In this document: in pieces, positions 1 to 64,000 of the stretch
Layout: every line of letters starts with the position of its first letter
Position numbering within the stretch: position 1 is the first letter of the stretch
Origin: Natrialba swarupiae
GTDB taxonomy: Archaea; Halobacteriota; Halobacteria; Halobacteriales; Natrialbaceae
Reading direction: 5' to 3'
NCBI RefSeq assembly: GCF_008245225.1
Contig: NZ_VTAW01000021.1
Span: 1-64,000 of the forward strand
Length of the DNA: 64,000 bases
Notes under the pieces: model-generated
Told to the model about the DNA's origin: nothing
Database searches by the model: none
The model's input: only the letters and a program-made list of their open reading frames with translations
Position numbers and translations under genes: made by a program

Positions 1-459
1 ACTTCGGGGTAGGTACCAGAGGTGACCCTGTTTCCACAGGAGTCAGTTACGACTCTAGACGAGCTTGGGACACGACCAATTATTTTCTGTATACGGCGTA
101 CAAGCTCGTAACGCGAAGGGGCCCGTTGCAAACCGAGGGTAACAGAACAATCTCAGATCGATATAAACCGGACCCATCGGTCGTCCTTCGGTACATCCCG
201 TGGAGAGGATTCTAAAGCCGTACTGTGGTGTGACCAGTGGTACGTTCAACTCACTAATTAAATCGGGTAGGTAGTAACGAACCCGCTGATAGCCGTGTAC
301 TTGGGGGTGTCAATCTGAGGGGGAGGATCGGTAGCGTTAGAGTGCGATTCGTAGGTAGAGATTACAAACTGGGAGCAGGTCCCTTCTGAACGGCAATCAT
401 CTATCCTGATTTTCAAGATACGACTAACAATACCGACAGATACTGGTTGAGAATCTTGT
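1..459. other. Intergenic region at left edge, no gene seen
   Basis: This stretch has visibly lower GC than the rest of the window and only short frames with no protein-like composition. No tRNA cloverleaf or clear terminator was recognised. It probably holds the promoter of the Tat-exported protein that starts at 460, but I see no convincing TATA box at the expected distance. Confidence 0.5.
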
Positions 460-1680
460 ATGCGAAGCGATGAAAATAACGCTGACGGTAGATTCAAACG
501 GCGATCGTACTTGCAAGGGATTGCTGCGGCTGGCGCGACCAGTGCAGTCGGATTAGGATGGCTCTCGACGACGTCTGCGGAGGCACAGCAAGCCACGCCC
601 CAACAGAACAATCTGCAGAACATCGAAGCGGAGTTCTGCGGAACGTTTTCACCCGGACCGCAGATCCAACAGTGCATCGCGTGCGTCGAAGCACAAGAAG
701 ACTGTGACGAAGTCGGTCCACTGTTCCCGCTGTTCACCGGACTGACGGGCCAGTGTTTCACACCCGACGAGATTCCCGAGGGTGCGGACTACGTCACGCT
801 CAAAGCGGGACTGAACTGCTACGTCGCCCCAGTCGTAGACGATGAGGGAGAGCCATACACGACGTTCTGTCTCCCGACGGGCTCGCCCGACATCAGTAAC
901 GTGACGTTCTACGAGTGCGACCCCGACGATCCCCAGCCCGCGCTCGTGGACTTCAAAGTGACCTGCAAGGAGATCACCGTCACCACGATGAACATCCCCG
1001 ACGGGGAGGAGCTGACAGCAGAGGTGACCTTCCTCGATGCCGATGGCGAGGAGTCGACGGAGACGTTCACGGCGACCGTCCAGAACAACACCGCGACGTT
1101 CGCACTGCCCGGGAATCTCAACCCGACGAACCTCAGAATCACCTTCGATGGTCTCGTACTCGACGATCAGCCGGTCGTCGCCCAGGACGCCCCATGTACG
1201 CCAAAGCCACCGGTCTTCAAAGATCTCGAGGTGACCTGCGACGCGATCACGATCACGACGACGGACGTCCCCGAAGGTGACACCCTCTCCGCGGAGGTGA
1301 CCTTCGTTGGTGACATCGTCGAGACCTACAACGTGCCCGTCGACGCGGACGGAGTCGCCGTGATTCCGCTCCCCGGCGATCTCGATCCCTCGTACTTGCG
1401 GGTCTTCTACGACGACGAGACGCTGTTCGACGGAAATATTCAGGCGTCCGATGCGCCGTGTGCGGAGGTGCCACCGAAACCCCCGAAGCCGCCGAAGAAA
1501 AAGAAGGGCAAGAGATACAGAAAGAAAAAGCGCGCGTGCAAACGCAAGAGACGCGAGTACGAGAAGGTCAAAAAGAAATACGAGAAAGGAAGCGCGAAGA
1601 AATCGGAGGTCCGGAAGAAAAAGCGCGCGTACGAGCGCAAGAAATGCGAGTACGAGAGATACAGGAAACGGTGTAAGTAG
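460..1680 (+). CDS. Tat-exported hypothetical protein with two internal repeats and a Lys/Arg-rich tail
   Basis: I do not recognise the family. Residues 14-20 carry a twin-arginine motif (RRSYLQG), followed by a hydrophobic stretch and a likely cleavage after AEA near residue 42, so it is predicted to be folded in the cytoplasm and exported. A Cys-containing region (about 59-150) precedes two homologous beta-rich repeats (about 158-245 and 252-335) sharing the pattern VTC-x-x-ITxTT-x-xPxG-x-xLxAEVTF. From about residue 336 to the end the protein is extremely basic, with a PPKPPKPPK hinge and two related KKKRA...EYE blocks. That is very unusual in a haloarchaeal proteome, where surface proteins are acidic. 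The tail might bind the acidic S-layer, glycans or nucleic acid; that is inference. Confidence 0.8.
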
Positions 1681-1759
1681 TCGTCTCGAGTCGGCCGACG
1701 TCTCGTCCGCACCCCGAGACATCGATACCCTCTTTTCGGCCCGGGGTAGAGGTTCGGGC

Positions 1760-2740
1760 ATGACTGAGGAGATTACCGTTATCCCCGGCGACGGCATCGG
1801 CCAGGAAGTGACGCCTGCAGCAGTGGAGGTCCTCGAGGCCCTCGAGGTCGACTTCGCCTTTCAGGAGGCGGAGGCGGGCGACTACGTGCGGTCGGAGACC
1901 GGCGAGGCGCTCCCCGAGGACACGTACGACCTCGTCGCCTCGACGGACGCGACGCTGTTCGGTGCGGTGGGTGAGACGGCCGCGGACGTCATCCTCCCGC
2001 TTCGGGACGCCGTCGACTCGTTCGTCAACGTCCGACCTGCGACGGTGTACCCCGGCGTCGACGCCGTGCGCCCCGAGACGGATCTCGTCTTCCTTCGCGA
2101 AAATACGGAGGGGGTCTACTCCGGCCACGAGGACCGGCTGAGCGACGACCTCTCGACGCTGACCCGCGTCGTCACGTCTTCGGCCTCCGAACAGCTCGCA
2201 GCGTTCGCCTGCGAGTTCGTCGAGGACAACGGTTACGACGGCTTTCACGTCGCCCACAAGGCGAACGTGATGCGCGAGACCGACGGCCGGTTCCGCGATT
2301 CGGTCGTCTCGGTCGCCGACGAACGCGGTGTCGAGACCGAGGAGGTATTGATGGACGCGTTCGCGACTCACGTCTGTCTCGATCCGACCCAGTTCGACGT
2401 CGTCGTCTGTCCGAACCTCGCGGGGGACGTCCTCTCCGATCTGGCCGCCGGTCTCGTCGGCGGTCTCGGCATGCTCCCGAGCGCCAACATCGGCCCCGAG
2501 CGCGGCCTGTTCGAGCCCGTCCACGGCTCCGCACCCGACATCGCCGGTGAGGGTATCGCGAACCCCGCCGCGACGATCATCTCCGCCGCGATGATGCTCG
2601 AGCACCTCGGCCACGACGAGGAAGGAAAGCGCGTGCGTGACGCCGTCGAGGGCGTCCTCGAGGACGGTCCACGAACGCCGGACCTCGGCGGCGACGCCTC
2701 GACCGCGGACGTAACGGACGCGATTGTCGACCGGCTGTAG
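1760..2740 (+). CDS. leuB: 3-isopropylmalate dehydrogenase
   Basis: NAD-dependent oxidative decarboxylation of 3-isopropylmalate in leucine biosynthesis. The 326-residue protein has the family N-terminus ([10 protein letters not shown]), the ENTEGVYSG substrate segment, and the C-terminal cofactor region ([22 protein letters not shown]). The open frame extends far upstream through the basic tail of the preceding gene, but ATG at 1760 gives the conserved N-terminus directly. Length and motifs match the archaeal LeuB/homoisocitrate dehydrogenase branch rather than the longer isocitrate dehydrogenases. The usual leuC/leuD partners are not seen upstream in the window; a secreted protein sits there instead. 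Confidence 0.9.
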
Positions 2741-2841
2741 CGTGGAACTCTCGGCCGCCGTCGGCCGAACCCGGCGATCTCGAGTCGATTTCTGACCTCG
2801 AGAACGATAGATTTTATTTATTACGCTCCGTTGATGACAGG

Positions 2842-3738
2842 GTGCTAATGCGATGGTACCCGCTCGCGCGCGAGGAAACCAAGGCGCTGCTCCGATCCAA
2901 GGGCGTCTGGTTGCTCGCGCTCGTCCTCCTGCTGTGGACGTATCGTCCCTCCTACGTCGTCTGGAACGAACTCGGCCCCGACATGACGGTCGGCTTCCTC
3001 CAGTACGCTGGCGGGATCGTGGTCCCGATCGCCGCGGTGATCCTCGGCTACCGATCGATCGTCGGTGAGCGCGCCTCGGGAAGCCTGAAACTTCTCCTCG
3101 GCTTGCCGCTGACTCGAGGCGAAATTCTCCTGGGGAAGCTCGTCGGTCGGCTGGCCGGCATCGCGATCCCGGCGTTTCTCGCACTCGGGATCGTCACCGT
3201 CGCCGGAGTGGTCCAGTACGGTCTGTTCTCGCCGCTTCGGTATCTGGCCGTCTTCGCGGTGACGGCGCTCTATTTCCTCGCGCTCGTCTCGATCGTGATT
3301 TCGGTTTCGGCGATCGTTCGCCGGACGACGACGGCGGCGGCGACGCTGTTTATCGGATTCATCTTGATCCTCGAGATCTTCTGGCAGATGTTCGTGCCGG
3401 GGCTCTATTCGCGGCTCACGGGCGTCCCGGTCAACCCGTACGATCCGCCCGCTGAGGGCGGATTGTTTCTCATGGATCGGCTCTCCCCGACGGGGGCGTA
3501 CAACGCCGCGACGAACGGCATTCTCGACGCCGGCAACTCCGCCTGGCACCACTCGAGTGCAATCTCGGTCCTGCGACCCGGCCACAGCAGTAACGCACTC
3601 GCCGTCGGGGAGGCGTTCGATCCCGGAACCGCCCCGCTGTACCTCCACGAGGCGGGTGGTATCGTGATCCTCGTCGCCTGGATCGTAACCTCGCTGTCGA
3701 TCGCCTACCTCCGGTTCGACGGGGGCGATCTCGCGTGA
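2842..3738 (+). CDS. ABC-2 type transporter permease
   Basis: Integral membrane subunit of an ABC-2 exporter. The 298-residue protein has about six hydrophobic segments, a typical cytoplasmic loop (SLKLLLGLPLTRGEILLGKL) after the second one, and a long extracytoplasmic region (about 190-275) before the last segment. It resembles NosY-like ABC-2 permeases. Start is GTG at 2842 or ATG at 2848; an AT-rich patch (gatagattttatttattacg, 2807-2826) just upstream is a plausible promoter. The stop overlaps the start of the ATPase gene by 4 bases, so the two are translationally coupled. Substrate is not evident. Confidence 0.88.
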   Translation: MLMRWYPLAREETKALLRSKGVWLLALVLLLWTYRPSYVVWNELGPDMTVGFLQYAGGIVVPIAAVILGYRSIVGERASGSLKLLLGLPLTRGEILLGKLVGRLAGIAIPAFLALGIVTVAGVVQYGLFSPLRYLAVFAVTALYFLALVSIVISVSAIVRRTTTAAATLFIGFILILEIFWQMFVPGLYSRLTGVPVNPYDPPAEGGLFLMDRLSPTGAYNAATNGILDAGNSAWHHSSAISVLRPGHSSNALAVGEAFDPGTAPLYLHEAGGIVILVAWIVTSLSIAYLRFDGGDLA

Positions 3739-4871
3739 GTCCACCAAACGGTGCGGACGACGGCGAACTCGAGCGGACGAGAAACGACGGGAAACAAGGG
3801 CACGCGAGCGACGAGCCGGTCATCGAAACCGAGAACCTGACGAAGCGCTACGGATCGGACGCGGCCGTCGAGGATCTCTCGCTTACGGTCGAGTCCGGCG
3901 AGATTTACGGATTCCTGGGGCCAAACGGGGCCGGCAAGTCGACGACGATCGACCTGTTGATGGACTTCGTCAGGCCGACCGAAGGATCGATCCGCGTACT
4001 CGGGATGGACCCGCGTGCGGACGTCGTCGACGTTCACCAGCGCGTCGGCATCCTCCCCGATGGCTTCAGCGTCTACGAGAACCGGACCGCCCGCGATCAC
4101 CTGCGGCTCGTCATCGACACCAAGGGAGCCGACGACCATCCCGAGGAGCTATTAGAGCGCGTCGGCCTCGCGGATGCGATCGACGACGACGCCGGGGGTT
4201 ACTCCCGAGGGATGGGCCAGCGACTCGCGCTCGCGATGGCGCTGGTCGGCGACCCCGATCTGCTGATCCTCGACGAGCCGTTCTCCGGACTCGACCCCCA
4301 CGGCGTCCGGACGGTCCGCGAGATCGCCCACGCGGAGAACGACCGCGGCGCGACCGTCTTCTTCTCGAGTCACGTCCTCGGGCAGGTCGAACTCGTCTGC
4401 GATCGAATGGGCATCCTCCACGAGGGCGAACTCGTCGCGGAGGGAACCCTCGAGGAGTTACGCGCGGAGGCGCCGGTGACGACGGAACTCGAACTCGTCG
4501 TCGACGGTGACGTCGAACGCGCCCGACGGGCGGCGAGCGGCGTCTCTGGCGTCGTCGACGCGTCAGTCTCGATGGATGGGGACGCCTCGAGCGCCGAGGT
4601 GTCGTCTGCAGAGGCCGAAGCATCCCCCGCTGGCGCCGACCCGGTGTCGGCCGGGACGGAAGTCGAGTCCGCCTCCTCGAGTCGAACCGCGACTGCGACC
4701 GTCGCCGATACGGTGGTCGTCCGCCTCGAGTCAGCCGAGAGCCACGACGACGTGATCGCGGCGGTCGAAGAGACAGGGGTGGCCGTCACGCGGACGAACG
4801 TGGACGAGCCCTCCGTCGAGTCGATCTTCGTCGCACAGACCGAAGCGGCGTCCGGGGGTGGACTGCGGTGA
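3735..4871 (+). CDS. ABC transporter ATP-binding protein
   Basis: ATPase partner of the preceding permease. Walker A GPNGAGKST is at residues 62-70, the signature-like SRGMGQR at 157-163, and Walker B LLILDEP at about 177-182, followed by the D-loop SGLDPHG. The start is GTG, overlapping the permease stop. After the catalytic domain (ending near residue 235) comes an unusual extension of about 140 residues with an Ala/Ser/Glu-rich low-complexity middle, then a short ordered end (VVRLESAESHDDVIAAVEETGV). Such C-terminal extensions occur in NosF/BcrA-like exporters. Stop overlaps the lipoprotein gene by 4 bases. Confidence 0.93.
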   Translation: MSPPNGADDGELERTRNDGKQGHASDEPVIETENLTKRYGSDAAVEDLSLTVESGEIYGFLGPNGAGKSTTIDLLMDFVRPTEGSIRVLGMDPRADVVDVHQRVGILPDGFSVYENRTARDHLRLVIDTKGADDHPEELLERVGLADAIDDDAGGYSRGMGQRLALAMALVGDPDLLILDEPFSGLDPHGVRTVREIAHAENDRGATVFFSSHVLGQVELVCDRMGILHEGELVAEGTLEELRAEAPVTTELELVVDGDVERARRAASGVSGVVDASVSMDGDASSAEVSSAEAEASPAGADPVSAGTEVESASSSRTATATVADTVVVRLESAESHDDVIAAVEETGVAVTRTNVDEPSVESIFVAQTEAASGGGLR

Positions 4872-5734
4872 CTGCCGGTTCCAGCGGACCGGGCGAGGAC
4901 AGAGATGACGCCGCCGAGCGAGGAGGCGCCGAGGATCGCGCCGACGGTCGTCCGCCACGATCCACACTCCGCCGTCGGACGGTGCTCGGAGCCGTCGCCG
5001 CGTCGACCACCGCACTCGCCGGCTGTATGGCCGATACGGAGTACGCCATCGTCCGTGCCTCGAGCGAGCCCGTCGAGAATGGGCCGATCTCGTTCGATCT
5101 CGAGGTCGTCGATCCCGAAATCCGCGTCGACTCTCCCGGGGTAATCGAACTCACCGTCCAAAACGTCGACGACGGACCGATCGAACTGGTTAGCATGGGG
5201 ATCCGTCCGTTCGGCACCCTCGAGTTGCGCGCGGAGCCGGAGGACCACCCGGGCGAGACGTGGATCTACCTCTGGAGCGACGAGTACGAGGAGAGTCCCC
5301 ACGTGGACGTGCGGCCGAACGGGATGGGCCTCGACGGCGAGGAGCTGGTGATGACGCTCTTCCCCGACGAGTCGTTCTCGGTCCGGTACGAGGTCCCCGG
5401 CGACGAGGTCGTGCGAGACGGAACGTACGAGCTCTCGGGTCGGTTAGGCGACGATCACGTCCTCAGATATCGCCGTCCGGACGAGGAAAACGGCGAGGAG
5501 ACGACCGACGACGGCGGTTCAGCCAACGAGGGCGAGGGTTCGGCTCTCGAGGACGAGACCGGCGACGACGAGGGCGGTGCGAGCGAAGAGGAGGAGGGCG
5601 ACGAGAACGGTGACGACGAGGGCGATGGGAGCGAAGACGACGAGTATGACGACGGGAGCAGGCTGGACGGAACCGGCCTCACTCCGTCGACCGAGATCGA
5701 AATCGAGGCGGAAAGCTGGATCCCGTTTCGGTAA
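4868..5734 (+). CDS. Tat lipoprotein with acidic tail, third gene of the ABC-2 operon
   Basis: Not assigned to a named family. RRR at 35-37 followed by a hydrophobic stretch and the lipobox ALAGC places the lipidated Cys at residue 53, so it should be anchored on the outer face of the membrane. Residues about 54-200 look like a compact beta-rich domain. Residues about 205-275 are a Glu/Asp/Gly linker, ending in a short ordered segment. The start overlaps the ATPase stop, although it leaves 34 residues before the twin arginine, so a downstream start cannot be excluded. Coupling suggests it works with the exporter, perhaps as a substrate-binding or accessory lipoprotein. Confidence 0.8.
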   Translation: MTAGSSGPGEDRDDAAERGGAEDRADGRPPRSTLRRRTVLGAVAASTTALAGCMADTEYAIVRASSEPVENGPISFDLEVVDPEIRVDSPGVIELTVQNVDDGPIELVSMGIRPFGTLELRAEPEDHPGETWIYLWSDEYEESPHVDVRPNGMGLDGEELVMTLFPDESFSVRYEVPGDEVVRDGTYELSGRLGDDHVLRYRRPDEENGEETTDDGGSANEGEGSALEDETGDDEGGASEEEEGDENGDDEGDGSEDDEYDDGSRLDGTGLTPSTEIEIEAESWIPFR

Positions 5735-5791
5735 CTCGACGGGGTTCGGTGATTCGACGGGATCGAGCCCGCGTGGGTGATAGCCGTCCGT

Positions 5792-7003
5792 TCAGACCAG
5801 CACGTCGACTTCGTATCCCGCCTCCCGGAGGTCCGCGAGAAACTCCTCGACGTGGTCGGGGCCGCGCATCTCGAGGTCGATCTCGACTTCGGTGTCGCTC
5901 ATCTCGACGTCGCGGGAGGTCCGGTCGTGATGGATGGCGTAGATGTTCGTCCGGTGGGCGGTGAAGATCTCGAGCAGCCGAGCCAGCGCGCCGGGCTGGT
6001 CGGAGAGGACGGTCCGGATCTTCAGGTAGCGGCCGGTCTCGACGAGACCGCGGACGATGACGTTGGTGAGCGTGTTGAGGTCGATGTTCCCGCCGGAGAG
6101 GACGGGGACGATCGTCTCGTCGTCCTCGTAGGCGAATTTGTCGAACAGCAAGGCCGCGAGCGGCACCGCGCCCGCTCCCTCGACCAGCGTCTTCGAGCGC
6201 TCTAGCAGGTAGATCGTCGCGACGGCGATCTCGGGATCGGAGACGGTGACGACTTCGTCGACGTGCTCGCGGATGTGTTCGAACGTCCGTTCGCCGATCG
6301 AGCGCGTCGCGATCCCGTCGGCGATCGTGTGGACGCCGTCGATCGTGACGCGTTCGCCCTTCTCGAGCGAGGACGCGGCGCTCGAGGCCCCCTTCGCCTG
6401 AACGCCGATGACGCGTACGTCTGGGTTGCGTTCCTTGACGGCGGTTGCGACCCCGCTGATTAGCCCGCCGCCGCCGATGGGGACGACGACCGTCTCGACG
6501 TCGGGACAGTCCTCGAGAATCTCGAGGCCGATCGTTCCCTGGCCCGCCATCACCATCTCGTCGTCGAATGCGTGGACGTACGTTCGGCCCTCCTCGCGTT
6601 CGATCTCGTGGGCGCGTTCTGCTGCCTCGGCGTAGTCGGTTCCGGCGAGGACGACCTCGGCCCCGTAGCTGCGAGTCGCCTCGACTTTCGAATTTGGCGC
6701 GTGTTCGGGCATGACGATCGTCGAGTCGACGCCGACCCGCGTCGCCGCGAGCGCGACGCCCTGGGCGTGGTTGCCCGCACTCGCCGTCACGACGCCGACT
6801 TCCTTCTGGGACTCAGAGAGCGTCGCGATCCGGTTCGTCGCCCCGCGAATCTTGAACGCACCGGTCCGCTGGAACGTCTCCAGTTTGAGGTGGACGTCGG
6901 CCCCCGTCATCGCCGAGTAGGTGTGAGAGCGCTCGAGAGGGGTGTGTCGCGACGTTTCGCGCACCCGTTCGTGGGCCTCGAGTACGTCAGAGAGTTCGAG
7001 CAT
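5792..7003 (-). CDS. ilvA: Threonine ammonia-lyase (threonine dehydratase)
   Basis: PLP-dependent deamination of threonine to 2-oxobutanoate, the entry step of isoleucine synthesis. The PLP lysine sits in FKIRGATN (K51), the phosphate-binding glycine loop GGGG is at 177-180, and a single ACT-type regulatory domain occupies about 325-403. The 403-residue length fits the medium form with one ACT domain. With leuB nearby, this end of the window contributes to branched-chain amino acid synthesis. The gene converges with the ABC-2 operon. Confidence 0.93.
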   Translation of the reverse strand: MLELSDVLEAHERVRETSRHTPLERSHTYSAMTGADVHLKLETFQRTGAFKIRGATNRIATLSESQKEVGVVTASAGNHAQGVALAATRVGVDSTIVMPEHAPNSKVEATRSYGAEVVLAGTDYAEAAERAHEIEREEGRTYVHAFDDEMVMAGQGTIGLEILEDCPDVETVVVPIGGGGLISGVATAVKERNPDVRVIGVQAKGASSAASSLEKGERVTIDGVHTIADGIATRSIGERTFEHIREHVDEVVTVSDPEIAVATIYLLERSKTLVEGAGAVPLAALLFDKFAYEDDETIVPVLSGGNIDLNTLTNVIVRGLVETGRYLKIRTVLSDQPGALARLLEIFTAHRTNIYAIHHDRTSRDVEMSDTEVEIDLEMRGPDHVEEFLADLREAGYEVDVLV

Positions 7004-7443
7004 ATCTCCGGGTACTCACCGCTGACCGTAATAGACTGCGGCTGTCACCCGACGAGCGAAGCGGCGGTACCGACGGACGTGGGTCGTCGATCGGGCCCGA
7101 CTGATACGGTCTGCGATCGATCGGGACAGACCGCTCGCGGTCCGTATGATACGGCCTCCTGTCCGTCAGTTCCATGCGACCGCAGGATTGATCGCGGTCG
7201 CACCGGTCGATCGGGACGGTACTCCGTGTGACAGGTTGTCGAAGCCCGGACCCCGTGGCGGCCGTCGGTACAAACCGCGCTGTCGAACGCGACAGCACGG
7301 TAGGGAATACAGGGATGCACGGCGTGTGACGTGCGAGTGTAGAGGGGAACGCCGAGCATATAAAACCCATCCCTCCAGAGTGAAAGTGTAATCGCAAGAC
7401 AGCGCTCCGATACTCGTTGCGTCAGACGGCCGAACGACGGTCG
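7004..7443. other. Intergenic region with compound palindromic element, no gene seen
   Basis: Lies upstream of ilvA and beyond the 3' end of the gamma-glutamylcyclotransferase-like gene. Open frames here have no protein-like composition. It holds a compound repeat at 7083-7231 (described separately). The remainder (7232-7443) shows no gene. Confidence 0.6.
7083..7231. repeat. Compound copy of the TGATACGG palindromic element
   Basis: The clear copy is 7147-7231: left arm 7147-7183 starts TGATACGG and ends GCGACCGC, and right arm 7194-7231 starts GCGGTCGC and is its imperfect reverse complement, with a 10-base loop. Immediately to the left (7083-7146) a degenerate second copy has TGATACGG at 7102-7109 and a GGTCTG/CAGACC stem. 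Unlike the other copies, neither end meets a gene stop codon. Confidence 0.75.
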
Positions 7444-7848
7444 TCATTCGCGCCGGTGTACCATACCGTTCGACCGCTCGAGTGCCGTCCGGACGCGCAC
7501 AGCGAAAGTGGCTCCGTCGGACCACTCGACTCGCTCACCGAGACCCAACCGATCCGGCCGACCGACGTACACCTGAACCGACGCGTCGCTGTCAGCGAGG
7601 GGAACGCCGAGTCGGACGTACAGTCCGGTGTCGACGCCCTCGTACCGATCGAGACGCTCGAGGGCGGCGTCATCGACGTCAAGGAGTCGACCGTCGACGC
7701 TGCCACCGGGGGCGAGCGTCGGGTATCGCCCCTCGACGCGGTGGAGTCCCTCGAGGGTCGCCGGCCCGTCGAACTCGTACCGGCCGTCGCCGACCACCGA
7801 CTCGACCCGCCCGGGATCGGTCAGCGTTCCGTAGACGAAGACGTACAC
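7444..7848 (-). CDS. Gamma-glutamylcyclotransferase-like (AIG2/GGCT fold) protein
   Basis: The sequence begins YVFVYGTLTDP, the substrate-binding YGTL motif of the gamma-glutamylcyclotransferase/AIG2-like fold, and continues with RYPTLAPGG, a typical LDxYEG-type segment (LERLDRYEGVD) carrying the expected acidic residue, and Y-V-G. About 134 residues, normal for the family. The open frame extends to 8016, but the extension is Ser/Arg-rich and unlike a fold. GTG at 7848 places the conserved strand at the N-terminus as in relatives. Exact substrate is unknown. Divergent from the exported protein at 8044. Confidence 0.75.
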   Translation of the reverse strand: MYVFVYGTLTDPGRVESVVGDGRYEFDGPATLEGLHRVEGRYPTLAPGGSVDGRLLDVDDAALERLDRYEGVDTGLYVRLGVPLADSDASVQVYVGRPDRLGLGERVEWSDGATFAVRVRTALERSNGMVHRRE

Positions 7849-8043
7849 GGCTCCGGGTTCGCGTCGATTCCCCTTCTCGGTTACGCCGTTTCGGATCGAG
7901 GGTCGCTCTCGACTGTCCTGGTCCGTCGATGGACTGCCTTCGACTACCTCGATGAACCACCCCTGTCCGATCGAACTCGTCCCGGCGCTTCGTTCACGGA
8001 AAGTTACACAAAGCACTTATCCGATCGTTCGAGTCGAGGAGAC

Positions 8044-9108
8044 ATGAACCGCGAGTACGCGCTCGCGATCGCCGCGGTGGTGGTCGCGGTCGCCGCCCTG
8101 ACGACCCTCCTCCTCGCCGGTGCGGTCGCGGACCCCGACGACCCCGAGACGGGTGCGTCAGTGGAATCACACGCGTCCCTCCAGGAGGTGACGATCGCCG
8201 CCGACGAGATTTCGGGTGAGACGGCAACGCTCGCCGTCGACTCCTATCTCACCGCGTACGTCGCCCCCGTCGACAACGTGACGATCGTCCACCGAGCGAC
8301 GGATACCGACACCGGCCTCGTCGAGGACACGACAGAACGCGAGGTCGGCACGCTCGAGCCCGGCTCGGAGACGGCGGTGTCGGGAACGGTCGACGTCCCC
8401 CGGGAAGGCGGCTACGAGATCGAGACGTTCGTCTATGTCGACGGTGAGCGGACCGAGTCCACGACACATCGGATCTCGGGCGTCGATTCCCTGACACCTG
8501 CCTACGCCGACACCGGCCTCGAATTCCATCACTTCGGCGAGCAGTACGGCGGTGCGTTCGAGACCGTCCCAGCCATCGAGTACGCCGTCGAGTCGACGTC
8601 GGGCGACGACGCCACGCTCGAGGTAACGAGCTATCTGACCAACACCGCTGACGACCCCGCCGACTCGCTCGAACTCGAGGTGAAGGCCCGTCAAGCGGAT
8701 TCGAACGTCGTCGCCGACGCCGAAACCGTTCCGCTCTCCGCCGTCGAGTCGGGCGAGACGGCGACGCCGACCACGACGCTCGAGGTCACCGACGAGTACC
8801 GCTACTACCTCGACGCGGTCCTCTGGCTCGACGGAACGATCGTCGCGACCGACCGCGCCATCGCTGACCTCCGACCCGAATCCGTGGTGGCCAACGAGAC
8901 CGACGTCGAGAGTACGTTTTCGACGGCCGATTTCGAGGAAAACGGTGGACTCGAGACGACCGGATCCGAACCCGAACCGGCCGACGACTCCCCCGACGCG
9001 GATGCCGAGCCGGACGACGTGGACGAGGTCTCCGGATTCGGCGCCGTCGCGGCACTGATCGCAGCCGCCGTGATGATCGCGATCGCACTGACCCGGAGGA
9101 AACGATGA
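8044..9108 (+). CDS. Exported surface protein with C-terminal membrane anchor (DUF7490/PGF-CTERM-like)
   Basis: 354 residues from ATG 8044; a GAGGAG Shine-Dalgarno-like sequence lies just upstream, so the long upstream extension of the frame is rejected. An N-terminal hydrophobic segment (about 6-28) is followed by two similar beta-rich domains (about 45-150 and 160-290), an acidic Pro/Asp/Glu linker, and a C-terminal hydrophobic segment (FGAVAALIAAAVMIAIALT) closed by RRKR. This layout fits haloarchaeal surface proteins processed by archaeosortase, but the canonical PGF triplet is not clearly present. DUF7490 is recalled from similar proteins and is uncertain. The stop overlaps the next gene by 4 bases. 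Confidence 0.8.
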   Translation: MNREYALAIAAVVVAVAALTTLLLAGAVADPDDPETGASVESHASLQEVTIAADEISGETATLAVDSYLTAYVAPVDNVTIVHRATDTDTGLVEDTTEREVGTLEPGSETAVSGTVDVPREGGYEIETFVYVDGERTESTTHRISGVDSLTPAYADTGLEFHHFGEQYGGAFETVPAIEYAVESTSGDDATLEVTSYLTNTADDPADSLELEVKARQADSNVVADAETVPLSAVESGETATPTTTLEVTDEYRYYLDAVLWLDGTIVATDRAIADLRPESVVANETDVESTFSTADFEENGGLETTGSEPEPADDSPDADAEPDDVDEVSGFGAVAALIAAAVMIAIALTRRKR

Positions 9109-9434
9109 CCGACACGACACCACAACCCGACACGTCGATCGAATCGACCACGGACCGTCCCGAGCCGCGAGCCGATTCCCGCAACGAAGGCGGTTCCAGG
9201 CTTCGTCCGGCGAACGTCCGGCGACTCCTCGCATGGGGTGCACTCGTCGTCTGTTCGCTGCTCGCGACCTATGCACTGTTGCGGTTCTACGGCAGCGTGA
9301 GCGCGGCGATCGACCTCTGGATCGAACCCAGACACCAACCCCTGATTCACGCCGCGTTCAACCTCGTAGTCCTGCTCGGCTCACTCATCGGCATCTCGTT
9401 GCTCGTTCGAGAGTTGAGCGACGGCAGTGACTAA
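9105..9434 (+). CDS. Small two-pass membrane protein
   Basis: Unrecognised family, 109 residues. A hydrophilic N-terminal 40 residues are followed by two hydrophobic segments (about 42-62 and 83-101), with the short linker YGSVSAAIDLWIEPRHQPLI between them. The ATGA overlap with the preceding surface-protein gene indicates translational coupling, so the two probably act together at the membrane. Gene ends convergently with citrate synthase. Confidence 0.75.
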   Translation: MTDTTPQPDTSIESTTDRPEPRADSRNEGGSRLRPANVRRLLAWGALVVCSLLATYALLRFYGSVSAAIDLWIEPRHQPLIHAAFNLVVLLGSLIGISLLVRELSDGSD

Positions 9435-9497
9435 CTAACCGGTCGGATGCGAGCGAGACGGATCGAACCCGATTCGAAATAAAAACCGATCCGAGGG

Positions 9498-10646
9498 TTA
9501 TCGCTCCTCGAGCGGGACGAGCTCCTGGTCTTGGGGCCCGGTGTAGCGGGCACGGGGGCGGATGAGCCGGTTGTCATCCTGGTACTCGAGGACGTGGGCG
9601 ATCCAGCCGCCGGCGCGGCTCATCGCGAAGATCGGGGTGTACATATCGATCGGGATGCCGAGCTGGTAGTAGACGGAGCCGGAGTAGAAGTCGACGTTCG
9701 GAGCGATCCCCTTCTCGGGGAGCCCCTTCTCCTCGGTGAGATACTGCTCGATGGTGGTGGTGTACGTGTACCACCGGTCGTCGCCGTTTTCGGCGAGTTC
9801 CTCGCTTCGCTCCTGAAGGATTCGTGCCCGTGGGTCCTTGACGTTGTAGACGCGGTGGCCGAAGCCGGGGATACGCCGCCCCTCCTCGATCGCTTGTTCG
9901 ATCCACTCGCGGTGGTCGAGATCGCTCTCGTCGATCTCGAACAGCACTTCCATGACGTCCTGGTTCGCACCGCCATGAAGCGGCCCGGAGAGCGCCCCGA
10001 TTCCACCGGTGACGGCGCTGTAGATGTCGGCCATCGTCGAGCCGATCACCATCGAAGTGAACGTCGAGGCGTTCAGCCCGTGGTCCGCGTGGAGAATGAG
10101 CGCCTGGTCGAATGTCTCGGCCGCAACGTCGTCGGGTTCCTCGCCGGTGAGCATGTAGAGGAAGTTCGCCGCAAGCCCCAGGTCAGGGTGTGGATCGACC
10201 GGCTCCTCGCCGATCCGGTAGCGCTCGAACGCGGCCAGCGCGGTCGGAATCTTCGCGGTGATCCGTCGACCCATTCGGAGCGTCGCCTCGAGGTCTGCGG
10301 GGTCGGCGTCGGTTTCGGGTTCGGTGGCCGAGAACATCGACACCGCCGTCCGGAGGGCGGCCATCGGTCGTTCCTCGGCGTCGGCCAGTCGCTCCATCGT
10401 CGCGAGGACGTCCTCGCTGACCGCTTGCTCGTCGTCCAGGGAGGCCGTAAACGCCTCGAGTTCGTCCTCATCCGGCAGGTGGCCGTGCCACAACAGGTAG
10501 AGGACTTCTTCGTAGTTCGCACCGCGCGCAAGGTCTTCGATCGCATAGCCGCGATAGATCAGTCGACCTTCGTCGCCGTCGATGGAGCTGAGTTCCGATT
10601 CCGCGACGAGAACCCCCTCCAGTCCTTTCCTGAGGTCGTCAACCAT
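9498..10646 (-). CDS. citZ: Citrate synthase
   Basis: Condenses oxaloacetate and acetyl-CoA in the TCA cycle. The three catalytic residues are visible: H224 in GPLHGGAN, H264 in GFGHRVY and D319 in NVDFYSG. HADHGLNAST (186-195) is also conserved. The 382-residue length is that of the short archaeal/Gram-positive type. Another TCA gene, aconitase, is at the right end of the window but not linked. A methylcitrate role cannot be excluded from sequence alone. Confidence 0.95.
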   Translation of the reverse strand: MVDDLRKGLEGVLVAESELSSIDGDEGRLIYRGYAIEDLARGANYEEVLYLLWHGHLPDEDELEAFTASLDDEQAVSEDVLATMERLADAEERPMAALRTAVSMFSATEPETDADPADLEATLRMGRRITAKIPTALAAFERYRIGEEPVDPHPDLGLAANFLYMLTGEEPDDVAAETFDQALILHADHGLNASTFTSMVIGSTMADIYSAVTGGIGALSGPLHGGANQDVMEVLFEIDESDLDHREWIEQAIEEGRRIPGFGHRVYNVKDPRARILQERSEELAENGDDRWYTYTTTIEQYLTEEKGLPEKGIAPNVDFYSGSVYYQLGIPIDMYTPIFAMSRAGGWIAHVLEYQDDNRLIRPRARYTGPQDQELVPLEER

Positions 10647-10815
10647 ACTCGAAGTTTCGCATCCCGATGGAAAAGTATTGTCGTTTGTCCGCCCTCACGG
10701 CCGAACACGTCCGATGTATGCGTTTACCAGCGGTCGGAAGAACGACTGACAGAACGTATTCGATTGAGAATTTCGCGAACGTCTACTTCTCGCCCACGAC
10801 GGGGCCTCGTTTTCG

Positions 10816-11469
10816 TTATTTTTCAAGAAAGCCGTCCATGAGCTTCGTCTGGGCAGCGGCCAGATGCTCGGTGAACGTCGATCGCGCGACGCCGAGTTCG
10901 GCCGCGACGTCCGTCGCGTTCGCCCCTTTCGGGTACTCGAAGTAGCCCATCTCGTGGGCCGTCTCGAGGATCTCTCGTTGCCGGTCGGTCAGCGCGCCCC
11001 GATCGACGACGACCGGATCGACCGACTCGCCGCTTGGATCTTCCGTGAGCTCCTCGACGAGAACCCCCTCGAAGCGCTCGCGAAGTCCGTCGACGATCCC
11101 GGCGAGCTCCTCGAGTTCGAGCGTTCGAAACGACAACAGCACCGCCCCGTCTCGAGCGCTGACCGACGACACCGGCGTCCCGGACTCCTCGACGACCTCA
11201 CACGCACAGCCGACATCGCGTTCGCGTTCGAACCGATACACTGTCTCGTGCTCGTTCGCCTGGACCGGCGTGAGATCGGTCTCCACGTCGTCCGGTGATG
11301 GATCGTTGTCGGTTGGTAGCGTAAACTCCTCGACGACGCGATCGTCGTTCTCGCCGCCGGCTCGCGTCCAGGTTACCGACTCCGCCGGTTCCTCGGTGGT
11401 CGCGGTGACGCCTGCGACGGGACAGCTTTCTGGGTCGGAGACCGCCACGGTTGCACGAAATCCAGTCAT
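10816..11469 (-). CDS. HTH-10 domain (bacterio-opsin activator type) transcriptional regulator
   Basis: Residues 160-217 form the HTH-10 domain characteristic of haloarchaeal Bat-like regulators: LTDRQREIL, GYFEYPKGANATDVA, then the recognition region GVARSTFTEHL. The N-terminal 155 residues form a sensor-like domain of the type often paired with HTH-10. The frame extends upstream to 11754, but ATG at 11469 (MTGFRATV) gives the conserved N-terminus and 217 residues, normal for the family. No ligand or target is evident. It is transcribed toward citrate synthase, separated by about 170 bases. Confidence 0.88.
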   Translation of the reverse strand: MTGFRATVAVSDPESCPVAGVTATTEEPAESVTWTRAGGENDDRVVEEFTLPTDNDPSPDDVETDLTPVQANEHETVYRFERERDVGCACEVVEESGTPVSSVSARDGAVLLSFRTLELEELAGIVDGLRERFEGVLVEELTEDPSGESVDPVVVDRGALTDRQREILETAHEMGYFEYPKGANATDVAAELGVARSTFTEHLAAAQTKLMDGFLEK

Positions 11470-11813
11470 ACGTATTCGTAGGGACGGCCCGTGCGATAAC
11501 GTCCCACGGGAATTCCCAGTCGGTGAAAGTACGGTCCCGAAGGACAGCCGACCCCGCCCTGGAGCGATTGCGCTCGGCGAGTCACTCGAGAGCGCCAGAA
11601 GCGGCCGGCACCGACGGCTCGAGAGCGACGATCTCGACTCGCAACATCCCCTGTCACCGTCTCGCCGTCGAATAGGTCCCGCTGTGCCAACACGTGCTAG
11701 TGGCGTCCCAAGCCTGCAGTCGACACTTGGGACGGTATCAGAACAGAGCAGCACACGGAACCTCGAGATGCGTATGGTCGGCCGACGGCTTCCGTTCTAC
11801 CGTGACTGCTCGC

Positions 11814-12176
11814 TCAGAACGATTGGCCGAGTTTTTCGCGACTGATCCGGATACCGGTCGGCGTGATGATCATCTGGTCGTCGCCTTTGCGGACGATGTC
11901 GCCGTCGACCTCCTGGGCGACCTGTCGGAGTTCGTCGACGATATGCTCGACTGTGCTGTCTTTGGTCCGCAGCCGCGTCACGTCGGCGATGACTATATCG
12001 CCGTCGTAGACAGCCTCCTTGATGTCGATCGCGTCGGCCTGTCCGCCAACCTCGGCGATATGTACTTGCATGCTCGCGCCGGCCGAGTCCGCCGCGACGT
12101 CGTCGAGGTCCAGTTCGACGTAATCCTCGGCGGTCCGTGTCTGATCACCGCCGATGATCTTGCTCATAATACCCAT
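11814..12176 (-). CDS. sepF: Cell division protein SepF
   Basis: Archaeal SepF anchors the FtsZ ring to the membrane. The 120-residue protein has a short N-terminal helix region (MGIMSKIIGG, the probable membrane-binding part) and a C-terminal SepF domain (about 35-120) with the family strands IVIADVTRL and DQMIITPTGIRI. Archaeal SepF is normally about this size. Alternative start ATG at 12167 would remove three residues. Monocistronic. Confidence 0.9.
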   Translation of the reverse strand: MGIMSKIIGGDQTRTAEDYVELDLDDVAADSAGASMQVHIAEVGGQADAIDIKEAVYDGDIVIADVTRLRTKDSTVEHIVDELRQVAQEVDGDIVRKGDDQMIITPTGIRISREKLGQSF

Positions 12177-12305
12177 TGCAAGAAGCCACTGTCGCGGCGA
12201 GTATAGTTCTTACGTCAGACACAATCACGAGTGTCGACAAATCCGAGGCGCGTGACCGGAGCCGAATCTCGAGTCCGCACAATAGAACGGTAGGAGTAAC
12301 CCGTC

Positions 12306-13610
12306 TCAGTCGAAATCGGCGAACGTCGGTCGCTCCGTGTCGCCGGGGAACCTCTCGACCGGCACCTGCGTCTGGTCGCCCGATTCCATGTCCTTGATCG
12401 TCACCTCGTCGTTTGCGAGGTCCTGTTCGCCGACAATGACGACCGTCTCGGCGTTTATCGAGTCGGCGTAGTTCAACTGCGAGCCGAACGATCGCCCTGC
12501 GACGTCGGTCTCGACGACGTGTCCGTTCTCGCGGAGATCACGACAGATCCGGGCCGCCTCCGGCCGCGTATCGCCGATCTGGAGGACGTAGTAGTCGGTT
12601 GCCACTTCTTCGTCGGGCCAGACACCCGCGCGCTGACAGAGCAACGAAAGCGTCGCGTGGCCGGGGGCGACGCCGACGGCGGGCGTCGGCTGGCCGCCGA
12701 AGCTCTCGATCAGATCGTCGTAGCGGCCACCGCCGAAGATCGACCGTGAAACCTCGCCGGTGGAGTCGAAACACTCGAAGACGACGCCCGTATAGTAGTC
12801 CAGTCCGCGGGCGGTCTCGAGTGAGATCGTACAGTACTCGCGAGCACCGAAGTCCTCGGCGGCCGAGAGCACCGCCTGCAGGTTCTCGACGGCGCCGTCG
12901 ACGCGCTCGGTGTCGGCGAACGCTTTCACGTCCTCGAGATCGCCGCCGGAGACGAGGTCGGCGAACTCGACGGCCTGGTCGGCCGACAGCCCCGCCCCGA
13001 TCAGCAGGTCGTGGTACTCCGCAGTCTCGAGTTTGTCGGATTTGTCGACGGCGCGGATGGCGTCGTCGACGTCGACGTCGGCGTCGAACGTCTCGAGGAC
13101 GCCGCCTAAGACGTCGCGGTGTGAGATTCGGAACTCGAACTGGTCGCCGGTGAGTCCGAGGCCGGTGAGGGCGTCTGCGGCCCACGCGAGGATCTCGGCG
13201 TCGGCTTCGGGCTCGGAAGAGCCGAAGATGTCGACGTTGGTCTGATAGAACTCGCGCTGGCGGCCCTGCTGGACCTGTTCGTAGCGCCAGAACGGCCGCG
13301 TCGAGAACCACTTGATCGGCTTCGACAGCGCCTGTTGTTTGGCGACGACCATCCGCGCGACGGTGGGCGTCAGTTCCGGCGTCATCGCCACGTGGCGTCC
13401 ACCCTGGTCCTCGAAGGAGTACAGTTCCTCGACGATCTCGTCGCCGCTTTTGTCCGTCCACAGCTCGGCGCGTTCGAGGGCCGGCGTGGCGACCTCGCGG
13501 AACCCGTACCGTCGTGCGGCGTCCTCCAGCGTGTCGATGGTCGCCCGCCTGGCGGCCATCTCGCCGGGGTAGAAGTCACGAAAGCCCTTGATTCGGTCGT
13601 ACATGACCAT
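12306..13610 (-). CDS. hisS: Histidine--tRNA ligase
   Basis: Class II aminoacyl-tRNA synthetase. Recognisable segments are KGFRDFYPGE at the N-terminus, the motif 2 region (TRPFWRYEQVQQGRQREFYQ), and the histidine-specific ARGLDYYTGVVFE near residue 270. The C-terminal anticodon-binding domain follows. The 434-residue length is normal. Start is ATG at 13610 or, better matching relatives (MYDRIKGF), ATG at 13604. Confidence 0.96.
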   Translation of the reverse strand: MVMYDRIKGFRDFYPGEMAARRATIDTLEDAARRYGFREVATPALERAELWTDKSGDEIVEELYSFEDQGGRHVAMTPELTPTVARMVVAKQQALSKPIKWFSTRPFWRYEQVQQGRQREFYQTNVDIFGSSEPEADAEILAWAADALTGLGLTGDQFEFRISHRDVLGGVLETFDADVDVDDAIRAVDKSDKLETAEYHDLLIGAGLSADQAVEFADLVSGGDLEDVKAFADTERVDGAVENLQAVLSAAEDFGAREYCTISLETARGLDYYTGVVFECFDSTGEVSRSIFGGGRYDDLIESFGGQPTPAVGVAPGHATLSLLCQRAGVWPDEEVATDYYVLQIGDTRPEAARICRDLRENGHVVETDVAGRSFGSQLNYADSINAETVVIVGEQDLANDEVTIKDMESGDQTQVPVERFPGDTERPTFADFD

Positions 13611-13676
13611 CCGTTCGGGAACGGCGAACTTCTATTCTTTCGTTCGCGGACGAAGACCGCGCGTTCGTTCCGGGGC

Positions 13677-13767
13677 GGTACTATAGTAACAACTGAAACG
13701 ATGTACACACCGATCGCCGATCCGCCTGGCGGACGGGGTTACAATGACGTTCAGTGGCTACTATACC
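13677..13767. repeat. Second-type intergenic imperfect palindrome
   Basis: Left end GGTACTATAGTAACAACTGA and right end read in reverse complement, GGTATAGTAGCCACTGAACG, are imperfectly related over about 40 bases, with a short GC-rich centre. It lies between hisS (upstream side) and the 3' end of the RDD gene, whose stop codon is 8 bases away. The size and layout resemble the TGATACGG elements, but the sequence is a different family. Confidence 0.6.
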
Positions 13768-13774
13768 GGGCTCG

Positions 13775-14254
13775 TTAGTGTTCGGTCTCCCGTTTCGCCC
13801 GGAGAACGACGGTTTTCGCGACCATATCGCCGACCCGCTGGTTGCGGTCGGTGAAAAAACAGACCACCGCGACGACGAGTGGCCAGAAGCCAATTCCGTC
13901 GATCAGCCAAAGGAAATTCCGAACGACCGAAGCACCCATCGTACACTTCGATCCGTCCTCTTTGACGACGACGAGTCCGAACAACGCCTTGCCTGGCGTC
14001 CGACCGAAATGTCCCTCCATCATGAAGAAGTAGTAGATGAAGAAGACGAACACCGCCGTGATCCCGACGAAGACGATCAGCGTCGAGAGGGCGTTCGAAA
14101 CGGTCTGGAGAAACGTGGATGCGATCGCGGTCGTCACGAACAGGAAGACGATCCCGCCGAAGACGACGATCGAATCGACGACGTACGCACCGATTCGCCC
14201 GACGAGAACCTCGTCTTCCGTCCCAGAAACGGGGCGTGGATGGCGCTCGAGCAT
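13775..14254 (-). CDS. RDD family membrane protein
   Basis: 159 residues from ATG 14254, with three to four hydrophobic segments. The family signature is visible as RIGAYVVDSIVV near the N-terminus and GRTPGKALFGLVVV after the second segment, which are the conserved Arg and Asp positions of RDD proteins. A longer start (14290) is disfavoured because a TATATAC box at about 14281-14288 would then lie inside the gene. From ATG 14254 that box is about 30 bases upstream, giving a near-leaderless transcript. RDD proteins have been linked to ion transport in some bacteria; here the role is unknown. Confidence 0.82.
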   Translation of the reverse strand: MLERHPRPVSGTEDEVLVGRIGAYVVDSIVVFGGIVFLFVTTAIASTFLQTVSNALSTLIVFVGITAVFVFFIYYFFMMEGHFGRTPGKALFGLVVVKEDGSKCTMGASVVRNFLWLIDGIGFWPLVVAVVCFFTDRNQRVGDMVAKTVVLRAKRETEH

Positions 14255-14280
14255 GATACGATAGTCGAGCGACACGAACA

Positions 14281-14288
14281 GTATATAC
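14281..14288 (-). promoter_or_regulatory. TATA box of the RDD gene
   Basis: GTATATAC read on the minus strand, about 30 bases before ATG 14254, the usual archaeal TATA-to-start distance for leaderless mRNAs. It decides the start codon. Confidence 0.5.
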
Positions 14289-14364
14289 ATTCCGATCCGG
14301 CGACGCGAGGTGAAACGAAAACCCCCGGAACAGTGATTTGGTCCACCGTCGCGTACGAGTTCGT

Positions 14365-15117
14365 ATGTGCGGACGCTACTCGCTGTTTACTCCGCCCGAC
14401 GACCTCGAGGATCGGTTCGGCGCGTCGTTCGACTGGACGGTCTCGCCGCGGTACAACGCGGCACCGAGCCAGCGCCTCCCGGTGATCACGGACGAAACGC
14501 CCGAGACGTTCGAGCGCTTCGAGTGGGGGCTCGTTCCCGAGTGGGCCGACGACAGTGACGGAATCATCAACGCACGAGCGGAGACGATCGACGAGAAACC
14601 GAGTTTTCGCGACGCCTACCGTGGTCGATCGCCGTCCGCCGCCGATAGTGGCGGCTCGCTCGAGACGCCTGCGGCGGGTCGGTGTCTGGTTCCGGCCGAC
14701 GGCTTCTACGAGTGGGTCGAGACGCCGGACGGAAACCGACCGTACCGGGTCGCCTTCGAGAACGATCGCCCGTTCGCGATGGCGGGGCTGTGGACGCGCC
14801 GGGAGCCGACGTCGGATGCGACCCAGACCGGTCTCGACGCGTTCGGTGGCGGCGCGGATCTCGAGGACGAGACCGGTGGGCCACTCGAGACGTTCACCGT
14901 CGTGACGACCGAACCGAACGACCTCGTTGCGGACCTCCACGGCCGGATGGCGGTCATCCTCAAGCCCGACGACGAGAGACGGTGGCTCACCGGTGACGAT
15001 CCTCGGGACGTCCTCGCACCGTACCCGGACGATGAACTTCGAGCGTACCCGGTTTCGACGGCCGTCAACGATCCGTCAGTCGACGATCGTTCACTGATCG
15101 ATCCGATCGAGACGTGA
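14365..15117 (+). CDS. SRAP (YedK/HMCES-like) protein
   Basis: SRAP proteins use an N-terminal Cys2 to cross-link abasic sites in single-stranded DNA. ATG 14365 gives MCGRYSLFTPP, exposing Cys2 after Met removal; the upstream extension of the frame would bury it. Other active-site segments are present: YNAAPSQRLPV (Asn), NARAETIDEKPSFR (Glu) and LHGRMAVIL (His). Length is 250 residues. It has its own position between the divergently transcribed RDD gene and thermosome. Function in haloarchaea is inferred from the bacterial and human proteins. Confidence 0.92.
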   Translation: MCGRYSLFTPPDDLEDRFGASFDWTVSPRYNAAPSQRLPVITDETPETFERFEWGLVPEWADDSDGIINARAETIDEKPSFRDAYRGRSPSAADSGGSLETPAAGRCLVPADGFYEWVETPDGNRPYRVAFENDRPFAMAGLWTRREPTSDATQTGLDAFGGGADLEDETGGPLETFTVVTTEPNDLVADLHGRMAVILKPDDERRWLTGDDPRDVLAPYPDDELRAYPVSTAVNDPSVDDRSLIDPIET

Positions 15118-15133
15118 CCGCTCCCAGAGGTAC

Positions 15134-15230
15134 TTAAATATGGCGAACGATATCGGTTCCGAATCGGCTCCGTTCGGAGCGATCCCTTCGTCCGAGTAGA
15201 CGGAAAGGACACCGCCATACGGCGATTTAA
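15134..15230. repeat. Spaced inverted repeat upstream of the thermosome gene
   Basis: TTAAATATGGCG at 15134-15145 is mirrored by CGCCAT (15213-15218) and ATTTAA (15225-15230), i.e. the same two half-blocks with a six-base insertion, about 70 bases apart. It lies between SRAP and the thermosome promoter and could be regulatory; significance is uncertain. Confidence 0.35.
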
Positions 15231-15282
15231 CCCTCGGTCTCGATCGAACGTGTTACTGCGCTCCGCTCCAGTATAACGCCAC

Positions 15283-15289
15283 ATTTATG
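15283..15289 (+). promoter_or_regulatory. TATA box of the thermosome gene
   Basis: ATTTATG lies about 32 bases before the ATG at 15318, so the transcript would carry only a few leader bases. Haloarchaeal chaperonin genes are heat-induced; nothing here proves a specific heat-shock site. Confidence 0.45.
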
Positions 15290-15317
15290 TAGAAGGGCAA
15301 TCAATGATCGGTCGACT

Positions 15318-16988
15318 ATGAGCCAGCGAATGCAGCAGGGACAGCCGATGATCGTGATGAGCGAGGACTCCCAGCGCGTCAAGGACAAGAACGCGCAGGA
15401 CTACAATATCAGCGCCGCCCGTGCGGTCGCCGAGGCCGTACGCTCGACACTCGGCCCGAAAGGGATGGACAAGATGCTCGTCGACTCGATGGGGTCGGTC
15501 ACCATCACCAACGACGGCGTCACGATCCTCCAGGAGATGGACATCGACAACCCGACGGCCGAGATGATCATCGAGGTCGCCGAAACCCAGGAGGACGAGG
15601 CTGGTGACGGCACCACGACGGCCGTCGCGATCGCGGGCGAACTCCTCAAAAACGCCGAGGATCTCTTGGAACAGGACATTCACCCGACGGCGATCATCAA
15701 GGGTTTCCACCTCGCCAGCGAGCAGGCCCGCGCGGAAGTCGACGACATCGCACAGGACGTCGACACCAACGACGAGGAGCTTCTACGCTCGGTCGCCGAG
15801 ACGTCGATGACCGGAAAAGGTGCTGAGGTCAACAAGGAGCACCTCTCCCAGCTCATCGTCGACGCGGTCCGCGCGGTCACCGTCGAGAACGCCGACGGCG
15901 AGAACGTCGTCGACCTCGAGTTCCTGAACATCGAGGCCCAGACCGGTCGAAGCGTCGGCGAGTCCGACCTGCTCGAGGGCGGCATCGTCGACAAGGATCC
16001 CGTCCACGACAACATGCCGACGGCGGCCGAGAACGCCGACATCCTGCTTCTCAACCAGCCTATCGAGGTCGAGGAGACCGATGTCGACACCGAGGTCTCC
16101 GTGACGGATCCGGACCAGCTCCAGAAGTTCTTAGACCGTGAGGAAGAACAGCTCAAGGAGAAAGTCGACCAGATCGTCGACCTCGGAGCCGACGTCGTCT
16201 TCTGTCAGAAGGGGATCGACGACCTCGCACAGCACTATCTCGCGAAGGAGGGGATTCTCGCCGTCCGCCGCGCGAAGAAGTCCGACCTCGAGTTCCTGAA
16301 GGAAGTCGTCGGCGCCTCGATCGTCTCGGACCTCGAGAGCGCAACCGCAGAGGACCTCGGCTACGGCGACGTCACTCGTGACGAGGAGGACGAACTGTTC
16401 TACGTCGAAGGCGAGGGTGCCCACGGCGTCACTCTCTTGCTTCGTGGCTCGACCGACCACGTCGTCGACGAACTCGAGCGGGGCATCAACGACGCACTCG
16501 ACGTCGTCGCCCAGACCGTCTCCGACGGCCGCGTGCTGGCCGGCGGCGGCGCGATCGAGGTCGAACTCGCCTCGCGTCTGCGTGACTACGCCGACTCCGT
16601 CTCCGGGCGCGAACAGCTGGCCGTCGAGGCCTTCGCCGACTCGCTCGAGCTCGTCCCACGCGTGCTCGCCGAGAACGCGGGCCTCGACAGTATCGACACC
16701 CTGGTTGACCTGCGTGCGGCCCACGACGACGGCGACGTTACAGCCGGCCTGAACGTCTTCTCGAACGACGTCGAGAACACGTTCGAGGCGGGCGTCGTCG
16801 AGCCGGCCCACGCCAAAGAACAGGCGGTCACCTCCGCCAGCGAGGCCGCGAACCTCGTGCTCAAGATCGACGACATCATCTCCGCCGGCGACCTCTCGAC
16901 GGACAAAGGCGGCGACGAAGAAGGCGGTGCACCCGGCGGCGCTGGCGGCATGGGCGGCATGGGCGGCGGTATGGGCGGCATGATGTAA
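15318..16988 (+). CDS. thsA: Thermosome subunit (group II chaperonin)
   Basis: ATP-dependent protein folding in a double-ring complex. Group II motifs are clear: [10 protein letters not shown] (44-53), TNDGVTIL (64-71) and the catalytic GDGTTT (96-101). The C-terminus ends in a Gly/Met-rich repeat ([15 protein letters not shown]), which projects into the cavity in this family. Length 556 is typical. Haloarchaea usually carry two or three paralogues, so the choice between A and B in the symbol is not certain. Confidence 0.96.
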
Positions 16989-17192
16989 CGCCGGCCACGT
17001 CCGAACGCTCACTCCGATCCAGCGACCCGTTTCCGACCATCGACTCGTTTTCGACCACCGACGTTTTATCGCCCGATTGATTCGCCAGCGCCCAGTCTGG
17101 CTTTCTCGGCGTGCGTATCACACTGTCAGCGTGCGTGATCACACCGAATGTGCGTGCAAACGATCTATCCGTCTCGAGGGTGTACTCGGCTC

Positions 17193-17333
17193 ATGGCATA
17201 CAGAACGACGATCGGCTGGTCGCTGTTCACTTCGGGTATCGTTACGCTCTTCCTGAAGCTCCTCCCCGGCGACTCGCTGTGGTGGGGACTCGTGTTGCTC
17301 GCTCTCGGTATCGTCATACTGTACGTCCGGTGA
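17193..17333 (+). CDS. Very small membrane protein
   Basis: 46 residues from ATG 17193 (MAYRTTIGW), with two short hydrophobic stretches (about 7-20 and 26-44) and a conserved-looking PGDSLWWGLVLLALG. No function is known to me. Codon usage resembles real genes and the frame is clean, but at this length the call remains tentative. The upstream in-frame extension to 17148 is not membrane-like and is rejected. Confidence 0.5.
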   Translation: MAYRTTIGWSLFTSGIVTLFLKLLPGDSLWWGLVLLALGIVILYVR

Positions 17334-17389
17334 GTTCGGGGCTCTCGATCCGGGCGTCTCGAACCCGCTCGTGGAAAATGGGGTCGCGA

Positions 17390-17854
17390 TCAGGCGTCGT
17401 CGACGTCGAGTTCGAACTGCTCGTTTTCGGAGACGGCGTTCAGGACGACGCTGGTGTTCGACGCCTTGATATCGGGATCGGTGAGCAGCGTCTTGATCTG
17501 GTCGTTCATCCCGTCTGTGTCCTTGAACTTCCCGATGGCGATCACGTCGTAGTCGCCGGTAACCTCGTAGACACTGATCATCTGCCGGTGTTCGCGTAGC
17601 GTATCGGTGATGTCGGGTAATGCGTTCCCTTCGACTTGCAACTGGATGACAGCGGTGACGTCGTAGCCGACCGCGTCGTAATCCAATCGGGGTGTATAGC
17701 CCTCGATTACTCCCTCGTCCTCGAGGTCAGAGAGGTGATTCGAGACGGTCGTCACGGAGACATCGAGTTCTTCGGCGAGACTTCGGAGACTCGCTCGGCC
17801 GTCCCCGAGAAGTGCATTCACTAGTTTTGCATCGAGATTTTCGTACGTCATCAC
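17390..17854 (-). CDS. lrp: Lrp/AsnC family transcriptional regulator
   Basis: 154 residues with the usual two parts: an N-terminal winged HTH (about 1-55, [18 protein letters not shown]) and a C-terminal RAM/ACT-like ligand-binding domain (about 65-145). It is divergent from glnA with only about 120 bases between the starts. Published work in Halobacterium links an Lrp next to glnA to its regulation; here that is inferred from the arrangement. A TATA-like ATTTCTAAAG (about 17876-17885) implies a leaderless start at 17854 or 17851. Confidence 0.92.
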
Positions 17855-17977
17855 ATGTACTCTCTCACTCGACCCTTTAGAAATTTACGAATATACAATT
17901 CCGAGAGCACCAAGGAAGATTTGCTCGGATCAGCAGTGTTTTAGTAGGGGAGATGCTTGGATAGCACGACGAGAAAG
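17855..17977. promoter_or_regulatory. Divergent lrp/glnA control region
   Basis: The AT-rich centre (around 17876-17900) holds the TATA-like element for lrp on the minus strand. A TTTTAG element at about 17939-17944 fits the glnA promoter. The region is the natural place for Lrp binding, but I see no clear symmetric operator. Confidence 0.45.
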
Positions 17978-19333
17978 ATGACAAGCGGAAACATCAGCGA
18001 CACCGAACAGGCGGTACTCGACGAAATCGAAGAAAAGGACGTCGACTTCCTCCGTCTACAGTTTACCGATATTCTCGGAACGGTCAAGAACGTTTCAGTC
18101 CCGGCGCGCCAGGCCGAGAAGGCGTTCGCCGAGGGCATCTACTTCGACGGCTCCTCTATCGAGGGCTTCGTCCGCATTCAGGAATCGGACATGCGTCTGG
18201 TTCCCGACCCGGAGACGTTCGCGGTTCTGCCCTGGAGACAGAAAGAAGACAGCGCCGCCGGACGGATGATCTGTGACGTCTACGACACCTCCACCGGCGA
18301 GCCGTTCGAGGGCGATCCACGCCGCGTCCTGAAAAACGCCATCGACCGCGCCGAGGAGATGGGCTACGACGTCAACGCCGCGCCAGAACCCGAGTTCTTC
18401 CTCTTCGAGGAAGACGAAGACGGCTACGCGACGACCGAAACCGGAGACCACGGCGGCTACTTCGACGTCGCCCCGAAAGACCTCGCAAGCGACGTCCGCC
18501 GAGACATCATCTACGGACTCGAGGAGATGGGCTTCGAGATCGAAGCCAGCCACCACGAGGTCGCCCGCGGCCAACACGAGATCAACTTCGAGTACGACGA
18601 CGCACTCTCGACGGCCGACAACGTCGCGACGTTCCGTACGGTCGTCCGTGCAATCGCCGCCCAACACGACCTCCACGCGACGTTCATGCCCAAACCGATC
18701 CCGAAGATCAACGGCTCGGGCATGCACACCCACCTCTCGCTGTTCACCGAGGACGGCGAGAACGCGTTCCACGACGAGGACGACGAGTTCAACCTCTCGG
18801 ATACCGCACACTCGTTCCTCGCAGGGATCCTCGAGCACGCGCCGGCGATCACGGCCGTCGCGGACCCGACGGTCAACAGCTACAAACGCCTCGTCCCCGG
18901 CTACGAGGCACCGGTCTACGTCGCCTGGTCCGACCGCAACCGCTCGGCGCTGATCCGCAAGCCCGCCGCACGCGTTCCGGCGGCCTCGCGCATCGAAGCT
19001 CGCTTCCCCGACCCATCGTGTAACCCGTATCTCGCGCTGGCGGCGCTCATCCACGCGGGTCTCGACGGCATCGAGAAGGACCTCGAGTGTCCCGACCCGG
19101 TTCGCGAGAACATCTACGAGTTCGACGAGGAGAAACGCGAGGAGTACGGCATCGAGACGCTGCCGTCGAACCTCGGCGAGGCCGTCGACGCCTTAGAAGA
19201 GGACGAGGTCATTCTCGAGGCCCTCGGCGAACACGTCGGCCCCAAGTTCATCGAGGCCAAATCCCAGGAGTTCGAGGACTACCTCGTCGACGTCTCCCAG
19301 TGGGAACTCGACCGCTACCTCGAGACTTTCTAA
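17978..19333 (+). CDS. glnA: Glutamine synthetase, type I
   Basis: ATP-dependent amidation of glutamate, the main ammonia-assimilation step. Signature segments are DGSSIEGF, the ATP-binding [30 protein letters not shown], and [22 protein letters not shown] 17978 ([11 protein letters not shown]) is preferred over an upstream TTG; it gives 451 residues, the size of archaeal GSI. I do not see the tyrosine adenylylation segment of the bacterial GSI-beta form. Adjacent divergent lrp is the likely regulator. Confidence 0.96.
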
Positions 19334-19441
19334 ACGCAGTCTCTCGGTTGGCATCCGTTTTTTTTTCGGTCGACTCGACACTCAGCCGGCGGCTTCGACC
19401 GACGGACTCGAGGCGGTTCGTTCGGTAGAACGTAGTCGTGC

Positions 19442-20713
19442 TCAGGATCGACGGTCGCCGATCAGATCGCGGACTCGGCCGGGAACATCAAGGAGGGCGA
19501 TTCCGGCACCGAACAACAACATCAGGACGTAGACGCCGAGCGTCGACGTCCAGACGACGAACATCGCGAGGATCGCCCAGATCCCCTCGAGATAGTAGAA
19601 CGCGCCGAGTGCCAGGATGGTCCCGTACAGCAAGACGATGTAGGGGCCCCAGTCGCGGGCGTGCCCGCGACGAATTCGCCGCCGGACGTAACGCTTGAGG
19701 TCGCCCTCGAGGGAGTCACGCTGGACCGTTCGTCGTTCAACGCTGTCCTCGAACGTATCGACGCGATCCCGGAGACGCTCGATCTCCTCCCGGAGCGCTT
19801 CGGGGTCGCCCGATCGGTCCCGCGTCCGCTCGCTCGAGCGTTCCTGCGTGCCCCCCTCGTCGGCACCAGTGTCGTCGTCGGTCATCGCTTCTGTCTCGAC
19901 CTGTCGAGGGCCGGGACTTTGTAGCTGCCGATCCAGTTCACGGCCGGCGAGGACAGCGTTGAGCACCGCGCCGAAGACAAGGATGATCGCGCCAACGTAC
20001 AACCAGATCAAGACGAGAAAGACGGCCCCCAGCGCGCCGTAGACCACGTAGCCGGTTGCAAACGTCGTATACAGTGCAAACGCCCGAGAGAGAACGAGCC
20101 ACCCGATCGCGGCGAGAACGGTCCCCGGCAACGCTTCGGCGATGCCGACGTCCGCGTCCGGAAAGACGACGTACAGCGGGAGGAAGGTCACGATCAGCCC
20201 GATCAAAACGAGCAGCGGTCCGAACGGGCCGAGTTCGATCACCGGCAGAAACCGAAGGATGGCTTCGAAGACGGCGACTATCCCGAGACCGAGCGAGATG
20301 AAGAGAAAGACGATCGTCGCGTCCCAGAAGGTATCGAGCAGCGACTTCGATCCCGCAGTTCCGTACACTTGCGAGAACGCCCGATCGAGCCCCCGGAGGA
20401 CGCGACTCGAGCCCCAGAGGAGACCGAGCGCGCCGATCACCGTCGCGCCCTGGCGACTCGTCTCGTCGAGTACCGTCTCCGCGAGCAGCTGTTGGGCGGC
20501 GGGCGTCAACACGTCGCTCGCGGCGGCCGTCAGCTGGTTCGCGAGCGCCTCGCCGCCGATCGATGCCGCAACCCCCAGCGCGAGCAACATGAGTGGGACG
20601 AGCGAGAGGAACCCGTAGAAGGCGACTCCGGCCGCAAGCAGCGTCAACTGCTGGGTCTGTGCGACGGTGAAGAGTCGCGTTCCGAACTCACGAGCGTCGC
20701 CGAGATCGATCAC
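19442..20713 (-). CDS. YihY/BrkB family membrane protein with coiled-coil tail
   Basis: 423 residues. The first 280 form the YihY fold with about six hydrophobic segments and family motifs LLAAGVAFYGFLSLVPL and LGLLWGSSRVLRGLDRAF. An acidic linker (about 285-310) leads to a predicted coiled coil (ALREEIERLRDRVDTFEDS) and then two further hydrophobic segments at the C-terminus. The coiled-coil plus extra membrane segments are additions seen in haloarchaeal members. Function is unknown; the family was wrongly called ribonuclease BN in the past. Confidence 0.88.
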   Translation of the reverse strand: MIDLGDAREFGTRLFTVAQTQQLTLLAAGVAFYGFLSLVPLMLLALGVAASIGGEALANQLTAAASDVLTPAAQQLLAETVLDETSRQGATVIGALGLLWGSSRVLRGLDRAFSQVYGTAGSKSLLDTFWDATIVFLFISLGLGIVAVFEAILRFLPVIELGPFGPLLVLIGLIVTFLPLYVVFPDADVGIAEALPGTVLAAIGWLVLSRAFALYTTFATGYVVYGALGAVFLVLIWLYVGAIILVFGAVLNAVLAGRELDRQLQSPGPRQVETEAMTDDDTGADEGGTQERSSERTRDRSGDPEALREEIERLRDRVDTFEDSVERRTVQRDSLEGDLKRYVRRRIRRGHARDWGPYIVLLYGTILALGAFYYLEGIWAILAMFVVWTSTLGVYVLMLLFGAGIALLDVPGRVRDLIGDRRS

Positions 20714-20775
20714 GGGCGACTAGACGTGCGGAACGGTCAAATAGCGGGTGGCACCCTCTCAGCGAGGGAACGTGT

Positions 20776-21897
20776 TCAGACGAGATTCGCTTCGGTCGCC
20801 TCGCGGATCTCGCCGACGTCCGCGTCGGTTTTGAACGTCGTGCCGCCGTAGTGTGCCGTCGAGGCCGCATGTCCCGCCGCCCGCAGGTCGGCGAGGAACT
20901 CGTCCATGGCGTTGGCCGGCAGTCCCCAGTTCTTGCACAGTTTGTGTTGGTCGTAATGCGTGGGGCGGTCGAGTTCGGCCTCGAGTGCGTTGCAGAGTTC
21001 CCGGCCCGTTTTAGCGGTACCGAAGTCGTCCGGAATCTCCTCGCGGACCGCGGCGACGAACTCGCGGTCGCGGTAGGGGCCAAGCCAGAGCGGGCCGGCG
21101 ACGAGGACGCGTTCGCCACCGCACTCGGGACAGGACTCGAGTGGATCGGCGATCAGTCCGTGTTCGGCCTCGCGGTAGAGACAGTCCTCGCAGTGAGAGA
21201 TGTAGCCGAGATGTTCTAAGGCGGCATCGGCCGCACTCGCCTTCCGGTCGAGTTCGAGGTAGGTTCGGACGTAGTGGCTGGTCGCGTGGGTGAAGATCGG
21301 GTCGACGCCCACGTCGAAGCGGGCGGCGCTGCGTGCGAGCGCCGAGAGGAGCGTCCGGACGCCCATCTCGGCGTGGTAGTCGGTGTTCTGGGGAACCGCG
21401 CTGTAGGAGCGGATGCCGCTGTTGAAGTGTGCGCCACACAGCGGCGCGGTGTCGGTCGCGGTGACACAGACCAGATCCCGACAGCGCGCGAACGCGGCGT
21501 CGGCGAACGGCATCGGCGAGCCGTACGGATCGAGGTCGATCACGTCGAACGCCTCGTCGTGTGCCAGCGCGTTGACGTTCCGATGCTCGACGCGGGCCTC
21601 AGCGGCGAGGTCGTTTCGCTCGAGGTTCTCGCGTGCGAGATCAACGGCGTCTTCCTCGAGATCACAGCAAGTGACGTCCCAGCCGTCGGCCGCGGCTCGA
21701 ACGCCGCGGACGCCGCTTGCCGTCATCGCGTCGAGGTAGCTCTCGGCGCGCTCTTCACGCTCGCGGAAGGCCCGCAGCGTCGCGATCGTCAGATCCCGGT
21801 TCAGCTCCTGGCGCGGGTTGTAGAAGACCGACTCCTCGATGCCCTCGGTCTGCTCGCCGGGGACCTCGAGTTCGACCCCGCCCTCGGTGACGCGCAT
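20776..21897 (-). CDS. trm1: tRNA (guanine(26)-N(2))-dimethyltransferase
   Basis: S-adenosylmethionine-dependent methylation of G26 in tRNA. The N-terminus has the family [12 protein letters not shown]; the SAM-binding region reads [14 protein letters not shown], and the catalytic segment is [10 protein letters not shown]. Zinc-ligand cysteines appear as CEDC and CPECGGE around residues 230-260. Length 373 is normal for archaeal Trm1. Confidence 0.95.
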
Positions 21898-21986
21898 ACG
21901 CCCTCTCGTCGGGCGAGGGCGAAAAACGACGTGATCTCGGACTGTCGCTCGAGATAGCGAGCCGGTCCCCCGCGCCGGTGCAACAG

Positions 21987-22010
21987 AACAAGATACTTAC
22001 CGTATCTGTT
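21987..22010. promoter_or_regulatory. Operator-like palindrome before the lipoprotein pair
   Basis: GATAC (21992-21996) and GTATC (22002-22006) flank TTACC, and the symmetry extends outward to AACA/TGTT. It lies 14 bases before the start at 22024, overlapping where the promoter should be, so it may be a repressor site. It could also simply contain the TATA element. Confidence 0.45.
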
Positions 22011-22023
22011 CGGAATAATCGGT

Positions 22024-22731
22024 ATGCCCTCCCGCACTCGCCGCCGTACCCTCCAGCTTGCGGCCGGGACGCTCGCCGTCCTCGCGGGCTGTTCCGAGCG
22101 CGATCGGTCGGATCCCCCCTCCGCTGACGAACCCGACGAGGAAATCGACGTGATCGACGGCGTCGACGTCCAGACGGTGGGGTTCGAACCGACCGACGAG
22201 GACGTCGTCGCCTACGAGGACGGCTCGTCCTCGCGGTTACCGTACGTCCTCGACGAGGCAGACGTCGACGCGCTCGACGTCCGGGCCGAACCGCTCGAGA
22301 TCGACGGAAGTGTCTCGATCGAGAGGGGCGGCAACGCCTCGAGCGAGACGAACGCCAACGGCTCGAGCGAGCCGGACGAGAACGCGTCCAACGAACCGGG
22401 TGGCGGCCCCGACGATCCGCTTTCGTTCCTCCGCGGTATCGACTACGAGGAGTCCACCGGATTGCTCGTTCAGGAGGAGGTCTCCGCCTGTTACCGGAAC
22501 GCCCTCCAGTACGTCGAACACCGGAACGGCGACGGGGTTCGCGTCCAGTTTTGTCAGGCGAAGCGCGATCCGGACGTCGAGTGTTCGGTCGACGACCGAC
22601 GGATACAGGTCACGATGATCGAGATCCCGATCGCCTACGACTCGCGCCCGAGCAGATTCGGCGGTGGGTGGCGCTCCAACTGTCGGTTGCCGCCGGATCA
22701 TCCCGACGTCGAGGACGGTGATCGTCGATGA
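22024..22731 (+). CDS. Tat lipoprotein, unknown function (first of a coupled pair)
   Basis: 235 residues. RRR near residues 6-8, a hydrophobic run and the lipobox AVLAGC give a lipidated Cys at about 23. The mature part is acidic, with an Asn/Ser/Glu-rich low-complexity insert (about 105-130) and a C-terminal region containing four Cys residues (about 155-220). No family recognised. The last codons overlap the start of the next lipoprotein gene by 4 bases. Confidence 0.75.
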   Translation: MPSRTRRRTLQLAAGTLAVLAGCSERDRSDPPSADEPDEEIDVIDGVDVQTVGFEPTDEDVVAYEDGSSSRLPYVLDEADVDALDVRAEPLEIDGSVSIERGGNASSETNANGSSEPDENASNEPGGGPDDPLSFLRGIDYEESTGLLVQEEVSACYRNALQYVEHRNGDGVRVQFCQAKRDPDVECSVDDRRIQVTMIEIPIAYDSRPSRFGGGWRSNCRLPPDHPDVEDGDRR

Positions 22732-24080
22732 CGACGGACCGATTTCACGACCGACACCGGTCGCGTCGGCGATTTCTCCGGACCGTCGGAGGCGCGACGG
22801 GCACCGCGCTCGCGAGCGCGGTATCGGCCGGCTGTCTCTCCGTCCTGTCCGACGGTCCCGACGGTCCGCCGCCGGTCGACGCCAACGAGGAGGAACTGAC
22901 GGCGATCGCCGAGATCGATCGCCCGGCCGACCACGAGGAGCTCCCCGTCCAGATCGCCGACGCGTTCGTCGAAGAGTGGGTCGACCGCGCCGAATCGCTG
23001 CTCTCCGAGATTCCATCCTCGCTCGAGGCCGAGATTCCGAATGAAGCCGTCCGGCGATACGTCGAGCGAGAACGGGAATCCGCCGTAGAACGACTCGAGG
23101 CGCTCGCGGACCGGCCGACAAACCTCGCGCGCCTGTCGACGCTCCGGGGGTGTCGCCGCGACGCCGCGCGAGCTGAGGGCGCATACGCTGCCGCGACCGC
23201 CGATCGAACCCCCGAGAACGTCGAGACCGGACTCGCGGATCTCGAGGCGGAACTGTCGACCGTCGACGCGGAGCTGACGCGAGTTGGGGACGATTCGGCC
23301 CACGTTGCCATCGTCTTCGAACGGATCGAACGCCGGCTCGACGCCGCCGGACGGTTTCTCGAGAACGCCCGCCGACCGACACCGGGCCGGTCGACGGTCG
23401 AAGCTGTCGGCGAGTTGGCTTACCGGACCGAGTGGGCTGCCGTCTCGGTCGAGGAGGCGACGTACCTCCTCGAGCGCCAGGCGGAGGTGGGAGACCGGAC
23501 GTTCGACGACGCGTTCGAGACCACCGCGAGCGCGCTTCTCACAGACGTCGGCGAACGGCTCGAGGAGATACCCGAGGACCGCAGGGAAGCGGCCGAATCG
23601 GTGTTCGACGAACCGGTCGACGGGACGCCCCGGAAGCGAATCGGCGACGATGCGGTCTGGCAACTTCGAGGGGGGATCGACCGCGCCGAGGAGTCCCTCG
23701 CCGACGGTCGGCCCGCGAGCGCACTCCTCGGTCTCTACAGCGTCGAAAATACGTTCCGTGCGCTCGAGGCGCTCCAGTCGCCGGAGTGGACGGACGCGCT
23801 CGACAGGCCGTCGGACGTGGACGACGTCGAGGAGGCGCGGGCGGCAGCGATCGAAGAGATCGAGTCCGCGCGAGCGGAGTCGCCCCATCGATACCTCCTC
23901 GAGTACGAACTCGACAGCGCGGTAACGGGGGTACGGAGTGGCGATCGGCGGCTGGAACAAGACGTTTCCCACCGGTCTGATCGTGCCGCAGTAGCCGCCG
24001 TTGCGGAGTATTCGCTCGCAGCCGCGCGGGCGCAAACGGTGCCCGAGACGACCGACTGGTTCGTTTCACAACTTCCGTGA
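22728..24080 (+). CDS. Tat lipoprotein, helical, unknown function (second of a coupled pair)
   Basis: 450 residues. RRRFLRTVGG at about 13-22 is a strong twin-arginine motif, and the lipobox SAGC places the lipid anchor at about residue 36. The rest is predicted to be mostly helical, rich in Glu, Ala, Arg and Asp, with no transmembrane segment. I do not recognise the family. Translational overlap with the preceding lipoprotein suggests they form one extracellular complex. Confidence 0.78.
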   Translation: MTTDRFHDRHRSRRRFLRTVGGATGTALASAVSAGCLSVLSDGPDGPPPVDANEEELTAIAEIDRPADHEELPVQIADAFVEEWVDRAESLLSEIPSSLEAEIPNEAVRRYVERERESAVERLEALADRPTNLARLSTLRGCRRDAARAEGAYAAATADRTPENVETGLADLEAELSTVDAELTRVGDDSAHVAIVFERIERRLDAAGRFLENARRPTPGRSTVEAVGELAYRTEWAAVSVEEATYLLERQAEVGDRTFDDAFETTASALLTDVGERLEEIPEDRREAAESVFDEPVDGTPRKRIGDDAVWQLRGGIDRAEESLADGRPASALLGLYSVENTFRALEALQSPEWTDALDRPSDVDDVEEARAAAIEEIESARAESPHRYLLEYELDSAVTGVRSGDRRLEQDVSHRSDRAAVAAVAEYSLAAARAQTVPETTDWFVSQLP

Positions 24081-24204
24081 CGGCCCCGGTGGAACGCGTT
24101 CGCCGGATTGTCGTCTCGAGCCGTTGCGATCAGCCCCTCGACTATCGCTGGATTGCGGTGACGACAACCGAACCGATTTTACAGTTCGGCACACAGTCAC
24201 GGAC

Positions 24205-24561
24205 GTGTCGAACGCGAACCCCGTCGAGCGTTGGCAGGCCGACCTCGAGGAAGCCGGCGAGTTGACGCCGGAGATCGTCGAGTGTATCTCGACGGTTCAC
24301 GGTGATCGCGGGGTTCGCGCGATCGAGGCCGTCGGCGAAGGCCGGGTGAAATCCTACCGCGACTTTACGATCGTCGTCGGCTACGACGACGAGTACATCG
24401 TCGAGGACGGCGGCTGTACCTGCAAGGACAGCGAGTACAATCTCGATCCCGACGATCCGACCGAACTGTGTTGGCACGCGCTGGCGGTGGCGATCGCCCG
24501 CCGAGTTGGTCACGTCGACTACCACGACATGTGGTATTCGGACGTCCGCGAACTGTTGTGA
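24205..24561 (+). CDS. Small SWIM zinc-finger protein
   Basis: 118 residues from GTG 24205. The zinc ligands CTC...CWH (residues about 72-92) match the SWIM pattern CxCx(n)CxH. The upstream region of the frame is not conserved-looking, and the alternative start would add a basic extension unlike haloarchaeal proteins. SWIM proteins bind DNA or protein partners (for example Shu2/Sws1 in recombination); haloarchaeal genomes carry several short ones of unknown role. Confidence 0.82.
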   Translation: MSNANPVERWQADLEEAGELTPEIVECISTVHGDRGVRAIEAVGEGRVKSYRDFTIVVGYDDEYIVEDGGCTCKDSEYNLDPDDPTELCWHALAVAIARRVGHVDYHDMWYSDVRELL

Positions 24562-24634
24562 GTCGACCGTACTCCGTCCGTCGCCACACTCGATCACTCG
24601 CGGTGCTCGAGCAGGTCTCGACGTCGCTGCGAGC

Positions 24635-25042
24635 TCAAACCGGCAGTTCGGCGTCGCTCGTCGGCGGGCCGGCGTGGAGACGGTAGACACCGAACCCCAG
24701 GAAGGAGACTCCCGCGAGGAGGACTGCGATTCCGAACAGCGACAGCGACGGCTGTGCTAGCCCGGAAACTGCCATGTAGAGGCCGAGACAGACGAACCCG
24801 AGGCTCTGGAACTGCCACCACTCGAGGACGATTCCGCCGACCGACACCCGTTCCGTGAGGCCACCGATGACGAACGCGAGTCCGCCGAGTGCCATCGCGA
24901 GACCGCCGACGACGAGGGCCACACCCGTCGGAGATGTAAGCTCCTCGAGGATCACCTCGAGGCTGGCCAGGAACGACCAGGCGAAGACGACCAGAAACAG
25001 CACGCCGACGAGGAGGCTGATTCGTCGCTGTCGTCGGGACAT
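24635..25042 (-). CDS. Four-pass membrane protein, unknown function
   Basis: 135 residues with four hydrophobic segments (about 8-27, 40-62, 75-92 and 97-118) and short polar ends. No recognised family. It lies between the SWIM protein (convergent) and hisH, with its own ATG at 25042. Confidence 0.7.
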   Translation of the reverse strand: MSRRQRRISLLVGVLFLVVFAWSFLASLEVILEELTSPTGVALVVGGLAMALGGLAFVIGGLTERVSVGGIVLEWWQFQSLGFVCLGLYMAVSGLAQPSLSLFGIAVLLAGVSFLGFGVYRLHAGPPTSDAELPV

Positions 25043-25138
25043 ACGTCGGCGTTCTCTCGGCCGATCAATAACTGTTGGCTTCGGTCACCCTTCGATGGCT
25101 GGCTGCTGTCGGCTCGAGGGCGACCGGCGTCGGGAGAA

Positions 25139-25801
25139 CTACGCGTTTGCGCAGATCTCGACGAAGTTTCGCAGGATTTGTAGCCCGGTTTCGCCGCTTT
25201 TCTCGGGGTGGAACTGGGTTCCGAAGACGGTTCCGTCCTCGTTCGCGACGATCGAGGCGAACTCGCGTTCGTAGTCGGTCGTGGTCACCGCCGCGGCCCC
25301 GTCGTCGGGAACCGCGTAGTAGGAGTGGACGAAGTAGGCGTACTCCCCGTCGATTCCCTCGACCAGCGGGTGTTCGCGCTCCACGGAAAGCTGGTTCCAG
25401 CCCATGTGTGGAACCTTCTGGCCCTCCGCGAACCGCACGTTCGTGCCGGAGATCAGGTCGAGGCCCTGTACGGCCGACTCGCCCTCGTTGTCGCCCTCTT
25501 CGCTCGTCGTCAGCAGCATCTGCATCCCGAGACAGATACCGAACAGCGGTGTTCCACTCTCGGCGACCTCGAGGAGGTCCTGGCGGACGTGATCTGCGTT
25601 CTCGATGCCCTCGCGGAACGCGCCGACGCCGGGGAGAACGACCCCGTCGGCGTCAGCAAACGCGTCCGGATCGTCGGTGATCTCGACGTTCGCGCCCGCG
25701 CGCTCGAGCCCGCGAGTGACGCTTCTGAGGTTCCCGAGCCCGTAGTCGACGACGACCACGGAGGCGAGGGCGTCCTCGCTGTCTGACGTGGTGATGCTCA
25801 T
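25139..25801 (-). CDS. hisH: Imidazole glycerol phosphate synthase, glutaminase subunit
   Basis: Provides ammonia to HisF in histidine biosynthesis. The class I glutaminase triad is visible: C90 in GICLGMQ, and H198 and E200 in FGTQFHPEKSG. The N-terminal DYGLGNLRS and oxyanion PGVGAF are typical. The frame extends upstream to 26182, but ATG 25801 gives a 220-residue protein of normal size. hisF is not adjacent, as is common in haloarchaea where his genes are scattered. Confidence 0.95.
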   Translation of the reverse strand: MSITTSDSEDALASVVVVDYGLGNLRSVTRGLERAGANVEITDDPDAFADADGVVLPGVGAFREGIENADHVRQDLLEVAESGTPLFGICLGMQMLLTTSEEGDNEGESAVQGLDLISGTNVRFAEGQKVPHMGWNQLSVEREHPLVEGIDGEYAYFVHSYYAVPDDGAAAVTTTDYEREFASIVANEDGTVFGTQFHPEKSGETGLQILRNFVEICANA

Positions 25802-25945
25802 ACCAGTACTCGACGCGGTGCGGTCAAGTGCGTTGCCCTTCGCGCAACGACGGCCACCTGTGGTCTCCCGCGGACGATGGGGTGTCGTCGGGATCTCCTC
25901 GAGCGACGCCGAACGGTTGAAGGGGACGTCCACGAACCCACTGGT

Positions 25946-26974
25946 ATGGAACTGACCGGAACGATCCTTCGGGGGCGGGAGTTCGACGCCGTCGAAGGCC
26001 GGATCGTCGTCGGCGACGACGGCAGAATCGAGGCGATCGAGGAGGAGTCGGTCGAGAGTTCGAACATTATCGTGCCGGCGTTCGTCAACGCCCACACGCA
26101 CATCGGCGACTCCATCGCGAAGGAGGCCGGTCGAGGGCTCACGCTCGAGGAACTGGTCGCGCCACCCGACGGGCTGAAACATCGGCTGCTCCGGGAGGCC
26201 GACCGCGCGGAACTCGTCGACGCGATGCGGACGTCACTGCGATTCATGCAGCGGAGCGGAACTGCGGCTCACATGGACTTCCGCGAGGGCGACGTTCCGG
26301 GCGTCGAGATGCTCCGGGAGGCGGGCGAGGGCCTCGAGATCGACGCGCTCGCGTTCGCCCGCGGCTCGATCGAGGCGATGGAGGCGGGCGACGGCTTTGG
26401 CGCGAGCGGCGCGAACGACGCGACGTTCGACCGCGAACGGGAGGCGACCCGCGGGGCGGAGAAACCGTTCGGCATCCACGCGGGCGAGGTAGATGCGACC
26501 GACATCGATCCGGCACTCGACCTCGAGCCGGAGTTTCTCGTCCACGTCGTTCACCCCGAGTCGGACCACCTCGAGCGGATCGCCGACCAGCAGGTGCCCG
26601 TGGTCGTCTGTCCGCGCTCGAATCTCGTCACAGACGTTGGCCTCTCGCCGTATTCCGAACTCGCCGAGCGAACGACGCTCGCGCTCGGGACGGACAACGT
26701 GATGTTGAACTCGCCGTCGATGTTCCGTGAGATGGCGGTACTCTCGAAGATATCCGAGCTATCCGCCCCCGAAATCCTCCGGATGGCCACGATCAACGGT
26801 GCCGAGATCGCCGGCCTCGAGTACGGTCTGCTCGAGGCGGGGTACGAGGCGCGCATGCTCGTCCTCGACGGCGACTCCGCCAATCTCGCTGGCGTCCGGG
26901 ATCCGGTTCGGGCCGTCGTTCGTCGGGCGGGCGTCGACGACGTGGCGAACGTCGTCCTCTCGCCGTCGGCGTGA
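25946..26974 (+). CDS. Amidohydrolase family protein
   Basis: Metal-dependent hydrolase of the urease superfamily. Ligands fit the pattern: H50 and H52 in NAHTH, H178 in FGIHAGE, H200 or H203 in LVHVVH, and D250 in LGTDN. At 342 residues it is shorter than cytosine or S-adenosylhomocysteine deaminases, and substrate cannot be assigned. ATG 25946 (MELTGTILRG) starts the typical N-terminal beta-sandwich. The gene is divergent from hisH. Confidence 0.88.
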   Translation: MELTGTILRGREFDAVEGRIVVGDDGRIEAIEEESVESSNIIVPAFVNAHTHIGDSIAKEAGRGLTLEELVAPPDGLKHRLLREADRAELVDAMRTSLRFMQRSGTAAHMDFREGDVPGVEMLREAGEGLEIDALAFARGSIEAMEAGDGFGASGANDATFDREREATRGAEKPFGIHAGEVDATDIDPALDLEPEFLVHVVHPESDHLERIADQQVPVVVCPRSNLVTDVGLSPYSELAERTTLALGTDNVMLNSPSMFREMAVLSKISELSAPEILRMATINGAEIAGLEYGLLEAGYEARMLVLDGDSANLAGVRDPVRAVVRRAGVDDVANVVLSPSA

Positions 26975-27018
26975 CGACGACCATCGCTGTCTGATGAGTC
27001 GTCCCGCGCACGATAACC

Positions 27019-27026
27019 TTATTATA
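27019..27026 (+). promoter_or_regulatory. TATA box of uspA-like gene
   Basis: TTATTATA lies about 34 bases before ATG 27057 and only 16 before the in-frame ATG at 27039, which favours 27057 as the start. Confidence 0.5.
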
Positions 27027-27056
27027 GTTGTGCGTGTTATGAGAACACATATCACG

Positions 27057-27539
27057 ATGTACGACTGCATCCTCGTCCCGACCGACGGATCGTCGGAGGT
27101 CGAGCACGCGCTCGAGTACGCCTTCGAGCTCGCTGAGCTCCACGACGCGGCGATCCGAGCGGTCTACGTCGTGAACGCGGCCGGCTACGGCGGGCTGCCG
27201 ATGGAGACCGCGTGGGAGGGGATCAGCGACGCGCTCCGCGCGGAGGGGCAGACAGCAGTCGAACGCGTCGAAGATCTCGCACCCGACGGTGTTCGGGTCG
27301 AGACGGCCGTTCTCGAGGGCTCTCCGAGCCGCGTCATCATCGACCAGGCGACGCCGGATACCTGCGACCTGGTCGTGATGGGAACCCACGGTCGGGGCGG
27401 CATCGACAGACTCTTGCTTGGGAGCGTGACCGAACGCGTCGTCAGAAGTGCATGCGTCCCCGTCCTGACCGTCAACGTGAACCCAAAGACCGTCGAGGAA
27501 CGGGAGGGCACCGATCGATCTCCGGTCGCCGTGGAGTGA
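27057..27539 (+). CDS. Universal stress protein (UspA family)
   Basis: 160 residues. Starts MYDCILVPTDGS, the conserved first strand and ATP loop, and has the nucleotide-binding motif GTHGRGGIDRLLLGSVTE (pattern GxxGxxGxxxxxxxxGS) near residues 118-135. Probably an ATP-binding stress or regulatory protein. Its stop codon TGA (27537-27539) is the first three bases of a palindromic element shared with the convergent birA gene. Confidence 0.93.
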   Translation: MYDCILVPTDGSSEVEHALEYAFELAELHDAAIRAVYVVNAAGYGGLPMETAWEGISDALRAEGQTAVERVEDLAPDGVRVETAVLEGSPSRVIIDQATPDTCDLVVMGTHGRGGIDRLLLGSVTERVVRSACVPVLTVNVNPKTVEEREGTDRSPVAVE

Positions 27540-27583
27540 TGCTATCGGACAGCAGTCAGTGAGAGGTACAGCAGTCCGTATCA
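27537..27583. repeat. Short TGATACGG palindromic element between uspA and birA
   Basis: 47 bases. The left end reads TGATGCTATCGGACAGCAG; the right end in reverse complement reads TGATACGGACTGCTGTACC. The left TGA is the stop codon of the UspA gene and the right TGA (minus strand) is the stop codon of birA, so both convergent genes end inside it. It is the shortest and most diverged copy. Confidence 0.6.
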
Positions 27584-28519
27584 AACCGGCCGGAGATGTT
27601 CGCAGTCCCCCGCCGAGACCGTCACCCGCTCGTCGTCGGTCTCGACGACGAGCGCACCCGTGTCGGTGACGTCGACGGCCTCGCCGACCACTTCGCCGGC
27701 GGCTCGGTCGACCCGGACCCGCTGACCGATCGTGAGCGTGAGCTCTCGCCAGGCGGGGACGATCCGCTCGAGATCCTCGCGGAGCCGGTCGAACTCCTCG
27801 AGTAACCGCTGGACGAACCGACGCCGGTCGACGTCGCTTGCCTCCTCGCGGACGCTGGTCGCACCCTCTGGGAGGTCGCCGGCGTCCAGGTTCGCGTTGA
27901 CACCGATGCCGACGACGAGCCACTCGATCCGGTCCGTCTCGCCTTCCATCTCCGTGAGAACACCAGCCAGTTTCCGGTAGTCGCCGTCGTCGCCGTCCGG
28001 GATCACTACATCGTTGGGCCACTTGATCCGTGCGTCGACGCCCGCCTCTCGAGCGACTCGTGCCGTCGCCACGGCCGCGGCGAGCGTATAGAGGGGGGCC
28101 TGTGCCGGTGCGATCGACGGCCGAGTGACGATACTTACCCAGACGCCGCCAGGCGGGGAGTTCCACTCGCGCTCGAGTCGTCCGCGGCCGCCGGTCTGTT
28201 CGTCCGCGAGGACGGCGACGTTCGCCGCGCCGTCGACGGCCCGTTCCCGTGCGAGTTCGTTCGTGCTCGCGACGGCGTCGTGATACTCGACGGTAAACGG
28301 AGCCTCGAGTCCGTACTCGACGGCTGGTCCGGTGTAGGCATCGGCCGACACCAGTTCGTAGCCGTCCGGTCCGCTCTCGATCTCGAACTCGGCGTCCCGA
28401 AGCCCCTCGATGTGCTTCCAGACGGCTGCCCGAGAGATCTCGAACTTCGCCGCGAGGTCCGGTCCCGACACCGGCCCGTCGGCGATCCGTTCGAGAATTG
28501 CGCGTCGCGTCTCGTTCAT
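27581..28519 (-). CDS. birA: Biotin--[acetyl-CoA-carboxylase] ligase with HTH domain
   Basis: Attaches biotin to the carboxylase carrier protein. Residues 1-60 form a winged HTH (LAAKFEISRAAVWKHIEGL) as in BirA repressors, followed by the catalytic domain with the GRGRLEREWNSPPGGVW biotinyl-AMP loop (about 132-148), KWPNDVV, and a small C-terminal domain. 312 residues is normal for the two-domain form, so it may also act as a repressor. The stop codon TGA coincides with the end of a palindromic element. Confidence 0.95.
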   Translation of the reverse strand: MNETRRAILERIADGPVSGPDLAAKFEISRAAVWKHIEGLRDAEFEIESGPDGYELVSADAYTGPAVEYGLEAPFTVEYHDAVASTNELARERAVDGAANVAVLADEQTGGRGRLEREWNSPPGGVWVSIVTRPSIAPAQAPLYTLAAAVATARVAREAGVDARIKWPNDVVIPDGDDGDYRKLAGVLTEMEGETDRIEWLVVGIGVNANLDAGDLPEGATSVREEASDVDRRRFVQRLLEEFDRLREDLERIVPAWRELTLTIGQRVRVDRAAGEVVGEAVDVTDTGALVVETDDERVTVSAGDCEHLRPV

Positions 28520-28563
28520 ACGTCTCGAGAGGGCGGCGCTCGCACTTCAATCGGGAGGATCCG

Positions 28564-29544
28564 TCAGGAGCGCAGTTCGCGCAGCTTCTCGCGTCCCGGC
28601 GCGATCAGTTCGTCGAGGTAGCTCGCGAGCGTTCCCTTCGCGTCGGCGGGGTGGAGTTCGCCGGACTCGAGATCCGCGGCGAGAGCCTCGTACTCCTCGT
28701 AGGTGAGGTCGCCGCCGTACTTCTCGGGACGCTCGACGATGATCTCGTCGAACCGTGGGAAGACGTGGTACTCGAACAGCTCGAGGACGGGGTTCTCGAG
28801 GTCGCCCTCGGGATCGCGTGTGGGTGGGCAGAACGCGGAGTTGACCTTCTCCGCTACGTCTTCGGTCGAGTCCTCCATCGAGATGGTGACGCCCTCGCTC
28901 GAGGACATCTTGCCTTCGCCGCTTTCGAGGTCGGCGACGATGGGGGTGTGAAGCGCCGGTCGTACGTCGTATCCGAGTTCCGGGAGTTCCTCGCGGGCGA
29001 GCATGTGGACCTTGCGCTGGTCTAAGCCCCCGACCGCGAGGTCGAGATCGAGGTACTCGATGTCCAGCGTCTGCATCAGCGGGTAGACGACGTGGCTCAC
29101 CTTCGCGGTCTCGCCGCCCGCGATTTCGGCCATCGCGCGCTGGGCGCGGTTGAGCGTCGTCGCGAGTTCCAGTTCGTGCAGATCGAGCGTGTACTCCTCG
29201 TCGAGTTGGAACTCGGAGCCGTAGACGAACTCCGTGTTCGATTCGTCGAGACCGTAGGCGACGAACTGGGCTTTCATCCGCTCGGCGGTGTCGCGGATCT
29301 CCTCGAACGTTCCCTTGCCGTTTAAGTAGGCGTGGACGTCCGCGAGTAACACGACGACCTCCATCCCCGCCTCCTGGAGATCGATGAGCTTGTTCGCGGT
29401 CAGCAGGTGGCCGAGGTGGAGCACGCCGGAGGGTTCGTAGCCGACGTAGACGCGTTTGCCCGCCGGATCGTCGGCGAGTTCGCGCACCTCCTCGTCGGTG
29501 ACGACCTCCTCGGCGTTTCGCGTGATCAGCTCGTAGGTATCCAT
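28564..29544 (-). CDS. tyrS: Tyrosine--tRNA ligase
   Basis: Class I synthetase. The HIGH-equivalent is HLGH in PSGVLHLGHLL (about 38-48) and the KMSKS-equivalent is KMSSS in GEGKMSSSEG (about 210). The 326-residue single-domain length matches archaeal/eukaryotic-type TyrRS. A CATAAATCC TATA-like sequence about 30 bases upstream of ATG 29544 (29571-29579) suggests a near-leaderless mRNA. It runs in the same direction as birA. Confidence 0.95.
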   Translation of the reverse strand: MDTYELITRNAEEVVTDEEVRELADDPAGKRVYVGYEPSGVLHLGHLLTANKLIDLQEAGMEVVVLLADVHAYLNGKGTFEEIRDTAERMKAQFVAYGLDESNTEFVYGSEFQLDEEYTLDLHELELATTLNRAQRAMAEIAGGETAKVSHVVYPLMQTLDIEYLDLDLAVGGLDQRKVHMLAREELPELGYDVRPALHTPIVADLESGEGKMSSSEGVTISMEDSTEDVAEKVNSAFCPPTRDPEGDLENPVLELFEYHVFPRFDEIIVERPEKYGGDLTYEEYEALAADLESGELHPADAKGTLASYLDELIAPGREKLRELRS

Positions 29545-29611
29545 CGGTACCCGAGTGGAATCAGCGGACGGATTTATGACTTTGTGAACTGTGCGACCGT
29601 CCCGATTGCCT

Positions 29612-29691
29612 CGTACGGATTGCTGTCCCGATGTACCGGTGGGACCGCAACCGTCCTGCGGTCGCAGTGGAACTGACAGCGGACCGTCTCA
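29612..29691. repeat. TGATACGG palindromic element upstream of tyrS
   Basis: Left arm 29612-29648 contains TACGGATTGCTGTCCCGATG and ends GGGACCGC; right arm 29658-29691 starts GCGGTCGC and in reverse complement reads TGAGACGGTCCGCTGTCAGT. The loop is 9 bases. The right-end TGA on the minus strand is the stop codon of the small glycine-rich gene at 29689-29871. Confidence 0.75.
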
Positions 29692-29871
29692 AAACGGCAG
29701 GCGGTCGCGAGCCGTTCCAGCGAGGTAGCCGGTCGCCGCGCCGACGCCGGCGCCGACCGCCCCCGTCGCCGGTCCGGCGACGCCGCCCACCTTGCCGCCA
29801 AGTTTCGCGCCCCTCGCTGCGCCCTCTGAGGGGTGTTCCGATCGCAGACACGGTGGCTCGAGTCGTGGCAT
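29689..29871 (-). CDS. Small glycine-zipper-like protein
   Basis: 60 residues with a Gly/Ala-rich core (GAKLGGKVGGVAGPATGAVG) in which glycines recur every three to four positions, as in glycine-zipper proteins that pack against membranes. Too short for a firm call. Its stop codon is the terminal TGA of the adjacent palindromic element, which parallels several well-supported genes here and modestly raises confidence. Confidence 0.45.
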   Translation of the reverse strand: MPRLEPPCLRSEHPSEGAARGAKLGGKVGGVAGPATGAVGAGVGAATGYLAGTARDRLPF

Positions 29872-29984
29872 CGTTCCCCGATTCGAACCTCGAGAAAATA
29901 ACCGTTTGGCTCGTGATGAGCGGTTCGTCTGAGACCGCCTCCATTCGTGAGAGAATCACCGTCGTCCCGGTCGCTGCGACGCCG

Positions 29985-30272
29985 TCACTCCATCGGATGC
30001 GAAATTACTGCGACCCCGTCCTGTCGAACGTGAACCCGGTATCCCTGGTACGTGAACTCGAGAGTGGCGTCGGCTTCGGAAGACGGCGGCGACGAGAGGA
30101 GATCGGTGACGAGATCGTCGGCGCAGCCGTAGACGGGCGATAACTCCGTCGGATCGACGCCTTCGAGCGTGGCGATCGTTTCGACGATCTGAGTCGCGGG
30201 TGCGTCTCGACTGTCGTCCAGAGTCTGTCGTGCGACGACGGATCCGTCTGTGGGATCGATTCCGTCACTCAT
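29985..30272 (-). CDS. HalOD1 output-domain protein
   Basis: 95 residues from ATG 30272. The segment IVETIATLEGVDPTELSPVY followed by a short sheet (LEFTYQGYRVHVRQDGVAVI) is the haloarchaeal output domain HalOD1, often found alone or fused to receiver domains. Its biochemical role is unknown. The longer frame to 30374 is Gly/Asn-rich and unconserved in appearance, so it is rejected. Confidence 0.82.
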   Translation of the reverse strand: MSDGIDPTDGSVVARQTLDDSRDAPATQIVETIATLEGVDPTELSPVYGCADDLVTDLLSSPPSSEADATLEFTYQGYRVHVRQDGVAVISHPME

Positions 30273-30403
30273 CGATAGAGCGGCGTACACGTTCCGGTTT
30301 CCTAACGGTTGCACCGGCTTCTGCAGGCCCGAGGTGACAATCCCTGATCCGTCCACTGCCTGCCCAACGTTCATCCGTCGAGATCCCGTATCGTGTTCGA
30401 CCG

Positions 30404-31057
30404 ATGGGGTACACCGAGGACGTCGTCAACGCCGTACGTCGGAGCTTCCTCCCGCAGGTTCACTACCTGCTCGAGGGGAGTTTCGACGGCTACGCGATCA
30501 GCCACACGACCGCCGAGGAGTACGCGCTCACCGCACACTGCTCGGAGGAGACGATCGAGGCGATCCTCGAGGAACTCGGCTTCTCGCGCAACCCGATCGC
30601 CTCACTGAAGGTTCGGATGGACGGCAACACCTCCGAGGGATCGTGGGTGTGGCGGCCGTCACCGCTTGCCTCCCACCAGCTTCACGTCGTCCTCCACGAT
30701 CTCGAGGACGCAACGGGGGTCGACGTCTACGCGCACTGGGAGTGTTCGTGGATCCGCCACCCCTACAAACACTACGTCGCCCGCGGTTACGACGCCGAGA
30801 AAGGCGTCGAACTGGCTCGACGGTGGCTCACGGCGTACGAGGGCGAGCACCTCGAGGGAACGGGAATCGACTACGAGGTCGACGACTCCCTCTCGAGGCG
30901 GGCGAGCGAGTACCTCTCGCTGTCGTACTACCGACTCGAGGAAGCGTTCGGCACCGTTCGCTCGAGGGTGCCGTTCGTCGACGGCGAGGGTGACCTCGAG
31001 ATCGACCGCGACGGCGAGCGAGACGCGGTGTCGCCGCGGATCGCAGACTGGGACTGA
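30404..31057 (+). CDS. Conserved haloarchaeal hypothetical protein
   Basis: 217 residues, start ATG 30404 (MGYTEDVVNAV). No transmembrane segment or signal; an even mixture of helices and strands, with several Trp and His residues (GSWVWRPSPLASHQLHVVLH, HWECSWIRHPYKHY). I do not recognise a named family. Well-formed codon usage and a typical acidic composition support a real gene. It converges with the Ntn-hydrolase gene. Confidence 0.72.
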   Translation: MGYTEDVVNAVRRSFLPQVHYLLEGSFDGYAISHTTAEEYALTAHCSEETIEAILEELGFSRNPIASLKVRMDGNTSEGSWVWRPSPLASHQLHVVLHDLEDATGVDVYAHWECSWIRHPYKHYVARGYDAEKGVELARRWLTAYEGEHLEGTGIDYEVDDSLSRRASEYLSLSYYRLEEAFGTVRSRVPFVDGEGDLEIDRDGERDAVSPRIADWD

Positions 31058-31094
31058 GGACGGTCAGTCCACGCCGGTGACAGTCGACGGCGCG

Positions 31095-32084
31095 TTAGTC
31101 AGCGGCCGCCTCGAGAAACGAGAACGGCTCCGAGGCAACTAACTGATCCGAGACGTCGCCGGCGTACGTGGTGGACTGGTCGGGACCGAGCTCGAGTTGC
31201 TGGGTGTCCGCGCCCGTCGAGAAGTCGATCTCCTCGAGTTCCACCCAGAACGCGTTGGGCATCAGCGCCGACTCGAAGTAGTAGACGAGGTCGTCGTGGT
31301 CCGCGACCGTCCGCCAGCGCGTCGAGGAGATGTGTGGCTCGTCGGGCGTACTGATCCCGTACGGAACCGAGACGTTCCGGACGACGCTGAAGACGCCGGC
31401 GGTCGCCGTCCGGCGATCCTCGGTTCGCGGAATCGCGTCGACGTAGAAACGGGCCCGTACGAACCGGTCGGCCGGCCGGTTCGTCCCGGGTAACATGACC
31501 GTCCCGCCGACCTCCGCCCAGTACTCGGCCAAGGCGAGTTGTTTCTCGAACGTCGGCGAGTTGGTCATCACCCGATACTCGCGGTCGTGGTGGATCACGA
31601 GTTCGCCGTCGACGTACTCGAGGACCGCGCTGTCGCCGCTTGCGTCCGACAGGGAGAGGTGAAGCGTCGCCAGGCGATCCTGGCCGGGCACGTGGTCGGT
31701 GACGACGACGAACTCCTCCTCGCGAATGTGTTCGACCGCCTCGGCCACGGTCGCGAAGTTGTCGAGGACGTACTGGGCCCACAGCGAGATCGACATCGCG
31801 GGTTCGTCGCCGTTCCAGTCGGGATACTCGGATTCGGAGAGCCACAGCAGGTTCGCGACCAGACCGGCCTCGTTCATCCCGTCGGTCGTGGCGACGTCGT
31901 AGGCGCTCGAGACGACGCTCCCGTACTCGGCCGTCCAGGAGACGGAGTTCGGCCCGGCCGCCCCGTCGCGTTCGATCCCGCGTGGCAACGCCCAGATGTT
32001 CGTCCCGATGTCTTCTTTCCAGTCCATCGACCGACCGGTGAGCACGCGGTCGCCGTCGCCAACGTAGACCAATCGCGTACACAT
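31095..32084 (-). CDS. Linear amide C-N hydrolase (choloylglycine hydrolase/penicillin V acylase family)
   Basis: An N-terminal nucleophile hydrolase. After Met removal Cys2 becomes the nucleophile; R18 and D21 in TGRSMDW sit at the same positions as in bile salt hydrolase, and NEAGLVANLLWL and TNSPTF supply the two Asn sites. 329 residues, no signal peptide, so it is cytoplasmic. The substrate is unlikely to be bile salts in a halophile; candidates are N-acyl amino acids or N-acyl homoserine lactones, but this is inference. Confidence 0.9.
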   Translation of the reverse strand: MCTRLVYVGDGDRVLTGRSMDWKEDIGTNIWALPRGIERDGAAGPNSVSWTAEYGSVVSSAYDVATTDGMNEAGLVANLLWLSESEYPDWNGDEPAMSISLWAQYVLDNFATVAEAVEHIREEEFVVVTDHVPGQDRLATLHLSLSDASGDSAVLEYVDGELVIHHDREYRVMTNSPTFEKQLALAEYWAEVGGTVMLPGTNRPADRFVRARFYVDAIPRTEDRRTATAGVFSVVRNVSVPYGISTPDEPHISSTRWRTVADHDDLVYYFESALMPNAFWVELEEIDFSTGADTQQLELGPDQSTTYAGDVSDQLVASEPFSFLEAAAD

Positions 32085-32236
32085 CAGTCGTCGGCCTCCT
32101 CGAGTGCGGCTGTCGTTCTCGAGCGTGTGACCACTCGGAGCATATCCACTGTTCGGACACCGATCGACGTGATAAACGTTTCACACGAACGGCGAGAGAT
32201 TCCTCGCGACGAGTGACGTCCCCGACGGACGAACGC

Positions 32237-33013
32237 TCACAGCCCGTTTCGAATCCGTTCTTCGGCCGCCTCGAGCGCCCGTTCCCGTTCGAACGCCTCG
32301 ACGATTTCCTCGAGTTCCGCCTCGCTGGCGTCCGCCAGATCCCGCGCGTGGTCGGTCATGTTCGGCACCGCGCGGATGATGTTGTCGACGACCGGGACGT
32401 CGGCGACCTGGGGCGACCGTGAGAGGGGGTTGAGGTCGATCACGATCTCGGTCTTGCCCATCTCCTCTAACGCTTCGGCGCGGTCGCCGTCCTCGAGCGG
32501 GACGACCACGACGTCCGCGTCGTAGATGCCGTCGGCGTCGACCTTCGCGCGCTGGTGGTCGAGTCGCGGAATGCGGGCGTCCGCCTCGAGACCCTTTACG
32601 TCCTCGGCGCCGTGCTCGCGCAGGTGGGAAGCGATGGCCTCGATGCGCTCGGGGGTGCGGTTGAAGAGGTTGACCTCGAGGTCGGCCCCCGTGGCGTCGG
32701 CGAGGTCGACCATCTCGCTGGGAACGAGCGCAGCGACGTTGCCGTTGATCGAGAGGACGGGTTGGTCTGCGAGCAACAAGTGGGCGGCGGCGACGCGTTC
32801 GGCCTCGTCGGCGCTCGGAATCGTCTCCTCGCCGAGCAGGTAGTCGAAGGCACTACCCCGGCCTTCGGCGTGCATCCCCTGGAGGTGGGTGATCCCCTTC
32901 TCGACGCCATTCTCGATCCGGTGGCGGGTGAGCAGGTCCTGGTATCTGGGGTGGTCCTCCGGAATCTCCTCTTCGTGTTCGACCTCGGCGGAGACGGTGT
33001 CGTAGTCGCTCAC
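32237..33013 (-). CDS. 4-phosphopantoate--beta-alanine ligase
   Basis: Archaeal phosphopantothenate synthetase (the former DUF137 family), joining 4-phosphopantoate and beta-alanine in CoA synthesis. Distinctive segments are IPEDHPRYQDLLTRHRIENG, GMHAEGRGSAFDYLLGEET and LSINGNVAALVP. 258 residues. Its partner enzyme, pantoate kinase, lies 3.1 kb upstream on the same strand with one large gene in between, so the pathway pair is clustered but interrupted. Confidence 0.93.
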   Translation of the reverse strand: MSDYDTVSAEVEHEEEIPEDHPRYQDLLTRHRIENGVEKGITHLQGMHAEGRGSAFDYLLGEETIPSADEAERVAAAHLLLADQPVLSINGNVAALVPSEMVDLADATGADLEVNLFNRTPERIEAIASHLREHGAEDVKGLEADARIPRLDHQRAKVDADGIYDADVVVVPLEDGDRAEALEEMGKTEIVIDLNPLSRSPQVADVPVVDNIIRAVPNMTDHARDLADASEAELEEIVEAFERERALEAAEERIRNGL

Positions 33014-33058
33014 GAGAGACGACTGGCGGGCGGCGATAAAAAGCAGACCGATCCGTTC

Positions 33059-33146
33059 TGATACGGTTTACTGTAATCGTTATCGCCACATCCGAAGACC
33101 GGTACCGGGTGCGGCGGCAAACGGTTACAGCAGTCCGTCCGAATCA
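33059..33146. repeat. TGATACGG palindromic element between the CoA gene and the DUF1508 gene
   Basis: The left end starts TGATACGGTTTACTGTAATC; the right end in reverse complement starts TGATTCGGACGGACTGCTGT. The arms are less regular and the centre longer than in the 42 kb copy. The right-end TGA on the minus strand is the stop codon of the 967-residue repeat protein; the left end lies 45 bases before the start of the ligase gene. Confidence 0.65.
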
Positions 33147-36047
33147 GTCGGTAAACGTGATCCAGCCGTCCGGTGCCTGCGCTTTCACGCTGTTCATCGC
33201 CTCGCGGGCGTCGGTCCGGTTCTCGTAGACCTGGCTGCTCTCGGCCATCGTCGTCCCGTGTTCGTCGATCAGATGCCAGAGCCAGCCGTCGTCGTCCTCG
33301 GCCGCGTGCAGCTCGAAGGAGACGCTGTCGATCTCGAGGATACTCGCGGCCTCGATCAGGCCGCGAACGTCGCCGACCGCTTCGCGGGCCGCCTCGGGCG
33401 TCGCGTACGTCTCGGAGCCACTCGCAACCGATCGGCCGTTCTCGTCGATGAGCCGCCAGTGCCAGCGGTCGTCCTCGCCGGCGACGAGTTCGAACGAGGC
33501 GACGTCGAAGTCGACCCGTCCGGCCCGCGGGGCCAGCTGTCGGACCGTCTCGACCTGCGATGTCAGGTCGGCCTTACTTGCGACGGGTTCGGCGGCCCGG
33601 CCGATCGCCTCGCGCTCGCGGTCGACGAGCGTCCACGTCCAGTCGTCGGCGCTCTCGAGTCTGATCACCGCGTCCTCGATCGTGAACACCGGCGCGTCCT
33701 CGGCGTGGTCCGTGATCGTCGTGACCGCCTCCCGCGTGGCCTCGCGGTCTGCGTACGAGTCACTCGAGTCGGCGATCGTCTCGCGGTCGCGATCGAGCAG
33801 TCGGAACCGCCACTCGTCGGTGCCGTACAGCTGGGCGGTGACCTCGCCGATCATGTACTGCTTCGCCGATGCGGCGGCCTCGCGGACGTCGCCCAACTGG
33901 TCGGCGAGGTCGTCGCGAGTCGGATACGCCTCGGCGTCGACGGCGATGATCTCGCCGTCGGGCAGGACGAATCGCCAGTGCCAATCCTCGTCGACGTACG
34001 GCTGGAAGATCGGCGCGTCCATCGTCCTGACCGCCGAGTCGAGATGCTCGAGTAGCCGATCCATCGCGGCACGGGCCGCCTCGCGGGTCGGGTGGGTCGC
34101 CGGATCCTCAGCGACGAGCTTTCCGGCCTCGTCGATAAGTCGCCACCCCCACTCGTCGTTGTCGTCGACGAACAGTTCGAAGGCGGCGGTCTCGATCTCG
34201 AGCAGTTCGGCCTCCGGCGCCTGCTCTTTGAGCGTCATCATCGCCTGTGAGGCCTCGGTTCGGGTGGTGTGTTCGGTGCCGCTGTCGGCGAGAACCGTCC
34301 CGTCCTCGTCGATGAGCCGCCAGCGCCACTCGCCGGAGTCGGCTTCGTACACCTGAAACGCCGCGTTCTCGAACTCGATGAGATCGGCCTCGCTCGCCTG
34401 CTGGCGGACGCGCTCGATCGCCGTCGCGGCCGTCTCGGGATCCGTGTGCGGTTCGTTGCTCGCGGCGACGACCTCCCGATCGTCGGTGACGAGCCGCCAG
34501 TTCCACTCCGGTTTCTCCTCGTCGTCGCCCTCCTCGACGACCACGCCGCCGTCCGCGGTCGCTTCCTTCCCGTCCGTCGTCGCCGGGAGATCGTCGGTCT
34601 CGTCGTAGGTCAACTCCTGACCGCCGTCGGCAGGATAGACCTCGTACTCCGCGTCCTCGATCTGGACGACATCCGCAACGTATGCCCCGTCGGTGAACTG
34701 TTCGGTTCGCCGCTTCGCCTCGGTGTACTCCTCGAGTGCATCGGGGTTCCGGGCGACGACGCGTTCGGTCTCGTCGACGAGCCTGAACTGCCACTGTTCG
34801 CCCGTCTGGTACAGTTCGTGTTTCGGCTCGCCCGCGACGGTGATCGAGGCCGAACCAAACTCCGGCAGAAGCGCCTCGACGGCCGCCTCCGCGTCGCGTC
34901 GGGCGTCGAACTCCTTGGAGGCGGTTGCGAGTACGTCGTCCTCGCTGTCGACGAGCCGCCAACTCCACGTGTCGTTTCGTTCGTAGAGTTCGGCTCCGAC
35001 GCCGTCGACGTCGAGAACGCGGGCGCGTTCGAACCGCTGTGCGAACGTCCGGGCGGCGTCCTCGGCGCGTTCCTGGCTTCGGTGGCCCGTCTCACCCGTC
35101 GCGAGCGGCGTCCGCTCGTCGTCGATGAGCCGCCAGTACCACCGGTCACGTTCCTCGACGTAGGTGAACGCCGCACCCTCGATTTCGATGACGTCCGCGT
35201 CTGGTCCGCGATCTTTGAGGAAGCTCACCGACTCCTCGGCGTCGTCGCGCTGATCGAACTCGCGTGAACAGGTGCCGACGACGCTCCCGTCCTCGCGGGC
35301 GAGCGTCCACTGCCAGGTGCCGTCGCGATCCTCGTAGAGGCGAAACGCCGAGGTCGTAAGCTCCATCAGCCCCGCGGAGCTGATCTGGGACTTGACGCGT
35401 TCGATCCCCTCGGTTGCCTCCGGGCGGGTGACGGCGCTCTCGACGCTCCCCGCGAGCGCCTCGAGGTGGAGGACGTGCCACCTCCAGTCGCCCTCCTCGT
35501 CTCGGAAGACGGCGAACTGGGCACCCTCGAGGGTGTCACCCGTCAGAATCGGCGGATCTTCGGTCTGTCCTTCCTCCTCGACGAACATCCCCCGCTGACC
35601 GGTGACGACGGGGACGAGAAGGGCAACGCCGCCGAGCGTTCCGACGCCGATGGACGTGATCACGATCCCTTCGACGGTCAGATCCATGCCGTGTCCGCGC
35701 CAGTGATACGGATACGCCGCCGCGGAGAACACGACCCCGGCGAGAGCGATTACCAGGCCGACCACGCTCGCCTGGATGGCTCGCTTGCGGACCGGTAACA
35801 TGAGTACGAGCCCGAACAACCCGATGGAGCCACCGGTTCCGGCGATAACTGTCGATATTCTGATTAGGTAGTACGAACCGGTGTCGCCTGCGTAACTGAC
35901 GACGAAGACGAGGACGCCTGCGGCGGCAACCAAGTAGCCGAGAATGAACAGCCAGTAGCCGTAGACGTCCGAACTCGAGTCCGGTTCGCCGACGTAGTGT
36001 TCGTAGAGTCGAAACAGGTTCTGGTGTATTTTCAGTCGAGATGTCAT
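33144..36047 (-). CDS. Membrane protein with 13 tandem DUF1508 (YegP-like) repeats
   Basis: 967 residues. The N-terminal 155 contain four hydrophobic segments (about 29-51, 60-83, 90-110, 122-148). From about 175 to the end run 13 repeats of about 55-60 residues, each with a core like W-x-W-x-L-x-D-x-x-x-x-x-x-A, then a Tyr/His-rich turn, a helix and a closing hydrophobic strand. This is the DUF1508/YegP pattern, normally present as one or two copies. Repeat 6 carries an acidic insert of about 40 residues. The C-terminal repeats should be on one face of the membrane; side and partners are unknown. It sits between the two archaeal CoA genes on the same strand. The stop codon lies in a palindromic element. 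Confidence 0.88.
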   Translation of the reverse strand: MTSRLKIHQNLFRLYEHYVGEPDSSSDVYGYWLFILGYLVAAAGVLVFVVSYAGDTGSYYLIRISTVIAGTGGSIGLFGLVLMLPVRKRAIQASVVGLVIALAGVVFSAAAYPYHWRGHGMDLTVEGIVITSIGVGTLGGVALLVPVVTGQRGMFVEEEGQTEDPPILTGDTLEGAQFAVFRDEEGDWRWHVLHLEALAGSVESAVTRPEATEGIERVKSQISSAGLMELTTSAFRLYEDRDGTWQWTLAREDGSVVGTCSREFDQRDDAEESVSFLKDRGPDADVIEIEGAAFTYVEERDRWYWRLIDDERTPLATGETGHRSQERAEDAARTFAQRFERARVLDVDGVGAELYERNDTWSWRLVDSEDDVLATASKEFDARRDAEAAVEALLPEFGSASITVAGEPKHELYQTGEQWQFRLVDETERVVARNPDALEEYTEAKRRTEQFTDGAYVADVVQIEDAEYEVYPADGGQELTYDETDDLPATTDGKEATADGGVVVEEGDDEEKPEWNWRLVTDDREVVAASNEPHTDPETAATAIERVRQQASEADLIEFENAAFQVYEADSGEWRWRLIDEDGTVLADSGTEHTTRTEASQAMMTLKEQAPEAELLEIETAAFELFVDDNDEWGWRLIDEAGKLVAEDPATHPTREAARAAMDRLLEHLDSAVRTMDAPIFQPYVDEDWHWRFVLPDGEIIAVDAEAYPTRDDLADQLGDVREAAASAKQYMIGEVTAQLYGTDEWRFRLLDRDRETIADSSDSYADREATREAVTTITDHAEDAPVFTIEDAVIRLESADDWTWTLVDREREAIGRAAEPVASKADLTSQVETVRQLAPRAGRVDFDVASFELVAGEDDRWHWRLIDENGRSVASGSETYATPEAAREAVGDVRGLIEAASILEIDSVSFELHAAEDDDGWLWHLIDEHGTTMAESSQVYENRTDAREAMNSVKAQAPDGWITFTD

Positions 36048-36125
36048 CGCAAACTTAAGGCATAACTAGAACGTTAGTTAATAAGTTTATGGCCACGTGT
36101 TGGCCGAGAATCACCTCACGAATCG
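36048..36125. promoter_or_regulatory. Promoter region of the DUF1508-repeat gene with small hairpin
   Basis: An AT-rich segment (36054-36090) holds TATA-like sequence TTATTAA on the minus strand. GGCCA/TGGCC at 36091-36105 forms a 5-base stem around CGTGT. This follows the pantoate kinase stop closely and could be a weak terminator or an operator. Confidence 0.4.
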
Positions 36126-36962
36126 TCACTTCAACATCGCACCGGCCGGGTGAGTCGCACAGACGTTCGGATCGTATCCTGCGTCGGAGAGCCCCGTTCC
36201 GAGCGCGAAGACCGTGTTCCCCAGCATCGCCATCGACGCCTGTCCGTTCGCGTCGGTGACGTCGCCGATCGTTCGTGCGACCTGTTCGGTCAGTAACTCG
36301 GTTTCGCGAGCGAACGCCCGCGAGGCGTACATAAACGAGAGGAGCGTCGGCTCCTCGACCAGCTTCGATAGTGCCTCCGTCCCGACCTGCGTGAGCCGTT
36401 CGGTGTCGTCAGCGAGCACCTCCGGCGTCGAGAGTTCGCCGAACGAGACGTACTCGACGCGCGCTCGAGCGGGTATTGCGTCGAGCTTGTTCACCTGCGG
36501 GCTCCCCGGCTCGAGACGGATCGGCACGCCGCCGCGGGCCTGTGCGACGACGTCACCTAGTCCAGTGCCGGCCCGCACCTCTGCGCCGTGGGCGACCGTC
36601 ACCAGTTCGTTGAACGAGAGCTTGCAGGTAAACACTCGATTCGCCGCGAGGGCCGTCCCCAGTGCCGTCGCGCCCGAGACACCGAACCCGGCCCCGAGCG
36701 GGAGTTCGGAGCGCGCCTCGACGCGGGCAGAAACCCCAATCGTCTCGAGAACGGTCGACACCGGTTCGATCTCGGTCTCCTCACCGTCGAGGACGATGGT
36801 CGATGACGCCTCTTCCGGAACGCGCTCGACCGTCACCTCGATGCCGTCGGTGAGCGTCACCCCGGCTCCTCGAGAGCCAGCTTTCGTCGGATCCTCGTCC
36901 GGATGTGCGCTGAAAAAACCCGTGATGTGCCCGGGAACGAACGCCGTCGCCTCCTCACCCAT
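36126..36962 (-). CDS. Pantoate kinase (GHMP kinase family)
   Basis: ATP-dependent phosphorylation of pantoate, the first of the two archaeal-specific steps to 4'-phosphopantothenate. The N-terminus AFVPGHITGFFSAHPDEDP and the GHMP phosphate loop PLGAGFGVSGA (88-98) are diagnostic. The frame extends to 37097, but a TATATAAT box at 36985-36992 lies about 27 bases before ATG 36962, indicating a leaderless start there and 278 residues. The second enzyme is at 32237-33013. Confidence 0.92.
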   Translation of the reverse strand: MGEEATAFVPGHITGFFSAHPDEDPTKAGSRGAGVTLTDGIEVTVERVPEEASSTIVLDGEETEIEPVSTVLETIGVSARVEARSELPLGAGFGVSGATALGTALAANRVFTCKLSFNELVTVAHGAEVRAGTGLGDVVAQARGGVPIRLEPGSPQVNKLDAIPARARVEYVSFGELSTPEVLADDTERLTQVGTEALSKLVEEPTLLSFMYASRAFARETELLTEQVARTIGDVTDANGQASMAMLGNTVFALGTGLSDAGYDPNVCATHPAGAMLK

Positions 36963-36984
36963 TGGCGTTCCTTGCGACTCGCCC

Positions 36985-36992
36985 ATTATATA
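36985..36992 (-). promoter_or_regulatory. TATA box of pantoate kinase gene
   Basis: TATATAAT on the minus strand, about 27 bases before ATG 36962. It excludes the in-frame ATG at 36986, which overlaps the box. Confidence 0.6.
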
Positions 36993-37027
36993 CTGTTCGC
37001 TCAGTACTCGACACCGCGCCAGTGCGA

Positions 37028-39016
37028 TCAGCGACCCCGACCGCTCCCGTCGGGAACCGCCTCCGGCGTGAGTCCGCCGGTCCGTGAACCGCGCCACTCC
37101 TCGAGGGTGGCTTCGATCTCGTCTGCCGTCTCCACGATTCCGTCGGTCGTGATCCGCGTTTCTTCTCGAAGGGCGTCGCGGGCGACGCGTCCCGCGAGAT
37201 AGCGAACGTCACGGATGCTGAACCCGTCCGTCGCCTCCGCCACTGCGTCGACATCGACGGTCTCGGCGACGAACCGGTCCGGAAGTCCGTCCGTCAGGAT
37301 CGCGACGCGCGTCTCCCCGGTCGGCGGTGGCACCTCGAGTCGCTCGTCGAACGCCCCCGCGTGGAGGACGTCGACGTCGACTCGTTCGATCGCTCGCGCC
37401 GTCGCCACGACGAAAACGTCCTCTTCGAGCGTCGGCAACAGCGACTCGAGTCGGGCCGCGACGCGTGCGGTCGCCCGCGAACCGCCCGACTCCGGCGCAA
37501 GTTCGTCCACGTCGTCGAGTACCAACACGCTCGGGGCGGTCGAACGCGCGTCCTCGACGAGCTCCGCGACGCGGTCGGCCGGATCGTCGACGGACTCCCT
37601 GTGGAACCGGTCGGGGCTCACCTCGACGATCGGCCGCCCGAGTTCCGCGGCGATCGATCGCGCGAGCGAACTCTTCCCCGCGTCCGGCGGACCGTACAAC
37701 AACGCGCCGTCGACCGGATCGACGTCGTAGCGCTCGTAGCCGTCGCGATAGCGTACCGGCTGAAGTACCCGCCGCTCGAGTTCTGCAACGAGGTCGTCCA
37801 TCCCCGCCAGATCGTCGAACGCGACCGGATCGTCCGACGACCACCGGCCGAGGTCCTCGTCGAACCGGTCCTCGTACCGGTCGAGCCAGTTCGGGATGCT
37901 GGTGTCGGTCTCGTCGACGGCCTGCTGGAGGTGTGATTGCTCGACCGGCGACTCGTCGGCGATCGCGTGACGGATCGCTACCGTGGCGAGCAACGAAACG
38001 TCACTCGAGGCGTAGCCCGCGGTCGCGTCCGCGATCGCCTCGAGCGAGACGGTCTCCGAAACTGGCGCGTCCGCGAGTTCGAGCCGCAGGATCTCGAGGC
38101 GGGCCTGCCGGTCCGGCGGGGGGACCTCGATGCGCTCGTCGAACCGGCCCGACCGCAGGATGGCGTCGTCGACGTCCTCGAGGTAGTTCGTCGCCGCGAA
38201 GACGACGATCTCGGAATCGTGTTGGCTCTCGAGTTCCGTCAACAGCTGATTGACCATCTGCTGTTCGCTTACGGCCATCCGACCCGATCGGTCGCTCGCG
38301 ATCGCGTCGATCTCGTCGATGAAGACCAGACACGGCTCGCTCTCGCGGGCGGCCTCGAACACCGTCGCGACGTTGTCGGCGGCCTCGCCGACGTACTTGC
38401 TCGTGACGTCCGTCGGGGAGACCTCGACGTAGTTGTAGCCCGTTTCAGCCGCGAGCGCACTCGCGACGAACGTCTTCCCGCAACCGGGCGGCCCGTAGAA
38501 GAGAACGCCGTTGACCGCCCCGATGCCGTACCGATCGTACACCTGTTTTCGGGTCAGCGGATCGATCACCCGATCGTGGAGGGTGTCCGTGAGTTCGTCC
38601 ATCCCGCCGACGTCCGAGAAGTCGTGTCCCGGCGGCTCCGTATCGAGCTGGTCGGCCTCGAGTCCGGTGTCGTTGCCGTCCCCGCCTCGAGGCTGGCGGA
38701 CGGGGCCGTCGCCCCCGGACTGACGCGGCGTTCGAGGAGAGTCGCCGACGTATCGACCGACGAGCATCCACCCGAGCGTCGCCGTTGGCGGCGCGAAGAT
38801 GAGCGCGGGGTCGCTGGTGAGCGCGTATCCCAGCACGCCGACGACGTACGTGACTGCGAGCACCAGCCGATCGAGTTGGACGGCCGCCATCCAGGAGACC
38901 GTCCGAAGAGCGATCGCGAGGGCCCCGAACGCGAGCACGAACACCAGAAACGTACCCGCACTCGGCACGAGCGGGCTCGACGGCCCGATCTGGGCGGCGG
39001 CAGGCAAATTTATCAT
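37028..39016 (-). CDS. Membrane-anchored two-domain AAA ATPase (CDC48-like) with degenerate second domain
   Basis: 662 residues. Two hydrophobic segments lie at about 20-39 and 50-88, then a Gly/Asp linker. AAA domain 1 has Walker A GPPGCGKT (175-182), Walker B VFIDE (231-235), and the arginine-finger region RSGRFDERIEVP. Domain 2 keeps Walker A GPPDAGKS (442-449), but Walker B ends LDD (catalytic Glu replaced by D502), the sensor-1 Asn position reads VATAR, and the arginine-finger segment is HAGAFDERLEVP, with the Arg lost. So domain 1 should hydrolyse ATP while domain 2 may only bind it. It lacks the CDC48 N-domain; the membrane anchor recalls archaeal Lon/FtsH-type placement, but no protease domain is present. 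ATG 39016 is chosen over an upstream frame extension. Confidence 0.9.
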   Translation of the reverse strand: MINLPAAAQIGPSSPLVPSAGTFLVFVLAFGALAIALRTVSWMAAVQLDRLVLAVTYVVGVLGYALTSDPALIFAPPTATLGWMLVGRYVGDSPRTPRQSGGDGPVRQPRGGDGNDTGLEADQLDTEPPGHDFSDVGGMDELTDTLHDRVIDPLTRKQVYDRYGIGAVNGVLFYGPPGCGKTFVASALAAETGYNYVEVSPTDVTSKYVGEAADNVATVFEAARESEPCLVFIDEIDAIASDRSGRMAVSEQQMVNQLLTELESQHDSEIVVFAATNYLEDVDDAILRSGRFDERIEVPPPDRQARLEILRLELADAPVSETVSLEAIADATAGYASSDVSLLATVAIRHAIADESPVEQSHLQQAVDETDTSIPNWLDRYEDRFDEDLGRWSSDDPVAFDDLAGMDDLVAELERRVLQPVRYRDGYERYDVDPVDGALLYGPPDAGKSSLARSIAAELGRPIVEVSPDRFHRESVDDPADRVAELVEDARSTAPSVLVLDDVDELAPESGGSRATARVAARLESLLPTLEEDVFVVATARAIERVDVDVLHAGAFDERLEVPPPTGETRVAILTDGLPDRFVAETVDVDAVAEATDGFSIRDVRYLAGRVARDALREETRITTDGIVETADEIEATLEEWRGSRTGGLTPEAVPDGSGRGR

Positions 39017-39274
39017 TGGGACCGATATGATTTTAGTCCAACAAAACGCTTCTGATCCGTGTGGTGCGGTTTCGGGGGCCCTCACTCGAGTCGGACGACG
39101 AGCTGGCGATTCGACGGCGAGATCAACCGCTCGTCGAGTCACGCGAAAAATCGTGGCGTCTTCGCTTTCGCTCGTTGGTTCGAGGGTCTTCCCAGTGGTC
39201 CCACCCTCGTCCGCGGCAACAGGCGCTGACGGTCCTGCGAGACTCCCTTCGTTCACGGCTTCGCCGTTCGGCGT

Positions 39275-39301
39275 CGTGGTTCGAGTGTAACGAGAACCAC
39301 G
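39275..39301. terminator. Hairpin in the aspS/AAA intergenic region
   Basis: CGTGGTTC and GAACCACG form a perfect 8-base stem with an 11-base loop. There is no U-rich tail, so a terminator role is only a guess. Confidence 0.3.
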
Positions 39302-39335
39302 CACCGCTCGTCTCGCTGGCTCTCAACGTCTTCGT

Positions 39336-39371
39336 CTACGGGCTCAGACGTTGCCGGTCTCGCGGGAACAC
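39336..39371 (-). pseudogene. Displaced duplicate of the aspS 3' end
   Basis: Read on the minus strand, this 36-base segment encodes [11 protein letters not shown] followed by stop TAG, the same peptide as the last 11 residues of aspS apart from a single missing Leu after the Val. 21 bases (39350-39370 against 39436-39456) are identical. The last codons differ only synonymously: CGT/CGG, AGC/TCG, CCG/CCA. It lies 86 bases beyond the equivalent position in aspS, out of any gene. Confidence 0.75.
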
Positions 39372-39421
39372 GGTCGGAGCAAAGCTCCTCCCTGCTCCCG
39401 CTCGACGGGCCACGGCGTCGC

Positions 39422-40726
39422 CTATGGCGACAGCCGTTGCCGGTCTCGCGGGAACAACACAGCCTCTCGGATGTTCTCGAGACCGAGAATCGTCATCACG
39501 AGGCGCTCGCCGCCGAGCCCGAATCCGGCGTGGGGCGGCATGCCGTACTTGAACATCTTCGTGTAGTACTCGAACTGGTCGGGGTCGAGTCCCTGCTGCT
39601 CGAAGCCCTCGATCAGGTTCTCGTGTCGGTGTTCGCGCTTGCCACCCGAGACCAGTTCCATCCGTGGATGCATCAGGTCGAAGCCGGTCGAAAGCTGTTC
39701 GTCGTCGTCGTGGTCCTGGATGTAGAAGGGTTTGATCTCGCTGGGCCAGTCGGTGATGAAGTAGTGACCGCCGACGTCGTCGCCCAGCGCCTTCTCTCCC
39801 TCCGTCGGGAGGTCGTCGCCCCAGACGAGTTGCTCGTCGAGTTCGCCCGTCGCGTTGATGCGCTCGATGGCCTCCTCGTATGAGAGCCGGGGGAACTCGC
39901 CCTCGGGTACCTCGAATTCCTCTTCGAGGCCGAGCGCCTCGAGTTCTGCCTCGCAGTTCTCGGCGATCGCCTCGTAGCCGGCTGTGACGATCCCTTCGGC
40001 GACGTCCATCGCGTCGTGTTCGTCACAGAACGCGCCCTCGAAGTCGATCGAGGTCGCCTCGTTCAGGTGTCGCGGCGTGTTGTGCTCTTCCGCGCGGAAG
40101 ATCGGGCCGATCTCGAAGACCCGCTCGACGTTCGAGCCCGCGATCAGCTGTTTGAACAGCTGTGGCGACTGGTTCATGAAGGCCTCCTCGCCGAAGTACG
40201 TGATCGGGAACAGTTCGGTGCCGCCCTCGGTGCCGGTGGCGACGATCTTCGGCGTCGTGATCTCCGTACAGCGGAACTCGCGGAACTGTTCGCGAACCGC
40301 ACGCAGGAGTTCGGCGCGAATCTCGAAGACCGCCTGTACCTCCTCCTTCCGGAGGTCGAGCGTCCGGTTGTCGAGCCGGGTCGAGATCTCGGCGTCGACT
40401 TTCCCCGAGGGATCGAGGGGCAGTTCGGGGTCGGCCGCGGAGACGACCTCGACCGACGCCGGCGTGACCTCGACGCCCGTCGGCGCGCGCGGCTCCTCCT
40501 CGACTGCACCCGACACCGAGACGACGCTCTCTCGAGAGACGCCCAGACCGGTCTCGACGAGGTCCTCGTCCATCTCGTCTTTCTCGAATTTGATCTGGAT
40601 CTTGCCGGTCGTATCCCGGAGAATCAGGAAGGCGATGCCGCCGAGATCGCGGATCTCGTGGACCCAGCCGGCGACGGTGACGTCGTCACCTGGCTCGGCG
40701 TCTGCCGTGTAGGTTCTATCCTGCAT
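39422..40726 (-). CDS. aspS: Aspartate--tRNA ligase (archaeal type)
   Basis: Class II synthetase. The N-terminal OB-fold ([20 protein letters not shown]) binds the anticodon; motif 2 is [19 protein letters not shown], and motif 3 [22 protein letters not shown] leads to the usual end [10 protein letters not shown]. 434 residues, normal for archaeal AspRS, which in some archaea also charges tRNA-Asn. The final codons are duplicated downstream. Confidence 0.95.
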
Positions 40727-40780
40727 ACAACCCGGTTCTCGTAGCCGAAACTTAAGCGCAACCGTTCGGACTCGTCGCGT

Positions 40781-41152
40781 TCAGTACGGCGTCACCGAAG
40801 CGTTCGTTCGTCGGAACTCGGAAACGTTGCGTGTTACGACGGTCTTGTTGGCTTCGATTGCTGTCGCTGCGATCATCGCGTCAACCGCTCCAATCGCTCG
40901 GCCCTCTCGTTGGAGTCGACGGTGTTCGGTGTTTGCACGCCTCGCCTCTGGCAATCCGTACGGTAGGACGTCTATTCGGTCGACGATCGATTCGAATCGG
41001 TCGCGGTTCGATCCCTCGATCCCACGCCCAACTTCCGTCACCGTGAGCGTCGCCACGGACGCGTCTCGCCAGTCGAACTCCTCCAGCTTCGCGACTGCAC
41101 CGGCGTCTTCGGCGAAGAGATCGATAAAGAAACAACTGTCCAGGAGGACCAT
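40781..41152 (-). CDS. vapC: PIN-domain ribonuclease toxin (VapC-like)
   Basis: 123 residues. The acidic metal-binding residues of the PIN fold are in place: D5 in LLDSCFFIDL, E40 in TVTEVGRG, D91 in GAVDAMIAATA, and TRNVSEF (Asn109) at the C-terminus. VapC toxins cleave RNA, often tRNA. The gene begins directly at the antitoxin stop, typical of type II pairs. Confidence 0.9.
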   Translation of the reverse strand: MVLLDSCFFIDLFAEDAGAVAKLEEFDWRDASVATLTVTEVGRGIEGSNRDRFESIVDRIDVLPYGLPEARRANTEHRRLQREGRAIGAVDAMIAATAIEANKTVVTRNVSEFRRTNASVTPY

Positions 41153-41419
41153 CTACGCCCTCCTATCCTCGTTGTCCTCTTCTCGAGTCGAATCCGTATC
41201 CCCGAACCGCGAGCCGATGTCGTCTCGAAACTCGGCTGACTCGCGACGGACGCACTCGAGTTCATCGTCGTCGACGAGCCCGATCAGCTCGCGAAGCGGG
41301 TTCTCCTCGTCGTCGACGAGCAATCGATCCACGACATCGCTGAAGCTCTCACCGTCGCGCTTCTCCCGGTGAAGCCGCCGATACGTTTCGTCGCGAAGGC
41401 TGATCGTCTTACTCCCCAT
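41153..41419 (-). CDS. vapB: VapB-like antitoxin
   Basis: 88 residues, basic at the N-terminus (SKTISLRDETYRRLHREKRDGESFSDVVDRLL), a ribbon-helix-helix-type DNA-binding pattern, then an acidic C-terminal half that should bind and neutralise the PIN toxin. It precedes the toxin with no gap, which is the standard order, and likely autoregulates the pair. An AT-rich stretch upstream (41420-41460) is the probable promoter. Confidence 0.85.
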   Translation of the reverse strand: MGSKTISLRDETYRRLHREKRDGESFSDVVDRLLVDDEENPLRELIGLVDDDELECVRRESAEFRDDIGSRFGDTDSTREEDNEDRRA

Positions 41420-41557
41420 CTGTGTATCTGTATATGTGGTTCTGTGTATATGTGTATTATGTCAAACTCTCGTGTAATGCCGGCTCGTTCGGGAAACGGA
41501 TACCCGGCCGCGTCGTCACCCGAATTTTTCTCCACCCCGTGAGTACCACCCCGGCAC

Positions 41558-42034
41558 ATGGATCCGATCAACGAGGACGACCTCGAGTGGACCGAGTACG
41601 ACCGCGGCGAATCGAGATTCAGGCGAAAACAGCTCTCGGAGGCCGCCGACGCCGACGATCTCGGCTGTAGCCTCTACGAACTCCCGCCGGGCGAACGGTC
41701 CTGGCCCTACCACTACCACACGGGAAACGACGAGGCGGTCTTCGTCCTGGACGGCGAGGGCGTACTCCGATGTGAAGACGGGGAGACGTCACTCGAGGCG
41801 GGCGACTTCGTGGCGTTTCCGACCGCCGAGGAGGGTGCTCACCAGATCGTCAACGACGGCGACGCACCCTTGCGATACCTGATGGTGTCGACGATGAACG
41901 AGCCCGACATCACGGTCTACCCCGAGATGGACAAGATCGGCGTCTACGCCGGCTCCCCGCCGGGCGGTCGGGACGAGCGAACGGTCTCGGGGTACTACCG
42001 GACCGACGACGACGTCGACTACTGGGAGGAGTGA
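41558..42034 (+). CDS. Cupin-domain protein
   Basis: 158 residues. The cupin motif 1 region reads WPYHYHTGNDEAVFVLDGEG and motif 2 contains LEAGDFVAFP...AHQIVN, giving the usual His/Glu metal ligands. Such small cupins include sugar isomerases and dioxygenase-like proteins; no specific function can be assigned. The stop codon TGA (42032-42034) is the first three bases of a palindromic element. Confidence 0.9.
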   Translation: MDPINEDDLEWTEYDRGESRFRRKQLSEAADADDLGCSLYELPPGERSWPYHYHTGNDEAVFVLDGEGVLRCEDGETSLEAGDFVAFPTAEEGAHQIVNDGDAPLRYLMVSTMNEPDITVYPEMDKIGVYAGSPPGGRDERTVSGYYRTDDDVDYWEE

Positions 42035-42117
42035 TACGGATTACTGTCGCGATGTACCGGTGAAACCGCCGTCTGGGTCGCGGTCTCACCGGAACTGATC
42101 TACAGTAAACCATATGA
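42032..42117. repeat. Best-preserved TGATACGG palindromic element
   Basis: 86 bases with two 38-base arms (42032-42069 and 42080-42117) and a 10-base loop. The left arm starts TGATACGGATTACTGTCGCG and ends GTGAAACCGC; the right arm in reverse complement starts TCATATGGTTTACTGTAGAT and ends GTGAGACCGC. The first three bases are the stop codon of the cupin gene. No protein and no target-site duplication were recognised. Confidence 0.85.
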
Positions 42118-42154
42118 GTTCCTCCGGAGTTCGGCCCAAGAGGACGAGATTCCG

Positions 42155-43510
42155 TCAGCGCTCGTAAACCGTCATCGGAATCGGGTGTTTCGGCCGCGCA
42201 GTGATCGTCGCCCGCAGATCGAGGTCGGTTCCGGGAACGAGTTCGAGATGATACCGCTGGTAGACGGTCGCGAGAATGAGCCGCGCCTCGAGCATCGCGA
42301 AGCGGTCGCCGATACACCGACGTGGGCCGGCGGCGAACGGGAAGTACGCCAGTTTCGGCAGGTCGGCTTCCATCTCGTCGGTCCAGCGCTCCGGACGGAA
42401 CGCCAGCGGGTCGTCGTACCACCGTGGATCGCGGTGGACGACCCACTGGTGCATCCTGACTGTCGACCCAGGACGAACCTCGTAGCCGGCGATCACGTCG
42501 GGTTTGACCGGCTCGCGGATGATCCCTGGCACCGGCGGGTAGAGTCGCATCGACTCTTTGACCACGCGCTCGGTGTAGGTGAGTTCCGACAGGTCGTCCA
42601 TCGTCGGCAGTCGTCCGTCGAGTACCTCCTCCAGTTCCGTGACCAGTCGCTCCTCGACGTGCGGGTTCTTCGCGAGCGCGTAGAACGTCAGCGTCAGCGA
42701 GAGCGCGGTCGTCTCGTGGCCGGCCAGAAGCAGCGTCACGACCTCGTCGCGGATCTGTTCGGGCGACATCGGCGCGGCATTCCCTTCTGCGGCGTTCGAC
42801 CCGCCCTCGAGCAGTTTCGAGATGACGTCGTTTTCGGTCGGGTTCGCCCGCCGCTCCTCGATCAGCGCGTAAACCACCTCGTCGAGCCGTTCGCGGGCGC
42901 GCCGAATCCGCAGTCGGGCGGGCGTCGGAACCGACGGCGGGAGGACGAAGTGGGCGAGACTCTCCGTGGCCGCCATGAACTCCTCGAGTGCCGAGCCGAC
43001 CGCGTGGACGTGCTCGTCGACGTCCGCCCCGAAGAGCGCGCGGGCGACGATCTTTAGAGTTACCTCCATCATGTCCTCGTGGACGTCCCGGGTCTGGCCC
43101 GCCTTCCACGTCTCGAGGGCCTCGTCGGTGAACTCGGTCATCATCTCGGCGTACTCGCGGATCCGGTCCGGGTGGAACGCGGGCTGGATCAGGTGGCGGT
43201 TGCGCCGCCAGACCGCACCCTCGCTGTTCAGAATTCCGTTGCCGGTGATCGGTCGGAGGACGTTCTGGAACCGATCTCCCTTCACGTAGCGTTCGTTTCG
43301 CTGGACGAGAACCTGTTCGATGTACTCGGGGTGGTTGAGCTGGTAGATCGGACCGCCGGGATCTTCCCAGTATGCCAGGTCGCCGTACTCCTGGGCCGTC
43401 CGCGTCATGAACTCGTAGGGCTCGCGGAGGAACGCGAGCTGGTTGCCGAGAACCGGCAGTCCGTCGGGACCCGGTGGCTGGCCGTCCACGAGGGGTTCGC
43501 CGTCGCTCAT
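42155..43510 (-). CDS. Cytochrome P450
   Basis: 451 residues from ATG 43510 (MSDGEPLVDGQPPGP). The I-helix oxygen-binding motif is AGHETT, the K-helix ESMR, and the heme loop FAAGPRRCIG with the Cys ligand at residue 399. It resembles the halophilic CYP174-like group, but the class is not certain. A start at 43555 is possible and would add a hydrophobic leader. It is divergent from an HTH-10 regulator at 43739, which may control it. No ferredoxin reductase is adjacent. Confidence 0.95.
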   Translation of the reverse strand: MSDGEPLVDGQPPGPDGLPVLGNQLAFLREPYEFMTRTAQEYGDLAYWEDPGGPIYQLNHPEYIEQVLVQRNERYVKGDRFQNVLRPITGNGILNSEGAVWRRNRHLIQPAFHPDRIREYAEMMTEFTDEALETWKAGQTRDVHEDMMEVTLKIVARALFGADVDEHVHAVGSALEEFMAATESLAHFVLPPSVPTPARLRIRRARERLDEVVYALIEERRANPTENDVISKLLEGGSNAAEGNAAPMSPEQIRDEVVTLLLAGHETTALSLTLTFYALAKNPHVEERLVTELEEVLDGRLPTMDDLSELTYTERVVKESMRLYPPVPGIIREPVKPDVIAGYEVRPGSTVRMHQWVVHRDPRWYDDPLAFRPERWTDEMEADLPKLAYFPFAAGPRRCIGDRFAMLEARLILATVYQRYHLELVPGTDLDLRATITARPKHPIPMTVYER

Positions 43511-43738
43511 GCTCGAGTAGAGCACAGCCAGCACCCTCCATCTGTACCCGATCATACGAGGCATATTTATGTTTGACAGTGGACGTCTCTGCATGGCTCT
43601 CGTCTCGGCGCTCGAGCGGTCTCCGATCGGTCGCTCGCCCGCGTGGTTGCCCGTCGTATCTCGGCCCAACCGAGCGTTCCCCGTGTCTCGACCGGATCGA
43701 TCACTCGCCGCTCTCGTTCGAACCGCTGGTGGTCGACC

Positions 43739-44404
43739 GTGAGAGTCGCGACGGTCGTACTGACGTGGACGGCGGGGGAGTTCCACGAGGTCGACGACGC
43801 GTTCGCGCGCAGCGAAGCGGTCTCTCTCGAGTCGATTCGCCACCTGGACCCGATCCACGACCGGCTGTGTACCGAACTGCTCGAGCTTCGCGGCGATCTC
43901 GAGGCGGCTCGGACACTGCTCGCGGCGGTTCCCGACGTCCTCGAGTTCGACGTGGCGGGGGCGAACGGTCGCGGCATCGCCTCCGTCCAGTACCGGACTG
44001 CCGGCCGGATGACCGATCTGCTGGCGATCCTTCGCGAACACGAGATCGTCGTCGACTGGCCGATGACGTTCGTCGGAGCCGAGGGCCACGACCGCGCCCT
44101 CGAGATCCGCGTCCTCGGGACGAGTCGCGCGATCCAGCGTGCTGCGGCCGATCTCCCCGACGGCGTCGACCTCGACCTCCAGCGGCTGAGCGGATACGAA
44201 CCCGACGCGACACGGTTCTCGCCGTCGCTGACCGACCGCCAGCGGGAGCTATTCGACCACGCGTTCGAGGAGGGATACTACGAAATTCCACGGGAGACGA
44301 CCCACCGCGAACTCGCCGAGCAGTTCGACATCTCGGCGGGAACGGTCGGGGAGCACCTCCAGCGGATCGAAGGGAAGCTGGCGGCGTCGTACCGACGCGG
44401 CTGA
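43739..44404 (+). CDS. HTH-10 domain transcriptional regulator
   Basis: 221 residues from GTG 43739, which gives a clean first strand (VRVATVVLTW). The C-terminal HTH-10 domain starts SLTDRQRELFDHAFEEGYYEIPRETTH and has the recognition segment FDISAGTVGEHLQRIE. The N-terminal 150 residues are a sensor-like domain. It is divergent from P450 and precedes the Sir2 gene by 75 bases. Confidence 0.88.
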   Translation: MRVATVVLTWTAGEFHEVDDAFARSEAVSLESIRHLDPIHDRLCTELLELRGDLEAARTLLAAVPDVLEFDVAGANGRGIASVQYRTAGRMTDLLAILREHEIVVDWPMTFVGAEGHDRALEIRVLGTSRAIQRAAADLPDGVDLDLQRLSGYEPDATRFSPSLTDRQRELFDHAFEEGYYEIPRETTHRELAEQFDISAGTVGEHLQRIEGKLAASYRRG

Positions 44405-44479
44405 CGAGGGCCGTTGTCCCGACGTCCCGATCGCTACGTCCACCTCCGTGTTTTTACCGACTGCCGCCCACGCTCCGGT

Positions 44480-45259
44480 ATGGACGAGACGAGTCTCGAG
44501 CGACTCGCAACCGACCTCCGACCGGCGGACTCGGCAGTCGCGCTGACCGGCGCCGGCATCTCCGCTCCGTCGGGGGTTCCGACGTTTCGCGGCGACGACG
44601 GCGTCTGGGACCGATTCGACCAGGGACAGTTCACCTACGGCCGATTTCAGCGCGACTCCGAAGGGTTCTGGGCGGACCGCGTCGAACTCCAGCGAGAACT
44701 GTTCGGCGGGAACTACGAGCCAAACGCCGCCCACGAGGCGCTCGCCGCGCTCGGACGACGTGGCCCACTCGAGGCGATCTGTACGCAAAACACCGACGGA
44801 CTCCACGGCGAGACACTCGAGTCGACCGACGCCGAGAGCGATCCGGCGATCCTCGAACTGCACGGTAACGCCCGACGCGTTCGGTGTGTCGACTGTGGGA
44901 ACCGCCGCGACGCCGATCCGATCTTCGAGCGGGCCGAAGACGGCGAGTTACCGCCGCGGTGTGAGTGCGGTGGCGCGTTCAAACCCGATGTCGTCCTCTT
45001 CGGCGAGCAGCTCCCGGCTGCCGTCATCCAGCGCGCCAAGTCCCGTGCACGCGAGTCCGACGTCTTCCTCGCGATCGGCTCGTCGCTCGTCGTCGAACCC
45101 GCCGCCTCGCTCCCGCGGCTCGCGGCCGACGCCGGCGCGACGGTGGTAATCGTCAATCTCGAGTCGACTCCTTGCGATGGCGTCGCAGACATCGTGTTCC
45201 GCGAGGACGTGACGCAGGTACTCCCCCGACTCCGTGAGCTGGTCGAATCCGTCGATTAA
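44480..45259 (+). CDS. NAD-dependent protein deacylase, Sir2 family
   Basis: 259 residues from ATG 44480. NAD-binding segments GAGISAPSGVPTFRG, QNTDGLH, ELHGN with the catalytic His, and AIGSSLVVEPAASLP are all present. Zinc ligands are CVDC and CECGG. In haloarchaea Sir2 deacetylates chromatin-associated or metabolic proteins; its substrate is unknown here. Same strand as the HTH-10 gene upstream, so they may be co-transcribed. Confidence 0.93.
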   Translation: MDETSLERLATDLRPADSAVALTGAGISAPSGVPTFRGDDGVWDRFDQGQFTYGRFQRDSEGFWADRVELQRELFGGNYEPNAAHEALAALGRRGPLEAICTQNTDGLHGETLESTDAESDPAILELHGNARRVRCVDCGNRRDADPIFERAEDGELPPRCECGGAFKPDVVLFGEQLPAAVIQRAKSRARESDVFLAIGSSLVVEPAASLPRLAADAGATVVIVNLESTPCDGVADIVFREDVTQVLPRLRELVESVD

Positions 45260-45337
45260 CTCGTTCCAGCCTTCGAGTCGCCTCGAGAGGAGCCGGTACT
45301 CTCAGCCGGAATCGGTACAGGCTCGGCTCGCGGATCG

Positions 45338-45985
45338 CTACAGCACGTGTTCGTCGATCAGTCGCGCCTGTCCTCGCCGCAGTCGCTCGCTGACGGCCTG
45401 CGTGGAGATGTCGAGCATCTCGGCGATCGTCGCGAGGTCCGTCTCTCGCGGCACGTCGAAGAACCCGCGCTCGTACGCGAGAACGATCGCCTCTCGCTGT
45501 GACTCGGTGAGCGCGTTCGGCTCATCAGCACGACGAGCCGCCTCACCGTTGGCGAGTCGATGGAGTTCGAACTCGACGCCCTCGCTCTCCAGAAACGTGT
45601 GGTACTCCGCGAACGATTCGCGGTCCGGAAACCGCATCTCGACTTCCCACCGGCCCTCGGATCCGAGACAGTCGAGTAACTCACCGCCGGCCGCCACCCA
45701 CTGACGGTAGGCCGAAATCACGTCAGAGTCGCTCCGTCGAATTCGGTAGAGCGTTTGGTCGCCGCTGTAGACGAATCGATCGAACTCGTCGACCGTCTCG
45801 TCGTCGTCCAGTTTCCGTTCGAGACGGTCTCGATCGTGATATCGCGTCCAGCAAAAGAGGATCGGACGATCCGGGTTCAACGCGTACTGTCGCTCGAGTT
45901 CGACCGTGAGCGACGGCAACGCCTCGAGCGTCGGTCCGAGGACCAGCGAGGGGGAGGCCGCTTCGAACTCCGCGAGCAGACTCAT
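45338..45985 (-). CDS. HTH-10 domain transcriptional regulator
   Basis: 215 residues from ATG 45985. The C-terminal HTH-10 domain contains LTESQREAIVLAYERGFFDVPRETDLATIAE and the recognition segment LDISTQAVSERL. The N-terminal part is a sensor-like domain. It converges with Sir2. Third HTH-10 regulator in the window. Confidence 0.88.
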   Translation of the reverse strand: MSLLAEFEAASPSLVLGPTLEALPSLTVELERQYALNPDRPILFCWTRYHDRDRLERKLDDDETVDEFDRFVYSGDQTLYRIRRSDSDVISAYRQWVAAGGELLDCLGSEGRWEVEMRFPDRESFAEYHTFLESEGVEFELHRLANGEAARRADEPNALTESQREAIVLAYERGFFDVPRETDLATIAEMLDISTQAVSERLRRGQARLIDEHVL

Positions 45986-46066
45986 GACTCGGTCTGGTCT
46001 CCGGAGACGCAAAACCGTTTAGGCCAAATCGGCGTTTTCAGAGCGTTTATCGGCTATCACCAGGAG

Positions 46067-46768
46067 TTATGCGTCGCGAGCGGCTTCAACCGTCTCGCGG
46101 ACCGCCCCGACCCCCTCCTCGTGGGCCAAGTTGCCGACGACGATCACGTCGGCGTACTGGGCCATCGAATACGCCGAGTCGTAGTCGTGGATGCCGCCGC
46201 CGTAGAACAACGTCGCCTGGTCGGTTGCCTCGCTCGCCGCTTGGACGACTCCCTCGTCACCAAGCGTTCCCGAATACTCGACGTAGACGATCTCCTGGCC
46301 GAACATCCGCTCGGCGACGGTTGCGTAGGCGGCCACGTCGTCGGGCCCAAGATCACAGTCGGCTTCGGTGTAGGTCGCGACGTCCGCCTCGGGGTTCATC
46401 ACGATGTAGGCTTCCGTCGTCGTTCGCTCCCAGTCGAGTCCGTTGTCGATCTTGATCCACTCCTTGTGAGCGCCCGTGATCCAGAACGGCGAGCCGGCGT
46501 TGAACACCGTCGGGATCAGGTAGCCCTCGAGCGCCTCGTTGTCGATGACGACGTCGGGACTCGAGGGCTCCTGGTAGAGTGGAACGTCGTGTTCGGCGCA
46601 GGCCTCGACGACGGCCTCCATGTTCTCCTCGGTGATCCCCATCGTTCCGCCGACCTCGATCGCGTCGGTGCCGGTCGCACAGAGGTCGCCGTAGGTAGTC
46701 CCCTCGGGAAGGTCCTTGTCCGGATCGATCTTCAAAATGTGATTCCAGTCGTCCCAGGGGGCAGTCAT
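46067..46768 (-). CDS. Geranylgeranylglyceryl phosphate synthase (phosphoglycerol geranylgeranyltransferase)
   Basis: Forms the first ether bond of archaeal membrane lipids, joining sn-glycerol-1-phosphate and geranylgeranyl diphosphate. The TIM-barrel motifs are [10 protein letters not shown] at the N-terminus, [35 protein letters not shown], and the phosphate-binding [10 protein letters not shown] followed by [10 protein letters not shown]. 233 residues, group I size used by haloarchaea. Confidence 0.93.
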
Positions 46769-46896
46769 ACCGCTCCGTTACCCGAGGACCGTCAAAAGCG
46801 CTACGAAACGGCCGACAGAACCGGAACGGACTGACCGGCGTACTGCGCCATCGAAACGGGGGTTAGACTCGGTGGGCCTTTCGACGAACTGCACCG

Positions 46897-46910
46897 CTGT
46901 GGCGCCACAG
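46897..46910. repeat. Perfect 14-base palindrome CTGTGGCGCCACAG
   Basis: A perfect palindrome about 40 bases before the TATA box of the next gene, in the space between GGGP synthase and the small membrane protein. It could be an operator for the latter or for GGGP synthase. Confidence 0.4.
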
Positions 46911-46950
46911 TAGCGCGATCTCGTACCAAGAACGACGATCGAGATCGTGC

Positions 46951-46960
46951 AAATATATAT
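46951..46960 (+). promoter_or_regulatory. TATA box upstream of small membrane protein
   Basis: AAATATATAT, strongly AT-rich in a GC-rich context, about 60 bases before ATG 47017, implying a leader of about 35 bases with a possible AGGACG ribosome-binding site. Confidence 0.5.
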
Positions 46961-47016
46961 CGCCATGAAAAATACACGCAACCGATCAGTCGAGATACAA
47001 ATCGGCAGGACGAACA

Positions 47017-47364
47017 ATGAGTGACGGTTCCCTCATCCTGTTAGTCAGCGCAACGATGCTATTCGCATCGGTACTGAAAGGGTTCGACTATGTTCTCCTC
47101 ACGAACGAAGAGATCGACCGGGTGCCCGTCCTCTCGAGGGTGCTATTCGGGTGCTGGATCGGTATCGGAGTTGGCGGTGTGGCGATGTTCGGTGGATACG
47201 TCGCAGTAGGGGCGACTCCGCGAACCGCCGTCCTCGCTGGACAGTTCAGTATCCCGGTCTGTATCGTTCTCGATATAGTCAGAGACCGCAAGATCGGTAT
47301 CGAGAACGGGCGGAGCCCAACGGCCCGGTGGCTGGCTGAGAACGTCTTCGCGAAACGCTGGTAG
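47017..47364 (+). CDS. Small membrane protein, unknown function
   Basis: 115 residues with three hydrophobic segments (about 5-20, 41-62 and 69-88). No recognised family. A clear TATA box upstream and normal codon usage support a real gene. It converges with the MBL hydrolase gene. Confidence 0.7.
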   Translation: MSDGSLILLVSATMLFASVLKGFDYVLLTNEEIDRVPVLSRVLFGCWIGIGVGGVAMFGGYVAVGATPRTAVLAGQFSIPVCIVLDIVRDRKIGIENGRSPTARWLAENVFAKRW

Positions 47365-47403
47365 GCGTCTCCGGTTTTCGACACTACTCGGCCGGTATCG
47401 TGG

Positions 47404-48138
47404 CTATTCGACTGTTATCGTCGTGAGATCCTCGGCAAATCTGACGTCGCCGTCGTAATGGGCACCGATCGACTCGAGCATCTCCTCGTGGCGACCGTCG
47501 GTGTGTGGGTAGAGGTGCGTCAGATAGACCCGGCCGATATCCGTCCCTGCGAGTGCCGTCCCCAGCCGTTCGGGCGTCGGGTGGTTCGAGACGTCGACGT
47601 CGTCGGGAAAGGAACAGTCGTGGGCGAGAATCGCCGACTCGTCGGCGAAGTTCGCCAGCCCGGCGAACGCCTCGCTGTCGCCGCTGAACGTAAAGCGGTC
47701 GTCGAATCGGTAGGCGAGACAGGGAAGCGAGTGACGCGTCTCGTAGGCCGAGACGTCGAAGCCGGCGACGGAGAACCCGCCGGGATGGACCTCGCGCACC
47801 CGCAACTCGAGTTTCTCCTGCATGTACTCGTGAACCTCGAGCAAGCCGTCGATCAGCCCCTTCGTTCCCTGGGGGCCGACGACCTCGAGGTGTTCCTCGC
47901 CGGCGAGCCAGCGGGCTTTCATCAACGGGAGCAAGTCAGCCATGTGATCCAGGTGGTGGTGGGTGAGCAAGACACTCGAGACGGACTCGTAGCCGACGCC
48001 CGATTGCTGGAGCCGGTGAAGTACGCCGGAGCCACAGTCGACGAGGAGGGTCCGACCGTCTTCCTGTACGAGAATTCCCGTCTGGAAGCGCTCGCCGGTC
48101 GCCATCGCGCTGCCGGTTCCGAGAAAGGTGACGCGCAT
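47404..48138 (-). CDS. MBL-fold metallo-hydrolase (RNase Z-like)
   Basis: 244 residues. The metallo-beta-lactamase motif HHHLDH (60-65) provides metal ligands, with further His residues in ETRHSL, AHDCSF and LTHLYPHTD. The N-terminus VTFLGTGSAMATG is typical of RNase Z and related hydrolases, but the protein is shorter than canonical RNase Z and lacks the long exosite arm, so tRNA processing is not established. Confidence 0.9.
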   Translation of the reverse strand: MRVTFLGTGSAMATGERFQTGILVQEDGRTLLVDCGSGVLHRLQQSGVGYESVSSVLLTHHHLDHMADLLPLMKARWLAGEEHLEVVGPQGTKGLIDGLLEVHEYMQEKLELRVREVHPGGFSVAGFDVSAYETRHSLPCLAYRFDDRFTFSGDSEAFAGLANFADESAILAHDCSFPDDVDVSNHPTPERLGTALAGTDIGRVYLTHLYPHTDGRHEEMLESIGAHYDGDVRFAEDLTTITVE

Positions 48139-48313
48139 GCGAAAGCGTGGGCCCGGTCCGGGAAAAAGGATTGTGCTGGCCGGCTCGTCGGTGCAAACGA
48201 CGGAGGGCTGTGGGTAGCGAACCGGTGGAGCAGCGAACGCGCCGGACAGTCACGGTCGCCTTACCACGGGGGTGCACGTCCGGGCTCGAGAGCAACGCAG
48301 TGGTCGAGTTCCG

Positions 48314-49021
48314 TCAGGACGGTCGGGACGATTCCGCCGGAACCGACGCACCCAACTCGGTCTCGATGGTCGCTCCCGCGTTGAGTGCGATCAGTCCGAA
48401 CCCGACCTTGGTGAGGAGATCGAGGTAGGTGACGAGCATGACGTCGACAGTGAGCGTCAGCAGGTCGAACCCCGGGGGACCGAGCAACCAGACGATCGGG
48501 TACACCGACCAGAGGACCACCGTGAGGTTCCGAAGACTCCCAAAGAGCGAACCGACGGCGGGACCTCGTTCGCTCGCCTGCTCGCTCATCGGACCCAACA
48601 ACAGATACACCAACGCGACGTACGCGGCTGCAGCGAGCCCGAACAGCCAGAACCGGGCTGCCCCGGAGAGAAGCGCCGCCGCGAGCCCACCACCCATCAC
48701 GACCGTGTTGACGACGACGACGAGGCCGAGTTCCCGCCGACCGATTCCAGAAAGTAGCCCGAGAAACGCGAGCAACAGCGGCGTCGTGAGTATCCAGTCG
48801 ACGTACCTGGGGACGAAAACGATCCGGTCGCCAACCGGCAGCCAGCCGATTCCGAGAGCCATCAGTGCGTACGCGATCGCCGCGATCAGGCTGACTGCGG
48901 CGAGGATCGCGTAGTATCGGCTGTCGCTCGTATCCCCGGATAGGCTGCCCCGAACGAACGCAGCCGTTCCGGCCCCCATCCCGAGCGCACCGAACCAGAA
49001 CAGCGTGGTCGTGTCGATCAC
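48314..49021 (-). CDS. sopII: Sensory rhodopsin II (phoborhodopsin)
   Basis: Seven-helix retinal photoreceptor for repellent blue-green light. The 235 residues align by recall with Natronomonas pharaonis SRII without numbering shifts: R72 and D75 in [11 protein letters not shown]189, Y199, T204 and K205 (the retinal lysine) in [13 protein letters not shown]75 and T204/Y199 are the residues needed for SRII signalling. The start is GTG, overlapping the transducer stop by 4 bases, so the pair is translationally coupled, transducer first. Confidence 0.93.
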
Positions 49022-50697
49022 GCGACCTCACTCCCGTTTTTCGCCGTTCGAGTCCGTCCGCTCGTCCCGCCCGCCCCGTTGGAGACGCGAATTCCGTCGA
49101 GGAGCTCGAGCAACGTGTACGCGTCCGCCGAGAGAGTGTCGACCCGCTCGAAGGCCGTTCGTGCCGCCGTCGACTGGGTTTCCGCGGCCGTCGAAACCTC
49201 GTTCGCCTCCGTCGCGGTCGTCTCGGAGATTTCGGCGACGTCGTCGACCATCTTCACGACCTGTGCGGCGGAGTCGGCCTGGCGGTCGGTCGACGTACTG
49301 ATCTCCTGGATGCCGGTGTTCGCCTCTTCGACGGCCTCGACGATCCGCTCGAGTGAGTCGACCGTTTCCTCGACGGTTTCGACGCCTCGTGAGAGTCGAT
49401 CGCTCGTCTCGCGTACGTCCTCGACCGTCGTCTCGGTCCGATCCTGGATGCGGTCGATCGACGCTTCGATCTCGGTGGTGGCCTCTTTCGTCTCTTCGGC
49501 GAGCGACTTTACTTCGCTGGCGACGACCGCGAACCCGTCTCCGCCCCGGGATTCGCCGCCGTTGCCCGCGTGAGCGGCTTCGATCGACGCGTTGAGTGCG
49601 AGCAGGTTGGTCTGATCGGCAATCTCTGCGATGATGTCGGTCACCTCGCCGATCTGCTGGATCTCCTCGTGTAACGTCTCCATCGCCCCGACGGTTGCGT
49701 CGGTCTGTCGCTCGACGTCCGAAATCTCCGCGATCGCGATCTCGGCGGTCTCGAGACCCCTCTCGCTTGCCGCCGATGCCTCCTGGGACGTCTTCGCCAC
49801 CTCGGCGGCACTGGCGGCCATCTCTTCGGTGGTCGCCGAGATGTCGTCCATCTCCATCGCGATCGTCTGGATCCGCTCTGTCTGGGTGTCTGCCCCCTCG
49901 GATATCTCGGTGATCGTCTCGCTGACGTCCTCGCTCGTTTCCATCACCCGCTCGGCGTTCGATCGGACGTCCCGGCTGGCATCCGAGACGTCGTCCGCGA
50001 ACTGGCTGATCCGTCCGACGAGCGATTCGATCCCGTCCATCATCTCGTCGAACGACGTCGCGACCGAGGCCATCGCTTCGGTGTTGCCCTCCCCGCCCAT
50101 CCGTGCCGTCAGGTCGCCGTCCGCACACCGGGCCATCACCTCCCCGAACCGCTCGGCGTCGGCCTCGAGTGAGTCGTTCACCTCGGCGAGCCGTTCGCGT
50201 TCCCGTTCGACCTCTCGCCTGGCTGTCTCGGCCTCGGCCCGAGCCGTTTCGGCGCTTTCCCGTGCCTCCTCGGCTTCCTCGCGGGCGCGTTCGGTCTCCT
50301 CGAGCGACGAGCGAAGCGATCGGCGCATCTCGTCGAAGGAGTCGTAGAGGTCGCCGATTTCGTCGTCCCGGCGGCTCGTCAGATCGACGTCGAGATCGCC
50401 GTCGCCCATCCGCGTCGCCGTCGCTGACAGTGACGAGAGCGAGGCTGCGGTGTTTCCGCCGACGGTCGCTGCGACCAACCCCAGGTTGATCACCGTCAAC
50501 ACGATTAGCCCGGTGATTGCGGACGTCGAGCGTTCGGCGACGGCGGATGCGCCCACTTCGGTCGCAGCGACGACCTCGAGATAGGCCACCGCTCCGAATG
50601 CGATCGTCACACCGACGACGAGCGCGAAGATCGCCCCGAGTTTCGCCGTGTAACTCCGACGAACTCGGTCGGGAAACCAGGTCTTCCTAACGGTCAT
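49018..50697 (-). CDS. htrII: Sensory rhodopsin II transducer
   Basis: Methyl-accepting chemotaxis-type signal relay. 559 residues: two transmembrane helices (about 20-40 and 60-80) with a short extracytoplasmic loop, a HAMP region ([21 protein letters not shown]), a long coiled coil and the conserved signalling hairpin ([28 protein letters not shown]). Contacts known from the N. pharaonis complex are present: E41, S59 and N71 equivalents of E43, S62 and N74. A weak TATA-like TTATGAT lies about 25 bases before ATG 50697. Confidence 0.94.
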
Positions 50698-50851
50698 GCA
50701 CCACGGTGAAGATCACTGCATCATAACGGTAGTGGCCACTTAGTTGGGGTTCTGCCCGGCGTTCGTCGGTCCCCTTCGTGGATTGTCACACGCTTCGGTA
50801 CCGGTTCGCGAAATCGAGAGACGCCGGGACAAAGCGCGACCCCCTGGCGTC

Positions 50852-51403
50852 TCACTCGAGTTCGCCGCGCAGGCACTCGACTCGCTCGAGGAACCGACGA
50901 CGTACCTCGCTCGGGACGCAGGGCTCGAGATCGTACGCGAGAGTCGCCGGCTCCGCCGGCTGAAAGCCGTTCAACAGCGACGTCGCCTCGTACCGAAAGA
51001 GGCGATCGTCGGCGTCCATCACCGCGGTCCACTCGGCGTCGGTCGGCGGCCGGACGCCGAGGCGTTCCCAGGTCGCCTCGAGGACGCGATCTTCGATCGC
51101 GCCGAACTCGTCGACCCGCCGCTTGACCGGGCGGGGTAGGTCGGTAATGTACGCCTCGGCCGCGTCGTGGAGCAGGCCGTATAGCTGAACCCGCGGGCCG
51201 TACTCGCCCGCGAGCTCGTCGCTTACGTACAGCGAGTGCGTCCCGACCGTGTAGAAGAACGCGCTCTGTCCCGAGAACCGACAGGTCTGTGAGAGGCCGT
51301 GAGCGACGTCCTCGAACCGAATCCGGTCGGGAGCCGGCTCGAGTGGGTCGAACCGAACTCCCGAGTAGGTGGTGATCGCACTCGAGGACTGTTCGTTCGC
51401 CAT
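50852..51403 (-). CDS. HD-domain phosphohydrolase (YfbR/YfdR-like)
   Basis: 183 residues from ATG 51403. The HD metal site shows as GTHSLYVSDEL (His), LLHDAAEAYITDLP (His-Asp) and a later Asp in DADDRLFRYEA. Similar small HD proteins are 5'-deoxynucleotidases or phage-like YfdR hydrolases. The frame extends 1.8 kb upstream in this direction, but that is a shadow of the metallophosphoesterase gene. Confidence 0.88.
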   Translation of the reverse strand: MANEQSSSAITTYSGVRFDPLEPAPDRIRFEDVAHGLSQTCRFSGQSAFFYTVGTHSLYVSDELAGEYGPRVQLYGLLHDAAEAYITDLPRPVKRRVDEFGAIEDRVLEATWERLGVRPPTDAEWTAVMDADDRLFRYEATSLLNGFQPAEPATLAYDLEPCVPSEVRRRFLERVECLRGELE

Positions 51404-51586
51404 ACCAGCCTCTGGGAAAGCGACCGACAAATCGATTCGGGTTCGTGGGATTCCGGAACCGACCCGTCGGAAAGTGGCCTCCGTTCGGGGTATCCTCCCG
51501 TGCGGAGTTCGGGGTTTTGTCCGGCAGTACGGGTCGTCCACTCCGTGGTGTACCACTATACGTTCCGGTGTTGAACAGCAGACGCC

Positions 51587-52930
51587 ATGGTCGACGACGC
51601 CGATCCCGCGTATTACGTGATCAGCGATCTTCACATCGGCGGTGACGAACAGCTCGGTGAGATCGACTTTCTCGACGAGTTGCTCGCATTTCTCGAGCGT
51701 CTCGAGGCGACCGACGAGAACGCCGAGTTGGTGATCAACGGCGATCTGTTCGGCCTGTGGGAGGTTACCGAAATCGATGGCCCTGCGAAGTTCGAGTTCC
51801 TGACGGAGCGCTATCCCGACCTGTTCAGGCAGTTGCGCGCGACCGGTGAGTCGATCCCCATCACGCTGTTGCCGGGCAATCACGACAACGAACTCACGGC
51901 CTACGAGGAGTACGCCGAGCGGCTGGCAGAGTACAACGTCGATCTCGTCCGATCCCGGTCGATCACTCGCCCGGTGGGCGATCGGACGATCTGGTTCGAA
52001 CACGGCCACCAGCAGGATCCGAACAATCGATTCGAGGACTTTGCCAACCCGTACGAAACGCCGCTCGGTTACTTTTACAATACACACGTGACGAGCCGAG
52101 CGGGCAGGCTCTCCGACCGAGGTCGATATAACTGGCTGAAAGACGTTCAGGCGGTCACGCCAACGGAGCGGGTTCCTCGGTGGCTCTTCTCGAAGTACTT
52201 CTACCGCGAGATGAACCCGCTCTTGCGGTACGCGGCGATCCCGTTTCTGTTGGCGTTCAACATCAGCGTCGTGATCGCCGTCCTCGCCGGGTTGGACGTA
52301 GCCGGCGTCTGGACGATGCCGGTCGAGACGGCGGACGCTGCTCTCGACCGGCTGGGTCTCGTCGGTGAGGCCGTCCACTTCATCCTCGTCGTTAATTCGG
52401 TGATCGCCGGCGTGATCCTCCTCGCGTCGATTCCCGTTTACTTCCTCCTTCGGGACGTCAGAAAGACGGTCGATCGGTTCGGAGCCGTCGAGACGGATCT
52501 CACCGTCGATCCCGACGAACCGTACGAAACTGCCGCTCGAGAGGTGTTCGTCGAGCATCCGGAGACGGCGATATTCTGTTACGGTCACACCCATCGCCCG
52601 ACGATAAACGAAGTCGACGGGCGGCTGCTCGTCAACACCGGAACGTGGCTGAAACGGCTCCACCGCCGGGACGTCGTCACCGGGCTCTTGCCGCCGGTGT
52701 TTTACCCGTCGTACCAGCTCTGTGTCGTTCGCATCGCCGCCGAACCCGACGGCATCGCAGTCGAGTACGAAGAGATCGTCAAACCGAGCCCGTACACCGA
52801 AGAGGTCACCCTCACCGAGCGACTTCTCACACTCGGACGGAAACCGTCCCCAGCGTTGCCCGATCGAGCGGTCGTCCCCGCCGAAGCCACACCGTTTCCT
52901 CCCAACTCGGGCGAGCGAACGGATGAGTGA
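51587..52930 (+). CDS. Membrane-associated metallophosphoesterase
   Basis: 447 residues. Calcineurin-like metal motifs appear in order: ISDLHIGG, INGDLFGLWE, LPGNHDNEL, EHGHQQDP, and after an insertion CYGHTHRP. Between the last two (about 205-295) lie two hydrophobic segments, an insertion that would tether the enzyme to the membrane, as in UDP-diacylglucosamine hydrolase (LpxH)-like proteins of archaea and bacteria. Substrate unknown. Confidence 0.9.
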   Translation: MVDDADPAYYVISDLHIGGDEQLGEIDFLDELLAFLERLEATDENAELVINGDLFGLWEVTEIDGPAKFEFLTERYPDLFRQLRATGESIPITLLPGNHDNELTAYEEYAERLAEYNVDLVRSRSITRPVGDRTIWFEHGHQQDPNNRFEDFANPYETPLGYFYNTHVTSRAGRLSDRGRYNWLKDVQAVTPTERVPRWLFSKYFYREMNPLLRYAAIPFLLAFNISVVIAVLAGLDVAGVWTMPVETADAALDRLGLVGEAVHFILVVNSVIAGVILLASIPVYFLLRDVRKTVDRFGAVETDLTVDPDEPYETAAREVFVEHPETAIFCYGHTHRPTINEVDGRLLVNTGTWLKRLHRRDVVTGLLPPVFYPSYQLCVVRIAAEPDGIAVEYEEIVKPSPYTEEVTLTERLLTLGRKPSPALPDRAVVPAEATPFPPNSGERTDE

Positions 52931-53008
52931 TCGCCGTCCTGGCTCGTCTCGTCCACTTTCACCACGCTGTCCAAACCCTCTTACCCGCCGGGTGCTCAGA
53001 CGGGGACG

Positions 53009-55783
53009 ATGACGGGGATCGAGGACCTCGAGTTGCCGGATTCGGACGACCTCCCGTTCGATCCGGCCGCCGTCGAGATCGAAGACGGCGACGTCTTCTC
53101 CCTGCTCGAACCCGCGGTCCGGGAGTGGTGGCTCGAGGAGTTCGGCGAGTTCGTTCCCGAGAACAGCGGTTTTTTCACGCCGCCACAGCGGGGTGCGATC
53201 CCGAAGATCCACGAGGGACAGAACACGCTCATCTGTGCGCCGACTGGCAGCGGGAAGACGCTCGCAAGCTTCAATTCAATTATAAATAATCTGTATCGAA
53301 GGGATCGAGCGAACGAGGACGGCCTCGAGAACTCGGTGTACTGCCTCTACGTCTCGCCGCTGAAATCCCTCGCGAACGACATTCATCGGAACCTCGAGAT
53401 CCCACTCGAAGGGATCGAGTCGATCGTCGCGAACCGGGACGACGACGCACAGATGGGCGAGATCCGCCACGCCATCCGCCACGGCGATACCCCCTCGAGC
53501 GAGCGCCAGAAGATGCTCGAGGAGACGCCTCACATCCTGAATACGACGCCCGAGACGCTCGCAATCTTGCTCAACTCTCCCAAATTCCGCGAGAAGCTTC
53601 GCACGGTGGAGTACGTCATCGTCGACGAGATTCACTCCCTTGCTGCCGGGAAGCGGGGCACCCACCTGTCGGTGAGTTTAGAGCGACTCGAGGCGATGGC
53701 CGACGGCGAGATCACGCGGATCGGCTGTTCAGCGACGATCGAACCCCTCTCGGAGATCGCGGAGTTCCTGGTGGGGCGAACGGAGCCGAGCGGTGAGCCA
53801 AGAGAGTACGAGATCGTCGACGCCCGCTTCGCCCGCGAGTTCGATCTCCGACTCGAGTGTCCGACCGACGACCTCGTCAACACGCCCCGTGACGTCGTCC
53901 AGGAGCACTTCTATCGGATGCTCCACGACCACGTTCAGGACCACACCAACACCATCGTCTTCACGAACACGCGATCGGGCGCAGAACGCGTGTTACACAA
54001 CCTGCGCGACCGGTTCGACGCCTACGACGAGACGAACTCGGGCTGTCACCACGGCAGCCTCTCGAAGGACGTCCGCCAGGATATCGAACGCCGGCTCAAG
54101 GACGGCGACCTCGACGTCGTCACGACCTCCACGAGCCTCGAGTTGGGGATCGACATGCCCCACGTCGATCTCGTCGTCCAGGTCGGCTCCCCGAAATCGG
54201 TCGCCGCGATGCTCCAGCGAGTCGGCCGCGCCGGCCACCGGGTCGGTCAGACGGTGACCGGTCGCGTGATCGCCCTGGATCGGGACGAACTCCTCGAGTG
54301 TGCCGTCATGATGAAGAAGGCCGAGGAGGGGTTCGTCGATAGGGTCTCGATTCCCGAGAACGCCCAGGACGTGGCGGCCCAGCACGTCTACGGGATGGCG
54401 ATCGCCGAGATTCGTCCGGAATCCGAGGTCACGAGTATCCTCCGGCGTGCGCACCCCTACCGCGACTACGGCGAGGCGGAGTGGGAGTCGCTCGCGCGCT
54501 ATCTCACCGCCGAGTACGCCGGATTGGAGGAGAAAAACGTCTACGCGAAGATCTGGCGGGACGAGAACGACCCGCCCGACGGCGAGTACCACTACGAGGA
54601 GTTCCCGGTGGGCGAGCCCCTGATCGGCAAGCGCGGCCGGCTCGCGCGGGTGATATACATGACGAATATCGGAACGATTCCGGACTCGTTCAGCTGCGAC
54701 GTCTACACCCGGGCGGGCGACGAGTGGGTCGGTCAGCTCGACGAGGAGTACCTCGATACGATCGAGAAGGGAGACGTCTTCGTCCTCGGTGGCGACCACT
54801 TCGAGTACCGCTACCGTCGTGGCTCGAAGGTCTACGTCGACCACACGAGCGCCCGGCCGACGGTTCCCTCGTGGTACTCCGAGCGGTTGCCGCTGTCGTC
54901 CGATCTGGCGCGTGAAATTCTCGCGTTCCAGGGAGACCTCCTCACCCACTACGAGGACGGTGGCTCGCCACGGGTTCGCGCCTGGCTTCGGGAGTTCCCG
55001 CTGGACGACGACAGCGTACGGGCGATTTCCCGCCTCTTCGAGTACCAGCTCCAGTACGCTGGCCCCGAGAGCGTGAGCACGCCGGATCGGCTGGCGATCG
55101 AGGTCCAACGGGACCGCGAGGAGTACGAACGCCGCTACTACGTCCACTCGACGTACGGACGCAGGGTCAACGACGGTCTCTCCCGGCTGCTCGCCTACCG
55201 GTGTGCACAGGAGGCGACCGCAAACGTCCAGGTCGCCGTCGCCGACAACGGCTTCGTCCTCTCGATGCCACTGAATCGAAAAGTCGATCTCGAGGGCATC
55301 CTCGCGGACCTCGAGGCCGACGAGGTCCGCGATCAGCTTCGGGCGGCGCTGTCGGGAACCGACCTCCTCCAGCGGTACTTTCGGATCAACGCGACCCGGT
55401 CGCTAATGATCTTGAAACGGTACAAGGGCTACGAGAAATCCGCCAGCGAACAGCAGGTTTCGAGTGAGATGTTACTCGGCTTCGCGGAGGATCTCGAGGA
55501 GTTTGCCGTGATCGAGGAGACCTACCGCGAGATTCTCGAGGACAAGCTCAACGTCGCCGAGATAGAGGAAATCGTCGCCGCCCTAGAGACTGGCGACCTC
55601 GACCTCGAGCGCCGGCTACTCGACTCGCCGACCCCGCGTGCGTTCGGCCTCGCGACGCTGTCGGCCAGCGACGTGGTGCTCGCCGAGGACGAAAGCGCCG
55701 CGTTGCAGGCGCTTCACGATCACGTTCTCGAGGAGATCGGTGAGGATTCGCTACGGGGACTCAGCTCCGAGTCCCTCGAGTGA
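53009..55783 (+). CDS. lhr: Lhr-type superfamily 2 ATP-dependent helicase
   Basis: 924 residues. Helicase motif I APTGSGKT (77-84), motif II DEIH (206-209), motif III SATIEPL, and the domain 2 motifs TSLELGIDMP and QRVGRAGHR. The Lhr family is 3'-5' with a C-terminal winged-helix/Lhr domain, consistent with this length. Archaeal Lhr proteins act in DNA repair. A local AT-rich patch (53271-53293) just after motif I is unlike the rest of the gene. Confidence 0.93.
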   Translation: MTGIEDLELPDSDDLPFDPAAVEIEDGDVFSLLEPAVREWWLEEFGEFVPENSGFFTPPQRGAIPKIHEGQNTLICAPTGSGKTLASFNSIINNLYRRDRANEDGLENSVYCLYVSPLKSLANDIHRNLEIPLEGIESIVANRDDDAQMGEIRHAIRHGDTPSSERQKMLEETPHILNTTPETLAILLNSPKFREKLRTVEYVIVDEIHSLAAGKRGTHLSVSLERLEAMADGEITRIGCSATIEPLSEIAEFLVGRTEPSGEPREYEIVDARFAREFDLRLECPTDDLVNTPRDVVQEHFYRMLHDHVQDHTNTIVFTNTRSGAERVLHNLRDRFDAYDETNSGCHHGSLSKDVRQDIERRLKDGDLDVVTTSTSLELGIDMPHVDLVVQVGSPKSVAAMLQRVGRAGHRVGQTVTGRVIALDRDELLECAVMMKKAEEGFVDRVSIPENAQDVAAQHVYGMAIAEIRPESEVTSILRRAHPYRDYGEAEWESLARYLTAEYAGLEEKNVYAKIWRDENDPPDGEYHYEEFPVGEPLIGKRGRLARVIYMTNIGTIPDSFSCDVYTRAGDEWVGQLDEEYLDTIEKGDVFVLGGDHFEYRYRRGSKVYVDHTSARPTVPSWYSERLPLSSDLAREILAFQGDLLTHYEDGGSPRVRAWLREFPLDDDSVRAISRLFEYQLQYAGPESVSTPDRLAIEVQRDREEYERRYYVHSTYGRRVNDGLSRLLAYRCAQEATANVQVAVADNGFVLSMPLNRKVDLEGILADLEADEVRDQLRAALSGTDLLQRYFRINATRSLMILKRYKGYEKSASEQQVSSEMLLGFAEDLEEFAVIEETYREILEDKLNVAEIEEIVAALETGDLDLERRLLDSPTPRAFGLATLSASDVVLAEDESAALQALHDHVLEEIGEDSLRGLSSESLE

Positions 55784-55913
55784 CGGTGGGCCGATCGTTG
55801 TCTCTCTCGATTCGGGGCTCTCGGTGAATCGGATTCTGGTTCAGCCGCCGGACCGTCAACCGAACGGACGCCCAGCTCGAGCGGACAGAAAGAGTCGATT
55901 CGGAAAAAAGGGG

Positions 55914-56927
55914 CTAGTCCTCGCTCTCGTACGGCTCGCCGACCGACGAAGGCATCCGGGTCTTCCCCCACGCCGTGAGCACGACGATGACGGCGGCGTA
56001 CGGCAGGAGGTTGACCAGTCGCGCGGAGACTTCGATGCCGACCGTCTGGAACTGGACGTTCAACATGTCGAGCCCGCCGAACAGCAACGCTGCGGCCGCC
56101 GCGCCGATCGGGTTGTAGTTGCCGAACAGGTAGGCGACGATGCCGATCCAGCCCCGTCCGTCGACCATCGTCTCGCCGGTCCCGACGAAGTTGCCGGCGT
56201 GGGCGAGCAACACCGCGCCGCCGAGGCCGGCCATCGCGCCGGAAAAGATCACGGTTGCGTACCGGACCCGGTTGACGTCGACGCCCGCGGTATCCAGCGC
56301 CTCGGGATTCTCACCGGCGGCCTGGATCCAGTAGCCGTACTTCGTTCGGTAGAGGAACACCCACGACGCCAGGACGACGATCACCGTCAGCACGACCAGC
56401 GGCGACTGGCCGAACGCCAGCGAGTTGATGCTCTCGAGGCCCGGACTCGAGCGGCTCCCCCAGATGATCGCCGCGGTAAACGGGGCGAATCCGAGGCCGA
56501 GGAACCAGACCGCGAGGCCGGCGACGATCTGATCCGCCTTGAAGTGGATCAGGAGGACGGCGAAAAACACCGTCAGAATCGCCGAGATCAGGACGGCGAT
56601 CGCGATCGCGAGCCAGACGTCGAGCTGGCTCGGCGAGGTTCCGCCGAGAAGGTACATCGTCGCCGCGGCGCTGAACGCCCCGAAGATCATGAACCCCTCG
56701 AGGCCGATGTTGAAGACGCCGCTTTTCTCGGCGTAGAGACCACCGATCGCGGCGAGTGCGATCGGCGTCGCCATCTCGAGCGATCGCGTCAGAAATCCGA
56801 CCGTGAGCAGTCGCTCGAGGGCGATGTCGAAGACGAAGGTGAACACCGCGGCGGCGATGAGCAGTGCGACGACCGTTGCACCGGCCAGCTGAACGCGCTC
56901 CCGCTGGGCGTAGTCGGCGACGCTCAT
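55914..56927 (-). CDS. Nucleoside-type ABC transporter permease (YufQ-like)
   Basis: 337 residues with eight to nine hydrophobic segments; the family motif GVFNIGLEGFMIFGAF is present. It is the second permease of a BMP-type nucleoside importer and the last gene of the operon. The stop side is free; the start overlaps the first permease gene by 4 bases. Confidence 0.92.
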   Translation of the reverse strand: MSVADYAQRERVQLAGATVVALLIAAAVFTFVFDIALERLLTVGFLTRSLEMATPIALAAIGGLYAEKSGVFNIGLEGFMIFGAFSAAATMYLLGGTSPSQLDVWLAIAIAVLISAILTVFFAVLLIHFKADQIVAGLAVWFLGLGFAPFTAAIIWGSRSSPGLESINSLAFGQSPLVVLTVIVVLASWVFLYRTKYGYWIQAAGENPEALDTAGVDVNRVRYATVIFSGAMAGLGGAVLLAHAGNFVGTGETMVDGRGWIGIVAYLFGNYNPIGAAAAALLFGGLDMLNVQFQTVGIEVSARLVNLLPYAAVIVVLTAWGKTRMPSSVGEPYESED

Positions 56928-58054
56928 CGCGACTCACCTCCGAGCCCGGTTCGCCGGGCGATCATCCGGAACAGTTCGGGAACGGCGACGAACAGGACTA
57001 CCAGCCCGACGATACCGTCGATGAGTTGGACGGGAACGTCGCTGTTGATCTGGATGTGTGAACTCGAGGACTCGAGGCCGCCGAACAGCAGGCCCGCCGG
57101 AACGACCCCGAGGGGATTGTTCGCCGCGAGCAGGCTGACGGCGATGGCGTCGAAGCCGTAGTTGCCGATGCCGGACGGGTCGGTGAAGTAGCCCTGAATC
57201 ATGATCGCGAAGATCGCACCGCCGAGTCCGGCGACCATTCCGGAGAACGTCATCGTCGAGACAATCATCCGTTTGGCGTCGACGCCGGAGTACGTCGCGG
57301 CCGACTCCTGATAGCCGCTGGTCACCATGTCGTAGCCAAAACTCGTCCGGGTCATCACGGCGGCGACGACGACGACGACGACGACCGTAACGAGGATACC
57401 GACGATCGAGAGGTTGGGATCGTCGAAGACGACCGACGGGAAGCCGACGGTATCGGGCATGCGCTCGGTTCTGGTCGCGGTCGCCTCGGGATCGCCGAAT
57501 CGACCCGCAACGAGCCAGCCGACGAAGCCGATGGCGATGAAGTTCAGCATGATCGTGGTGATGATCTCGTTTGCGCCACCGTAGGCTTTCAACACGCCAG
57601 GAAGCGCCGCATACAGGCCACCGGCGACGATGGCGGCGATCGTTCCAATCACCATCAACGCGACCCCACCGATCGTCCCGTCGGGCAGATACGGGGCGAG
57701 CGAGACGATCGAGACGACGGTCGCGAAGCCGCCCACGATGAACTGTCCTTGGACGCCGATGTTGAACACGCCCGCACGGAACGCGATGGCAACTGAGACG
57801 CCAGCGAGCACGAACAGCGTCGAGTACCGAAGCGTCCGTGCGATCGCTCGCTCGCTGCCGAACGAGCCGACGACGAGCTGGTTGGCGAACTGAATCGGAT
57901 CGTATCCAGAGGCTGCGACGATGACCAACCCGATGAGCAACGCTAGTGCCGTCGATCCGATCGCGATCCCGATCCGCTCGAGAACGGTCGCATCGAGCAT
58001 CTTCGCGGCGGCACGGTCGAGTCCTGTGCGGAGTCGGCCGACCCCGCTACTCAT
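56924..58054 (-). CDS. Nucleoside-type ABC transporter permease (YufP-like)
   Basis: 376 residues, nine to ten hydrophobic segments, with GVFNIGVQGQFIVGGF and an EIITTIMLNFIAIGFVGWLV segment of the BMP-linked permease family. It overlaps both neighbours by 4 bases: the ATPase gene upstream and the second permease downstream. Confidence 0.92.
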   Translation of the reverse strand: MSSGVGRLRTGLDRAAAKMLDATVLERIGIAIGSTALALLIGLVIVAASGYDPIQFANQLVVGSFGSERAIARTLRYSTLFVLAGVSVAIAFRAGVFNIGVQGQFIVGGFATVVSIVSLAPYLPDGTIGGVALMVIGTIAAIVAGGLYAALPGVLKAYGGANEIITTIMLNFIAIGFVGWLVAGRFGDPEATATRTERMPDTVGFPSVVFDDPNLSIVGILVTVVVVVVVAAVMTRTSFGYDMVTSGYQESAATYSGVDAKRMIVSTMTFSGMVAGLGGAIFAIMIQGYFTDPSGIGNYGFDAIAVSLLAANNPLGVVPAGLLFGGLESSSSHIQINSDVPVQLIDGIVGLVVLFVAVPELFRMIARRTGLGGESR

Positions 58055-59628
58055 GCCTGTGCCTCCGTATCGGTTTCAGTTTCCTCGGTCACGTCGTCCT
58101 CGAGGCTCCCGCCGGTCATCAGGAGACCGAGTTCCTCCTCGGTGACGCGTTCGGGGTCGACGACGTCGACGAACTCGCCTTCGTACATGACCGCGATCCG
58201 ATCGGAGAGCTTCTGAATCTCCTCGAGTTTCGAGGAGACGACGAGGATCGCGAGCCCCTCTTCGCGGAGTTCGATCAACCGATTGTGGATGAACTCGATC
58301 GAGCCGATGTCGACGCCTCGAGTCGGATGGGCGGCGATCATCACGTCCGGGTCGTGTCCGATCTCTCGGCCGACGATGAACTTCTGTTGGTTGCCTCCGG
58401 AGAGCGATTCCGCGTCGTTTTCGACCGTGGGTGGCTGGACGTCGAACTCCTCGATTATCTCCTCGGCGTGGTCTTTGACTGCCGACCAGTCGATCCGCCC
58501 GCCGGTCGCGTACGGTTCGACGGTCTGGTTTCCGAGCAACGCGTTCCGGACGAGCGAGTACTCCTGGACCAGACCCTCCGTCTGGCGATCCTCGGGAATG
58601 TAGGCGATTCCGGATTCGATCCGAGCCCGTCGGCTTCGGTCGGTGATCTCCTCGTTGCCGAGTCGGATCGAGCCGTCGTCGACCGATCTGAGGCCAGTAA
58701 TTCCCTCGACGAGTTCGCTCTGGCCGTTGCCCTGGACGCCGGCGATACCGAGAATCTCGCCCTCGCGGACGGTGAGATCGACGCCCTGAACCTGGTCGCG
58801 GCCCCGATCACCGGACATCCACAGCTCCTCGACCTCGAGTGCGGGATCGCCCGGCTCCGCCTCCCGGGAGAGTCGGTCGAACAGCACTTCCCGACCGACC
58901 ATCATCCGTGCGAGTTCCTGTTCGTCGGTGTCCTCGGCCCGCACCGTGCCGATCGCCTCCCCGTCCCGTAAAACGGTGATATCGTCGGCGATTCCCAGGG
59001 CTTCGTCGAGTTTGTGTGAGATGAAGATCAACGAGCGGCCGTCCGCCCGGAGATCGTTCATGACGGCCATCAGGCTCTCGACTTCCTGGGGGGTAAGCAC
59101 CGCCGTGGGCTCGTCGAGAATGAGGATTTCAGCACCCCGGTAGAGGCTTTTGACGATCTCGACGCGCTGTTGGGCGCCGAGATCGAGCTCCTCGACGCGT
59201 GTGTCGAGGAACTCGTCGACGTCGAAGTCGTATCGCGAACAGATCTCTTCGACGTCATCTCTGGCGGCCGATTCGTCGACCAGCCCGTTCTCGGTCGGCT
59301 CGTGGCCGAGGACGATGTTCTGGAGCACGGTCATCGTCTCGACGAGCTGGAAGTGCTGGTGGATCATCCCGACCCCCGCCGCCATCGCGTCGCGAGGCGA
59401 CTCCACCGCTCTCGGTTCGCCGTCGATCACGATCTCGCCCTCGTCCTGATCGTACAGGCCGTAGAGTACGCTCATCAGGGTGGTCTTCCCCGATCCATTC
59501 TCGCCCAGGACGGCGTGAATCGACCCCTTCTCGAGGGTGAAGTCGACGTCGTCGTTGGCGACCACGTCGCCGAATCGCTTCGTGATTCCCTCGAGTCTAA
59601 CCGCTGGCGGTACGTTACTCGTCGTCAT
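58051..59628 (-). CDS. Nucleoside-type ABC transporter ATP-binding protein (two ATPase domains, YufO-like)
   Basis: 525 residues with two ABC domains, as in sugar and nucleoside importers. Domain 1 has Walker A GENGSGKTTL (about 38-47), LGAQQRVEI in the signature position and LILDEPTAVLTP. Domain 2 has a degenerate Walker A (GVQGNGQSEL) but keeps the signature LSGGNQQKF. That asymmetry is normal for this family. The stop overlaps the permease start by 4 bases; the lipoprotein gene lies 53 bases upstream. Confidence 0.94.
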   Translation of the reverse strand: MTTSNVPPAVRLEGITKRFGDVVANDDVDFTLEKGSIHAVLGENGSGKTTLMSVLYGLYDQDEGEIVIDGEPRAVESPRDAMAAGVGMIHQHFQLVETMTVLQNIVLGHEPTENGLVDESAARDDVEEICSRYDFDVDEFLDTRVEELDLGAQQRVEIVKSLYRGAEILILDEPTAVLTPQEVESLMAVMNDLRADGRSLIFISHKLDEALGIADDITVLRDGEAIGTVRAEDTDEQELARMMVGREVLFDRLSREAEPGDPALEVEELWMSGDRGRDQVQGVDLTVREGEILGIAGVQGNGQSELVEGITGLRSVDDGSIRLGNEEITDRSRRARIESGIAYIPEDRQTEGLVQEYSLVRNALLGNQTVEPYATGGRIDWSAVKDHAEEIIEEFDVQPPTVENDAESLSGGNQQKFIVGREIGHDPDVMIAAHPTRGVDIGSIEFIHNRLIELREEGLAILVVSSKLEEIQKLSDRIAVMYEGEFVDVVDPERVTEEELGLLMTGGSLEDDVTEETETDTEAQA

Positions 59629-59681
59629 TGTCCTCCGTCGGAAGTATACTCATAAATACGAAACTGAAGACGGCGACGCCC

Positions 59682-60842
59682 TCAGCAGCTGGTCGGGCCG
59701 CAGGTGAGTTCGATCTCGTCGTTCTCGAACCCGTCTTTCGCGTCCTCTAAGTTCTGCTCGACCGCGTCGGGTAGTTCGCCGTCGAACGCCTGGCCGACGA
59801 CGAAGTCGATACTCCCCTGGGCGATGCTCAGGTTCTGTTCACCGACGACGCTCTCGAAGTCGCCGTTGACGACGGCCTCGGAGACGTCGTACGTCGCCTC
59901 GTTGAGCGCTTTGACCGCGGAGCCGAGGATGACGTCCTGGTACTGCTCTTCGGTGACCGACTGGTCGACGTCGACCCCGAGTGCGAACCGGTCGTTGTCC
60001 TGTGCCGCCGAGAACGCACCGGCACCCGCGGCCGACGCCGCGTGCCAGACGATGTCCGCACCGTCGTCGATCTGGGATTCGGCGACGTCGTTGGCCGCAC
60101 CGGTGTCGGAGAAGCTTCCACCGTAGCCGGTCAGCACCTCCGCGTCGTCGTTGACCCACTCGACGCCCTCGATGTAGGACTGCTCGAAGGCGTTGATCAG
60201 CGGGATGTCCTCGCCGCCGACGAATCCGACGACCGACTCGTCCGGGTTGGTCTCGCTGTCCTCGTGTGCGAACTCCTCCTGAGTCATCACGCCCGCGACG
60301 ACGCCGGCGAGAAACGACATCTCGTTGTTCATCTCGATCCAGCCCGAGACGTTGTCCGCGCCGTCGATCACGTTGTTGATCAGCATCCAGTTCTGGTCCG
60401 GATACTGTTCGGCGTTGGTGTGAAGCGGGTCCGTGTGGTTGTCACCGACACAGACGATGAGATCGTATCCGCTCTGGGCCGCGTCGGCCTGGATCGACTC
60501 GTACTGGGCTTCCTCGGTCTCTTCGATCGTCGTGTACTCGAGATCGAAATCGTTCGACGCCTCCGCGAGCCCCTCGACGGCGTTGTCGTTGAACGCGTTG
60601 TCGTCGAATCCCGCCGGACTCGAGATGATCGCGACGTTCGTCTCGGCGTCGTCACCGTTGCCGTTGCCGTTGCCGTCACCGTTGCCGTCGCCGTTACCGT
60701 CACCGTTGCCGTTGCCGTTGCCAACACAGCCAGCGACCGTCGTCCCAGCGATGACCGTTATGCCGGACGCGAGTACCGTCCGTCGGTTCAGACTCGTCCG
60801 TTCCCCACGCGACGACTTCGCACCCTTGTGGTCTGGTGTCAT
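59682..60842 (-). CDS. BMP family substrate-binding Tat lipoprotein
   Basis: 386 residues. RR at 20-21 and the lipobox TVAGC (C39) mark a twin-arginine lipoprotein on the outer face. A Gly/Asn/Asp linker (about 41-63) is encoded by GC-rich short repeats. The BMP/PnrA core follows, with the nucleoside-binding IISSPAGFDDNAFND and VGFVGGEDIPLINAF. It feeds the ABC transporter encoded just downstream; nucleosides such as guanosine or inosine are the likely substrate class by family. Confidence 0.93.
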   Translation of the reverse strand: MTPDHKGAKSSRGERTSLNRRTVLASGITVIAGTTVAGCVGNGNGNGDGNGDGNGDGNGNGNGDDAETNVAIISSPAGFDDNAFNDNAVEGLAEASNDFDLEYTTIEETEEAQYESIQADAAQSGYDLIVCVGDNHTDPLHTNAEQYPDQNWMLINNVIDGADNVSGWIEMNNEMSFLAGVVAGVMTQEEFAHEDSETNPDESVVGFVGGEDIPLINAFEQSYIEGVEWVNDDAEVLTGYGGSFSDTGAANDVAESQIDDGADIVWHAASAAGAGAFSAAQDNDRFALGVDVDQSVTEEQYQDVILGSAVKALNEATYDVSEAVVNGDFESVVGEQNLSIAQGSIDFVVGQAFDGELPDAVEQNLEDAKDGFENDEIELTCGPTSC

Positions 60843-61259
60843 TACGTTCTCATCAGAAGACCTATTACACTATAAATTTACTCATATAATTGCAATCTTT
60901 TCTACTATATGACCCAATTCTGTCAGTTGTTGGTTGTGGCTACTCAGTTTAGAACTGTGGAAAAATACAGCTTTTGAACTCTCTACAAATAGAACTCAAT
61001 TCCTTTCGGTGTTCATTACTCCGTTACATTCTGCTCACGATAGTATTCTCTATTTTTAGTTATCCGCTCGCCACATACTGATTGCAGTATGTGATTAACT
61101 AATTACAGGCAGTCTGTCTTCTCCCCCAGGAGCAACACGAGAAACGGAGCGATCAAGTAGCAGTAACAAGAGCATATACTCCGATAATCCGAACGCGCGT
61201 CGGGCCGAGTGACGCGCTTTACCCGCATCCGCGGTGGGACGGAGAACTCGTCTTGCCGT
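60843..61259. other. AT-rich intergenic region with hairpin, no gene seen
   Basis: 417 bases of clearly lower GC than the rest of the window, upstream of the BMP lipoprotein gene and beyond the 3' end of the CopD-like gene. No convincing open frame. It contains the promoter side of the transporter operon (AT-rich near 60843-60910) and a perfect 9-base inverted repeat at 61072-61093. Confidence 0.5.
61072..61093. repeat. Perfect hairpin CACATACTG/CAGTATGTG
   Basis: Two perfect 9-base arms (61072-61080 and 61085-61093) around ATTG, in the AT-rich intergenic region. It could be an operator or part of a small RNA. Confidence 0.6.
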
Positions 61260-61724
61260 TTAGATCGTCGCCGCGAGATTCGTCGTAATCGCGCCCGCGA
61301 CGACGAGTAACGCGATCGCGACGACTGCGGCCGCCCGGTACAGTCCCAGCACGTCACTCGCTGGTTCACGCAGCTTCTTCCCGTTGAGTCCGGCCTCGAG
61401 TCGCTTCGCGCCGATCTCGACGAGCGCCGCGAGAACGAGCCAGAGGACGACCATCGCGATGACGAGCTGGCCGTTCGTGGTATTGAGGAGGCTCTCGCTG
61501 GTGTACCTCGTGCCAGCGAGGTGACCCCCAGTGAGCAACGACACGAGCGCGCTCACGCGCGAAATCGTCGTCAGTTTCCTCGAAATACCCTCGAGCGGGC
61601 GCGTGGTGTTGAACGCGCCGTCTCGAGCGAGCGGTAACACGACGAACGCCACGTAGAACACGCTACCGGCCCAGATCGCGGCGAACACGAGGTGTGCCGT
61701 CTGCGCGAGGAACGTATCGACCAT
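61260..61724 (-). CDS. CopD-like membrane protein
   Basis: 154 residues from ATG 61724, four hydrophobic segments. The pattern AQTAHLVFAAIWAGSVFYVAFVVLP and the later GGHLAGTRYTS recall the CopD copper resistance/uptake family (conserved His in helix 1). Copper binding is not proven by the sequence. Upstream start at 61769 rejected because the extra residues are not hydrophobic or conserved-looking. Confidence 0.78.
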   Translation of the reverse strand: MVDTFLAQTAHLVFAAIWAGSVFYVAFVVLPLARDGAFNTTRPLEGISRKLTTISRVSALVSLLTGGHLAGTRYTSESLLNTTNGQLVIAMVVLWLVLAALVEIGAKRLEAGLNGKKLREPASDVLGLYRAAAVVAIALLVVAGAITTNLAATI

Positions 61725-61913
61725 ACGGGTTGGCTTGGAGAGGGATGGTATCAGAGTTCCGACTTTCACTCGAGTGAGAACGAGCCACGTTTACGACCGT
61801 TCGCGGTCGCCTCGAGTCCCGGTCGAGAGAGTCATACCGACCCCGGTCGTTCGGTATCGGTGATCGTCGATCCCGTCCGGTCGATTACGGGTACAACGCT
61901 CCACCGATCCGTG

Positions 61914-61998
61914 TCAGACGGTTTACTGTCAGTCAGTACCGCCGAAACCGCGATCAGTCTGCGGGTTCGCCGGTTCATCGTGACAGCAATCCGTATCA
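61914..61998. repeat. TGATACGG palindromic element between CopD-like and YdjM-like genes
   Basis: The left arm from 61914 reads TCAGACGGTTTACTGTCAGT and ends GAAACCGC; the right arm in reverse complement (ending 61998) reads TGATACGGATTGCTGTCACG and ends GAACCCGC. The loop is about 9 bases. The right-end TGA on the minus strand lies one base beyond the stop codon of the YdjM-like gene (62000-62002). Confidence 0.8.
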
Positions 61999-61999
61999 G

Positions 62000-62554
62000 T
62001 CACTCGAGCCAGTCCGGCGTCCACGCAACCAGACGCCGCCGGAGGAGGGCGTAGACGAGCGAGGCTGCGATCCCGGCGGCGACGAGTGTCCGAGTCCAGC
62101 CGTCGAAGACGATCAGCGTCGGAATCGCGAGGGCGACTGCGACGGCGGCGTCTTCGGGTGCGCCGTCGTACCTGATCCAGCGGCGAGGTCGGATCCACCG
62201 GTCGCGGACGTGATCGTAGACTGCTCGTTCCGATCGATCGTTCCACGGGTCCATCTCGGGACCGCCGCCAATCGCGTCGGATACGGCGTGGAGCCAGGCT
62301 GCGACGACGAACGCCCCGACGCCGACGGCGAGACTCGAGGGAGAGACAGCAGCGATCATAACCGCGGGAACGGCAACGGCGAGGCCGGAAATTGGGAAAT
62401 GGAAGCTCCGGCGGTGCTCCAGGACAAGGTCGAGATCCGGTGCGAGTCCGCCGAGGATCGCCCCGGCTGCGAGCGCGGTTCCGAGTTCGGGATGGGCGTA
62501 GGCGACCGGCGCGACGACTACGAGCGCGGCAAAGACGTGAGTAGTCGCCATCAT
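62000..62554 (-). CDS. Metal-dependent membrane hydrolase (YdjM/DUF457-like)
   Basis: 184 residues, four to five hydrophobic segments. The N-terminal MATTHVFAALVVVAP and GGLAPDLDLVLEHRRSFHF, together with AAWLHAVSDAIGG, provide the His/Asp pattern of the YdjM-type family. Function is unknown in archaea. The stop codon abuts a palindromic element. Confidence 0.85.
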   Translation of the reverse strand: MMATTHVFAALVVVAPVAYAHPELGTALAAGAILGGLAPDLDLVLEHRRSFHFPISGLAVAVPAVMIAAVSPSSLAVGVGAFVVAAWLHAVSDAIGGGPEMDPWNDRSERAVYDHVRDRWIRPRRWIRYDGAPEDAAVAVALAIPTLIVFDGWTRTLVAAGIAASLVYALLRRRLVAWTPDWLE

Positions 62555-62718
62555 GGCCAGTCACCGGTCATATCGACTCCTCGTCGCCGGGATACAAAAA
62601 CGGTCTCACCCGCCGCGATCGGTCAGGAGGGCCGTCACCTCCGAGGTTCGCTCGCGGATCCTCGTCACGAACAGGTTGCAGGCGACTCCGAGACCGACCG
62701 TTTAGGAGCGAGAACCGC

Positions 62719-63201
62719 CTACTCGAGGTTCTCGCCCTGGTAACTCCCGTCGTAGACGTCCTCGTGATTCGCCTCGGCGAACACGAGCTGGGCGATCCGG
62801 GCCCCGCGTTCGATCTGGATGTCGTGGTGGACCTGCAGTAAGCCTTCGCCGCGACCCTCGTAGCCGGCGTCCCAGACCGCCGTGTTCAACATACAGGAGT
62901 TACGCATCAGCGACGACCGGGGATAGACGAAGCCGACGTGCCCCTCCGGAATCTCGATCCGTTCGCTGTAGCGGGCGATATACGCCCCCTTCGGCAGGTA
63001 GTAGGTGTCGGGATCTTTCTGCTCGAGCTCCTCGAGTGGGCGAGCGACGCGGTCGCCGATCTCCTTGCCGTCGCGACCGATTCGTCCCGGCTCGAGTTGC
63101 TCGAAAACGACATCGAGGGTGAGGTCGACGCCGTTTGGCTGGAGCTGGTTTTCCTCGATCGGCGAGACGTGATCGACGACGAACGCACCGGAGCGAAACA
63201 T
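62719..63201 (-). CDS. dut: Deoxyuridine triphosphatase/dCTP deaminase family enzyme
   Basis: Removes dUTP (or converts dCTP to dUTP/dUMP) to keep uracil out of DNA. 160 residues from ATG 63201. The fold's motifs are QPNGVDLTLD, the nucleotide-binding PRSSLMRNS, NTAVWDAGYEGRGEG and ARIAQLVF. The archaeal Dcd/Dut family covers deaminase, dUTPase and bifunctional forms, and the sequence alone does not settle which; the AVWDAGYEG motif favours dUTPase. Confidence 0.88.
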   Translation of the reverse strand: MFRSGAFVVDHVSPIEENQLQPNGVDLTLDVVFEQLEPGRIGRDGKEIGDRVARPLEELEQKDPDTYYLPKGAYIARYSERIEIPEGHVGFVYPRSSLMRNSCMLNTAVWDAGYEGRGEGLLQVHHDIQIERGARIAQLVFAEANHEDVYDGSYQGENLE

Positions 63202-63421
63202 AATCGTATTCCTCAGACCGGATGGACGGAGAAAAAGCAACCGCTTCGCCGCGAACGCGGGCTGTTTGGTAATCGATAACGAATGCAGTGAATCGCTCGA
63301 CAACTGTCTGGATCGATGACGAAATTTCCGCGACAATTATCGCCCTCGGCGGAATTAACACGGTTGATCCCCACAGTAACACGCTGGATTTATCAGGACG
63401 GACGGCCGAGTCTCGGACGCT

Positions 63422-64000
63422 ATGGGACAGACTCTCACCGAAAAGATTCTCGACGATCACCTCGTCGAAGGAGAACTCGAGACCGGCGAGGAGATCGGAA
63501 TCGAGATCGACCAGGTGCTCACACAGGACACGACCGGAACGATGGTCTGGCTCCAGTTCGAAGCGATGGGACTGGACGAAGTCCAGACCGAAATCGCAGC
63601 TCAGTACTGTGACCACCAAACGTATCAGTTCGACTTTAAGAACACGGACGACCACCGCTTCCTCCGCTCTGCAGCCGGAACGTACGGGGCACATTTCTCT
63701 CGCCCCGGAAATGGCATCTGCCACAACGTTCACCGCGAGAACTTTGCAGCTCCCGGCAAGACGCTGCTGGGTTCGGACAGTCACACGCCGACCCCCGGCG
63801 GCCTCGGCGAACTCGCCATCGGCGCTGGCGGGATCGACGTCACCGTCGCGATGGGCGGTGCCCCCTACTACATCGAGATGCCCGAGATCGTCGAAGTCCG
63901 CCTCGAGGGCGAACTCCCCGAGTGGGCCACCGCGAAGGACGTCATTCTCGAATTGCTCCGACGGCTCTCCGTGAAAGGCGGCGTCGGCAAGATTTTAGAA
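63422..64000 (+). CDS. acn: Aconitate hydratase (5' part, truncated by window edge)
   Basis: Isomerises citrate to isocitrate in the TCA cycle. Starts at ATG 63422 (MGQTLTEKILDDHLVEG). The first 193 codons show LLGSDSHTPTPGGLGELAIG and AMGGAPYYIEMP, the conserved substrate and [4Fe-4S] domain segments; the Cys ligands would lie beyond the edge. A TTTAT element (63389-63393) about 30 bases upstream is a fitting TATA box. Together with citrate synthase it gives two TCA genes in the window, unlinked. Confidence 0.93.
   Translation, partial: MGQTLTEKILDDHLVEGELETGEEIGIEIDQVLTQDTTGTMVWLQFEAMGLDEVQTEIAAQYCDHQTYQFDFKNTDDHRFLRSAAGTYGAHFSRPGNGICHNVHRENFAAPGKTLLGSDSHTPTPGGLGELAIGAGGIDVTVAMGGAPYYIEMPEIVEVRLEGELPEWATAKDVILELLRRLSVKGGVGKILE

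Follow-up and report, generated by a model that had tools for sequence, protein, structure and literature searches.

A haloarchaeal membrane protein with a fixed count of 13 DUF1508 modules, predicted to fold back into a paired rod

Haloarchaea encode a membrane protein in which an array of DUF1508/YegP modules is held at 13 copies, and AlphaFold models from two different lineages can be read as an array folded back on itself, with module i paired to module 14-i. The frozen count and this reading of the models are what is new here. Our leading candidate for the function is a membrane-anchored cytoplasmic scaffold rod with module 7 at its tip, a tentative assignment to which we give slightly less than an even chance. 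The window is the whole stretch of Natrialba swarupiae DNA that was analyzed, 64,000 nucleotides in length. The array gene is a single open frame in it with an ATG start, and the encoded protein begins with a DUF7139 membrane domain of about 150 residues, followed by 13 modules of about 58 residues each. Its features, in window coordinates, are as follows.

33144..36047 (-), array gene, DUF7139 plus 13 DUF1508 modules, 967 aa
35589..36020 (-), DUF7139 domain, aa 10-153, four predicted membrane helices
35364..35531 (-), module 1, aa 173-228, predicted partner module 13
35190..35363 (-), module 2, aa 229-286, predicted partner module 12
35016..35189 (-), module 3, aa 287-344, putative pairing with module 11, from extending the register
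34842..35015 (-), module 4, aa 345-402, predicted partner module 10
34674..34841 (-), module 5, aa 403-458, predicted partner module 9
34377..34673 (-), module 6, aa 459-557, predicted partner module 8, contains the acidic insert
34512..34631 (-), acidic insert of module 6, about aa 473-512, predicted disordered
34200..34376 (-), module 7, aa 558-616, middle of the array, highest conservation, nearest to HVO_2922, predicted tip without a partner
34026..34199 (-), module 8, aa 617-674
33861..34025 (-), module 9, aa 675-729
33690..33860 (-), module 10, aa 730-786
33513..33689 (-), module 11, aa 787-845
33333..33512 (-), module 12, aa 846-905
33147..33332 (-), module 13, aa 906-967

This layout agrees with the first-pass annotation, which had described 13 DUF1508 copies behind four membrane segments. 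The modules were counted in two ways, by a W-x-W motif and by an HMM built from the 13-module proteins of the array family itself. Pfam DUF1508 (PF07411) scores 266 bits on the array protein against a cut-off of 22, with nine stretches passing individually, and Pfam DUF7139 (PF23600) scores 123 bits against a cut-off of 30 over aa 10-153. Hydropathy gives four hydrophobic segments (33-51, 64-82, 93-111, and 127-145), and four helices also appear in the predicted model. Lys and Arg residues number three before helix 1, zero between helices 1 and 2, three between helices 2 and 3, one between helices 3 and 4, and one after helix 4. This charge pattern suggests that both ends of DUF7139, and with them the array, face the cytoplasm. 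Repeat 6 does hold the acidic stretch of about 40 residues that had been noted there, but this insert is not conserved, being missing or short in many orthologues, and it is disordered by prediction (pLDDT below 50 at residues 475-511).

Tandem repeats usually gain and lose copies. Variation in repeat number among species, which had been put forward as a check on the array, was surveyed, and the count hardly varies: of 133 distinct homologues, 127 have exactly 13 modules, and this holds across haloarchaeal families and for sequences as little as about 40% identical. The 119 relatives supplied 62 main-copy loci and 14 loci of the second paralogue, and a scan of species genomes supplied 56 named loci. 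A further 40 main-copy loci came from 392 genomes of the order, among which 103 gave a match at E 1e-80 or better. The six exceptions to 13 are genes split over two frames (L100/L174 and L122), frames that reach a contig end (L128 and L191), a short frame (L195), and a gene whose first module falls below threshold (L133/L186, the same gene). In L238, an extra match of 12 residues was removed by the length filter of the module count. The two reading frames of L100/L174, from Natrinema thermotolerans DSM 11552, reflect either a broken gene or a sequencing error.

The modules also keep their identity along the chain. Within the window's family, 38 proteins were compared and the module of the same index came out as best match every time (494 of 494), as it did for 13 more proteins (169 of 169). 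The same holds for 81 of 104 and 76 of 104 modules in distant lineages and for 139 of 156 in second paralogues. This orthology, index by index, together with the constant count, suggests that the array probably had its 13 modules before these lineages diverged and that the copies have not been reshuffled since.

The arrangement of the modules was examined in two predicted structures. Model 1, an AlphaFold2 prediction from the window protein and 45 relatives (structure alignment A2; of the 56 named loci, L144, L153, L163, L168, L172, L174, L186, L191, L193, L194, and L195 were omitted), has a mean pLDDT of 85 and a pTM of 0.56, and every module adopts a beta-beta-beta-alpha arrangement. The first-pass annotation had allowed for repeats that do not fold as DUF1508; as modeled, they match YegP (2k8e) and SO3888 (2k49) at Z 14.7, with 115 and 111 residues aligned over model ranges 229..910 and 232..932, respectively. 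Because only about 115 aligned residues are spread over 229..910, the matched unit seems to be modules 2 and 12 rather than two neighbors. Weaker rows against solved structures cover 348..789 (modules 4 and 10) and 406..734 (modules 5 and 9). Model 2 was built from 12 sequences outside the window's family, headed by Halosimplex carlsbadense, and has a pLDDT of 78 and a pTM of 0.50. It matches two-module YegP structures at Z 14.1-14.3, and the alignment with 2k8e places 114 residues over 471..653, which passes over module 7 and corresponds to modules 6 and 8. Its other rows cover 417..710, 359..763, and 187..939 (modules 5 and 9, 4 and 10, and 1 and 13). Both models, from different lineages, thus read as a register of i + j = 14, where the pairing is deduced from the first and last aligned residues, as a reading of ranges rather than of contacts, and pTM is moderate in both. 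The long scaffold or ligand-binding rod proposed in the first-pass annotation fares well as far as a rod is likely, but the favored rod is folded back and would lie in the cytoplasm. Weak rows to the HIV RT connection domain, TolB, and Hsp70 in the PDB were judged to be common beta-beta-beta-alpha arrangements, and a viral fold library returned short DUF1508 phage proteins along with unconvincing long rows.

The fold-back was also examined in sequence alignments. Mean conservation per module is symmetric about the center for pairs summing to 14 (p 0.024) and slightly more so for pairs summing to 15 (p 0.014), eleven pairings having been tried; other sums within 10-18 and the adjacent pairings (p 0.22 and 0.34) show no such symmetry. 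In an MI-APC covariation analysis of 126 sequences, corrected for module effects, sum-14 pairs lie at +1.3 s.d. (label-permutation p 0.0004), with sum 15 second. With second paralogues removed, the remaining 112 main copies give label-permutation p values for sum 14 of 0.016 to 0.093, depending on settings, and three random halves of the main copies give 0.057 to 0.125. Mean-field DCA finds no significant register (sum 14 p 0.34, 0.10, and 0.055). Ten loci (L095, L100, L122, L128, L163, L174, L191, L195, L186, and L133) were excluded from the covariation sets beforehand, and Z values from a frame-permuted null, which is biased for sums with three pairs, were discarded. Taken together, covariation gives moderate, method-dependent support to the fold-back. 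A rod in which each module touches module 14-i and, across the stack, module 15-i would make both sums visible.

These data bear on a simpler arrangement, in which the modules are independent beads on a string or pair with their neighbors (1-2, 3-4, and so on) as in YegP, forming a long flexible ligand-binding rod that does not fold back. The two modules of YegP itself are adjacent (2k8e and 2k49), some neighbor covariation is seen by some methods, and independent beads would suit the five canonical modules of a related class described below. However, both models match YegP with non-adjacent modules, conservation lacks symmetry for adjacent pairings, and a free string leaves the frozen count of 13 unexplained, so that we regard this arrangement as quite unlikely.

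In the preferred reading, the DUF7139 helices would anchor the protein and the array would extend into the cytoplasm, as the charge pattern suggests. The 13 modules would fold back so that each module i joins module 14-i, giving six YegP-type two-module units stacked as a rod. The pair of modules 1 and 13 would lie next to the membrane, and module 7, without a partner, would form the opposite tip. Each module would then need a particular partner, and the gain or loss of a single module would shift the entire register, which would explain why the count is frozen. Nested pairing offers a simple, testable reason for the number 13 and makes DUF1508 a candidate pairing device.

Module 7, the predicted tip, stands apart from the other modules. 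It has the highest conservation (2.48 nats, the runner-up module having 2.17), extending over most of its length, as in WRWRLIDEDG..LADSG. In 123 of 127 proteins, it is the module that best matches HVO_2922 (PDB 6q2z), and it is module 7 that HVO_2922 matches best in both sequence and structure, with 34% identity by Foldseek. Its helix is short, at 12 residues, in both models, with modest confidence in model 2. No other DUF1508 protein was detected in the window's genome at E 0.001. The array protein scores 290 bits against NF041908, the equivalog model of the HVO_2922 family, with a cut-off of 90, but this score is summed over repeats, and the family is defined by a single small module. Because the array protein has 967 aa, 13 modules, and a membrane domain, it is not filed as an HVO_2922 orthologue. 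The structure of HVO_2922 was reportedly described by Kubatova in 2020; the text of PMC7217052 does not mention HVO_2922.

HVO_2922 was deposited with two chains. Given this deposit and the HVO_2922-like sequence that module 7 keeps, the likeliest use of the tip would be self-pairing, in which module 7 joins module 7 of a second chain and links two anchored rods; we consider this candidate possible but rather doubtful. The tip could instead bind another protein, a nucleic acid, or a small ligand, the fold-back rod being otherwise correct. Conservation along most of module 7 would fit such a binding surface, as would the appearance of HVO_2922 among perchlorate-induced genes alongside DNA-repair genes in PMC12175516. 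Against it, the closest solved relative was deposited as two chains, and no ligand was found in this analysis; binding of something other than its own copy is, in our estimate, unlikely. Taken in full, with six nested heterologous YegP-type units and a canonical tip module that joins two anchored rods end to end, the array protein would be a new archaeal membrane scaffold, a reading that we hold to be less probable than its alternatives combined yet worth stating. If it is true, DUF1508 would be a pairing module, and nested pairing would be the reason that the count never changes.

The array gene lies between two genes of CoA synthesis, and the conserved elements around it are listed below.

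32237..33013 (-), 4-phosphopantoate-beta-alanine ligase (PPS, phosphopantothenate synthetase), downstream neighbor
36126..36983 (-), pantoate kinase (PoK), upstream neighbor
36078..36085 (-), TATA-like box of the array gene, putative own promoter, -38 to -31 from the ATG, preceded by a conserved GGCC element (58 upstream regions)
36051..36067 (-), conserved element between the TATA box and the start codon, possible operator
33034..33043 (-), conserved TATA-like box of the PPS gene, at -30, consistent with a leaderless transcript (52 upstream regions)

The first-pass annotation had seen that the gene separates the ligase from the kinase on one strand, and had asked whether this association is functional or accidental. 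A survey of haloarchaeal neighborhoods, which it had proposed, bears out the linkage in part. PoK upstream and PPS downstream, all on one strand, are found at 78 of 102 main-copy loci across several families; the remaining loci have only PPS (8), only PoK (4), or neither gene within about 5 kb (12, with contig ends not separated). Linkage to both genes is therefore not common to all carriers, and the array is located elsewhere in Halosimplex, Halomarina, Haloferax marinum, and others. Among six such loci examined, the surroundings differ and no common partner was found. Nearly all of the 119 genomes have PPS (118) and PoK (116), whether or not they carry the array, and in at least 33 of 57 genomes without a main copy (counted by eye) the two genes lie 40-175 bp apart. 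With PoK and PPS near-universal and close together in its absence, the array gene looks like an old insertion between two adjacent genes or, in places, a loss from between them. In two genomes (G071 and G096), the stretch from PoK to PPS was searched for traces of an array that had been lost, and nothing turned up beyond one match of 21 residues at E 0.91. In one locus (L090, genome G018), the PPS homologue has one internal TGA.

The upstream regions hold separate promoter-like elements. A GGCC element and a TATA-like box are conserved at -40 to -31 in the 58 array upstream regions compared, and the PPS box at -30 is also present in genomes without the array. When the array promoter motif was searched in seven genomes with up to three mismatches, it matched the array gene alone, in three of the seven, the pattern being too strict for the window's own copy. 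As nothing besides the array gene was matched, a shared regulon was dropped.

The linkage at 78 loci could mean that the array belongs to the CoA pathway, as a scaffold or regulator of PoK and PPS at the membrane or as a sensor of a CoA intermediate. However, array and PPS each have their own conserved putative promoter, PoK and PPS sit side by side in many genomes that lack a main copy, 12 loci have neither gene nearby, and a second 13-module paralogue occurs in other surroundings. A CoA function was set aside on this synteny, on the separate promoter-like elements, and on the absence pattern, and we regard it as very improbable. The linkage is real and old, but it looks positional rather than functional, since the putative promoters are separate, PoK and PPS occur without the array, and the array lies elsewhere in several lineages. 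The gene would sit between the CoA genes by descent, with its own promoter, and would be neither a CoA enzyme nor a dependent part of the CoA pathway. The array gene is thereby freed from a misleading CoA label. Farther along the window, a VapC-like PIN-domain gene (PF01850; 40781-41152 (-)) adjoins a VapB antitoxin gene (PF02697; 41153-41419 (-)).

Several haloarchaeal proteins share parts of this architecture. The second 13-module paralogue (L123-L136, L172, L186, L193, and L194) has one or two hydrophobic segments and lacks DUF7139 in the one protein checked. Its context is not constant: several loci have an NTP-transferase gene nearby, and others an Orc1/Cdc6-like gene. A further class (L205-L219, L222, and L223) shares the membrane domain and the modules with the array and has five modules in 17 of the 18 proteins with hits, one of which was checked with Pfam. 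This class is at odds with the earlier remark that DUF1508 usually occurs singly or in pairs, and five is a second fixed count in haloarchaea. All five of its modules are canonical and the central one is not special, so that a predicted special center, as in the array, failed there. DUF7139 proteins with a DUF7140 tail share the membrane domain, and the one scanned is without DUF1508. Most of the haloarchaea searched also have short DUF7139 paralogues whose C-terminal tail is rich in cysteine (DUF7140 in L019). HVO_2922 (6q2z; NF041908, PF07411) shares the module fold but consists of one 60-residue module, whereas the array has 13 diverged modules on a membrane domain.

Within the partial texts covered, the literature on DUF1508, DUF7139, and YegP-like domains holds no description of or experiment on the array protein or module pairing, and the search returned nothing on DUF7139. 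The strongest Foldseek match of model 1 is chain AD of 7b5h (E 3.8e-6), which is also matched by profile at residues 1075-1157 (E 4e-4). According to PMC8894136, this chain is All3315, or Cis12, of the Anabaena thylakoid-anchored contractile injection system, and its extension, residues 610-1100, forms part of the membrane connection. Model 2 matches Cis12 at Z 8.2 over 99 residues, with chain range 617..1161 and model range 474..643 (modules 6 and 8), both ranges being known by their outermost aligned residues only. Two distant DUF1508-like stretches of the solved Cis12 structure thus also seem to make one unit, in a fold-back similar to that predicted for the array. Cis12 is a baseplate protein without DUF7139, its sequence similarity to the array is weak, and no functional relation is claimed. 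Alg12/Algo12 (PDB 9wsz and 7aeb), baseplate proteins of other contractile injection systems, weakly resemble DUF1508 in a stretch around residue 600 (E 0.28). PMC2954219 describes the YegP-like fold as two beta-beta-beta-alpha-beta domains that form an internal repeat. Both array models match the two-module unit of the UPF0339 proteins YegP of E. coli (2k8e) and SO3888 (2k49), which have two modules each. Their modules are adjacent in the chain, whereas the predicted partners in the array lie up to about 700 residues apart.
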